A DNA stretch of 41,394 bases. Source: Anaerolineales bacterium. Its GTDB lineage: Bacteria; Chloroflexota; Anaerolineae; Anaerolineales; Villigracilaceae. The notes beneath the pieces are model-generated. The model did not search any database, was not told the DNA's origin, and saw only the letters and a program-made list of their open reading frames with translations. The first letter of the stretch is position 1, and each line of letters opens with the position of its first letter. This document shows, piece after piece, positions 1-41,394 of the stretch. The translations under genes were made by a program, and so were the position numbers. The stretch is taken from positions 1 to 41,394 of the forward strand of contig JACZJB010000228.1 of assembly GCA_014860805.1 (NCBI GenBank). Direction: 5' to 3'.

Positions 1-600
1 GAAGTCCGGGCCTTGATGCTAGATGGCTTGAAGCACGCCTTCACCGTCAAACCATTTTGGTTTGCATTGCTTGTTTCCTTCATTGGACTTGGCATCTTCA
101 ACGGCATCACCACATGGATCGAGAATATCATCCGCCCGCGCGGGTTTACTCCCACAGATGCAGGCACACTCGGCGCGCTGATGATCGTCGGCGGCGTGAT
201 TGGCGCGGTGGTCATCCCTGCCATATCTGATAAACAACGCAAGCGCCAACGCTTCCTTTATATCGCCTTGCTCGGAGCGATCCCAGGGTTGATCGGGTTG
301 ACCTACACCACAACATCCACACTGTTGTTTGCTTCTGCGTTCGTGATGGGATTCTTCCTCGTCAGCGCTATGCCGATCGCCATGCAATATGCTGCTGAAG
401 TGACCAACCCCACCCCCGAAGGTACCTCCAACGGATTAATTCAATTATTCGGACAGGGTGCCGTTGTTTTCGTTTACATCATGGAGGCCTTGAAAACTTC
501 AGATGGATCATTCACGCCTGCGCTGCTACTTGCAATCGGATTATTGGTGTTAAGCGCCCTGTTCGTAAATCAGATGAAAGACCCACAGCCTCGAGCTTGA
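1..600 (+). CDS. MFS transporter, C-terminal part (cut by window edge)
   Basis: The reading frame is open from the first base, so the gene begins upstream and only about the last 199 codons are present. The visible part has about six hydrophobic segments, i.e. roughly the C-terminal half of a 12-helix major facilitator protein. A short basic cytoplasmic loop (SDKQRKRQR) after the first helix pair is typical of MFS domains. The stretch VTNPTPEGTSNG recalls the FLVCR/DIRC2-like MFS branch, but this is weak evidence for substrate. The stop is followed after 14 bases by a PLP-enzyme gene, so the transporter is probably co-transcribed with it and may import or export a substrate of that pathway. 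Family confident; substrate unknown. Confidence 0.85.
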   Translation, partial: EVRALMLDGLKHAFTVKPFWFALLVSFIGLGIFNGITTWIENIIRPRGFTPTDAGTLGALMIVGGVIGAVVIPAISDKQRKRQRFLYIALLGAIPGLIGLTYTTTSTLLFASAFVMGFFLVSAMPIAMQYAAEVTNPTPEGTSNGLIQLFGQGAVVFVYIMEALKTSDGSFTPALLLAIGLLVLSALFVNQMKDPQPRA

Positions 601-614
601 ACTTTGGAGAAGCC

Positions 615-1562
615 ATGCTTCCAACTTTAAAAGATATTTATGAAGCCGCAGAGCGCATCAAGCCATACGCGCACCACACGCCCGTGTTGGTCAATGAAAG
701 CCTGAACAAACAAACGGGGGCGCAAGTGTTTCTCAAATGCGAGAATCTGCAAAAAGTGGGCGCATTCAAATTCCGCGGCGCATGCAATGCAGTCTTTTCA
801 CTTACAGACGAAGAAGCCGCTCGCGGTGTATGTACACATTCATCAGGAAATCATGCAGCGGCATTGGCGCTCGCAGCGCGGATGCGCGGAATCCCTGCAT
901 ACATCGTCATGCCAGATAATGCGCCGCAGGTAAAGAAAGATGCCGTTGCTGGGTACGGCGGCAGGATTATGTTTTGTGAGCCAACGCTTGAAGCCAGAGA
1001 AAGCACATTGGAGGGGATCAGGCTCAATACGGGCGCGACCGTGATTCATCCATATAATGATGAACGTGTGATCGCAGGTCAAGGCACGGCGGCGTTGGAA
1101 CTATTGGAAGATATCCCAGACCTGGATGTGATCATCGCTCCTGTCGGCGGCGGCGGATTATTGAGCGGCACATCCATAGCGGCAACCGAAACCAAAAAGG
1201 GAATCCGCGTAATTGCAGGCGAACCTGAAATGGCGGATGATGCATTTCATTCGATGCAGGCTGGCGAGATCATCCCGTCTGTGAATCCCAAAACGATTGC
1301 GGATGGCTTGCTGACTTCACTTGGCACCTTAACCTTTCCGATCATCCAAAAAAATGTTGAACAGATAGTAACCGTGAGTGAAGAAGGCATTATTGTTTCA
1401 ATGAAATTTGTGTGGGAACGTGCGAAGATCATCATCGAGCCATCGTCCGCTGTAGCGGTTGGCGTGTTGTGGGAAAAGAAAATCGATTTGAGCGGACTCA
1501 AAGTTGGGGTTATCATCAGCGGCGGCAATGTGGATCTGAAAAAGTTGCCGTGGCAGGATTAG
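615..1562 (+). CDS. Serine racemase / threonine dehydratase-like PLP enzyme
   Basis: A 315-residue fold-type II PLP enzyme. The PLP lysine lies in FKFRGA (about K52), the substrate-binding loop is SSGNH (76-80), and the phosphate-binding glycine run is GGGG (178-181). There is no C-terminal ACT domain, so it is the short, catabolic or serine-racemase-like type, not allosteric biosynthetic IlvA. Expected reactions are deamination of L-threonine or L-serine to the 2-oxo acid, or serine racemisation; sequence alone cannot separate these. ATG 615 was chosen because GGAGA sits at 606-610. A TTG at 597 would overlap the upstream gene and has no ribosome site. The homocysteine methyltransferase gene follows after 8 bases, suggesting an operon. 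Confidence 0.87.
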   Translation: MLPTLKDIYEAAERIKPYAHHTPVLVNESLNKQTGAQVFLKCENLQKVGAFKFRGACNAVFSLTDEEAARGVCTHSSGNHAAALALAARMRGIPAYIVMPDNAPQVKKDAVAGYGGRIMFCEPTLEARESTLEGIRLNTGATVIHPYNDERVIAGQGTAALELLEDIPDLDVIIAPVGGGGLLSGTSIAATETKKGIRVIAGEPEMADDAFHSMQAGEIIPSVNPKTIADGLLTSLGTLTFPIIQKNVEQIVTVSEEGIIVSMKFVWERAKIIIEPSSAVAVGVLWEKKIDLSGLKVGVIISGGNVDLKKLPWQD

Positions 1563-1570
1563 GAGAATCT

Positions 1571-2506
1571 GTGAACCCCATCGAAACCCTTTTACATCAA
1601 ACACCAGTTGCGATCTTAGACGGCGCACTTGCAACCGAACTTGAAAACCGCGGCTGCAATCTGAATGATGATCTTTGGTCTGCAAGAATTTTGATGGAGC
1701 AGCCAGAATTAATTCACCAAGTGCATCTTGATTACTTCAATGCAGGCGCAGATTTCGCCATCACTGCAAGTTATCAGGCGACCATCGAAGGATTTGCCCG
1801 CCGCGGTCTGAATACAGAAGAGTCACTCGCGCTCATGCAAAAATCTGTGAAGATCGCACAAGATGCCCGTGATGAATTTTGGGCAATTGAAAGCAATCGC
1901 ACAAACAGAGTCCGTCCGCTGATCGCCGCGTCCGTTGGTCCGTACGGCGCCTTTCTGGCGGACGGGTCAGAGTACCGCGGAGACTATAAATTAACCGAAC
2001 AGGAATTGATCGACTTTCATCGTCCGCGAGTTGAAGCGCTCATCGCCTCAGGCGCGGACCTGTTGGCCTGCGAGACCATCCCATGCATGATCGAAGCCCA
2101 GGCATTGATCAAATTGCTGAACGAATTTCCAAATACATGGGCGTGGTTTACTTTCAGTGCAAAAGATGGCGAACACATCTGCCACGGCGAAAGAATCGCG
2201 GATTGCGCGGCTTTACTGGATTCGTATCCACAGGCAGCGGCAATTGGAGTCAATTGCACGTCGCCTCTTTATATTCCATCTCTCATTCGTGAGATCAAAA
2301 AAAATACAAACAAGTCTGTTATCGTCTATCCTAATTCTGGCGAAGTATATGACCCCGAAACCAATACGTGGCACGGAGAAACATCCTGTGAAGCGTTTGG
2401 CTTGCAATCAAAGGATTGGTACGCAAATGGCGCGCGCATCATCGGCGGATGCTGCCGCACAACGCCTAAGCACATCCGCGAAGTGAAGAATTGGACACAT
2501 CAATGA
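1571..2506 (+). CDS. mmuM: Homocysteine S-methyltransferase family protein (MmuM-like)
   Basis: A 311-residue single-domain protein of the Pfam S-methyl_trans family. The three zinc-thiolate cysteines are visible: C229 in GVNCTSP and C294/C295 in GGCCRT. The N-terminal DGALATELENRG matches the usual family opening. Known relatives transfer a methyl group from S-methylmethionine or S-adenosylmethionine to homocysteine to give methionine in the cytoplasm. The GTG start at 1571 is preceded by AGGAGA (1561-1566), which overlaps the stop codon of the PLP enzyme, so translation is probably coupled. The 3' end overlaps the sugar kinase start by four bases (ATGA). The exact methyl donor cannot be told from sequence. 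Confidence 0.88.
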   Translation: MNPIETLLHQTPVAILDGALATELENRGCNLNDDLWSARILMEQPELIHQVHLDYFNAGADFAITASYQATIEGFARRGLNTEESLALMQKSVKIAQDARDEFWAIESNRTNRVRPLIAASVGPYGAFLADGSEYRGDYKLTEQELIDFHRPRVEALIASGADLLACETIPCMIEAQALIKLLNEFPNTWAWFTFSAKDGEHICHGERIADCAALLDSYPQAAAIGVNCTSPLYIPSLIREIKKNTNKSVIVYPNSGEVYDPETNTWHGETSCEAFGLQSKDWYANGARIIGGCCRTTPKHIREVKNWTHQ

Positions 2507-4074
2507 CCGAACCTATCCTCCTTGCAGTTGACCTTGGCACATCTGGAATGAAAGTCGCGCTGATCACCGTCAGCGGGAAAGTGCTGGGCTGGGAAGCGGA
2601 GACGATCCAATTAATGCTCACGCCAGATGGCGGTGTGGAACAATCACCAGATGAATGGTGGGCGGCATTTTTGTCAGCTTCGAAAAGGTTGATCGGGAAG
2701 AATCAGGCGTCGGCGGGTTTGATACGCGCAGTCTGCTGCTCCACGCAAGGTGAAGGGACGATCCCAGTCGATAAAAATGGAAACGCACTGGGCAATTGCA
2801 TCCTATGGATGGACATGCGCGGGGCAAGCCACCTCAAAAAACAATTGAGTGGATGGATCAATATTGATGGCGCGGATGTATTCAAAGTGCTGCGCTTCGT
2901 GAGCCTGACGGGCGGAATGCCCAACCTTGCAGGCAAAGACCCTGCGGGACACATGCTCTTTATCCGCAACACGAAGCCCGGTATATACGCGAAGACACAT
3001 AAGTTTTTGAATGTGCTGGATTATTTGAATTTGCGACTTACGGGCGAATTCGTGGCTTCATTTGATTCAATTGTCACTTCGTGGGTAACGGATAACCGCA
3101 GTCCGAATGAACTGCGTTATAACGATGGTCTAATATCCATGCTGGGGATTGACCGCGCAAAGCTGCCTGATGTAGTGGCTTGTTCTGCAGTGATCGGAAA
3201 TATAAAAGCCGATGTTGCTAACGAGCTTGGGATTTCAAGCGAAATAAAAGTTGTCGCGGGGTCCATCGACAACACCGCCGCGGCCATTGGTTCTGGCGCC
3301 GTGGAAGATTTTCATCCACATTTGTATATCGGCACATCATCGTGGATCACGGCGCATGTGCCTTTCAAGAAAACGGATATCGGCTCCAGCCTTGCGTCCA
3401 TTCCGTGTGCAGTGCCAGATAAATATTTGTTGACTGCGTTGCAGGCAACGGCCGGAGGAAACCTAACTTTCCTGCGTGACAACATCATTTACCACAAAGA
3501 TGAATTGCTCCAAGAAGCAGACGTGCCTGATATTTTCAAAGTGTTGGACAAGATCACCGCGCGCGTGCCCGCTGGCGCGAACGGAGTCATGTACACGCCG
3601 TGGATCTGGGGCGAACGCGCACCCGTGGATGACAAAACTGTACGGGCTGGTTTGTACAATTTGTCCTTGAACAACACACGCGAAGACATCATCCGCGCAT
3701 TTTTGGAAGGGATCGCGCTCAACACAAAATGGTTGATGGCGCCTGTTGAAAAATTCCTCGGTAAAAAAGTAACTTCGATCAACATCGTCGGCGGCGGGGC
3801 GCAATCGGATGTGTGGTGCCAGATCTTTGCGGACGTGATGGACGTGGAAATCAAACAGGTTGCGGAACCCGTCTACGCCAATGCGCGCGGCGCGGCATGG
3901 ATCGGAGCGGTAGGGCTGGGCGAGATCACGTTTAATGATGTGCCCAGGCTGGTAAAGATCAAGCAGGAACATGAACCAGATAACAAAAACCGCTCCCTGT
4001 ACGATGAGCGGTTCGACGTGTTCAAAACAATCTACAAGCAGATGAAGGATGTATATAAAAAGCTGAACGGTTAG
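2503..4074 (+). CDS. FGGY-family carbohydrate kinase (xylulokinase-like)
   Basis: A 523-residue protein with the two-domain actin-like FGGY fold. The N-terminal LAVDLGTSGMKVAL is the phosphate-1 motif. GSIDNTAAAIGSGAV near residue 255 carries the catalytic-base aspartate region. IVGGGAQSDVWCQIFADV near 430 is the adenosine-binding motif. Length fits xylulokinase or gluconokinase relatives. Known members phosphorylate a sugar or polyol with ATP; which one is not readable here. ATG 2503 overlaps the previous stop codon (ATGA), a typical translational-coupling junction; a TTG at 2491 is the only nearby alternative. It ends the cluster. Confidence 0.87.
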   Translation: MTEPILLAVDLGTSGMKVALITVSGKVLGWEAETIQLMLTPDGGVEQSPDEWWAAFLSASKRLIGKNQASAGLIRAVCCSTQGEGTIPVDKNGNALGNCILWMDMRGASHLKKQLSGWINIDGADVFKVLRFVSLTGGMPNLAGKDPAGHMLFIRNTKPGIYAKTHKFLNVLDYLNLRLTGEFVASFDSIVTSWVTDNRSPNELRYNDGLISMLGIDRAKLPDVVACSAVIGNIKADVANELGISSEIKVVAGSIDNTAAAIGSGAVEDFHPHLYIGTSSWITAHVPFKKTDIGSSLASIPCAVPDKYLLTALQATAGGNLTFLRDNIIYHKDELLQEADVPDIFKVLDKITARVPAGANGVMYTPWIWGERAPVDDKTVRAGLYNLSLNNTREDIIRAFLEGIALNTKWLMAPVEKFLGKKVTSINIVGGGAQSDVWCQIFADVMDVEIKQVAEPVYANARGAAWIGAVGLGEITFNDVPRLVKIKQEHEPDNKNRSLYDERFDVFKTIYKQMKDVYKKLNG

Positions 4075-4114
4075 CCATTTTTAACTGCAAATTACTCGGA
4101 TTATTCTATCGCCA

Positions 4115-4148
4115 CAAAAAAAATGCAGCCTCCCAAGCGGGAGGCTGC
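4115..4148 (-). terminator. Rho-independent terminator of the small secreted-protein gene
   Basis: A perfect 10-bp stem (GCAGCCTCCC 4125-4134 with GGGAGGCTGC 4139-4148) and a 4-base loop. On the minus strand it is followed by a run of T (A-run at 4115-4123 on the plus strand). It therefore terminates the minus-strand gene and may also stop plus-strand transcripts from the kinase. Confidence 0.85.
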
Positions 4149-4166
4149 TTCGTAATCAGGGATTTT

Positions 4167-4583
4167 TTATTGCACTATAAATTGAGTCGTGCTGACTGAA
4201 GCCCCATTAAATAACACTTCTACCTGATAGACACCAACGGGCCAGCCGCCTTCAGGAGGTTCGAAATAGAAGTAGACGGTATAAGACAGTTGGTCTTTAT
4301 CCAAAGTCAAATCCACTTCGTCGATCACAAATCCAGGGTCATATCCTTGCACGCTGACGATAGTCCATTTGGATCTGACTACATTGCCAGCAACTCCATT
4401 GGAAAGGTCGCTGACAACATAAATGGTATCTGTAGGACTAAAAATACTTGATACCTGAGTGCCGTCTTGATCTTTCGCAACACGGACGTTGCTCAAAGTA
4501 GGGTCACCCAAGGCGCAGGCCAGCGTTGATACCACCAATGCGGCCACGGCGAGCAGAATTGAAGTCTTATTCTTTGATCTCAT
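4167..4583 (-). CDS. Small secreted or lipoprotein-like hypothetical protein
   Basis: A 138-residue protein that I do not recognise. It has a basic N-terminus, a hydrophobic core and a cysteine in VSTLAC about 24 residues in. That resembles a lipoprotein signal, though the lipobox is imperfect (Thr at -3, Leu at -2). The rest is a predicted beta-rich domain with aromatic alternation (YTVYFYFEPPEGGWPVGVYQVEVLFNG), reminiscent of immunoglobulin-like or periplasmic sandwich domains. ATG 4583 is favoured over GTG 4589 because AAGGAGA lies at a better distance. It stands alone between a minus-strand terminator and a -10-like TATAAT at 4629-4634. Confidence 0.7.
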   Translation of the reverse strand: MRSKNKTSILLAVAALVVSTLACALGDPTLSNVRVAKDQDGTQVSSIFSPTDTIYVVSDLSNGVAGNVVRSKWTIVSVQGYDPGFVIDEVDLTLDKDQLSYTVYFYFEPPEGGWPVGVYQVEVLFNGASVSTTQFIVQ

Positions 4584-4816
4584 TGACACATTCTCCTTTT
4601 ATATTAGCTTTCCAATAAATTTAATGGGATTATAGTACAAAGCAAGATTAACTCTTCCCCCCAATTTGGACTATTGAGAGATAAACAATCGGAGCGGGCA
4701 AATGTCACTTGGGCGAATCAAGCGCGGCCCAAGAAAGAGGCGGTTTTGTTTGAAATCCAATCGGCTTAGGCAGAAAAAAATCAAGATTAGTGTTGGATTA
4801 GAAGTGTTGTACCCGC

Positions 4817-4846
4817 TTGACTTTGAGACTCCAGATATTGTATAGT
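4817..4846 (+). promoter_or_regulatory. Sigma-70 promoter of the ABC export operon
   Basis: TTGACT (4817-4822), an 18-base spacer and TATAGT (4841-4846): a near-consensus pair placed about 90 bases before the ATP-binding protein start. Transcription would begin near 4853. Confidence 0.65.
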
Positions 4847-4861
4847 AATCAACGGCAAAAC

Positions 4862-4916
4862 TAATAAAGGCACCGCCCCCGGGCTGTGTCTTTTGTTTGT
4901 AAAAACCCCTTTATTA
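4862..4916 (+). repeat. Inverted repeat in the ABC operon leader
   Basis: TAATAAAGG (4862-4870) is exactly complementary to CCTTTATTA (4908-4916). In the mRNA leader this closes a 37-nucleotide loop that itself contains a GC-rich stretch. It ends 9 bases before the AAGGAG ribosome site at 4926-4931. Role unknown. Confidence 0.45.
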
Positions 4917-4936
4917 CCTGACTGCAAGGAGAGGCA

Positions 4937-5863
4937 ATGATCAAAGTAAGTGGCCTTACAAAGGACTACGGCGCGCGCCGCGCCATTCAAAACCTAAGCT
5001 TCGATGCTCAACAAGGTGAAATTGTCGGATTTCTTGGCCCCAACGGCGCGGGAAAAACCACCACCATGCGCATCCTAACTGGCTACATGCCGCCCACCGA
5101 TGGCGAAGCGATAGTGGCCGGATATGATGTTGTGGAAGAGTCGCTCGAAGTTCGCAAACGCGTTGGATACCTGCCAGAAACCGTTCCGCTGTACACGGAT
5201 ATGGCTGTGTTCGATTATTTGAAATTCATGGGCGAGCTGCGCCACATCCCCAACGTGGATGACCGCGTAGATGAAGTTTTGGACATGGTCGGTTTGATCG
5301 ACCGCGCCAACGGCTACATAGGCAATCTTTCGAAGGGTATGCGTCAGCGCGTTGGGCTGGCTCAGGCGCTTCTGCATCGTCCCGAAGTGCTGATTCTTGA
5401 CGAGCCCACCATCGGTCTCGACCCCGGGCAGGTCGTTGAAGTCCGTGAGTTGATCCGTGAAATTGGCAAGGAACGCACCGTATTGCTTTCCACCCATCTC
5501 CTGCATGAAGCACAAAATATCTGTGACCGCGTGCTGATCATCAACAAAGGCAAGATCGTTGCAGAAGACACCACCGAAAACCTGCAAGCCCGTTTGATCG
5601 GCGCGGAACGCGTCATTGTGCGTGTCCGCGGCGAGGCAGACGAACTCGCTGACGCCATCAAATCTGTCAAAGGCGTACGCGGCGTGGAAACCAAGGAAGA
5701 TGGCGCAGTGGAATTCGAATTCGCTTCGGGCAAGGATTTGCGTCCCGAAGTTGCAAAGCAAGTCATCAAATCAGGCTACGACCTGCTCGAATTACGTCCG
5801 CTTGGCATGAGCCTTGAGGAAATCTTCCTCGAACTCACTGGCTCCGACGCAAAGAAGAAATAA
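4937..5863 (+). CDS. ABC exporter ATP-binding protein (GldA-like)
   Basis: A 308-residue ABC ATPase. Walker A is GPNGAGKTT (34-42), the signature LSKGMRQRV (131-139), Walker B VLILDEP (from 151) and the H-loop histidine in STHLLHE (H187). About 90 residues follow the nucleotide-binding domain, as in the ABC-2 and GldA/CcmA-type exporters. It would power the membrane permease encoded next (start 8 bases downstream), probably as a homodimer on the cytoplasmic face. Context with a GldF-like permease and a GldG-like protein points to the three-part Gld-type transporter known from gliding Bacteroidota. That family also occurs in many non-gliding bacteria, so no motility role is implied. Strong ribosome site AAGGAG at 4926-4931. 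Confidence 0.9.
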   Translation: MIKVSGLTKDYGARRAIQNLSFDAQQGEIVGFLGPNGAGKTTTMRILTGYMPPTDGEAIVAGYDVVEESLEVRKRVGYLPETVPLYTDMAVFDYLKFMGELRHIPNVDDRVDEVLDMVGLIDRANGYIGNLSKGMRQRVGLAQALLHRPEVLILDEPTIGLDPGQVVEVRELIREIGKERTVLLSTHLLHEAQNICDRVLIINKGKIVAEDTTENLQARLIGAERVIVRVRGEADELADAIKSVKGVRGVETKEDGAVEFEFASGKDLRPEVAKQVIKSGYDLLELRPLGMSLEEIFLELTGSDAKKK

Positions 5864-5871
5864 GAGGACTC

Positions 5872-6615
5872 ATGAGAAACATTTGGACTATCGCAAAACG
5901 CGAATACGATAATTATTTCAACAGTCCGCTGGCGTATGTGGTGGCGTTTGCCATCCTTTTGCCGCTGGGCATTTACTTTGCATTGATCCTGTGGGTCAGT
6001 GCTGAACAATCGTTTATGGGCGGCGGAGCCCCGGAAGCCACACCGATCAACTGGCTGTTTGTCTTCCTGATGATCTTCCTCAGCCCGGCGCTGACCATGC
6101 GCGCACTTTCCGACGAAGCCCGCATGGGAACATTGGAATTAATGTTAACGGCTCCCGTCCGCGACTTTGAACTGGTTGCAGGAAAATGGCTGGGTGCCAT
6201 GCTGTTTGTTCTATCACTGGCATTGATTACGCTGGTGTATCCGATCATCCTCAATAATTTTGTCACCCCCAGCATTGACTGGATGGTAATCCTCTCCTCA
6301 TATATTGGGTTGATCCTGGTGGTCTCTGCGCTTCTTGCCATTGGTGTGGGAGTTTCGGCTATTTTCACAAATCAGTTTGCGGCCTTCTTCACCACGCTTG
6401 GCTTGTTCTTCTTCCTCTGGTTCATGATCAGCCTGCCCGCCAGCTACCTGCAGGAAAGCGGCGAGATATTGAATTACCTCAGCCTGTCCAACCACTTTTC
6501 ACAATCCATGAATATCGGCACGATCAACCTCGGAGACATTGCCTACTATCTAAGCCTCACCGTCCTGGGTCTGTTCGTCGGCACAACTGCAATTGAAATT
6601 CGGAGATGGCGATAA
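5872..6615 (+). CDS. ABC-2 type permease (GldF-like)
   Basis: A 247-residue membrane protein with about six transmembrane segments. The opening MRNIWTIAKREYDNYFNSPLAYV is the usual ABC-2 permease start, with an amphipathic helix before the first membrane segment. The loop ALTMRALSDEARMGTLELMLTAPV is the conserved cytoplasmic region of the GldF/NosY-like branch (MR...E...GT.ELLLT.PV). It pairs with the upstream ATPase and the downstream GldG-like subunit. AAGAGGA (5862-5868) overlaps the upstream stop codon and gives a well-spaced start. The TAA stop and the next ATG share one base (TAATG at 6613-6617). The exported substrate is not evident. Confidence 0.87.
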   Translation: MRNIWTIAKREYDNYFNSPLAYVVAFAILLPLGIYFALILWVSAEQSFMGGGAPEATPINWLFVFLMIFLSPALTMRALSDEARMGTLELMLTAPVRDFELVAGKWLGAMLFVLSLALITLVYPIILNNFVTPSIDWMVILSSYIGLILVVSALLAIGVGVSAIFTNQFAAFFTTLGLFFFLWFMISLPASYLQESGEILNYLSLSNHFSQSMNIGTINLGDIAYYLSLTVLGLFVGTTAIEIRRWR

Positions 6616-8216
6616 TGGCCGGAAAAAAGAAAAACCCAAATGCAAAATATGCCCTGATCGGGCTTGTCGTTGCCCTGCTGGGCTGTGTTTCTACAGGTCT
6701 GCTCGGAGCAGGAAATGCCCTAATCTCAATGGGTATGTTCACACTTGAAAACACGGATGCATTAACCCTTGCCCTGCAGATCAGCGTTGCCGTTCTCGTG
6801 CTGGGACTCGCGATATATGCGATCCTTTCCCCTGACAGCATCCGCCGCTTCTTCACCGGACGCCAGGCACGCTACGGATCAAACTCATTGATCCTCATTC
6901 TGGCAGTTCTTGGCATCATCTTTGTGGCGAATTACATTGTCTTCAACAACCCTAAATCGTGGGACTTAACCCAGGATAAATCCAACACGCTTTCAAATGA
7001 GACACTGCAAATCCTTGCCACCCTTCCTGAAAAAGTGACCGCCACAGCCTTCTACTCCGCCAGCTTAAATACCGCCAGCGCGGACGAACTTTTGCTCAAA
7101 TTCAAAACAAACAGCAACGGCAAATTTGACTACAGCTTTGTTGACCCGGACACAAACCCGGTTGCGGCGCGCCAGGCTGGCATCACCGGGGACGGCAAGA
7201 TAATGCTGCAAATGGGCGAAACCAAGGAAATCGCTTCCTTCGCCAGTGAAGAGGAAATTGCGCGCACCATGATCCGGCTGATCAGCCCCGAGCCGCGCGC
7301 CGTGTACTTTTTGCAGGGACATGGTGAACCCAATATTGAATCTGGCGGAGATTTAAGTTACTCGATCGCCAAAAGCACCCTGGAGTCAAAGAACTACACC
7401 GTAAACACGTTAAATCTTCTTTCCATAAAGTCCATTCCGGAAGACGCGCTCACCATCATCATTGCAGGTCCAACCAAACCTGTCAGCGCACAGGAAGTAG
7501 CCTTGCTCAAAAAATATGTCAATGAAGGCGGCTCTCTTGTGGTACTGCAAGACCCCCGTTTCTTCACAGAGTTCGGCGACTCACCAGACCCGTTGGGCGA
7601 TTACTTAACCTCGGACTGGGGCATCACGCTTGACGACAACATCATCATTGACTACGAAAATACCCAGAACCCATTTCAGGCTTTGTCTTCCCAGTACAAC
7701 AGCCACCCGATCACACAGAACCTGACGAATAATTACATCGTCATTCTGCCGCAGGCAAGCAGCGTCAGCGCCGCCGCAGGGACAGACACTATCATCCTGA
7801 CCCCATTGATCAGCACCACCGACCAATCCTGGGGCGAAACGCAATTGGAGGCAAGCGCCGACCAGTTCCCAACCTTTGACCCCGCCACCGACACTCAAGG
7901 TCCGTTGAACCTGGCAGTAGCCGGTGAAAACACCGAAACCAAAGGTCGTGTGGTTGTGTTCGGCAATTCACTCTTCGCCACGGATCAAATTTTCGACGCA
8001 TACGGCAACGGCAACATCTTCATTAACTCCGTCGATTGGGCAGCCGAACAGGAAGACCTGCTGAACATCCCCATCCGCGAAACCACCCAACGCACCTTCC
8101 TGCCGCCCACACAGGGAAGGTTCCTCTTCCTGGTTGTCATGGTTGTTTTCGTGGTTCCAGGCATGGTGGTCTTTGCCGGTATCTATTCATGGTTCACCCG
8201 CCGCAAGAGAGGCTAA
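6615..8216 (+). CDS. GldG-like ABC transporter auxiliary protein
   Basis: A 533-residue protein with three N-terminal membrane segments, a large extracytoplasmic domain (about 110-500) and a C-terminal membrane segment ending in a basic tail (SWFTRRKRG). The soluble part contains DKSNTLSNETLQIL, YFLQGHGEPN and GGSLVVLQDPR, characteristic of the GldG / ABC_transp_aux family. I chose ATG 6615, which overlaps the permease stop codon and has GGAG at 6602-6605. An ATG at 6606 has no ribosome site. It follows the ATPase and permease and precedes a DUF4340-type gene, the usual order of this system. Known GldG proteins are essential for gliding in Flavobacterium; the role here is unknown. Confidence 0.85.
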   Translation: MAGKKKNPNAKYALIGLVVALLGCVSTGLLGAGNALISMGMFTLENTDALTLALQISVAVLVLGLAIYAILSPDSIRRFFTGRQARYGSNSLILILAVLGIIFVANYIVFNNPKSWDLTQDKSNTLSNETLQILATLPEKVTATAFYSASLNTASADELLLKFKTNSNGKFDYSFVDPDTNPVAARQAGITGDGKIMLQMGETKEIASFASEEEIARTMIRLISPEPRAVYFLQGHGEPNIESGGDLSYSIAKSTLESKNYTVNTLNLLSIKSIPEDALTIIIAGPTKPVSAQEVALLKKYVNEGGSLVVLQDPRFFTEFGDSPDPLGDYLTSDWGITLDDNIIIDYENTQNPFQALSSQYNSHPITQNLTNNYIVILPQASSVSAAAGTDTIILTPLISTTDQSWGETQLEASADQFPTFDPATDTQGPLNLAVAGENTETKGRVVVFGNSLFATDQIFDAYGNGNIFINSVDWAAEQEDLLNIPIRETTQRTFLPPTQGRFLFLVVMVVFVVPGMVVFAGIYSWFTRRKRG

Positions 8217-8223
8217 CAGGATT

Positions 8224-8931
8224 ATGGCTCGTAAAACGACAACATCAACACCAAAGAAATCAGCTTCCACAAAAAGCAGAGCAGCCCGCAAGGAAGCGCC
8301 TGCTTCAACAAAGCAGGGAAAACCCGTCTTCCGCGCAGGAACATGGCTTGCAGTTCTTTTGCTGGCTGTTTTGATCGGCGGCGCGTATTACATCAATAAA
8401 AATAAAGAAGCCTCTGCCGAAGCAGAAGCGACTGCCACAACTGAACCTGTTTTCATCTTCGGCACAGACAGCACTGTTTCCAGCATTGAAGTCAAGCCGT
8501 CTGATGGAGAAGCTGTCAAAGTAACGCGTGGCGAGGATGGCGTCTGGGCGTTGGAACTGCCTTTCGAAACAGAGGCAAACCAGGGCTTGGTCGAGGCGGC
8601 GGCATCGCAGGTCACAGCCTTGAAAATCATCAGCGAAATCGACGCGGATCCATCCATCTTTGGATTCGACACGCCTGCCTACTTAATCACAATCGAGTTT
8701 GCGGATGGAAAAACCAGCAAACTTGAAATCGGCGACGCTACGCCCACCAACAGCGGCTACTACGTGCGGGTGGACGGCAAGAAGATGGCAATCGTTGGAT
8801 TGAGCAGCATCGACGCGCTCACCAACCTGTCCTTTTCCCCGCCTTACTTGAACACCCCCACACCCACAGCGCTTCCCGCCACGCCGACACCTGAGTCGGC
8901 ACCCGAAGCAAGCGCAACCCCGACGCCTTAA
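8224..8931 (+). CDS. DUF4340-type membrane-anchored protein with Thr-Pro-rich tail
   Basis: A 235-residue protein. A basic, Lys/Ser/Thr/Ala-rich cytoplasmic N-terminus of about 40 residues precedes one membrane helix (AGTWLAVLLLAVLIGGAYYI). A beta-rich extracytoplasmic domain follows with the DUF4340 features: VTRGEDGVWALELPFETEANQGLVEAAASQV, then FGFDTPAYLITIEFADGK, then LEIGDATPTNSGYYVRVDGK. The last 30 residues are rich in Thr and Pro and could be a cell-surface spacer or glycosylation target. DUF4340 proteins are commonly encoded beside GldG-like transporters, and the gene starts 7 bases after that stop. AAGAGAGG (8205-8212) is the likely ribosome site. Confidence 0.82.
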   Translation: MARKTTTSTPKKSASTKSRAARKEAPASTKQGKPVFRAGTWLAVLLLAVLIGGAYYINKNKEASAEAEATATTEPVFIFGTDSTVSSIEVKPSDGEAVKVTRGEDGVWALELPFETEANQGLVEAAASQVTALKIISEIDADPSIFGFDTPAYLITIEFADGKTSKLEIGDATPTNSGYYVRVDGKKMAIVGLSSIDALTNLSFSPPYLNTPTPTALPATPTPESAPEASATPTP

Positions 8932-8962
8932 ATCGCGAGGCTTCCACAAGTGTGAAGAAAAT

Positions 8963-8999
8963 TTACGGCTGTCCAGTCAAATTTTCTGGACAGCCGTAA
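8963..8999 (+). terminator. Strong hairpin after the ABC export operon
   Basis: A perfect 14-bp stem, TTACGGCTGTCCAG (8963-8976) with its complement at 8986-8999, and a 9-base AT-rich loop. There is no T-run after it, so it may be a 3'-end stabiliser or a Rho-assisted terminator instead of a classical intrinsic one. Confidence 0.6.
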
Positions 9000-9038
9000 T
9001 ACAATTGCATTGCAAAGCATCTGAAAGTTGTGAAGGTA

Positions 9039-9067
9039 TTGCTTTTCGATTCAAAAAAGTGTATTCT
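9039..9067 (+). promoter_or_regulatory. Promoter of the sigma factor gene
   Basis: TTGCTT (9039-9044), a 17-base spacer and TATTCT (9062-9067), 41 bases before the start codon. This gives a short leader starting near 9074. Confidence 0.65.
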
Positions 9068-9107
9068 AATTCAGGTACATATAACTGAAAGTTGGATTGG
9101 TATATAA

Positions 9108-10322
9108 ATGGATGTAGAGAAAATATTGATCGTTGACGACGAAGAAGAGTTTCCCGCCATAGCGAGGCTCATTGAACTGGGCCGTCAAAAATCTTACGTA
9201 ACCTTGGATGATATCCTGCACTTCTTCCCTGAAGCAGAGCAGGATGTGGAACAACTGGAAGAAGCCTTCTCAGCTCTTTTAAGCGCGGGTATTCCTTTCA
9301 TGGAAGACACCGTCATGCCCGAGCCAACCGAGGATGAATTGGTTGCAGTGGAAGAAAGCGGAGAGGCCGAACCGGAACCAGATCTCGCGCTGGATGATTA
9401 TCTGGCAAATATTGACACAGACGACACGATTGGCCTGTACCTCAAAGAGGTCAGCCGCGTGCCGTTATTGACGGCCGTTGAAGAAGTACAACTCGCCCAA
9501 CGCATTGAACGTGGACGCACCGCCCGCGAGGAACTTGCCCACGGCAATGTCACTCCAAAACGCAGGCTGGATTTGCGCCGTTCAATTGAGGACGGCTGGG
9601 GCGCGCGTGAGCACCTCATCACAGCGAACTCCCGCCTGGTAATCTCGGTCGCCAAAAAATATATGGGGCGCGGCGTCCCCTTCCTTGATTTGATCCAGGA
9701 AGGCAACATCGGTCTCATCCGCGCCACCAAAAAGTTTGATTATCGCCGCGGACATAAATTCTCCACCTATGCAACCTGGTGGATTCGCCAGGCTGTCACC
9801 CGCGCCATCGCCGATCAGGGACGCACCATCCGTGTGCCCGTGCACATGGGTGATCAGATCAACAAACTCCTGCGCGTACAGCACCAGCTTACCCAACGCC
9901 TTGGGCGCGAACCAAGCGTGGACGAATTAGCCGTCGCCCTGGATGTGCCGCCCAAGAAAGTTGAAAACATGATTCAGGTGGCACGCCGTCCGCTTTCGCT
10001 TGAAACGCCAACCGATGATGAAGAGGATTCGGTGCTCGGCGATTTCATTGAAGACGACGAGGCTCCCCCGCCAGATGACACAGCTACCTACAATCTTCTC
10101 CGCGAACATCTCGGCGAAGTGTTGAACGGCTTACCTCCGCGTGAAGTCCGCATTTTGCAGCTTCGCTACGGCCTGCTCGATGGCCAAGCCTACACTCTCG
10201 AAGAAGTAGGCCGCAAAATGGGCGTCACTCGCGAGCGCGTGCGCCAGATCGAAGCACAGGCACTGAGCCGTCTGCGCCATCCATCGATCCGCAGAAAATT
10301 GCGCGATTATTTAGGCGAATAG
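9108..10322 (+). CDS. rpoD: RNA polymerase primary sigma factor (RpoD/SigA)
   Basis: A 404-residue group 1 sigma-70. Region 1.1-like acidic helices occupy the first 60 residues, followed by a variable acidic linker. Region 1.2 is DTIGLYLKEVSRVPLLTAVEEVQLAQRIERG. Regions 2.1-2.4 run from ANSRLVISVAKKYMGRGVPFLDLIQEGNIGL to KFSTYATWWIRQAVTRAIADQGRTIRVPVHM. Region 3 begins at QINKLLRVQHQL, and region 4.2 is YTLEEVGRKMGVTRERVRQIEAQALSRL, the helix-turn-helix that reads the -35 element. The -10-reading segment is intact, so it should recognise the TTGACA/TATAAT promoters seen in this window. It is a single-gene unit with its own promoter and intrinsic terminator. The ribosome site before ATG 9108 is weak. 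Confidence 0.95.
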   Translation: MDVEKILIVDDEEEFPAIARLIELGRQKSYVTLDDILHFFPEAEQDVEQLEEAFSALLSAGIPFMEDTVMPEPTEDELVAVEESGEAEPEPDLALDDYLANIDTDDTIGLYLKEVSRVPLLTAVEEVQLAQRIERGRTAREELAHGNVTPKRRLDLRRSIEDGWGAREHLITANSRLVISVAKKYMGRGVPFLDLIQEGNIGLIRATKKFDYRRGHKFSTYATWWIRQAVTRAIADQGRTIRVPVHMGDQINKLLRVQHQLTQRLGREPSVDELAVALDVPPKKVENMIQVARRPLSLETPTDDEEDSVLGDFIEDDEAPPPDDTATYNLLREHLGEVLNGLPPREVRILQLRYGLLDGQAYTLEEVGRKMGVTRERVRQIEAQALSRLRHPSIRRKLRDYLGE

Positions 10323-10327
10323 ATTCC

Positions 10328-10359
10328 AAAAAAGCGTCACTGAATTGTGACGCTTTTTT
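10328..10359 (+). terminator. Rho-independent terminator of rpoD
   Basis: AAAAAAGCGTCAC (10328-10340) pairs with GTGACGCTTTTTT (10347-10359) around a 6-base loop, ending in six T. It starts 5 bases after the rpoD stop. Confidence 0.93.
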
Positions 10360-10404
10360 GATTCCATTACAGGTAAAATTCTGTAATCACACAGCCGAGG
10401 CAAA

Positions 10405-11874
10405 ATGAAAAATCTCCATCGTATCAACCTTCTACCTCGAATTCAGGATATTTTCTTCATTGCGATATTTTTTGCCGTACTCCTGCTGGGCAGCCGCATG
10501 CTTAATTTAGATGGCGACCTGCCGCGTCATCTATTAATGGGGAAATTGATCCTGCAAACCGGCGAAGTACCAACGACTGAGCAGTTTATTCATCCATATC
10601 TCGGCAGGCATTATGTGACTCATGAATGGCTCGCGGATGTGATCTTTTACGGGATTTACAAATTTACAGGATTAAAGGGAATCGTTCTTTTTTCCGCAAT
10701 CATGTTGGCGGCAACCTTCTTCTTGATCTATCAATACATCACAGTGCGTTTTCAAAATCGGCTTGGGGCGTTTTTTCTTGTGACATGGGGCGCCCTTGCC
10801 ACTTCACTGAATTGGGCAACCCGTCCGCACTTGTTCTCAATGCTGTTCTTGGCAATTTGGCTCATTTTGGCGGATAAGCTGCGGCGCGGAGAAAAAATCC
10901 CTCTTTGGATTTTCCCAGTTTTTATGCTGGTGTGGAGCAATACACACGGCGTATTCATTGCAGGGATTTTGGCCTTGTTTGCGCACGCTGTCGGCTGGGG
11001 TATCGACATTCTGCTGGAAAGTACCAGCGCCAACAAAGCGGTTGGGAAAAATCTTTGGCTGGCTTTGATCCTTTCCGCACTTGCCAGTTTGTTCAACCCG
11101 GGCGGCAGCGGATCCTGGGAAAGTATTCTCGGCTTCGTGAACAACCAGTATTTAATGTCCCGCATGCTGGAGTCGAATCCGCCAAACTTCCAGCTACCGG
11201 AAATGCGCATACTTTTGGGATTAATCGCGGCATCCATCTTCCTGCTTGCCATCAAAAAGGAAAAAATCTCTTCAGGGCAGGGATTATTACTGGCTGGCTT
11301 TACAGCCATGAGCCTTATCGCTTTCAGGAACATTCACCTGTTCGGTGTTGTGGCTCCATTTGTACTGGCAGAAACACTCAGCATATTCAGTAACATACCG
11401 TTTGTATTCAGGCTTGAAGCCAGTTTGCAAAGAGTTGAAAGTCAAATTACAGGTTCATTTTGGATTGTCGCCTCCACCCTGCTGATCGGTGTTCTGATCC
11501 TATCTTCCACAGCGACATCCAGACTGTATCAATTTAATCAGAAGACATTTCCCGTGGGAGCAGTAGAGTGGCTCAAGGAAAATCCGCAAGAGGGAAAAAT
11601 GTTCAACTACCTGAACTGGGGCGGCTACATCAGCTTCAATCTCTGGCCTGAACAGCTGGCATTTATCGACAGCGTTGCAGATGTGACCGGTGAAGTTACC
11701 ATGGAATATGAAACCGTCATCAGGGTATTACCTGAATGGGAATCCATACTAAACCAATATGATATCCAATGGGTCATCATTCCACCCGACTCACTACTGG
11801 CGAAAACTCTTACAGACGAGGCTAAATGGTCTGTTGTGTACGAAGATGACACGGCTGCAATTTTGAGAAAATAA
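10405..11874 (+). CDS. GT-C-fold-like multi-pass membrane protein
   Basis: A 489-residue integral membrane protein with about 9-11 hydrophobic segments. The first extracytoplasmic loop has a charged motif, LDGDLPRHLLMGKLIL, then a conserved-looking HEWLAD, in the place where GT-C glycosyltransferases (dolichol/polyprenyl-phosphate-sugar users) carry catalytic acids. The C-terminal part after the last helix (NYLNWGGYISFNLWPEQLAFIDS) is a soluble domain seen in many uncharacterised GT-C-like proteins. A sugar-transfer role at the outer membrane face is inferred, not shown. The ribosome site GAGG sits just before ATG 10405. The next gene, of similar type, follows after 7 bases, so the two are probably a unit. 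Confidence 0.75.
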   Translation: MKNLHRINLLPRIQDIFFIAIFFAVLLLGSRMLNLDGDLPRHLLMGKLILQTGEVPTTEQFIHPYLGRHYVTHEWLADVIFYGIYKFTGLKGIVLFSAIMLAATFFLIYQYITVRFQNRLGAFFLVTWGALATSLNWATRPHLFSMLFLAIWLILADKLRRGEKIPLWIFPVFMLVWSNTHGVFIAGILALFAHAVGWGIDILLESTSANKAVGKNLWLALILSALASLFNPGGSGSWESILGFVNNQYLMSRMLESNPPNFQLPEMRILLGLIAASIFLLAIKKEKISSGQGLLLAGFTAMSLIAFRNIHLFGVVAPFVLAETLSIFSNIPFVFRLEASLQRVESQITGSFWIVASTLLIGVLILSSTATSRLYQFNQKTFPVGAVEWLKENPQEGKMFNYLNWGGYISFNLWPEQLAFIDSVADVTGEVTMEYETVIRVLPEWESILNQYDIQWVIIPPDSLLAKTLTDEAKWSVVYEDDTAAILRK

Positions 11875-11881
11875 CCAAATC

Positions 11882-13441
11882 ATGAATAAAGCTTCCGCGT
11901 ACTCCAAAGATGTAACGGGTTTTTTCCTCATTCTGACATTTGTATTCGGGATTGCCGTACGCGTCATCCCTCTGTTACGTGTGGATTTTCCACTGGTAGA
12001 TGGCGGCATGTTTTACAGCATGATAAAAGACCTGCGAGCCGCAAATTTTTCCCTGCCTGAATTTACAACTTATAACAACGCCCAAATCCCTTTTGCCTAC
12101 CCTCTGCTGGCGTTTTACCTGGCAGGGATTTTGAATGCGACGACAAATATTTCAATCCTGAAAATTCTGCAATGGCTACCTGGTGTGGTAACCATTCTAA
12201 ATATTCCACTTTTTTATTATTTTTCAAAACAGATACTCAAATCCGAAGCGCGGGCGGCATTGGCAACCCTCATTTTTTCGCTGACCCCGAACTCCTATTG
12301 GTGGAATATCGTCGGCGGCGGACTGACACGCTCGTTGGGCGCCTTACTCTTCACTGCAACCCTCGTATGTACATACCAAATGTATCAGCATAAGACAAAA
12401 GCCTGGGTTGCGGCGGCAATTGTCAGCGCGGCAGGAAGCGTACTGAGTCACCCTGCCTGGGCGTTACAATCCGTTGTTGCATTTATTCTTTTATGGTGGT
12501 TCTTTGGAAGGGACAAACAGGGAACCATTTATTCTGTGATCGTTGGTCTGGGTGTGCTTGTCTTGACCTCGCCATGGTGGGCTGCCGTAATCTCCAATCA
12601 CGGAATTGGAACGCTGCTAAACGCAAGTACAGTCACTCACTCCCGCCTGCTGTTTTGGACAGTTTTTTTTGCACTTTCATTCACGGGGGAATATGCACCG
12701 GTCATCGCAGTTTTTGGAATGATCGGTTTCTTCCTACACTTGGCGCGCAAGGATTATTTTCTGATCGCGTGGGCATTGCTGTGTCTTTTCGTTGACCCGC
12801 GCGGGGGACTCCCTGCGGCAGTTTTTCCATTTTCGATCATGGCAGCGACCTCGTTTGCGGATGGAGTTGCAACGCGGCTATCCAACACGAATGTTGATTC
12901 ATCCCCAACTGAGCACTGGATGGAAGCATTAAAACTTAACAGCGGACGCCTGTTCTTCGGATTTTTCATTCTTCTTTTTTTATACAATGCTTATCAGGTC
13001 TCGGACAGGCTTTCACATCAAGTGCTGAGCGCAGAGGAGCGTAAAGCCATCGAATGGGCAAAGGCAAACACAGAATTAGATGAACGGTTTTTGATTCTGG
13101 ACGAAGAGGGCAATCCTTTGCTCTCCCCATTAACTGAGTGGTTTCCCGCACTTGCAGAACGCCGAAGTGTTGCAACCATCCAAGGTACGGAATGGCTGCC
13201 CGGAGAAGAAAACTACAACGAATTGTACGGAGCGGTCACAGACATCCATCAATGTCTATATCAAGACGTAAATTGCCTGCTCAAACTTCAGGACGAACTG
13301 CCAGACGATTACGAATACATTCTGCTGTCAGGAAAGCAACAAAATGCAAGCGGCCATCCCCTATTAGCCTCTTTGAAAGAGACGCCGAGTTTTACGCTGG
13401 TTTACGCCTCGCCAACTATTAGTATCTTCAAAGTTCCGTAA
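11882..13441 (+). CDS. GT-C-fold-like multi-pass membrane protein
   Basis: A 519-residue membrane protein with roughly ten hydrophobic segments and a C-terminal soluble domain of about 140 residues. After the first helix comes VDFPLVDGGMFYSMIKDL, an acidic first-loop motif like those of GT-C glycosyltransferases; GGGLTRSLGALLF lies further on. The soluble tail (AIEWAKANTELDERFLILDEEG, then SPLTEWFPALAERRSVATIQGTEWLP) resembles tails of uncharacterised oligosaccharyltransferase-like proteins. There is no clear Shine-Dalgarno before ATG 11882, only 7 bases after the upstream stop, so translation is probably coupled. Sugar donor and acceptor are unknown. Confidence 0.75.
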   Translation: MNKASAYSKDVTGFFLILTFVFGIAVRVIPLLRVDFPLVDGGMFYSMIKDLRAANFSLPEFTTYNNAQIPFAYPLLAFYLAGILNATTNISILKILQWLPGVVTILNIPLFYYFSKQILKSEARAALATLIFSLTPNSYWWNIVGGGLTRSLGALLFTATLVCTYQMYQHKTKAWVAAAIVSAAGSVLSHPAWALQSVVAFILLWWFFGRDKQGTIYSVIVGLGVLVLTSPWWAAVISNHGIGTLLNASTVTHSRLLFWTVFFALSFTGEYAPVIAVFGMIGFFLHLARKDYFLIAWALLCLFVDPRGGLPAAVFPFSIMAATSFADGVATRLSNTNVDSSPTEHWMEALKLNSGRLFFGFFILLFLYNAYQVSDRLSHQVLSAEERKAIEWAKANTELDERFLILDEEGNPLLSPLTEWFPALAERRSVATIQGTEWLPGEENYNELYGAVTDIHQCLYQDVNCLLKLQDELPDDYEYILLSGKQQNASGHPLLASLKETPSFTLVYASPTISIFKVP

Positions 13442-13466
13442 CGCTTCTTGAATCCATTTTCCCGCA

Positions 13467-13498
13467 CAAAAACACCCCAAAAATCGGGATGTTTTTTT
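13467..13498. terminator. Bidirectional terminator between convergent genes
   Basis: An A-run at 13467-13472 and ACACCCC (13472-13478) face GGGATGT (13486-13492) and a T-run to 13498. There is one C-A mismatch on the plus strand; on the minus strand it becomes a G-U pair. Flanking A and T runs allow use from both sides: the GT-C pair (+) and the oxidase assembly operon (-). Confidence 0.75.
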
Positions 13499-13515
13499 AT
13501 CTGCCATTATTCTTT

Positions 13516-14832
13516 TTAGATTACAGCGTCGATCATCAACGCGAGAAAGATGAACATCAGATACATGCTAGACCAGCGATACATTGTCCACGCGACTTTG
13601 TTGCCGCCAACCTTCCAAACACGGAAAGCCGCATAAAGCAACAAACCGCCCAGCACCACCGCAGAGACAAGGTACACCATCCCCGCCAGATTGAAAATGG
13701 GGAGCAATAATGTGACAGCAATCAACTCGATAGTGTAGATAAGAATATGCCTGCGGGTCTTTTCCTCCCCATGAACTACGGGCATCATGGGCACGCCTGC
13801 CTTTTCATAATCCTTCATGCGGACAATAGCCAGCGCCCAAAAATGTGGAGGAGTCCACATGAAAACGATGGCAAACAGAATCCATGCTGCAAGGCCGAGG
13901 TGACCTGTCGCCGCCGCCCAGCCCACCATCGGAGGGATGGCGCCTGCCCCGCCGCCAATGACAATATTCTGTACGGTCGCCTTTTTAAGCCAGACACTAT
14001 AGAACAGAACATAATAAAAAATACCGACCAATGAAAGCAAAGCCGCCAGCAGGTTGACAAAGCCCGCCATCACATAATAACTCAGCAAGCTCAGAGCCAG
14101 CCCGTAAGACAATCCCTCTGCCGGTGTCAGGCGTCCTTCAGCAAGCGGGCGCTTGGATGTACGCTGCATTTTCTTGTCCAGTTCGCGGTCAATATATTGA
14201 TTCAACGCGCTTGAGCCAGCCGCAGCCATAGTGCCGCCCAGCAAGGTCCAAAAAGTCAACGAAGCGGAAGGCCAGGCTTTCGCGCCTGCAACCAATCCGC
14301 TGTACGTTGTGACCAAAAGCAGCGCCACGATCAACGGTTTTGAGAGGATAAAAAAATCCTTCACGCGCTGACGAAAAGAAAATCTTTCGACCACAGCTTT
14401 ATCTTCTGCCAACACGCCAGACGCAAACACGAGCGAAGCGAGCGAAATCCATAATGCGATTGCGGTCATTTGATGCAGTACAAGCAAGTGCAAAGGATAG
14501 GAACGGGTTACTTCAATGGCACCGACAAAAGCCTGACCAAGAAACAACACGCCGGTTACAGTAGTCAGCGGCAAAAGCAGATTCTGATCCCGTTGTTCAC
14601 GCCATGCTTTTCGCCACACCAGCGCCATAAACACTGAAGCCACACCCACCAAAGTAATGTGCAAAAGTTTCAAATACCCCAATGGATTTGTCGGCACACA
14701 CACAGGCCACCCTGCGCAATACGCCCACGCGCCAGTCAATGCAACGATCCGCCCGACAACAGTCAACAAAAAGACCATCACAAACAACCCCAGCACCAAG
14801 CGGGAGAAGGACGATTTCAACGAATATTTCAT
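13516..14832 (-). CDS. ctaB: Fused half-CtaA/Cox15 and CtaB (heme o synthase)
   Basis: A 438-residue membrane protein with two parts. Residues 1-145 form four helices with CtaA/Cox15 features: a cysteine pair in YCAGWPVC (C39, C45) and histidines H58 and H120 suited to heme binding. This is only half the usual eight-helix CtaA. Residues 155-438 are a UbiA-type prenyltransferase with NQYIDRELDKKMQRTSKRPL (N211, D215, D219) and MWTPPHFWALAI, the CtaB hallmarks. CtaB adds a farnesyl group to heme b to give heme o; CtaA oxidises heme o to heme a. ATG 14832 fits AGGA upstream and sits 5 bases after the SURF1 stop. It is the last gene of the oxidase assembly operon. Such fusions exist in some lineages; whether the half-domain is catalytic is unknown. 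Confidence 0.9.
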   Translation of the reverse strand: MKYSLKSSFSRLVLGLFVMVFLLTVVGRIVALTGAWAYCAGWPVCVPTNPLGYLKLLHITLVGVASVFMALVWRKAWREQRDQNLLLPLTTVTGVLFLGQAFVGAIEVTRSYPLHLLVLHQMTAIALWISLASLVFASGVLAEDKAVVERFSFRQRVKDFFILSKPLIVALLLVTTYSGLVAGAKAWPSASLTFWTLLGGTMAAAGSSALNQYIDRELDKKMQRTSKRPLAEGRLTPAEGLSYGLALSLLSYYVMAGFVNLLAALLSLVGIFYYVLFYSVWLKKATVQNIVIGGGAGAIPPMVGWAAATGHLGLAAWILFAIVFMWTPPHFWALAIVRMKDYEKAGVPMMPVVHGEEKTRRHILIYTIELIAVTLLLPIFNLAGMVYLVSAVVLGGLLLYAAFRVWKVGGNKVAWTMYRWSSMYLMFIFLALMIDAVI

Positions 14833-14837
14833 ATCTA

Positions 14838-15569
14838 CTAATCCTGCTTTCTCAAGTAAAACGGATACCCAACGAACAAAATCGTCGCAAAGGTAAACCA
14901 CTGCAAGGCATATCCAAAATGCGAACCCTCACTGATCTCCACAACCGGCTGAAAAGGAAACGGCGGTATCGTGTCACCAGCTTCCACATTCGGCTGAATA
15001 TAAACATCCAAAATAGGGAATTCCAACTGCGCGGCGATCTGCTCCAAATTTAGATTATTCCACACGAAAAGCATTTCCCCGTTATCAGGCAGCGCATCTT
15101 CCACTCCGCCGAAAGCTGGCTTTACCTGCCCAAGCCGAATCTGTCCCGTGACAGTGACCTCCCCTTCATCGTCATACGCTCGCCAATCGGCGGGAGAAGA
15201 ATTGCCTTCAGCGGGAATCCAGCCGCGGTCCACCAGAACAGCTGTCCCGTTGAAATGAAGCGGAGTCACAAGATGGTATCCGTATTGGTCGCCGTTGTAT
15301 TGATTCCGCAAAGCGATCTGATTCTCAAAATCATATTTGCCAATTACAGTGACAGCCCGCCATTCCATTGCGGAGATATCTTCAGGTAATTCAATATTTA
15401 AATCCAAAGGTTCTGCGGCGCGCATGGATTCGACCTGTGTATTGAAAGCACGGCGCTGCTCAAGCCTGTCCAGCTGCCAAATCCCCAGGCGAACGCAGAC
15501 AGCGGCACCTAAAAATGCAAGCAAAGTGGTGAGCAGCCATTTACGGCTGAACATTTTTTTGAGGATCAT
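14838..15569 (-). CDS. SURF1/Shy1 family cytochrome oxidase assembly protein
   Basis: A 243-residue protein with a membrane helix at each end (about 10-30 and 220-238) flanking an extracytoplasmic domain, the SURF1 layout. Family motifs seen are RLGIWQLDRLEQRR after helix 1, MEWRAVTVIGKYD, VLVDRGWIP, and SHFGYALQWFTFATILFVGYPFY at the C-terminus. SURF1 proteins help insert or hold heme a during assembly of subunit I. ATG 15569 overlaps the upstream cupredoxin-like gene by 29 bases; the alternative ATG 15554 has no better ribosome site. The gene lies between the cupredoxin-like protein and CtaAB, matching its role. Confidence 0.92.
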   Translation of the reverse strand: MILKKMFSRKWLLTTLLAFLGAAVCVRLGIWQLDRLEQRRAFNTQVESMRAAEPLDLNIELPEDISAMEWRAVTVIGKYDFENQIALRNQYNGDQYGYHLVTPLHFNGTAVLVDRGWIPAEGNSSPADWRAYDDEGEVTVTGQIRLGQVKPAFGGVEDALPDNGEMLFVWNNLNLEQIAAQLEFPILDVYIQPNVEAGDTIPPFPFQPVVEISEGSHFGYALQWFTFATILFVGYPFYLRKQD

Positions 15570-16053
15570 TTTTCTTTTTCGAAGGCATGATTACAGCATA
15601 AAGAGCGATCAACATTCCGAGGGGCAAACCTGAAAATAAGATTCCATAAAGACGGGTGCTAGTGGTAAGGGGCTCGTGCACGTCGAGACCGAAATAATTC
15701 CCTTCCTGGAACGAACATTCATAAGCGTAGGATTGTGCCGCGTCCAACGGCAGGCTTGCAGAGGTGCCGGCGGGAATCCACAACGGGCCAAGCTGGTGAT
15801 CTGTTACGTCATTGTTACGGACCAGCAGGGTATCGCCTACGACAAAAGTCATTGCATCGGGGAGAGACGGAGGCGTTTCACCATTAGCAATGCTTTCTGC
15901 TGTGCCTTCAGGAATGACGAGCTCTATCACTTTTGGCGCACGGGCGGTTTCCCGCAGAAACAGAAAAGTCACTTCGTTGATCAAAACGCCCACAGCAAGA
16001 CCGATCAACAAAGAGACAAGAATTCGTTTTAATACAATTTGAATGGAGGGCAT
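15541..16053 (-). CDS. Membrane-anchored cupredoxin-like protein of unknown function
   Basis: A 170-residue protein with a membrane helix at 9-31, a beta-rich extracytoplasmic domain at about 45-132 and a second helix at 136-155 with a basic tail. The domain reads like a cupredoxin: TFVVGDTLLVRNNDVTDHQLG (H86), then YECSF (C113), then DVHEP (H126). These could be His/Cys/His copper ligands, but there is no axial methionine. I do not recognise a named family. It lies between SCO (17 bases upstream) and SURF1 (29-base overlap), so a role in copper handling or assembly of the CuA/CuB centres is a reasonable inference. A purely structural role without copper cannot be excluded. Confidence 0.75.
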   Translation of the reverse strand: MPSIQIVLKRILVSLLIGLAVGVLINEVTFLFLRETARAPKVIELVIPEGTAESIANGETPPSLPDAMTFVVGDTLLVRNNDVTDHQLGPLWIPAGTSASLPLDAAQSYAYECSFQEGNYFGLDVHEPLTTSTRLYGILFSGLPLGMLIALYAVIMPSKKKNDPQKNVQP

Positions 16054-16070
16054 ACAGTTGACTTTCAGAG

Positions 16071-16673
16071 TTACTTTAACAGCAGTTTAATGTCGTGAGC
16101 TATATCTTCGGGCGGAGTTTGAAACCCATAAGATAAACGCATATTCCCGGCTTTATCGATCAGGATAACCCGGGCCGTATGGTTGATGATGTAATTTGTT
16201 TCAGACGTTCCTTCCACTACTTCTCGAAATACACCGTAGGAGTTCCAGATCGGGGCGAGTTCCTCTTCTGTGCCGCTCAAGCCGATAAAGGTCGGATTAA
16301 ATCGTTCCACATACTTTTGCACTTTTTCAGAAGTATCGCGTCCCGGGTCAACGGAAATAAACACAACTTGAACCTCGTCAGCATCTGACTTCAACAATTC
16401 CATTACCAATTTCAGTTCGGCCAGAGTTGTCGGGCAAATATCAGGACAGTACGTGTACCCGAAGAAAAGAAGCGTGATCTTCCCTCGATTGTCACTTAAT
16501 TGAAAAGGGGAACCTTCGGAGGATGTTAAAGTAAATTCAAATGCTGAGGGCACGGGGTCGGCATATGCTGTGCCGCGAAAACTGGCAGGTTTGACGAACA
16601 GGATATTTAATGCAATTGCCGCAACGATCACAAGTAGAGAAGCAACTCCAACCCGGGTAATTTTTCGATCCAT
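16071..16673 (-). CDS. SCO1/SenC copper-insertion protein
   Basis: A 200-residue protein with an N-terminal membrane anchor (about 9-27) and a thioredoxin-fold domain outside the membrane. The copper-binding motif CPDIC (C76, C80) and the distal histidine in NHTARV (H165) are all present. LLFFGYTYCPDICPTTLAEL and FISVDPGRDTSEKV are classic SCO segments. Known SCO proteins deliver copper or reduce the CuA thiols of subunit II, here CtaC. GGAG lies 11 bases before ATG 16673. A GC-rich hairpin at 16714-16743 separates it from the structural oxidase genes, so expression may differ from theirs. Confidence 0.93.
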   Translation of the reverse strand: MDRKITRVGVASLLVIVAAIALNILFVKPASFRGTAYADPVPSAFEFTLTSSEGSPFQLSDNRGKITLLFFGYTYCPDICPTTLAELKLVMELLKSDADEVQVVFISVDPGRDTSEKVQKYVERFNPTFIGLSGTEEELAPIWNSYGVFREVVEGTSETNYIINHTARVILIDKAGNMRLSYGFQTPPEDIAHDIKLLLK

Positions 16674-16711
16674 ATCAATTAATACTCCAAAATTGCTTGT
16701 GCAGACACTCC

Positions 16712-16743
16712 AAAACGGGGCGACCCTCTCAGGTCGCCCCGTT
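16712..16743 (-). terminator. Hairpin between oxidase structural genes and SCO
   Basis: A perfect 12-bp stem, AACGGGGCGACC (16714-16725) with GGTCGCCCCGTT (16732-16743), and a 6-base loop. On the minus strand it ends in four T. It can act as a terminator after the subunit IV-III gene, or as an attenuator in the SCO leader. Confidence 0.75.
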
Positions 16744-16768
16744 CGTTTCTCTTCATATCATTACCCCA

Positions 16769-16774
16769 ATTATA
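16769..16774 (-). promoter_or_regulatory. -10-like box upstream of SCO
   Basis: The plus-strand ATTATA reads TATAAT on the minus strand, about 96 bases before the SCO start. No good -35 lies at the right distance. If used, the transcript starts near 16762 and the 12-bp hairpin is within its leader. Confidence 0.3.
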
Positions 16775-16805
16775 CCTAAAGCAACGAAGGTTGGGAGTGT
16801 AGTTT

Positions 16806-17573
16806 CTACAAAGCCTTTCCAATCAAATACAAGGCGGGGTAGAAGAAGATCCAGACGAGGTCTACGAAGTGCCAGTAAACGGCGGCGGCTTCCACACCCC
16901 AGTGCTGCTCTGCGGAATAAATGTCCTTACGGGCGTTGTTCAACACGACTACGAGGAAAAGCAGCCCCGTAAAGACATGGAAAGCATGCATGCCAGTCAT
17001 CATGTAGAAGACGGCTCCCGCTGCGCCGCTGCCGGCTGTCAGCCCTTCTTCGGCCGCCAGAGGCCATTCCACAGCCACCACGCCCAGCAAGAAGCCGAGA
17101 CCAAGCACAAAGGTGATGATGGTATTGGTTATAAAGCCCTTCTTGTCCCCATGCGCCATGGCGGTCTCACCACGGTTCATGAAAAATGAAGAAACCAAAA
17201 GGACAGCGGTCACGGCCAAACCAAGAGTTTGATTCAAATGCGGACGAGTAAGCCCAAGCAGATTGATGCGGACAGTGAGCAAACCAGCAAAGACAAAGGC
17301 GTCAGACAGCAGGAAGAGCCACAAGCCAAGCCGGTTCGTGCCGGTTTTGTATGAATACGAGTGTATATCAGCGTCACTCTCTTCATTCAATTTGTAAACA
17401 TGCATGTAATAGTACATGACCAGGCCAACCTTGATAACTGCGACCACAACAAGGATGGAAACGGCATTGAACGTAACCGCGACAAAATACTCCAGCACGG
17501 TTAATACAGCGAGGTAGACAAAAATCACCACGCCCTGGCGAAAAGCAGAAAGTTTATCTAATGTGTGTGACAT
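16806..17573 (-). CDS. ctaE: Fused cytochrome c oxidase subunit IV-subunit III
   Basis: A 255-residue membrane protein made of two oxidase subunits. Residues 1-75 have helices at about 13-33 and 37-58 and the motif IKVGLVMYYYMHVYKL, typical of the small prokaryotic subunit IV. Residues 78-255 are a five-helix subunit III with LWLFLLSDAFVFAGLL, TGMHAFHVFTGLLFL, and HWGVEAAAVYWHFVDLVWIFFYPALYLIG. The usually conserved glutamate of the first subunit III motif (SE) is an aspartate here (SD). Subunit III supports subunit I and proton uptake. It starts 14 bases after the CtaD stop. Confidence 0.9.
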   Translation of the reverse strand: MSHTLDKLSAFRQGVVIFVYLAVLTVLEYFVAVTFNAVSILVVVAVIKVGLVMYYYMHVYKLNEESDADIHSYSYKTGTNRLGLWLFLLSDAFVFAGLLTVRINLLGLTRPHLNQTLGLAVTAVLLVSSFFMNRGETAMAHGDKKGFITNTIITFVLGLGFLLGVVAVEWPLAAEEGLTAGSGAAGAVFYMMTGMHAFHVFTGLLFLVVVLNNARKDIYSAEQHWGVEAAAVYWHFVDLVWIFFYPALYLIGKAL

Positions 17574-17587
17574 TTGAGTCCTACCCC

Positions 17588-19480
17588 TTATTTATGCGCG
17601 CTTTTGGCGGGCGCAGAAAATTCAACATACTTCGAGTCGGCCAAGCCGTAATCGTATGGTTCGCCCACAACTTCAAAGGGCTGGTCGTAATTGTGCATGG
17701 GCATTGGAGAAGGAACCTGCCACTCAGGTGAGCGGGAATTCCAAACATTGCCTTCCGCCTTTTCGCCATTTTTGATGCTGTTAAAGAAGTTGTAAATGAA
17801 GATCATAACGGAGAGACCGATCAAATAGCCGGCGATGGTGAGCACCAGATGTGTGGTATCAAAACCAAGCGCAGGGTCATAGTCCGCAATACGACGGCGC
17901 ATGCCAAGCAAACCAATACGCATCATGCCGAGGGTCAAAACAAAGAACGAGGGAGTCATCATCCAGAAATGGATTTTTCCGAGGGTCTCATTCATACGGC
18001 GGCCAGTTGCCTTGGGAAACCAGTAGTACAGGGCGGCAAAGAATGGGAAAACAAAGCCGCCAAAGATCGTGTCGTGGAAGTGTCCCACAATGAAATAGGT
18101 ATCGTGGAGATGAAGGTCGGTCGAAACCGTAGCATTTGGAGGTCCAGAAAGACCGCCCATCAGGAAGACTACGATACCGCCCAGCACGAAGAGCATGGGA
18201 GTAGGCGTCTCGATCTTACCCTTCCACAGGGTCGCAACCCATGAGAAGAACTTCACGCCTGTAGGAATGGCAACCAACAAGGTGCTGTACATGAACGGCA
18301 CGCGTAAATATTCATTCATGCCTGAAGTGAACATGTGATGCGCCCAAACGACAAAGCCCACCAGAGCAATACCGAGGGAGGACATGGCGATCCAGCGATA
18401 ACCAAACAATGGCTTGCGCGCAAAAACAGGCAGCAGTTCGGAAATCACACCGAGACCGGGCAGAACGAACACGTACACCGCAGGATGTGAGTAGAACCAG
18501 AACAAATGCTGGAAGAGAACCGGGTTACCGCCCTTGGCTGAGTCAAAGAAGCCCATACCAAAAAGACGCTGGAACATCACCAACTGGAAGGAAAGACCAA
18601 TCAACTGGGTTGCGGTGAGAGCTATGAGAGAGGTGGCAACAGCGGCCCACACAAAAATAGGCATGCGCATGGCAGTCATGCCTTTGGCACGCATACGAAG
18701 AACCGTGGCAATCACATTCAATGCGCCTAAAATGGAAGACCAACCTGCCGTAAACACACCAAGGAAGAACATCTGCATGCCAACCGGAGCGCGCGCCGAA
18801 AGCGGCGGGTAGCCTGTCCAGCCTGTGTCAAAGCCGCCAAGGACAAGGCTCATCAGCAAAAGTACAGCCGCAGGGACGGCAATCCAGAACGAAAAGGCGT
18901 TCATACGCGGGAAGGCCATATCCTGCGCACCAAGCAGCAAAGGCACAACATAGTTGATGATGCCCGAAACGCCCAAAAGAATGGACACGATCATGATCAT
19001 GCCGTGCAGGGACATCAAGGTGTTATAAAGCTGCGGTCCATTTTGACCGAATAACTGCACATCTTCGGTGAGGAATTGTAATTGGGAGGCTGCAAGTTCC
19101 GTACGGAAGATCAAAGCAAACAAACCGCCTATGCTGATCAATGCCAGCGCGACCACTGTGTATTGAATGCCGATCACTTTATGATCGAGAGAGACACTGA
19201 AGTATTTCTCCCAGCCAGAATATTTCTCTTCATGAACTTCAGGGGTATTGATCCCGCGCGCCCACTTGAACCAATCCGTTACCGCCCCGTTGCCGCCCAG
19301 GAAGAAAAGCACGCCAATAAAGCCGCCCAACACCCAGGCTGGCTCCGTAAAGAAAAATTTATCAGTAACACTCAACCCCATTGCGGCGCGAATGCCGGTA
19401 ATCAAACCGGCGCCCAACAAAGTGCCGATAAATTGCCAGAATAATCCTCGCGCGAAGGCAGTTGCAAAAAACTTCTTCAT
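17588..19480 (-). CDS. ctaD: Cytochrome c oxidase subunit I (A2-type heme-copper oxidase)
   Basis: A 630-residue subunit I that reduces O2 to water and pumps protons. Low-spin heme ligands are H159 (SLHGMIMI) and H469; the high-spin heme ligand is H467 (VGHFH). CuB ligands are H332, H381 and H382, with Y336 as the cross-linked tyrosine. The helix VI motif is YSHPAVY, not HPEVY, placing it in the A2 group that uses Tyr-Ser in place of the D-channel glutamate. K410 in PTGVKFFSW is the K-channel lysine. About 90 extra N-terminal residues contain two hydrophobic segments before the core begins at YFSVSLDHKVIG. GGAGG precedes the start by 9 bases. The gene lies 20 bases after CtaC. Confidence 0.96.
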   Translation of the reverse strand: MKKFFATAFARGLFWQFIGTLLGAGLITGIRAAMGLSVTDKFFFTEPAWVLGGFIGVLFFLGGNGAVTDWFKWARGINTPEVHEEKYSGWEKYFSVSLDHKVIGIQYTVVALALISIGGLFALIFRTELAASQLQFLTEDVQLFGQNGPQLYNTLMSLHGMIMIVSILLGVSGIINYVVPLLLGAQDMAFPRMNAFSFWIAVPAAVLLLMSLVLGGFDTGWTGYPPLSARAPVGMQMFFLGVFTAGWSSILGALNVIATVLRMRAKGMTAMRMPIFVWAAVATSLIALTATQLIGLSFQLVMFQRLFGMGFFDSAKGGNPVLFQHLFWFYSHPAVYVFVLPGLGVISELLPVFARKPLFGYRWIAMSSLGIALVGFVVWAHHMFTSGMNEYLRVPFMYSTLLVAIPTGVKFFSWVATLWKGKIETPTPMLFVLGGIVVFLMGGLSGPPNATVSTDLHLHDTYFIVGHFHDTIFGGFVFPFFAALYYWFPKATGRRMNETLGKIHFWMMTPSFFVLTLGMMRIGLLGMRRRIADYDPALGFDTTHLVLTIAGYLIGLSVMIFIYNFFNSIKNGEKAEGNVWNSRSPEWQVPSPMPMHNYDQPFEVVGEPYDYGLADSKYVEFSAPAKSAHK

Positions 19481-19500
19481 TTTATTCCATCCTCCGCCTG

Positions 19501-20505
19501 TTATTTCAACGTCTTGAGATACGCAATAATGTTCGCGATCTCTTCATCGGTCAATGCTGTGTAAGGCGGCATGCTCGAAGGTGAGAAACCAGCCACCTCA
19601 TGCGCCAACGGCTCGCGAATGGACTGGGTAATGTAAGCATCGTCCGCCACAGCAGATGTACCATCTGCAAATTCACGCACAGAACCGTAGGTACCCAACC
19701 ACGAAGGTCCCACCAATTTCGAACCATCTATGGAGTGACAGCCGATACAACCGTTCTTCACCGTCAGCAATTGACCGATCGCCTCGGGAGTCTGAGCTGC
19801 CGCTGCAATGGCTGTCTGTTCTGCGATCCAGGCATCATAATCGACCTGCGCATCCACGATCACAGGATTTTCCATTTTGTAATGGGACATGCCGCAAAGT
19901 TCCGCGCAGCGGACTTTGTAATCACCGATCAGCGTCGGGGTGATTCTGTATCTCGTCACGCGCCCAGGCACAACGTCCTGCTTGACGCGGAATTCAGGCA
20001 CCCAGAACGAGTGAATCACATCCGATGATTCCATCAAGAGCACAACCTGTTGATCCACAGGCAAATGCAATTCAGTCGAGACGATCCCATATTCGGGGTA
20101 TTCAAAAGTCCAGGAAAATTGCTGACCCCTCACCTTGATCTCAATTGCATCCGGGTCCACACGGTTTATTTCACCGAGCGAATAAGCGCCCATATAAGCA
20201 AAAGCCAACACCAGAAACAAGGGAAGCACAGTCCATGTGATCTCCAGATTGGTGTTGCCTTCGATATGTTCGCCATCGCCGGTCTCGCCCTTCCTGCGCC
20301 GAAAAACAACAAGGCTGTAAACCAGCGGCACAAAAATGAGCGCGAACAGGAATGACATCGCGACGACCTGCCAGTTCCATAACCAGTCAATCGAAACCGC
20401 CTGCGCGCTGGCTTGAACAGGCATCAGCCCAGCAGAGTCAAGACCGACGTAAGTGAGAACGGCCATGACGATGACCAGAATTCCCACGATTACAAAGTGT
20501 TGCAT
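19501..20505 (-). CDS. ctaC: Cytochrome c oxidase subunit II with fused cytochrome c (caa3 type)
   Basis: A 334-residue protein. An N-terminal hydrophobic segment (signal/anchor), then two subunit II membrane helices (about 46-68 and 90-110), are followed by the CuA cupredoxin domain with all ligands: H165, C200, E202, C204, H208 and M211. QQFSWTFEYPE is the aromatic electron-entry region. A class I cytochrome c domain is fused at the C-terminus: CIGCH (C253, C256, H257) and distal M312 in SSMPPY. This makes it a caa3 oxidase that carries its own electron donor. First gene of the oxidase cluster; AGGAGAGAG gives a strong ribosome site. Confidence 0.96.
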   Translation of the reverse strand: MQHFVIVGILVIVMAVLTYVGLDSAGLMPVQASAQAVSIDWLWNWQVVAMSFLFALIFVPLVYSLVVFRRRKGETGDGEHIEGNTNLEITWTVLPLFLVLAFAYMGAYSLGEINRVDPDAIEIKVRGQQFSWTFEYPEYGIVSTELHLPVDQQVVLLMESSDVIHSFWVPEFRVKQDVVPGRVTRYRITPTLIGDYKVRCAELCGMSHYKMENPVIVDAQVDYDAWIAEQTAIAAAAQTPEAIGQLLTVKNGCIGCHSIDGSKLVGPSWLGTYGSVREFADGTSAVADDAYITQSIREPLAHEVAGFSPSSMPPYTALTDEEIANIIAYLKTLK

Positions 20506-20557
20506 ACGCTCTCTCTCCTATTTAAAAAAATCAAAAGGGAAACCACCCCAAGTTCCA

Positions 20558-20649
20558 CTTATTCTGAAATAAGACTATTTATGTGTGAATTGTCACTATT
20601 TTCACAACCTGACCAATATACCAAATTCTTAGTCATTTGTCACTATTTT
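20558..20649 (-). promoter_or_regulatory. Repeat-bearing upstream region of the oxidase operon
   Basis: Two exact 13-base direct repeats, TTGTCACTATTTT at 20590-20602 and 20637-20649, lie 47 bases apart, about 85 to 145 bases before ctaC. A 6-bp palindrome, CTTATT-CTGA-AATAAG, lies at 20558-20573. I find no clear -35/-10 pair. The repeats could be binding sites for an activator or repressor of the oxidase operon. Confidence 0.4.
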
Positions 20650-20705
20650 TTGTGGACATTGTGCGCTTCTTCTTTAACTGAAAGCTGTCCCCGTCCAACC
20701 GGCAA

Positions 20706-20742
20706 AAATAAGCCGACGATGTTTTCATAACATCATCGGCTT
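20706..20742 (-). terminator. Rho-independent terminator of bcp
   Basis: AAGCCGACGATGTT (20710-20723) pairs with AACATCATCGGCTT (20729-20742); the single C-A mismatch is G-U on the minus strand. On that strand it ends in ATTTTTG (plus A-run at 20704-20708). Confidence 0.82.
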
Positions 20743-20763
20743 GTACATTATTTAAATAAAAGT

Positions 20764-21228
20764 TTAGCCAACGCCCAAATCAGCAAGCAGTTCGGCGCTA
20801 TGCTCGGACGGGCGAACGTTCTCAAAAACCCGCTTGATATTGCCTTCAGTGTCGATCAAGAAAGTAGTCCGCAGCACCCCTTCGTATTCCTTGCCCATGA
20901 ACTTCTTGGGTCCCCACACTCCATACAGATCACAGACCTTGTGATCGTCGTCAGCAAGCAATGGAAATTGCAGCTGGAATTTCTTTTTAAACTTCACATG
21001 CGAGGCAACTGAGTCAGGACTGACACCCAAAATGACCACACCAGCCTGTTCATAGGCTGAATAATCATCACGGAAATTACAGGCTTCCTTGGTGCAGCCC
21101 GGAGTATCATCCTTTGGGTAGAAGTACAGCACTACATTCTTTCCGCGATAATCGGAAAGTTTACGGGACACATTGGTGTCATCCAGCATTTCAAAATCAG
21201 GGGCTGGAATTCCAGCGGGAATGGGCAT
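20764..21228 (-). CDS. bcp: Thiol peroxidase Bcp (peroxiredoxin Q)
   Basis: A 154-residue cytoplasmic peroxiredoxin. The peroxidatic cysteine is C45 in DDTPGCTKEAC and the resolving cysteine C50 is five residues on, the helix-alpha2 arrangement of the BCP/PrxQ subgroup. VVLYFYPKD and the later R in LRTTFLID complete the active site. It reduces hydrogen peroxide and organic hydroperoxides using thioredoxin. AAGGAGA precedes the ATG. It is a single-gene unit with a candidate promoter (21299-21328) and terminator (20706-20742). It neighbours the oxidase cluster but is not in its operon. Confidence 0.94.
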   Translation of the reverse strand: MPIPAGIPAPDFEMLDDTNVSRKLSDYRGKNVVLYFYPKDDTPGCTKEACNFRDDYSAYEQAGVVILGVSPDSVASHVKFKKKFQLQFPLLADDDHKVCDLYGVWGPKKFMGKEYEGVLRTTFLIDTEGNIKRVFENVRPSEHSAELLADLGVG

Positions 21229-21298
21229 GAGGGTTTCTCCTTTTGAAAAGTATTGTGGTACGCTCCCTCTTCGACGGAGGTGTTGCGGCCCATCTTAC

Positions 21299-21328
21299 GT
21301 TATACCGCTTGGCAACTAAAGAAATCAA
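21299..21328 (-). promoter_or_regulatory. Candidate promoter of bcp
   Basis: On the minus strand TTGATT (plus 21323-21328), an 18-base spacer and TATAAC (plus 21299-21304). Transcription would start near 21292, giving a leader of about 64 bases. Confidence 0.4.
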
Positions 21329-21362
21329 CCAGCCAAAATTTTAAAAATTGCACAAATTAGGC

Positions 21363-21379
21363 ATACCATACGGTATAAT
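21363..21379 (+). promoter_or_regulatory. -10 element of the tRNA-Leu/tig unit with overlapping palindrome
   Basis: TATAAT at 21374-21379 lies 33 bases before the tRNA. The palindrome ATACC-ATAC-GGTAT (21363-21376) overlaps its upstream edge. TTGCAC at 21348-21353 is a poor -35 because the spacer would be 20 bases. Confidence 0.5.
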
Positions 21380-21411
21380 TCGGCGGCTTATTGCATACCA
21401 AATCAAAAACT

Positions 21412-21493
21412 GGGGATGTGCTGGAATTGGCAGACAGGCATGACTTAGGATCATGTGCCGCAAGGCGTGTGGGTTCAACTCCCACCATCCTCA
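21412..21493 (+). tRNA. tRNA-Leu (anticodon UAG)
   Basis: An 82-base class II tRNA. The acceptor stem is GGGGATG (21412-21418) with CATCCTC (one G-U pair) and discriminator A at 21493. The anticodon arm is CATGA-CTTAGGA-TCATG with anticodon TAG at 21446-21448, reading CUA leucine codons. A long variable arm (TGCCGCAAGGCGT region) and a T arm GTGGG-TTCAACT-CCCAC are present. CCA is not encoded. It lies 60 bases upstream of trigger factor, with no terminator between, so it is probably on the same primary transcript. Confidence 0.95.
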
Positions 21494-21510
21494 CTGATAA
21501 CAAAAAATTT

Positions 21511-21548
21511 AGACCGTAAAGGTCTGCGAGACCTGTATGGTCTGGAGG
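21511..21548 (+). promoter_or_regulatory. Tandem alternative hairpins in the tig leader
   Basis: Two identical 5-bp hairpins follow each other: AGACC-GTAAA-GGTCT (21511-21525) and AGACC-TGTAT-GGTCT (21529-21543), separated by GCG. The first GGTCT can also pair with the second AGACC across the GCG, excluding both. The last GGTCT touches the GGAGG ribosome site at 21544-21548. This could control translation or tRNA processing. Confidence 0.5.
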
Positions 21549-21553
21549 AAACA

Positions 21554-22945
21554 TTGAACATCGAAAAACAATACCAGGAAGACCACTCCGTCAAACTGAT
21601 CGTGGAAGTGGACCAGGACAAAATGTCGACCTACAAACGCCGCGCGGCGACGAAAATCTCGTCACGCGGGAACATCCCCGGCTTTCGTCCCGGCAAAGCC
21701 CCGTATGATGTTGTTGTCCGCACTTATGGTGAGGGCGCAATCACCGAGCAAGCCGTTGACTTGTTCATCGACATGGAGTATTCCAACATCCTCAAGGAAG
21801 CGGATATAAATCCCGGTGCAGCAGGTTCTCTTGAATCGATTGACAGCCTTGAGCCGCCCAAGTTCACTTTCCGGGTGCCGCTGGCTCCCGAAGTAGACCT
21901 TGGTGATTACCACTCGGTGCGTTTGCCGTATGAATGGCAGGCCCCGGGACAAAAAGATGTGGACGCCGCCCTTGAAGATATGCGCCAGATGTACGCCACG
22001 ACAGAAAACGTGGAACGCGCCATTGAAATCGGCGACTACGTCCTGGTAGATGTGAAATCAGAAACCACCGAGTTGAACCGCACGGGTTTCGCCACCTTCG
22101 TCCGCAAGGAAGATCGAGATACCGAATGGCCCTACAACGGTTTCGCCAAGGAACTCGCTGGGCTGAAAGCCGGCGAAAGCAAAACTGTCAAACACGATTT
22201 CCCGGCAGATTGGGAAGTGGAAGAATTAAAAGGCAAAAGTGTTGAGATCGAAGTTACAGTCAAGACCGTTCGCGGCGTGACCCTTCCGGACGTCAACGAC
22301 GAATTTGCCAAAATGACAGGCGCCGGGGAAACCGTGGATGCATTGATGGAAGCTGTGAAAAAGGATGTAGAAGCGCGTTCGCAGGCTGAATACGATGACA
22401 AATACTTCGTCGAATTGATAGAAAAAATCAAAGAAGGCGCGGTCATCAAATACCACGAGCACACTGTCGAGCACGAAGGCGAGCACGTGCTGTCGGATCT
22501 CTCCAACCGCCTGGCCCAGCAGGGCATGGATTTGGACACCTATTTCAAAGTCCGCAGCACCACCCGCGAGCAGTTCATTGAAGATGAAGTGAAACCCGTT
22601 GCCAAGAAGCGCCTTGAACGCGGCTTGCTCCTGGACGAAGTTGTCCGCAGGGAAAAAATTCAACTGGATAACGAAGCCCTGGATGCTGAATACAACAACA
22701 CTATTAACAGTCTCGCCATGCAAGGCATGGACTTCAGCAAAGTCCGCGGCGGGCGCAAAGGCCAGAAGCAATTGAGCGAAGCCATCGCCATGGAATCCGC
22801 AAGCCGCGTGATGACCCGCAAGGCACTTGACATGATCAAGTCGATTGCGATGGGCGAATACAAACCTGTTGAAGAAGCAAAAGCCGAAGAGGTGAAGGAA
22901 GAAGCCGCTCCCGCAGACGACGGGCAGGAAAAAGCATCAGAGTAA
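21554..22945 (+). CDS. tig: Trigger factor (ribosome-associated chaperone)
   Basis: A 463-residue trigger factor. The N-terminal ribosome-binding domain contains GNIPGFRPGKAPYDVV, the L23-binding signature loop. The FKBP-type prolyl isomerase domain follows from about residue 155 (IEIGDYVLVDVKSE, then FAKELAGLKAGESKTVKHDFP). The helical C-terminal chaperone domain (LPDVNDEFAKMTGAGE onward) ends in an acidic Ala/Glu tail. It binds nascent chains at the ribosome exit tunnel. I chose the TTG start at 21554 because GGAGG (21544-21548) is ideally placed and MNIEKQYQEDHSVKL is a normal beginning. The open frame upstream runs back into the tRNA. ClpP follows 157 bases downstream, a common pairing. 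Confidence 0.95.
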   Translation: MNIEKQYQEDHSVKLIVEVDQDKMSTYKRRAATKISSRGNIPGFRPGKAPYDVVVRTYGEGAITEQAVDLFIDMEYSNILKEADINPGAAGSLESIDSLEPPKFTFRVPLAPEVDLGDYHSVRLPYEWQAPGQKDVDAALEDMRQMYATTENVERAIEIGDYVLVDVKSETTELNRTGFATFVRKEDRDTEWPYNGFAKELAGLKAGESKTVKHDFPADWEVEELKGKSVEIEVTVKTVRGVTLPDVNDEFAKMTGAGETVDALMEAVKKDVEARSQAEYDDKYFVELIEKIKEGAVIKYHEHTVEHEGEHVLSDLSNRLAQQGMDLDTYFKVRSTTREQFIEDEVKPVAKKRLERGLLLDEVVRREKIQLDNEALDAEYNNTINSLAMQGMDFSKVRGGRKGQKQLSEAIAMESASRVMTRKALDMIKSIAMGEYKPVEEAKAEEVKEEAAPADDGQEKASE

Positions 22946-22991
22946 GTAATGCTTTTTATGGCTGGCAGGTAATAGATTAAGAAAAGTAGCG

Positions 22992-23029
22992 AATGGCGTT
23001 GGTGTCTAAATTCAGACATCAACGCCATT
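22992..23029 (+). terminator. Long hairpin between tig and clpP
   Basis: AATGGCGTTGGTGTCT (22992-23007) pairs with AGACATCAACGCCATT (23014-23029): 16 bp with one G-U, 6-base loop. There is no T-run, so it may be an incomplete terminator or an RNA-processing or stability element between the two genes. Confidence 0.6.
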
Positions 23030-23102
23030 ACATCACCTATCAAATTTTAATAAAAATCCAATACAAATTGTGTACCATTGTCCCAACTTAAAGGAGACAA
23101 AC

Positions 23103-23714
23103 ATGATCCCTGACTTCAAAAATGTAGTTCCAATGGTCGTTGAAAACACAGGCCGCGGCGAGCGCGCTTATGATATTTATTCATTGCTGCTGCGCAACAA
23201 CATCATTTTCCTCGGTACGCCGATTGACGACCAGGTTGCAAATGTGATCGTTGCTCAATTATTGTTCCTCAATCACGAAGATCCTGAGAAGGAAATTCGC
23301 ATGTATATCAATTCCCCCGGCGGACAGATTTACGCGGGCCTTGCGATCTACGACACGATGCAGATTATCTCAAACCCGATCAGCACTGTAGCTGTGGGCG
23401 TCACCGCTTCCTTCGGGACCGTGCTGTTGACCGCCGGCACGAAAGGCAGACGCTACGCCTTGCCGCATGCCACCGTCCACATGCACCAGCCTCTCGGCGG
23501 AGCACAAGGCCAGGCTACGGACATCGAAATCCAAGCCAAGCAGATTTTACGCTTGAAGTCTCTGCTCAACGGCGTGATGGCAAAACATACAGGCCAGCCG
23601 CTTGAAGTGATCGAGCGCGACCTTGACCGTGATTACTATCTCGACGCCCAGCAAGCCGTGGACTACGGTCTGGTGGATCAAGTGATTGAAATGCCAGAGA
23701 AAGTTTTGAAGTAG
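23103..23714 (+). CDS. clpP: ATP-dependent Clp protease proteolytic subunit
   Basis: A 203-residue serine protease that forms the barrel of the Clp protease. The catalytic triad is S103 (TASFG), H128 (HMHQPLGG) and D177 (DRDYY). The segment around the serine reads [11 protein letters not shown] where most ClpP have GQAASMGA, so the flanks are variant but the serine is kept. [16 protein letters not shown] is the conserved handle/oxyanion region. ATG 23103 follows AAGGAG (23090-23095). Upstream is trigger factor, but clpX, often next, is absent; a HAD phosphatase follows instead. It would need an ATPase (ClpX, ClpC) encoded elsewhere. Confidence 0.95.
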
Positions 23715-23735
23715 TGTGTAGCTGGTAAGTATTAC

Positions 23736-23767
23736 AAGACCCCGCAGAGAAATCTTCGGGGTCTTGC
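23736..23767 (+). terminator. Terminator after clpP
   Basis: CAAGACCCCG (23736-23745) pairs with CGGGGTCTTG (23758-23767), extended inward by AGA/TCT. It is followed by CGTTTAT, a weak T-tract. Confidence 0.75.
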
Positions 23768-23865
23768 GTTTATAATGAAGAACTGAAAACGTACTTCGTG
23801 ATGCGCAATGCGTAAATCCAAAACTTGTAAGAGTTTATCGAAGTATCGAAAATCGTAAATTAAAA

Positions 23866-24645
23866 ATGATCCCTTCAAACATCAAAGCCCTTATCCTCGA
23901 TATGGACGGAGTCATCTGGAAAGGCGATTCGCCGATCGGAGACTTGCCTGCCACATTCAACAAAATCCGCGAGCGCGGATTGAAATTTGTCTTTGCTACA
24001 AATAACGGAACAAAGACGCCCGAAGAATACCAAAAGCGATTGGCTGAACTTGGAGTGGAAATAACCCCTGAACAAGTGGTGACATCCGCACTTGGAATTG
24101 CCTTTATGCTTGCGCAAAAATTCCCACGCGGGACGAAAATCTTCATGATCGGCGAAGACGGCATCCGTGTGGCATTGGAAGAAAAGGGATTTGAAATCCT
24201 CACAACTGAAAATGCTCCCGAAGCGCAGGCTGTCGTCATGGGCATTGACCGCAGCATCAGCTTCCAGAAGGTGGCCGAAGCGACTTTGCTGGTCAGGGCG
24301 GGCATTCCGTTCTACACAACTAATACAGACAGAACCTTCCCCACCCCACGAGGAGAAATCCCTGGGTCCGGTTCATGGCTATCAGTCGTAACATCCGCTA
24401 CGGGCGTAGAGCCGATCGTGGCAGGCAAACCCTTCCCCTATTTGATGGAATTGGCTCTCGAAAAATTGGGAACGAAAAAAGAAGAGACTCTCGTCGTCGG
24501 TGACAGGCTGGAGACAGATATCGCCGCTGGCCAATCCGTGGGATGCCCGACCGCTTTTGTTTTGAGCGGAGTTTCCAAACTGGAAGAAGCAAAAGATTGG
24601 AATCCGAACATCGTTGCCGACAGTTTGGCTGCACTGGTAGCGTAA
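23866..24645 (+). CDS. HAD-superfamily phosphatase, subclass IIA (NagD/PGP-like)
   Basis: A 259-residue hydrolase. Motif I is ILDMDGVIWKGD (nucleophile D12, acid D14), motif II FATNNGTK, and motif III/IV K in AGKPFPYLM followed by VVGDRLETDIAAGQSVG. The large C2a cap between motifs II and III (from about residue 75) places it in subclass IIA with NagD, 4-nitrophenyl phosphatases and phosphoglycolate phosphatases. The physiological substrate is not readable. The ribosome site before ATG 23866 is poor and the leader is AT-rich. A TATAAT at 23772-23777, just after the clpP terminator, could serve as its -10. A strong terminator follows immediately. Confidence 0.9.
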   Translation: MIPSNIKALILDMDGVIWKGDSPIGDLPATFNKIRERGLKFVFATNNGTKTPEEYQKRLAELGVEITPEQVVTSALGIAFMLAQKFPRGTKIFMIGEDGIRVALEEKGFEILTTENAPEAQAVVMGIDRSISFQKVAEATLLVRAGIPFYTTNTDRTFPTPRGEIPGSGSWLSVVTSATGVEPIVAGKPFPYLMELALEKLGTKKEETLVVGDRLETDIAAGQSVGCPTAFVLSGVSKLEEAKDWNPNIVADSLAALVA

Positions 24646-24678
24646 AAAAGAGACCTGCGTTTTGCAGGTCTCTTTTTT
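24644..24678. terminator. Bidirectional terminator
   Basis: AAAAAAGAGACCTGC (24644-24658) pairs with GCAGGTCTCTTTTTT (24664-24678), a 15-bp stem including the A/T flanks with a 5-base loop. It serves the HAD gene (+) and the NBR1-Ig gene (-), which converge here. Confidence 0.92.
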
Positions 24679-24683
24679 CTTTT

Positions 24684-25457
24684 TTATGGAGTCGCTGTTA
24701 CGGTCGGCGTTTCGGTTAGTGTACTTGTGGGGGTAGGTGTAGGTGTGTTTGTAGTAGCAGCCCCACCTGAAGTTGCTGTGGCGGTTGCAGTACCCGGTAC
24801 ACTACCACCCACTTTGATCACAATAGTCAGCTGAGTGCCAAAGGCTTGTGCTTTGTCGTTGGTAAGCCGCCAGGTTCCGCTGGCATCTCCGTTTGACGTA
24901 GGAGCAACCATCGCCACGGAAATGTCTACAGATTGGCCAGGGTTGACGGCCTGACCGATCGCAGTTGCCACACCACCCATCGCATTTCCCGCAACAAATG
25001 TGATCTTATATGTAGCGGTCCATGCACAAGTACCGTTGTTTTGTACTTTCCATGTCTTGGTCATCGACTGGCCAGGCGTAACCACCGTATTATCTGGAAT
25101 GGTCACATCGCTGATATATACAGAATTATCACATCCGACAGCAACCGAAACAGATTGTGTATTAGTGGCAAATGCCGCAAGCGACGGAAGCGTTGCAACG
25201 GCAAAAGGCGTGTTTGTTAAAAATGGAGTCGCTGTCAATGTGGCGGTAGGCGTTGCAGAAGGCTGGCTGGCGCTCAAGGTCAATTGCTGCGCTTCAACGG
25301 TCAATGCTGCGTTGGTGTAGATCGCATTGACATCCTCCTCCGAATTGTTCGATCCACGAAACGCAAAGACGAGGGTAATCACGCCGGCAAGACCCAAGAC
25401 TGCGACCAAAATCCAAATAATCATCTTTTGTTGTTGGTTATTTTGTTGTCTTAACAT
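24684..25457 (-). CDS. Membrane-anchored NBR1-type Ig-like domain protein with Thr-Pro-rich segments
   Basis: A 257-residue protein. A short basic/Gln-rich cytoplasmic end is followed by a helix (MIIWILVAVLGLAGVITLVFAF), then a Thr/Pro/Ala-rich stalk. An Ig-like domain (about 110-220) contains VTPGQSMTKTWKVQNNGTCAWTATYKI, the hallmark of the NBR1 central (FW) domain also found in many Chloroflexota surface proteins. A second Thr-Pro-rich segment makes up the last 30 residues. ATG 25457 is chosen over 25478 because AAGGAGT precedes it. Function unknown; a surface role, perhaps with glycosylated Thr/Pro tails, is an inference. Confidence 0.85.
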   Translation of the reverse strand: MLRQQNNQQQKMIIWILVAVLGLAGVITLVFAFRGSNNSEEDVNAIYTNAALTVEAQQLTLSASQPSATPTATLTATPFLTNTPFAVATLPSLAAFATNTQSVSVAVGCDNSVYISDVTIPDNTVVTPGQSMTKTWKVQNNGTCAWTATYKITFVAGNAMGGVATAIGQAVNPGQSVDISVAMVAPTSNGDASGTWRLTNDKAQAFGTQLTIVIKVGGSVPGTATATATSGGAATTNTPTPTPTSTLTETPTVTATP

Positions 25458-25592
25458 AGTTACTCCTTGATAATTCAATGCAGGGATTTCATTGCAGAAA
25501 CTATTGGAATTTTTCCTACAAGACCCCTGTGCCTTCCGTACACAATACTACCTTATAACGAAAATTTTTGCACAGAAGTTCCCGCTGAGGTC

Positions 25593-25601
25593 TGCTAAAA
25601 T
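25593..25601 (+). promoter_or_regulatory. Extended -10 promoter of rlmN
   Basis: TGC-TAAAAT, i.e. an extended -10 (TGn) with the hexamer at 25596-25601. The ATG at 25609 begins 7 bases after it, so the transcript would start at or within one or two bases of the start codon. Confidence 0.45.
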
Positions 25602-25608
25602 AGAAACG

Positions 25609-26688
25609 ATGATAAACATTTACGATCTTGATCTGCCTTCTCTTACGGAACTCCTCAAAGGATGGAATGAGCCCGCCTACCGCGCCAAACAGGTCTGGCA
25701 GGGATTATATGTACATCTCTACAACTCGCCGGAGCGGTTCACGAATTTATCCAAACCTCTGCGTGAGAAGATGATGGAAAATTTTACCTTCATGCCATTT
25801 TCGGTGAAGACCTTTCAGGATTCTTCAGACAAACATACCCGCAAAACCTTGTTCGAACTGCCCGACCGCAATTTGATCGAGGCAGTTTTGATGCGCTACG
25901 GCGACCCAGCAGACACCCATGATGGTCCCGATGCGCGCACAACCAAGCCGCGCCGCACGCTTTGCATCTCCACCCAGGCAGGCTGCGCCATGGGATGCGT
26001 CTTCTGCGCCACAGGCCAACTGGGATTCAAACGCCACCTTTCCAGCGGAGAGATTGTCGCGCAGGTGATGTATTACGCGCAGATGCTCAAGAAGCAAGAA
26101 GAAACCGTCAGCAACATCGTTTTTATGGGCATGGGCGAACCCTTCCATAATTACGAAAATACCATGGCCGCGATTGATAGGTTGAACGACTCTGAAGGCT
26201 ATAACTTCGGCGCCAGACGCTTCACTATTTCGACCGTGGGACTGGTCCCGCAAATTCGGCGATTTGCTGACGAACAGAGGCAGGTGAACCTTGCCATCTC
26301 CCTGCATGCCATAGATGATGATGCGCGCGTGGCAATGATGCCTGTCAATAAACGCTATAAAATCGATGAAGTTCTCGAAGCCTGCGAATATTATGTAGCA
26401 AAGACCAGCCGCCGCGTCACATTTGAATGGGCGCTGATCAACGGCGTCAATGACACACCGGAAGTTGCAAAAAAACTCGCCTCAAAATTACGGGGATTGA
26501 TGTGCCATGTCAACGCAATTCCGCTTAATCCCACAGCAGGATTTGACGGACAAGCCACAGACCGTCAGCGTGCAATCCTCTTCAAAGAATCACTGGAACA
26601 GGCCGGGATACCGTGCACGATCCGTATGCGTCGCGGGATCGATATTAATGCAGGGTGCGGTCAGCTTGCGGGAGCGGCATCCAAATAA
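25609..26688 (+). CDS. rlmN: 23S rRNA (adenine2503-C2)/tRNA methyltransferase RlmN
   Basis: A 359-residue radical SAM enzyme. The cluster motif CAMGCVFC (C126, C130, C133) binds the 4Fe-4S cluster, MGMGEPFHNY is the GEP-type SAM-binding segment, and C350 near the C-terminus (NAGCGQLAG) is the catalytic cysteine that carries the methyl intermediate. RlmN methylates C2 of A2503 in 23S rRNA and A37 in some tRNAs. MINIYDLDLPSLTELLKGW is the normal N-terminal accessory domain start, so ATG 25609 was taken; an open frame reaches back to 25492 but adds a sequence not typical of the family. No Shine-Dalgarno is close, and the start may be leaderless. Confidence 0.95.
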   Translation: MINIYDLDLPSLTELLKGWNEPAYRAKQVWQGLYVHLYNSPERFTNLSKPLREKMMENFTFMPFSVKTFQDSSDKHTRKTLFELPDRNLIEAVLMRYGDPADTHDGPDARTTKPRRTLCISTQAGCAMGCVFCATGQLGFKRHLSSGEIVAQVMYYAQMLKKQEETVSNIVFMGMGEPFHNYENTMAAIDRLNDSEGYNFGARRFTISTVGLVPQIRRFADEQRQVNLAISLHAIDDDARVAMMPVNKRYKIDEVLEACEYYVAKTSRRVTFEWALINGVNDTPEVAKKLASKLRGLMCHVNAIPLNPTAGFDGQATDRQRAILFKESLEQAGIPCTIRMRRGIDINAGCGQLAGAASK

Positions 26689-26731
26689 AAAATCTCAGAT
26701 GCAATGCCTACACGAAAACCCGTAACATTCT

Positions 26732-26805
26732 TGATATAATACTTCTCACATCCCATTAAACTTTTGCGAATATCATTTGCAATAAGAAATTGATTGAAGT
26801 ATAGT
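26732..26805 (+). promoter_or_regulatory. Promoter elements upstream of the Agl23-like gene
   Basis: The better candidate is TTGCAA (26777-26782), a 17-base spacer and TATAGT (26800-26805), 28 bases before ATG 26834. A second possible start is an extended -10, TGA-TATAAT (26732-26740), further upstream. AAGGTGA (26820-26826) is the ribosome site. Confidence 0.6.
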
Positions 26806-26833
26806 CAGGCAACTTTATCAAAGGTGAAACTCA

Positions 26834-29800
26834 ATGGAACAAAAACGAAACTGGCTCGAACGCCCCATTCATCCGCTGCTGCCCGCGCTAACCAATGAGA
26901 TCGCAGTTTTTGCGATCGTTATTTTGCTTGCCATTGTTACGCGCTTTTATAATCTTGAATCACGCGTGATGAGCCATGATGAAAGTCTGCATACCTACTT
27001 CTCCTGGCTGCTCTATCGCGGACAAGGCTACGAGCACTCCCCCATGATGCATGGGCCTTTCCAATTCCATAGCCTTGCGCTCACGTATTTTCTCTTTGGC
27101 GCAAATGACTTCACATCGCGCATTCCTGCTGTGCTGTTTAGTATCGCCACAATTGCAATGGTCTGGTATTGGCGTCGTTATCTTGGAAAATGGGGCGCGC
27201 TTATTGCGGGTTTTTTATTGGTTATTTCTCCCTATATGTTGTATTACGGGCGCTATGTCCGCAACGAGTCGTTTGTCGGCTTCTCTGGAATCTTGATGCT
27301 GTACGCCATCCTTCGTCATCTTGAAGTTGGCGGCAAAAAATATCTTTTCATGCTCGCGGCTGCCCTTGCGCTGCATTTCACATCAAAAGAGACCTCCTTC
27401 ATTTATACTGCCGAAGCACTCATCTTTCTTGCGATCTACTTTCTCGCGCAGGTCACACGCCGCCCGTGGAAAGAAGCCGAAAAGGATTACCGCACTTTCA
27501 TCATCACACTTGGCATCACAATTCTGCTCGTTGGCGCCGCAGCAGGGTATGGACTTCTCACCCGCGAAGCCAAAGTCATCTCGGGGACAGAGACCGCCAT
27601 GCCAAGCAACCCGACAGGTGAAATATCGCCTCTTGCTCCGCCCGAATCTGCAACTCCTTCGTTGACAACCATCTTCGCTGTACTTGCTTTGGCATCCCTG
27701 GGCGTCACAGCTTATTTCCTGATTCGTGGTTATGGGTGGGAACGCATCCGCAACGAACGCTCCTTTGACTTGCTCATGGTCACAGGCACGATCGTCCTTC
27801 CGCAACTATCTCCTTTCTTAATTAAGGTCTTTGAAAAGACCCTCAAAGTTGCCATCCCAACATCCGCAGCAGAAGTACAGGCACTGGGTTCGAATTTTTC
27901 AGCCATTCTTGAGATTGGCGGCTTCCTTCTGCTTATGTTCGTTCTTTCCGCCGCAATCGGCATGTTGTGGAACAAGGAAAAATGGTGGAAGACCGCCCTC
28001 ATCTTTTGGATCCCATTCACCATTTTATATACCACTGTCTTTACCAACAGCAGCGGATTCTTTACTGGTTCAATTGGCTCTCTTGGATATTGGATCGTCC
28101 AACAGGATGTAGAGCGCGGCAGCCAGCCCTGGTATTACTACCTGCTGATTCAAATCCCCATGTACGAATTTCTACCTGCGCTTGGCTTCATCCTTGCGGT
28201 TGTTCTTGGGCTGCGAAGGAAACCCTCCATTCGACCTGAAGCAAATGATAAGACTGTTAATTCTGTCAGTGAAGAAGAAGCTATCGCCCTGCTTCAAACC
28301 GAGACCCTTATTGAGACCGAAGAAAGAAACTTCCCCAACACGTTCAGCTTGCTAGCCTGGTGGAGCGTGATCAGCGTAGTCGCGTTCTCCTACGCAGGAG
28401 AAAGAATGCCGTGGTTGACCTATCACATGGCATGGCCCATGATCCTCCTCACAGGCTGGGCAATCGGACGCATCATTGATACCACCAACTGGGAAAAGAT
28501 AAAAGAACAACGCATCCTGCTCACAGTGGCAACCCTGGCTGTCTTTATTACCAGCACGGCCGGCGTGGTACTTGCCCTCAATGGAAGCACCCCTCCCTTT
28601 CAGGGACAGGAGCTTGTACAACTGCAAGCTACCAGCGCCTTCCTTTTACCATTGGTCGTCACCATTCTTAGCGCCGTCGGGCTCGTCTATCTTCTCCGTG
28701 AATGGACATTCAAAGAGATGAGCCAAGTCTTCATCCTGATATTTTTCTCATTACTCGCCGTCCTTACAGTTCGCGCCTCATTCCGCGCCTCTTACATTAC
28801 CTACGATCAGGCAACGGAATTTCTCGTTTACGCGCATGGCGCAACAGGCATAAAAGATATCATCCATCAGGCTGAGGAGATTTCCCAGCGCACAACAGGC
28901 GGTATGGGTGTAGCCCTTGCGTATGACGCCAGCGCGCCTGACACAGGCGTCTCATGGCCGTTCGTCTGGTATTTGCGCGATTTCACCAACCAAACCTCTT
29001 TCGACCAGCCTACCCGCTCGCTACGTGACCGTGTTGTCATCATCGTGGATGAGAAGAATTTTGACAAGATCGAGCCTGCCATCGGGCCTGGCTTTTACCG
29101 CGTGGACTATATCCGCATGTGGTGGCCGATGCAGGATTACTTCAATCTTGTCAGCGACCGTGACCCAAACATTCCCTTCGCGGACGATTATGCCTGCAAG
29201 GGAATGATGAGCTTCCTTAAACTTCGAAAATCGAAGGATTATTCCCTGTTCTGCCGCGGCTTTACCGACCCGGCAATTCGCGCCGGCATTATTCAGATAT
29301 GGCTCAACCGTGATTACACAGCTTACGCTCAAGCACTAGGGCGCCAGGATTTAACAATTTCCACCTGGCAGCCTGCAGATAAAATGAGGCTGTATATCCG
29401 CCAGGATGTTGCCGCGCAGATCTGGAATTACGGGGTTGCGCCAACCACTACCGAACTTGCTGAAGACCCAACAGAAGGCAAATTCATCCAACTCGCCGCG
29501 GATATGATGTTTGACTCGACGCAGGCAAACCCTGTCGTCATGAATGCGCCGCGCGCACTGGCTTTTGCGAAGGATGGGACCATCTACGTCGCAGATTCCC
29601 GCAACCATCGTGTTCTGCATCTTGATATGGAAGGGAACACATTGCAAGAATGGGGTTCTTTTGCCGACGGCATCAACACGCCCATCGGGGATGGAACTTT
29701 CAATGAACCGTGGGGCATTGCAACTGGTCCTGACGGCTCGGTCTATGTGACCGATACCTGGAATCATCGCATACAAAAGTTCACTGCAAGCGGAAGGTTC

Positions 29801-30388
29801 ATCAAAGCCTGGGGCACGTTTGGACAAGGCGAAACCCCCGAGTCGTTTTATGGCCCGCGCGGGCTTGCCGTAGATGCCGAGGGACGGGTATATGTCACAG
29901 ATACAGGGAACAAGCGCATCGTTGTGTTTGATGCGGATGGGAATTTCGTCACGCAGTTTGGCAGCGCAGGTTTCGATCCCGGTCAATTCGACGAGCCTGT
30001 CGGAGTCACAGTTGATAGAAATGGAACGGTTTATGTTGTAGATACGTGGAATCAGCGCATCCAGACATTTACCCCAAGCGAAGTTGAAGGAGTTTTGACC
30101 TTTACCCCCGACAAGCAATGGGATGTCTTCGGCTGGTTCGGACAATCGCTGGATAACAAGCCGTTCATTGCAGTGAATAATGAATTCCATGTTTTTGTCA
30201 CTGACCCGGAAGGCTATCGTGTCATCGAATTTGACCGCGCCGGAAAGGTCGTCCGCACCTGGGGTGAATATGGAAACAGCCTCTCGGATTTTGGTCTTGC
30301 ATCGGGCATTGCTGTGGATGCAGAGAATCACATTTGGGTGACAGATGGTGCGTTCAATCGCATTTTGAGATTTACCCTGCCGGAATAA
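26834..30388 (+). CDS. Agl23-like GT-C membrane protein fused to NHL beta-propeller
   Basis: An 1184-residue protein. Residues 1-660 hold about a dozen membrane helices and the GT-C first-loop motif [19 protein letters not shown] (D49, E50), then [14 protein letters not shown]. This closely matches the family called flippase activity-associated Agl23, related to protein mannosyltransferases (GT39). A soluble middle region follows (about 680-900). The last 285 residues contain about six NHL-type repeats (for example [50 protein letters not shown]), expected to form a propeller outside the membrane. Propellers of this kind bind proteins or sugars, so a substrate-recruiting role is inferred. It has a near-consensus promoter and its own terminator. 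Confidence 0.87.
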
Positions 30389-30392
30389 ATTT

Positions 30393-30427
30393 AAAATCCC
30401 GTGAGTTACAAAACTCACGGGATTTTT
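30393..30427 (+). terminator. Rho-independent terminator of the Agl23-like gene
   Basis: AAAATCCCGTGAGTT (30393-30407) pairs with AACTCACGGGATTTT (30412-30426), 4-base loop, ending in a T-run. It starts 4 bases after the stop. Confidence 0.93.
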
Positions 30428-30450
30428 ATTATCGGCGCAAAATCTTATGG

Positions 30451-30459
30451 TGGTATAAT
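30451..30459 (+). promoter_or_regulatory. Extended -10 promoter of sucCD
   Basis: TGG-TATAAT (hexamer 30454-30459) without a clear -35. It gives a leader of about 120 bases before sucC. That leader holds a 7-bp hairpin, TGTTTGC (30509-30515) with GCAAACA (30526-30532). Confidence 0.5.
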
Positions 30460-30585
30460 GCCGATGCTTTTACAAGGCATCGCATGAATTTAATACGCCC
30501 AAACTTAATGTTTGCCGAAATTTTTGCAAACAAGTCCAATAAGTCAGGCGGCAGGCGATACATAACATACCCTCCGAGGGAAATA

Positions 30586-31725
<1,140 letters not shown>

Positions 31726-31728
31726 TCC

Positions 31729-32592
31729 ATGAGCATCTTAGTTGATAAAAACACCCGCCTGATCGTTCAGGGCATTACCGGGAACGAAGGCTTGTTCCAC
31801 ACCACCCAAATGGTCGCCTACGGCACCAATGTTGTCGGCGGCGTGACGCCCGGCAAAGGCGGCGAATGGGTTCTGGATGGCAAGCTCCCCGTCTTCGATT
31901 CAGTGAAGATGGCAAAGGATGCCACAGACACGAACGCCACCATCATCTTCGTCCCTGCCCGCTTCGCCCCAGACGCCATGTTTGAGGCGGCCGACGCAGG
32001 CATCCCCCTCATCATCTGCATCACCGAAGGCGTCCCCGTGCAGGACATGATGCGCGTGCGCAATTATCTCGATCAGAAAAAGGTTCGGTTGGTTGGACCG
32101 AACTGCCCGGGTTTGCTCACTCCCGGCGAGGCAAAAGTCGGCATCATTCCCGGCGACATTGCCATTCCCGGCAACGTTGGCGTGGTATCCCGCTCTGGCA
32201 CATTGACCTATGAAGTACTCTATGCCATGAAGAATCTCGGCATGGGCGCATCCACCTGTGTTGGCATCGGCGGCGACCCGATCAACGGCACAAACTTCCT
32301 GGATGTATTGGAAATGTTCGAACACGACCCCAAGACCGAGAAGGTCATCTTGATCGGCGAAATTGGCGGCAATGAAGAAGAAAAAGCCGCCGCATATATC
32401 TCAGCCAAAATGACAAAACCCGTCGCATCCTTCATCGCCGGTCAAACCGCCCCTCCCGGAAAACGCATGGGACACGCTGGCGCGATCATCGAAGGCGGCG
32501 CCGGCACAGCAGCCGACAAGGTCAAAGCCCTGGAAGCTGCCGGCGTGAAAGTTGCCAAACACCCGGAAGAAATTCCAACCCTTTTGATGTAA
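31729..32592 (+). CDS. sucD: Succinyl-CoA synthetase alpha subunit
   Basis: A 287-residue subunit with a Rossmann CoA-binding domain ([18 protein letters not shown], then [11 protein letters not shown]) and a flavodoxin-like ligase domain. The phosphorylated active-site histidine is H249 in [11 protein letters not shown], and [10 protein letters not shown] plus [11 protein letters not shown] are conserved. It forms a heterotetramer or heterodimer with SucC. Start codon 3 bases after the sucC stop, so the two are translated together. A perfect hairpin at 32617-32643 ends the unit. Confidence 0.97.
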
Positions 32593-32616
32593 CAATCAAT
32601 ATCTATCAGAAACACA

Positions 32617-32643
32617 TAGAGCCGCCTTTATCAGGCGGCTCTA
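32617..32643. terminator. Hairpin between convergent sucD and acpP
   Basis: TAGAGCCGCCT (32617-32627) pairs with AGGCGGCTCTA (32633-32643), 11 bp with a 5-base loop. There is no T-run on either strand, so termination would not be classical, but its position between two 3' ends supports the role. Confidence 0.6.
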
Positions 32644-32666
32644 CGGTTATAATCTCAAACAATAAA

Positions 32667-32903
32667 TTACTTCTTGCGGGCGTCGATGTAGTTTACTGCT
32701 TCGCCCACGGTGGTGATCTTCTGGGCGTCTTCATCGGAGATCTCGGCACCGAACTTATCTTCAAAAGCCATGATCAACTCAACGAGATCCAGCGAATCAG
32801 CTTCGAGGTCCTCGCGGAAGCGCGCTTCCATGGTGATCTTTTCCTCATCTGCACCGAGCAAATCCTTTACAATTGCCTTAAGTTCAGTATATGTTTCAGA
32901 CAT
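32667..32903 (-). CDS. acpP: Acyl carrier protein
   Basis: A 78-residue acidic four-helix carrier for fatty-acid synthesis. S37 in [22 protein letters not shown] is the site of 4'-phosphopantetheine attachment. Length and charge are normal. ATG 32903 is preceded by a textbook GGAGG; an ATG four codons upstream is less well placed. It is a single gene here, not next to fab genes, with its own strong promoter facing away from the isomerase gene. Confidence 0.96.
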
Positions 32904-32934
32904 TACAGCCTCCAATTTTTATTTTGATATATTT

Positions 32935-32962
32935 ATTGTAATCGCTTGACAAAGCCTGTCAA
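32935..32962 (-). promoter_or_regulatory. Promoter of acpP
   Basis: On the minus strand TTGACA (plus 32957-32962), a 16-base spacer and TACAAT (plus 32935-32940). Transcription would begin near 32928, about 25 bases before the start codon. Confidence 0.65.
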
Positions 32963-32963
32963 G
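32945..32963. repeat. Perfect palindrome between acpP and fni
   Basis: CTTGACA-AAGCC-TGTCAAG: 7-bp arms and a 5-base centre. It contains a TTGACA on each strand. The minus-strand copy is the acpP -35, so a protein binding here would cover that promoter. Confidence 0.5.
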
Positions 32964-32994
32964 CCAGCAGGTTCACACTCAGGAACACTACCCC

Positions 32995-34026
32995 ATGACA
33001 AAAGTTGCGCCGATTGACCAGAGAAAATCAGACCACATTAAAATCAACCTGGAACAGGATGTCCGCTCGGCGTTAACGAGCGGCCTTGAAAAGTATCACT
33101 TCATCCATGAGGCATTGCCCGAACTGGATTTGAACCGCCTCGACACCAGCCTCAACCTGTTCGGCAAACAACTGGCATCCCCCACCCTTGTCAGCTCGAT
33201 GACAGGCGGCACATCCGAAGCAGAGACGATAAATCTACGCCTTGCGGAAGCCGCGCAGGAATGCAGCCTTGCCATGGGAGTTGGGTCCCAGCGCGCCGCC
33301 ATTGAACATCCCGAACAAGCACGGACATTTCAAGTCCGCCGCGTGGCGCCTGACATCTTGTTGTTTGCCAACCTAGGCGCGGTTCAGTTCAATTACGGTT
33401 ATGGCGTGGATGAATGCCGCAAAGCCGTGGATATGATCGAAGCTGACGCGCTTTACCTGCATCTGAATCCCTTGCAGGAAGCTGTGCAGGATGCGGGTGA
33501 CACCAATTGGATCGGCATTGCAAAGAAGATCGAAGAAATTTGCAAAAAGATCGAAGTGCCTGTCATTGCCAAAGAAGTAGGCTGGGGAATCTCGGAACGG
33601 ACGGCTAAGATGCTTGCTGATTGCGGCGTAAGCGCCATAGACGTGGCAGGCGCGGGCGGCACAAGCTGGTCTCAAGTGGAAATGCACCGCGCGCCTGACG
33701 AATTCACCCGCAGCCTCGCTGCCACATTTGTCGGCTGGGGAATTCCAACTGCCGAATCAATCCTCAGCGTGAAAAGAGCCGTGCCTGAGATAAAGGTCTT
33801 TGCCAGCGGCGGAATCAAAGACGGACTCGACATCGTCAAATGCATCGCCCTCGGCGCAACCCTTGGCGGCATGGCAGGACAGTTCCTCAAAGCCGCAGCC
33901 ATCTCCACCGAGAAAGCCGTGGAAATGATGAAGCTGACAAAGCGGCAGATCGAGGTTACCATGTTCGCCACAGGAGCAGGAACGCTGGATGAGTTGAGGG
34001 AAGGCAAGTTACAGGAAAACAAATGA
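32995..34026 (+). CDS. fni: Isopentenyl-diphosphate delta-isomerase, type 2 (FMN-dependent)
   Basis: A 343-residue TIM-barrel flavoprotein that interconverts isopentenyl and dimethylallyl diphosphate. Conserved segments are QRKSDHIKI near the N-terminus, [44 protein letters not shown] (carrying the catalytic glutamine), [25 protein letters not shown], and [19 protein letters not shown] (FMN phosphate site). It needs FMN, NADPH and Mg2+. AGGA lies 10 bases before ATG 32995. Divergent from acpP across a shared 91-base region. Its stop overlaps the start of the next small gene (ATGA). Confidence 0.96.
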
Positions 34027-34429
34027 ATTCAACGAGCAAAAGCCATAGAGTCATTATCACTTTGCTGGCAGTGAGCTTTGTGGCTTTTTCGGCGTGGACA
34101 GTTTTACGAGGAAGATCAAATTATTCTCGACCACCAGCCACACCCACCGCTACACCCGAGGCTGAATTTATATTGAATTACCCATCCAAAACATTTTGGG
34201 GAAATTACGTGACCGCCTCAGTGGAAGTTCCCCGGGAACGGATTGCAAATTGATATATATGTCCCCAACAGGTGTGATGCATGAAATAAAGACAACTGCA
34301 AATGACAGCGGGATCTGTGAAGGAAGATGGAAAATCGAGAAGGCAGAAGGAAAAGGCACTGGAAGGTTGAACTTCACCATAGACGGCCGCAGCGAAACAC
34401 ATTTTATTGAGGTACGCTCCAGTTTCTAG
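34023..34429 (+). pseudogene. Small membrane-anchored protein gene broken by a one-base frameshift
   Basis: The first frame (34023-34253) codes for an N-terminal anchor (VIITLLAVSFVAFSAWTVL), a Thr-Pro linker and the start of a beta domain (FWGNYVTASVEVP), then runs to a stop 22 bases after the C run. The continuation lies in the -1 frame to 34429: PGTDCKLIYMSPTG, then ICEGRWKIEKAEGKGTGRLNFTIDG. Joining the frames at the CCCC run (34230-34233) gives a coherent protein of about 135 residues, with VEVPPGTDCKLIY across the join. This resembles small Ig-like domains of secreted Chloroflexota proteins. It overlaps the isomerase stop. The break may be a real mutation, a sequencing error in a C homopolymer, or slippage. 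Confidence 0.7.
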
Positions 34430-34446
34430 GCTGCGTTAAAAAGAAT

Positions 34447-34482
34447 AAAAAGGATGGCAGCCAAATGACTGCCATCCTTTTT
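34447..34482. terminator. Bidirectional terminator
   Basis: AAAAAGGATGGCAG (34447-34460) pairs with CTGCCATCCTTTTT (34469-34482), 8-base loop. A and T runs on both sides let it serve the isomerase unit (+) and the Met/Gly-rich protein gene (-). Confidence 0.9.
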
Positions 34483-34502
34483 ATTTCTCGCGTTTCAAAT
34501 CA

Positions 34503-35000
34503 CTATGGGGTTGTTTGTTGACCAGCACCCCAACCGCCCATCATCCCGCCGCGGCCATAGCCATTGCCCATCATACCATTGCCATAATTGCCTTGCGGAC
34601 CGACTCCTGTGCAATTGCTATTTCTCATGGTACCGCGGGAGGTCATCCAATCCGCCTGCTCCTGAGTAATGACGTTGGCTTTCACGGCTTCTGCCAGAGC
34701 AGCCGCGCGGACTTCGGTCATGATGGCGGGGAATTCGTCAGCGGTGACGCCTGCCGAAAGGGCAATGTCATACATGGTCTCGCCAGCCGCGAGGCGGGTG
34801 TTAATGTCGTTCACATTCAGGTCAAGCGCCTTCGCAAATTCAACGGTCATAAAAGTGTGGACGGGGCCTGAACCGTTGTTCATCATTTGTCCATGCCCAA
34901 AGGGAACAGGGGGAGTGTTATCTTGGGCAAACACAGCGCCCACGCCCAACACGCCCAAAGCCAGCACTGCCAAACCTACGATCAAAATTGTCTTTTTCAT
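34503..35000 (-). CDS. Secreted protein with Met/Gly/Asn-rich tail
   Basis: A 165-residue protein with a clear signal peptide (MKKTILIVGLAVLALGVLGVGAVFAQ, cleavage probably after VFA). A small helical domain follows (VEFAKALDLNVNDINTRLAAGETMYDIALSAGVTADEF), with similarity in style to LysM-like or DUF2680-like repeats. The last 40 residues are rich in Gly, Met and Asn (GNGMMGNGYGRGGMMGGWG), low in complexity, and might bind metal. ATG 35000 is chosen over 35006 because AGGAG is then 7 bases away. I cannot name a family with confidence. It is a single-gene unit ending at a bidirectional terminator. Confidence 0.75.
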   Translation of the reverse strand: MKKTILIVGLAVLALGVLGVGAVFAQDNTPPVPFGHGQMMNNGSGPVHTFMTVEFAKALDLNVNDINTRLAAGETMYDIALSAGVTADEFPAIMTEVRAAALAEAVKANVITQEQADWMTSRGTMRNSNCTGVGPQGNYGNGMMGNGYGRGGMMGGWGAGQQTTP

Positions 35001-35160
35001 TTTCATACTCCTTTTGAGTAAATATTCAGATCTATCCTGATTACTCCCAAAGGATACATCTGCAATGTAAAGGTTCCATAAAGAAAAGGAAAAGAGTGGA
35101 ACAAGATGATTCGACGGAAAATGACACGGAAACCGCAAGGTTTTTTGAACTGAAAATCAA

Positions 35161-35166
35161 TATAAT
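35161..35166 (+). promoter_or_regulatory. -10-like box of the hemerythrin gene
   Basis: TATAAT 24 bases before the start codon, with no recognisable -35 at normal spacing. Transcription would start near 35173, just ahead of the AGGAG site at 35181-35185. Confidence 0.4.
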
Positions 35167-35189
35167 CCCTGTTGAATTTCAGGAGTTTT

Positions 35190-35624
35190 ATGTACATACC
35201 CAAACATTTGGAATGGAACGAGACCCTCAGTACCGGTGACGAGACGCTGGATAATCAGCATAAATATCTCGTGGATACTCTCAACAAACTTGGAGATGCC
35301 ATCAACGAAGGTCATGGCAACGAGAATATTGCCAGGATTCTGGGTACGCTCCGCTTTTATTCAAGCTGGCACTTCGGAAAAGAAGAAGACTGCATGGAGA
35401 CCCATCACTGCCCGGCGGCAGAGAAAAACAAAAAAGCACACGCCGTTTTTATTGAAAAATTTGACAAATTCCATGCTGAATTCACCAACTCCGGCGGCAC
35501 CAATGGACTCGCATTAAAAATCCACGAAGAGATCTCAGGCTGGATCGTCAACCACATCCTGTTCGTAGACGGTGAACTGTATCCCTGCATTCATCACAGA
35601 CCCAAACCAACCCGCCCCAATTAA
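35190..35624 (+). CDS. Bacteriohemerythrin with one altered iron ligand
   Basis: A 144-residue four-helix di-iron protein of the hemerythrin family, which binds O2 reversibly or buffers iron and oxygen. Ligands that can be placed are H24 (DNQHKYL), H61 and E65 (SWHFGKEE), H84 (KKAHAVF), and H122 with D127 (NHILFVD). The first histidine of the usual HxxxH pair is replaced by N80 (NKKAH), so the standard 5His-Glu-Asp set is one short. It opens with MYIPKHLEWNETLSTGDETLDNQH, a normal start. AGGAG at 35181-35185 supports ATG 35190. It is monocistronic and converges on uvrB. Confidence 0.9.
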   Translation: MYIPKHLEWNETLSTGDETLDNQHKYLVDTLNKLGDAINEGHGNENIARILGTLRFYSSWHFGKEEDCMETHHCPAAEKNKKAHAVFIEKFDKFHAEFTNSGGTNGLALKIHEEISGWIVNHILFVDGELYPCIHHRPKPTRPN

Positions 35625-35626
35625 AT

Positions 35627-35660
35627 AAAAATCCCAGGAATTTCCTCCTGGGATTTTTTT
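35627..35660. terminator. Bidirectional terminator
   Basis: AAAAATCCCAGGA (35627-35639) pairs with TCCTGGGATTTTT (35646-35658), 6-base loop, T-run to 35660. It lies between the converging hemerythrin and uvrB genes. Confidence 0.92.
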
Positions 35661-35669
35661 ATTCAGGGT

Positions 35670-37706
35670 TTACTCATCCCCGGTCATCAATTTGATCCGT
35701 TCCCAGGGCTTCAAGCTTTCATCTTCAGCCAACAACGTCTTCAATTCGTATAATTCATCACGCAGTGCGGCGGCTCTTTCAAACTCGAGGTTCTTGGCCG
35801 CCTCTTTCATGTGCGCTTCCACCTCCGCGATGATCTTGCGCAATTCCGTGCGCGGCAAGCCGTCCACGCCTTTCACTTTGTATTCGCCGCGCATCTCGCT
35901 TACAGCCTTTGCAGTCATTCCCTCGGTAAGGTCATGAATCTCCTTGTGGATGCTGATCGGCGTGATGCCGTTCTCTTCGTTAAACTTCATCTGCTTTGCG
36001 CGGCGGCGTGTCGTCTCGTCAATGGCACGCTTCATCGAATCGGTCATGCGGTCCGCGTACATGATCACGCGCCCATTCACGTTGCGAGCGGCGCGTCCAA
36101 TGGTCTGGATCAGAGCCGTATCGGAGCGCAGGAAACCTTCCTTGTCTGCATCCAAGATCGCCACCAACGAAACCTCGGGCAAGTCCAAACCTTCGCGCAG
36201 GAGGTTGATTCCCACCAAAACATCGAAAGTGCCCAGGCGCAAATCCCGCAATATACCAACGCGTTCGAGCGTCTCCACTTCTGAATGTAAATATTGGACT
36301 TTAATTCCAAGCTCTTTCATGTACTTCGTCAGGTCTTCAGACATACGCTTGGTCAGAGTCGTGACCAAAACACGCTCGCCTCTTTCTACCCGTTCCTTGA
36401 TCTCTCCGACCAGATCATCCACCTGCCCTTTGGTAGGACGCACGATCACTTCTGGGTCAACCAGCCCCGTGGGACGGATGATCTGCTCAACCACCTGCTC
36501 CGCATGTTTCATTTCATACTCAGACGGCGTCGCTGACGTATAGATCGTCGCTCCCATTACCTGCTCAAATTCATCAAACTTCAGCGGACGGTTGTCCATT
36601 GCGGAGGGCAGGCGGAAGCCGTATTCCACCAGGGTTTCTTTGCGCGCGCGGTCACCGTTGTACATCCCTCGGATCTGCGGCACGGTCATGTGACTCTCAT
36701 CGATAATAAGCAGGTAATCACTGGGCAAAAAGTCGATCATCGTCCACGGGTGGGAACCAGGAGGGCGTCCATCCAATTGGCGCGAATAGTTCTCAATGCC
36801 AGAACAGTAACCAACTTCCTTCAGCATTTCAAGGTCGTAGCGCGTGCGCTGCTCAATACGTTGGGCTTCCAAAAATTTACCTTGACTCTTGTAGTAGGCA
36901 AGGCGCTCTTCCAATTCCAGTTCAATATTCTTTATCGAATCTTTCAATCGCTCTGCGTCGGTCAGGAACTGTTTGGCGGGATAAATGGAAACTTCACTCG
37001 GTTCCTCGATGATCTCACCAGTCAGAGGGCTGAACTGCATAATGCGCTCCACTTCGTCACCGAAAAAGGTAATCCGATATCCTAATTTGGATTCGTAGGC
37101 GGGCACGATCTCCAGTGTGTCACCGCGAATACGGAAAGTGCCCGGACGCAACTCCATATCGTTGCGCTGGTACTGGCTCTCGATCAACTGTCTCAGGAGA
37201 GCGTTGCGACGGTAGATCTCACCCACTTTCATGGTGACCGTCCCTTTGCCAAATTCCTCCGGGGAACCCAAACCGTAAATGCAGGAAACCGACGCTACAA
37301 TGATCACGTCACGACGGGAGATCAATGCTGTTGTCGCTGCCAGCCGCAGGCGCTCGATCTCTTCATTGATCTGCGTTTCCTTCTCAATAAAAAGATCATG
37401 GCGGGGAACATAGGCTTCGGGCTGGTAGTAATCGTAATAGGAAACAAAATATGAGACTGCGTTCTCCGGAAAGAACTCCTTAAACTCCGCATACAATTGC
37501 GCCGCCAGCGTCTTGTTATGTGCCATGATAAGCGCAGGCTTCTGCACCTGCTGGATCACAGAAGCGATCGTGAAGGTTTTGCCCGTGCCCGTAGCGCCGA
37601 GCAACACCTGATGTTTAAGTCCTTTGTTTACGCCGTCCACAAGTCCGCGGATGGCTTCGGGCTGGTCGCCCATGGGAATGAAGGGTGCTTGAAGTTTGAA
37701 ATCCAT
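35670..37706 (-). CDS. uvrB: Excinuclease ABC subunit B
   Basis: A 678-residue helicase-like damage-verification subunit of nucleotide excision repair. Walker A is GATGTGKT (37-44). [12 protein letters not shown] begins the beta-hairpin region that clamps DNA, DESH is the DEAD-like motif, and [22 protein letters not shown] is helicase motif VI. The C-terminal UVR motif ([19 protein letters not shown]) that contacts UvrC is present. The length is normal. The ribosome site is weak: AGGA is 16 bases from ATG 37706. It lies 40 bases downstream of a membrane protein gene with no terminator between. Confidence 0.97.
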
Positions 37707-37746
37707 AGTTTTTTTGATGTTCCTAATAAATCAGCAGTTCAACTGT

Positions 37747-39426
37747 TTATCGAAGGCCAATAAATTGCCATACTTGTTTTATAAACAACAACGCGTCGTT
37801 CGTCCTGGGCAACGGAACTGTACTCAATATGCTGACCGTGATGGAAAAAATCACCAGTACCACGACAAAAAAGAGATATGATTGCCTAAACGCCGCTCTT
37901 TCTTTAAATATTTCATACCCTCTCCCCAAGCTTATTGTTGCAAGCAGCATCATTGCTGGCAAAAATTCTTCGGTAAATCTTACGGCCGGGTAATAATATA
38001 GAAGAATTATACTCAACAAAATCAGTGACGAACTTGCCAGACCAAGAACCAGCCAGTTTTCTGCCGGCAGGCCGTTTCGAGCTGCTACACTAATTGTTTG
38101 CAAAAACGTTCTGGAATAAAGCGTGCGACCCAAGGGTATTAATGTGATCAGAAAAAATGGGGTCGTATACAATAACCCCGTAATCCTCTCATTGGAAGAA
38201 ACTGTTTCGATCGCCCTGAGAAATGGAAACTTTGGCTGTGTCTTAAATGGCTTTAGAAAGTAGTTTTGAAAATTTCCAGACAAATAATCAGGCGAAAAAA
38301 CTTTTGTAAATTTATGATAATCTACCTGGGCAAGTTGATATCGGATGCCAAACTCAGATACGGACCCAAAGCGCGCATAGTTATACCATCCCAGACCAAC
38401 CATTAAAATTAAAAGGGGGAAAACAATGGCTGAAAGGTTCAAAATCAACTTCCCGGGATGATACAGTTTATTCTCTTTCCAAACATGAAACAAAACTGTA
38501 AAACTCAGAAATAGAATCGCCGGCAGAATAGTAATTCGTGTCCCAATGGCAAGCGCCCAATGCAAGCTAGCAATGGCAATTTTCCATGAACTCATTGGCG
38601 TGATTCGAATTGCGGAATACGCCCAATAGCATCCACCAATGAAGAACAATTGACATCCCACTACTGCCGCCTCATAGATTGATGATAAATTCAACAACTG
38701 GGCAATTGGACCTGATATTCCAATAGCAAGCAATGCAACGCCAATCATCCAGGCAGGAAGGGCTTGATTGAATTTCTCCCAACTGGATCGTATCAACAAG
38801 AAAGAATAAAGGAACAAACCATATAGAAACACAAGAAACACGTATTGATCGCCAAGAACTTGAAGCCGTTCATTACTAAACATCATCAATAATAACGATG
38901 GAACTGGCCCCCAATATAGGTAAAACCTGCCTTTATACAAAGAGACATCCATGGTGAAACTTCTTCTAATCGAATATCGGGCGCCCCAATCATACGGATC
39001 ACTCAAGGCCAAAAGCGCTGGGGGAGGTTTTTCATGTAAAAAAAGTTGGTGATCCTTAAAAGCAATTGCTAACTGGCTATAGTTATTAGTAGTGGGATTC
39101 GAATTGGCAAAAGGCAAAAAGGACCAAATATAAACTGCGCTCACTACAATAATTGCAAGAAAGGAAAATATATTAAGCCGTATTGAATAATCGACAGCAT
39201 CAAATCTTTCAAATATTTTTGAAATAAGCGCGGAAATGTTTGTAAACCCATTTCGAAAGATAATAGCAATAGCGTTTATTGCAACAAGCACACCCCCAAT
39301 TTCAAGCATTAGTATTCTTCCCCTTCCCCAACCAGGATCATTATCCAACCCAATTTGTTCAGCAAATACAGCCAACCCTAAAATAACTACTCCTAAACTT
39401 CCAGTGATATATTTCCTGTACTTCAT
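37747..39426 (-). CDS. Multi-pass membrane protein of unknown function, AT-richer than its neighbours
   Basis: A 559-residue integral membrane protein with about 11-13 helices. I cannot name the family. It has extracytoplasmic stretches with LALSDPYDWGARYSIRRSFTMDVSLYKGRFYLYWGP, and later WYNYARFGSVSEFGIRYQLAQVDYHKF. This layout, with a long loop after the second or third helix and late aromatic loops, recalls GT-C-type glycosyltransferase-like proteins. Its base composition and codon use are visibly richer in A/T than the surrounding genes, which could mark acquisition from elsewhere. GGGAG 9 bases upstream supports ATG 39426. Confidence 0.72.
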   Translation of the reverse strand: MKYRKYITGSLGVVILGLAVFAEQIGLDNDPGWGRGRILMLEIGGVLVAINAIAIIFRNGFTNISALISKIFERFDAVDYSIRLNIFSFLAIIVVSAVYIWSFLPFANSNPTTNNYSQLAIAFKDHQLFLHEKPPPALLALSDPYDWGARYSIRRSFTMDVSLYKGRFYLYWGPVPSLLLMMFSNERLQVLGDQYVFLVFLYGLFLYSFLLIRSSWEKFNQALPAWMIGVALLAIGISGPIAQLLNLSSIYEAAVVGCQLFFIGGCYWAYSAIRITPMSSWKIAIASLHWALAIGTRITILPAILFLSFTVLFHVWKENKLYHPGKLILNLSAIVFPLLILMVGLGWYNYARFGSVSEFGIRYQLAQVDYHKFTKVFSPDYLSGNFQNYFLKPFKTQPKFPFLRAIETVSSNERITGLLYTTPFFLITLIPLGRTLYSRTFLQTISVAARNGLPAENWLVLGLASSSLILLSIILLYYYPAVRFTEEFLPAMMLLATISLGRGYEIFKERAAFRQSYLFFVVVLVIFSITVSILSTVPLPRTNDALLFIKQVWQFIGLR

Positions 39427-39521
39427 CCATCGCGCTCCCGAAAAGTTTTTTTTATTCTACTCCAAAGGTTTAAGAAAGCAAAGAAAACCTCTCAACCGAG
39501 CGGGAAATGAACTTTCAACGT

Positions 39522-39527
39522 TATAAT
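39522..39527 (+). promoter_or_regulatory. -10-like box just before the last gene
   Basis: TATAAT ends 9 bases before ATG 39537, so transcription would begin at or next to the start codon. No Shine-Dalgarno and no clear -35. Confidence 0.35.
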
Positions 39528-39536
39528 CTCCCTCTA

Positions 39537-41394
39537 ATGAAAGAGATACAATCCAATTTTCGGCAAATCACATTCACAGAAAAAAGCGCGTCGCTCGCCT
39601 TTTTGATTACATGTCTTTTCAGCTTTGGGCTGTTGATCCCGCGTCTCGGTTTTTACATGGACGACTGGCCCTACGTGTTTTACGCAAAACTAAAAGGGAT
39701 TGACAGCCTGCGCGAGATGCTGATCTATGACAGCAGGCCGAATGCAGCATGGTTGTATATGCTTGGATTCAACCTGTTGGGATTCAAGCCACTTGCGTGG
39801 CATATTTCCGCTTTGTTAATGCGCTGGGGAACTGTCCTTTTAATTTGGGCGATCTTCAAAGCACTGTGGCCCGAACGTAAAAAAGAAGCGATTTGTATCG
39901 GGTTATTCTTTGCGGTCTATCCATTTTTCATGCTCCAGCCTTTTGCAGTAGGCTCAACGCATCATTGGTTTGGATTTCTTGCATTCACCCTTTCCATTCT
40001 ATCGATGATCTATGCTGTGAATGCGACCCCGGGGAAATGGATTGTCTTCACCTCGCTTGCGTTGACCCTGGAAGCTGTACATCTTTTTACAAGCGAATAT
40101 TTTTCAGGGCTTGAATTGATTCGCGCTTTCATCTTATGGATTTTGATCACACGCATCGAGCCGGGGCTTCCCAAAAGGCTCTCAAAGACTCTGTTAAACT
40201 GGCTGCCTTACCTTATTGTTCTGGGTATATTTTTTTATTGGCGAACAGTGCTATATGAAAATCCGCCAGATGTGACTCGCAACGAGCCGGTGATTCTGCG
40301 ACAGCTTTTCAGTGAACCATTCAAAGCCATTGGATATCTCGTCATCACTTCCATAAAAGATGCGCTGGCTGTAATGACAATGGGCTGGCAAAAAGCCACA
40401 GATGTAGGTCTGCTGGATTTCACTTCTCCATTTGGGTTATTCAGGCTTGCAATCAGCTTGTCATTTTTCATGCTTGCCTTTTTGTACCTAAACAGACTTG
40501 CTCCATATCCAACGGAAGTAAATGATGATTGGAAAACAGGGAGTATCACTCTTGCAGTTGCGGGTCTATTGACTGGCGGTCTGCCTGTCTGGTTGATCGG
40601 ACGTTCCATTGTGGAAAGCAAGAATCTTTTGTCTGCGTCTCGGTTTGGGATTCCCGCCATGTTCGGGGCGGCAATTCTAAGCTATTTGTTGATCGATTAT
40701 TTCGTCAAAGAAAGAACAAAAAAAATATTCCTTTTTTCATTCATGCTGGCATTATCTGTCAATTTTCACCTGGACAATACAAAGGAATTCCAATATTCAT
40801 GGGAAAAGCAGGAGCGGCTGGCGCAGCAATTGATTTGGCGTGCGCCGCAGATCGAACTTGGCACAGCCATCCTGACCGATGAGGAAGTGCTGGGTGTCAT
40901 GGGTGAATACGCGGTTTCATTTTCCATCAATACAACATATCAGGCTGGGAATTTTGGAAACACACCTCCCTACTGGTATTTTCCTTTTTATTACACCAAC
41001 CCCAATGTTGGTGATCTTTTGCAGGGAGCGCCGCTGGAATACAGCAAATTGAGCATGAATTTTACAGGCAGCAGCAAACAAATGCTTCTGCTTTCCTTCA
41101 ACCCTGAAATGAATCGCTGCTTATGGGTGATGCAGCCACAGGATATAAATCTGCGCCTCGTCAGCAATGATATGCGGCAGCTTAGCGCTGGCTCAGATAT
41201 CAACCTGATAAAACTCGCGGAAGGCAAAGAGAAGTCCCTGCCAGAGGATATTTACGGGAAGCAAAACACACAGACCTGGTGCTACTACTTCGAGAAGGCT
41301 GACCTTGCACGTCAGTACAGCCAATGGGACGAAATTGTAAGGCTGTGGAACGAATCTCAGTCTGTTGGCGAACGAGCAGACAACGGCTTTGAAT
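39537..41394 (+). CDS. GT-C-fold-like membrane protein, cut by the right edge
   Basis: At least 619 codons are open from ATG 39537 to the end of the window, with no stop, so the C-terminus is missing. The first helix (SLAFLITCLFSFGLLIP) is followed by GFYMDDWPYVFYAKLKG, an acidic first-loop motif (DD) like those of GT-C glycosyltransferases. About ten helices follow to residue 410. A soluble region comes next, with TDEEVLGVMGEYAVSFSINTTYQAGNFGN. A sugar- or lipid-transfer role is inferred only. No Shine-Dalgarno precedes the start; a TATAAT lies 9 bases upstream, so a leaderless transcript is possible. It is the fifth protein of this general type in the window. Confidence 0.78.
   Translation, partial: MKEIQSNFRQITFTEKSASLAFLITCLFSFGLLIPRLGFYMDDWPYVFYAKLKGIDSLREMLIYDSRPNAAWLYMLGFNLLGFKPLAWHISALLMRWGTVLLIWAIFKALWPERKKEAICIGLFFAVYPFFMLQPFAVGSTHHWFGFLAFTLSILSMIYAVNATPGKWIVFTSLALTLEAVHLFTSEYFSGLELIRAFILWILITRIEPGLPKRLSKTLLNWLPYLIVLGIFFYWRTVLYENPPDVTRNEPVILRQLFSEPFKAIGYLVITSIKDALAVMTMGWQKATDVGLLDFTSPFGLFRLAISLSFFMLAFLYLNRLAPYPTEVNDDWKTGSITLAVAGLLTGGLPVWLIGRSIVESKNLLSASRFGIPAMFGAAILSYLLIDYFVKERTKKIFLFSFMLALSVNFHLDNTKEFQYSWEKQERLAQQLIWRAPQIELGTAILTDEEVLGVMGEYAVSFSINTTYQAGNFGNTPPYWYFPFYYTNPNVGDLLQGAPLEYSKLSMNFTGSSKQMLLLSFNPEMNRCLWVMQPQDINLRLVSNDMRQLSAGSDINLIKLAEGKEKSLPEDIYGKQNTQTWCYYFEKADLARQYSQWDEIVRLWNESQSVGERADNGFE

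Follow-up and report, generated by a model that had tools for sequence, protein, structure and literature searches.

The window considered here, a 41,394-nucleotide stretch of DNA from an Anaerolineales bacterium (assembly GCA_014860805.1, contig JACZJB010000228.1), carries on its minus strand an operon for a caa3-type oxidase with the gene order COX2, COX1, COX3, SCO, CUP, SURF1 and a CtaA-like/CtaB fusion (Table 1). CUP is the name used below for the product of an open reading frame (ORF) that an initial annotation of the window had described as a cupredoxin-like membrane protein, leaving the strand unstated. The ORF is real: it runs from 16053 to 15541 on the minus strand and encodes 170 amino acids, and stops interrupt the plus-strand reading of the same interval. 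Its placement between SCO and SURF1 was likewise borne out, with Pfam matches for both neighbors, a gap of 17 nt between the SCO stop (16071) and the CUP start, and an overlap of 29 nt with SURF1, which starts at 15569.

CUP has no Pfam or NCBIfam match at E up to 1. Four of its divergent relatives were compared with Pfam at E values as high as 10; one had a chance-level match (E 0.065) and the other three had none. A search of PHROGs with CUP returned nothing (E 0.63). CUP represents a protein family without a name, the fold of which is known; its job, too, is most likely of a known kind.

Table 1. Features of the oxidase operon and of the CUP protein (positions are those of the window)
Feature	Position	Strand	Basis
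CUP, 170-aa cupredoxin-fold membrane protein	15541..16053	-	ORF reading, structure model, orthologs
CUP N-terminal membrane helix, residues 4-32	15958..16044	-	model, hydropathy
CUP cupredoxin beta domain, residues 42-126	15676..15930	-	model, structure searches
CUP H86, invariant, first-His ligand position of cupredoxins	15796..15798	-	homolog alignment
CUP C113, invariant, Cys ligand position	15715..15717	-	homolog alignment
CUP Q116, at the second canonical His position (C-x2-H)	15706..15708	-	homolog alignment
CUP H126, variable, no family-wide ligand	15676..15678	-	homolog alignment
CUP C-terminal membrane helix, residues 131-155	15589..15663	-	model, hydropathy
SCO1/SenC copper chaperone, directly upstream of CUP	16071..16673	-	PF02630, E 2.9e-42
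SURF1, overlaps the CUP 3' end	14838..15569	-	PF02104, E 1.6e-41
CtaB heme O synthase with N-terminal CtaA-like part	13516..14901	-	profile search
COX3 with COX4_pro-like N-terminus	16806..17573	-	profile search
COX1, A2-type motif YSHPAVY	17588..19480	-	sequence, profile search
COX2 with CuA motif CAELCGMSHYKM and c-type heme domain (caa3)	19501..20505	-	profile search

Two further genes of the operon have composite features. The N-terminal part of CtaB, approximately 180 amino acids long, matches positions 175-321 of the CtaA/COX15 profile (E 7.6e-4, under the cut-off), that is, its C-terminal half alone, and may be a CtaA of half size joined to CtaB; fusions of CtaA with CtaB have already been published for Chloroflexi, as stated in the available portion of PMC8239418. 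COX3 begins with a COX4_pro-like stretch (PF03626, residues 15-59, E 4.4e-7), and a separate short ORF labeled COX3 stands ahead of COX3 in the loci L050, L052-L058 and L060.

Predicted fold and putative copper site

An AlphaFold model of CUP built on an alignment of 30 sequences (mean pLDDT 82.6, pTM 0.61) reproduces the architecture suggested in the initial annotation, namely a beta domain and two membrane helices, with hydropathy agreeing for the helices. In a Foldseek search of the PDB, the best match of the model was the purple cupredoxin of Nitrosopumilus maritimus (5fc9, E 1.3e-5), followed by Cupredoxin_1 4hcf (E 1.8e-5) and amicyanins (from 7.6e-5), and VIA-align superimposed the model on 5fc9 with Z 8.7 and rmsd 2.7 over 81 residues. 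A second model, for which the same 30 sequences were used with the divergent ortholog in L050 (47% identical) as the query, had a pLDDT of 87.0 and again matched 5fc9 best (Foldseek E 4.5e-6; Z 9.3, rmsd 2.5, 81 residues). The cupredoxin fold was thus found in both predicted models, the comparison with 5fc9 concerning the fold only and not the ligand set. Among the structural matches listed for either model there is no Cox11 entry, which rules out nothing. A profile-based sequence search of the PDB gave nothing convincing (best E 0.016), and the top match in a library of viral structures was a giant-virus blue-copper protein that offered no functional lead. The listed matches also include CupA, a copper chaperone of Streptococcus pneumoniae (4f2e; Z 6.6, rmsd 3.0, 75 residues), with a Z under 8 that may mean only a common arrangement, compared with CUP on the fold and not on ligands. 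CupA has a membrane anchor and, unlike CUP, a copper-export gene context.

Basic residues near the start of the N-terminal helix and the Lys-rich C-terminus suggest that both ends of CUP are cytoplasmic, and the beta domain is probably exposed on the membrane's outer side.

The initial annotation had named H86, C113 and H126 as residues arranged in the manner of copper ligands, without an axial Met. All three residues are present in the CUP of the window, which holds a single Cys, has no CxC motif and carries Phe at C+8, so the absence of the axial Met is correct. H86 and C113 are invariant in 48 distinct homologs; in the close family, represented by 73 distinct rows, His occupies position 86 in 73/73 and Cys occupies position 113 in 72/72 that have a letter there (one gap). 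Conservation in orthologs therefore held for these two residues and failed for H126, which was rejected as the third ligand, being His in 11 of the 48 homologs and 12 of the 73 close-family rows. Because H126 is variable, a three-ligand site is unsupported and the invariant His/Cys pair remains. H86 is aligned with a His of the matching stretch of 5fc9, in a weak alignment (E 1.6).

The ligands of cupredoxins have a canonical C-x2-H spacing, known from plastocyanin. In the close family, the C+3 position is Gln in 57/73 rows and His in none, so the second His of type-1 cupredoxins is missing, and the C+8 position is occupied by F (36 rows), L (19), I (7), M (5), Q (3) or V (1), with a gap in two. 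Residues outside the site are also conserved, including E27 and R38 (73/73) and R134 (70/73). Twenty-three more distant rows were aligned, the Cys being aligned in 19 and the other four being fragments or poorly aligned. According to a tally read by eye off the printed alignment rows, both His are present in four of the 19, the one at position 86 only in six, the one at C+3 only in eight, and neither in one (L110). Since distant rows vary in the His that they keep, the constant part of the site is the Cys and nearly always one of two His, and the eight rows with a C+3 His instead of H86 mean that the ligand set is not fixed. As judged from these residues, CUP is a degenerate Cys/His cupredoxin and not a type-1 electron carrier, because the second His is mostly Gln and the axial Met is lost; H86 and C113 may form a site of Cu(I) transfer. 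The profiles of type-1 cupredoxins PF00127 and PF13473 did not match the CUP of the window and gave weak matches, under the cut-off, in two of eight distant relatives (E 0.0047 to 0.17).

The cupredoxin fold and the oxidase operon together would fit an electron-transfer protein feeding the oxidase, similar to AcoP, the green cupredoxin of Acidithiobacillus, which likewise has one cupredoxin domain and takes part in a respiratory chain, and the closest group of which has a predicted N-terminal membrane helix. However, AcoP keeps four putative type-1 ligands (H85, C159, H166 and M171; these features of AcoP are taken from the available part of PMC4059628), whereas the second His and the Met are gone from CUP, and a c-type heme is already found on subunit II, which makes an electron-carrying CUP very improbable.

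CUP was also compared with the known copper-delivery proteins, the features of which are given as far as the accessible portions of the literature describe them. Cox11 (CtaG_Cox11, PF04442), thought to give CuB, resembles CUP in its membrane anchor, outward beta domain and invariant Cys, but has an immunoglobulin-like fold, a single N-terminal helix and two Cys paired in a CxC motif, in contrast to the cupredoxin fold, one Cys and two helices of CUP. Caa3_CtaG (PF09678), like CUP a tentative CuB factor, precedes SURF1 in the sister operon L132, but the Bacillus subtilis protein has seven predicted helices, as against two in the CUP model. PCuAC (PF04314) is, like CUP, a cupredoxin-like protein, a copper chaperone, and the two genes adjoin in several loci; PCuAC, however, is water-soluble and has the His/Met motif H(M)X10MX21HXM. 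None of the three profiles PF04442, PF09678 and PF04314 matched CUP, which has neither a match to the profile of the CuA domain of COX2 (PF00116) nor its CxExC...HxxM motif. As defined by profiles and motifs, CUP is outside type-1 cupredoxins, Cox11, CtaG and PCuAC.

Occurrence and gene neighborhood

Two draws of genomes were analyzed, one of relatives (61 genomes) and one of the phylum Chloroflexota (400 genomes, the four profile searches being taken as covering the same 400 on the basis of matching identifiers and totals). The loci fetched for analysis of gene order were chosen for their genes, so that counts of operons are not random; only the two genome draws are. In the draw of relatives, CUP was matched in 45/61 genomes, which means that the ORF is more than chance, and in 36/37 of the window's own genus; in the sole genome of the genus where it was missed, G014, the contig ends inside SCO, just before the place of CUP (L135). 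The phylum draw yielded matches in 55/400 genomes, 27 of them in the close family (E under 1e-40) and 28 distant (E 3.5e-19 to 9.3e-4). A short-peptide-pattern scan of genome contigs, the only scan to reach beyond Chloroflexota, produced 31 loci, all titled Chloroflexi/Chloroflexota or Anaerolineae/Anaerolineales/Anaerolineaceae/Anaerolinea.

The gene directly upstream of CUP in these 31 named loci is SCO (28) or PCuAC, itself behind SCO (3), and thus SCO or PCuAC adjoins CUP in 31/31, a linkage expected of an oxidase copper-assembly factor. SURF1 lies directly downstream in 30/31, the remaining contig ending inside CUP, and oxidase genes are found upstream of SCO in 29/31. Among the others, L031 begins at SCO, and L038 (1-8649) has the order SCO-CUP-SURF1-CtaB preceded by 5.3 kb of unrelated sequence without oxidase genes, phosphate-transporter-like by eye; together with the matching genome G020, which has no COX3, L038 can be read either as an incomplete assembly or as a split operon. 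The initial annotation had asked whether orthologs are always accompanied by A2-type caa3 genes. Wherever the COX1 adjacent to CUP could be read, it is A2-type (motif YSHPxVY in 40/40, in loci picked for CUP or for CtaG/COX3), but oxidase genes are missing nearby in L038, in L160 (G216; the fetched 15 kb contain close-family CUP, SURF1 and CtaB), in L151 (G303; a second close-family copy with SCO only) and in many distant relatives.

Among 20 loci of distant relatives, SCO and/or PCuAC adjoin CUP in 12 (L094, L096, L099, L100 and L102-L109), PCuAC being present in L094, L099, L100, L102-L105 and L109. In L111, SCO is found in an overlapping frame; in four loci (L092, L095, L097 and L098), CUP is right behind COX3; and three (L093, L101 and L110) have no labeled partner. 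PCuAC is present in 42/61 genomes of the relatives draw. The initial annotation had seen neither PCuAC nor Cox11 in the window; for the oxidase region this is uncontradicted, but PCuAC is encoded on another contig of the same genome (C119:5074-5388).

This neighborhood bears on two further explanations. CUP could serve the mature oxidase, either as an accessory subunit or by stabilizing it, with the cupredoxin domain as a metal-free structural relic. Small two-helix proteins are common as accessory subunits, two of the four canonical ligands are gone, and the conservation of residues outside the site would fit as well; but CUP is placed among assembly genes, after SCO or PCuAC and before SURF1, and in 12 of the 20 distant loci it still accompanies SCO and/or PCuAC. 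In addition, C113 does not vary, and one or both canonical His are retained in 18 of the 19 distant rows that have the Cys. Together, these points render a relic unlikely. Alternatively, the overlap with SURF1 in the window and the strict co-order of the two genes in the close family could be taken to mean that CUP serves heme A insertion with SURF1 rather than copper, a highly unlikely explanation given that the distant SCO/PCuAC cassettes have no labeled SURF1 and that SURF1 is also found in L132, a CtaG operon that lacks CUP.

In a published gene table of Anaerolinea thermolimosa, the entries for CtaB (GAP05464), SURF1 (GAP05465) and SCO (GAP05467) skip GAP05466 (available part of PMC8756737); GAP05466 is probably CUP. 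Nothing recognized as a description of CUP was found in the literature searched, which consisted of partial texts and mostly excluded subscription papers.

Several copies have an unusual structure. In one metagenome-assembled genome, CUP is split over two frames (L059:5995-6473, plus strand), through a frameshift or an assembly error. In G184, a distant cupredoxin-like part lies within two longer ORFs, L096:322-1542 (minus strand, 406 amino acids), which has a long hydrophobic extension, and L101:7039-8688 (plus strand, 549 amino acids); both are possible fusions with a membrane domain.

Distribution relative to Caa3_CtaG and Cox11

In the phylum draw of 400 genomes, COX3 was matched in 295, Caa3_CtaG in 269 and Cox11 in two, one of which is below the cut-off. 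The genomes with close-family CUP all have COX3 (27/27), and Caa3_CtaG is present in 2/27 of them versus 233/268 of the other COX3 genomes (Fisher p 1e-17, without correction for kinship). One exception is G000, the genome of the window, which has no Cox11 match and a single Caa3_CtaG match, on contig C95, inside a second, A1-type oxidase operon (L122); in the other, G104, CtaG is on C8 and the oxidase on C5. The L122 oxidase has the A1-type motif FGHPEVY; in this operon Caa3_CtaG is flanked by COX3-like genes, and neither SCO nor SURF1 is labeled nearby.

Among the relatives, 43 genomes have both COX3 and CUP, and two of these, G000 and G038, also have CtaG or Cox11, in each case beside a second oxidase operon (L122 and L125). 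COX3 without CUP is seen in seven relatives, not counting G014: three have CtaG (G045, G050 and G058), two have a divergent Cox11-like protein (G046, and G039 under the cut-off) and two have no factor (G040 and G059). The Cox11-like proteins, L130:7216-7701 of G046 and L129:6355-6786 of G039 (both minus strand), have one Cys and no CxC; the former adjoins SCO and PCuAC. Counted by genome, with kinship ignored, the Fisher p is 1.9e-4; counted by genus, with g4 on both sides (G052 with CUP, G039 without), it is 0.035 (1/9 vs 5/7) and becomes 0.126 if the window's genus is scored CtaG-positive because of G000. CUP without COX3 was found in two relatives, both with CUP of the close family, G010 (75% complete, with a contig that starts in SCO) and G020 (89% complete), and eight have neither.

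The 241 COX3 genomes of the phylum draw without a CUP match include 218 with CtaG and 22 with none of CUP, CtaG and Cox11. Nine of these 22 belong to f36, where CUP is found in 12/21 COX3 genomes and CtaG in none, so either the search may overlook divergent copies of CUP or these oxidases may do without a factor. Some second oxidases also have no factor near (L139 and L145), and it follows from such oxidases and genomes that a CuB factor may be dispensable or that others exist. The distant relatives of CUP share a genome with Caa3_CtaG in 15/28 cases and once the same operon (L098, G282); the superfamily as a whole, therefore, does not replace CtaG. G298 has one oxidase operon with CtaG (L142) and another with distant CUP (L097).

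The arrangement in the family f72, where CtaG is beside COX3 in the six genomes with a CUP match while distant CUP is beside SCO in the four loci fetched (L099 and L106-L108), looks like a CuA-side role for distant CUP. More generally, CUP might be a third member of the CuA-loading set that relays copper from PCuAC or SCO to subunit II, or holds SCO, with no part at CuB. Besides f72, the adjoining SCO or PCuAC in every named locus points this way, as do cassettes of SCO, PCuAC and CUP without oxidase genes in the fetched stretch (L094, L099, L100 and L102-L105). Oxidases that have CtaG but lack an adjacent CUP, however, keep their CuA motifs, so CuA does not generally require CUP, and a role restricted to CuA leaves the complementarity of the close family with CtaG unexplained; we regard it as possible but doubtful. 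Two other explanations were rejected. CUP is not a marker of oxidases that lack CuA, as the COX2 rows that failed the first motif are C-x-Q-x-C variants, and oxidase type alone is insufficient to account for the pattern of CtaG, which accompanies A2-type oxidases in five rows (L132, L133, L142, L147 and L157).

The operon L132 of G050, a genome of the same order of bacteria, reads COX2-COX1-COX3-CtaG-SURF1-CtaB-SCO, with CtaG preceding SURF1 in the slot taken elsewhere by CUP. In a tree of COX1 with 57 rows (L059, L134, L158 and L159 were left out, and L135, cut inside SCO, was assigned to the CUP group by hand), the COX1 of L132 is sister to 35 CUP oxidases in a clade of 36 with support of 100/100, and the branch uniting the 35 has 94/98, below the starred level. 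L124 (G038), which has CUP of the distant type, pairs with L133 (G045), which has CtaG, at 100/99, L133 being, like L157, a long branch. The CUP label needs at least four changes on this tree.

Proposed role in copper assembly

Based on the fold, the invariant pair and the linkage, we propose with a probability of about 0.8 that CUP is a copper-assembly factor working with SCO and PCuAC. The Cox11-type role suggested in the initial annotation gains support from the models, the conservation of the operon, the linkage to SCO and PCuAC and the complementarity with CtaG; what fell away is the gap left by PCuAC. Since PCuAC is present elsewhere in the genome of the window, the vacancy is that of a CuB factor and not of CuA factors. 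The chances are about even that CUP acts at CuB in place of CtaG or Cox11, given that SCO, encoded in the operon, and PCuAC are present as helpers for CuA, that CuB factors are mostly missing, and that CtaG oxidases without CUP still hold the CuA motif.

CUP would then be a dedicated assembly factor for the A2-type caa3 oxidase, with two helices anchoring the cupredoxin domain at the outer face of the membrane. After loss of the second His and the axial Met, the H86-C113 pair would hold one Cu(I), in a manner suited to transfer and not to electron carriage. CUP may get copper from SCO and PCuAC, or act beside them, and would hand it to the oxidase, most likely to the CuB site in subunit I, a step that Cox11 or Caa3_CtaG is thought to serve elsewhere. 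The analysis shows the predicted fold, the conserved pair, the operon with its SCO/PCuAC linkage and, for the close family, a distribution complementary to that of Caa3_CtaG; the outward orientation of the domain, Cu(I) binding, the direction of transfer and the choice of CuB over CuA are what we infer here. On slightly less than even odds, CUP is a third, independently evolved CuB factor, a worn-down His-Cys cupredoxin that replaces Caa3_CtaG or Cox11 in A2-type caa3 oxidases of one lineage of Chloroflexota, with switches between CtaG and CUP on the COX1 tree.

The delivery of CuB to heme-copper oxidases is an open question. In the available parts of three publications, the assignment of Caa3_CtaG to CuB is described as not established (a 2026 paper, PMC13344008), SCO is proposed to serve the binuclear center (CuB) in some A2 oxidases (PMC6431628), and the proteins that insert the metal centers of subunit I are described as poorly understood and diverse, with further ones expected (a 2022 review, PMC9145763). 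The CUP operons that have neither of the known factors offer a simple test system. If CUP does act at CuB, an electron-transfer fold would have been turned into a copper donor, and a role would be assigned to a recurring gene of oxidase operons that has no family name in the libraries searched.

Elsewhere in the window, an ORF at 34503-35138 on the minus strand contains a hydrophobic stretch that terminates in VFAQ, as well as a tail rich in Gly and Met, and appears by eye to encode a secreted protein.
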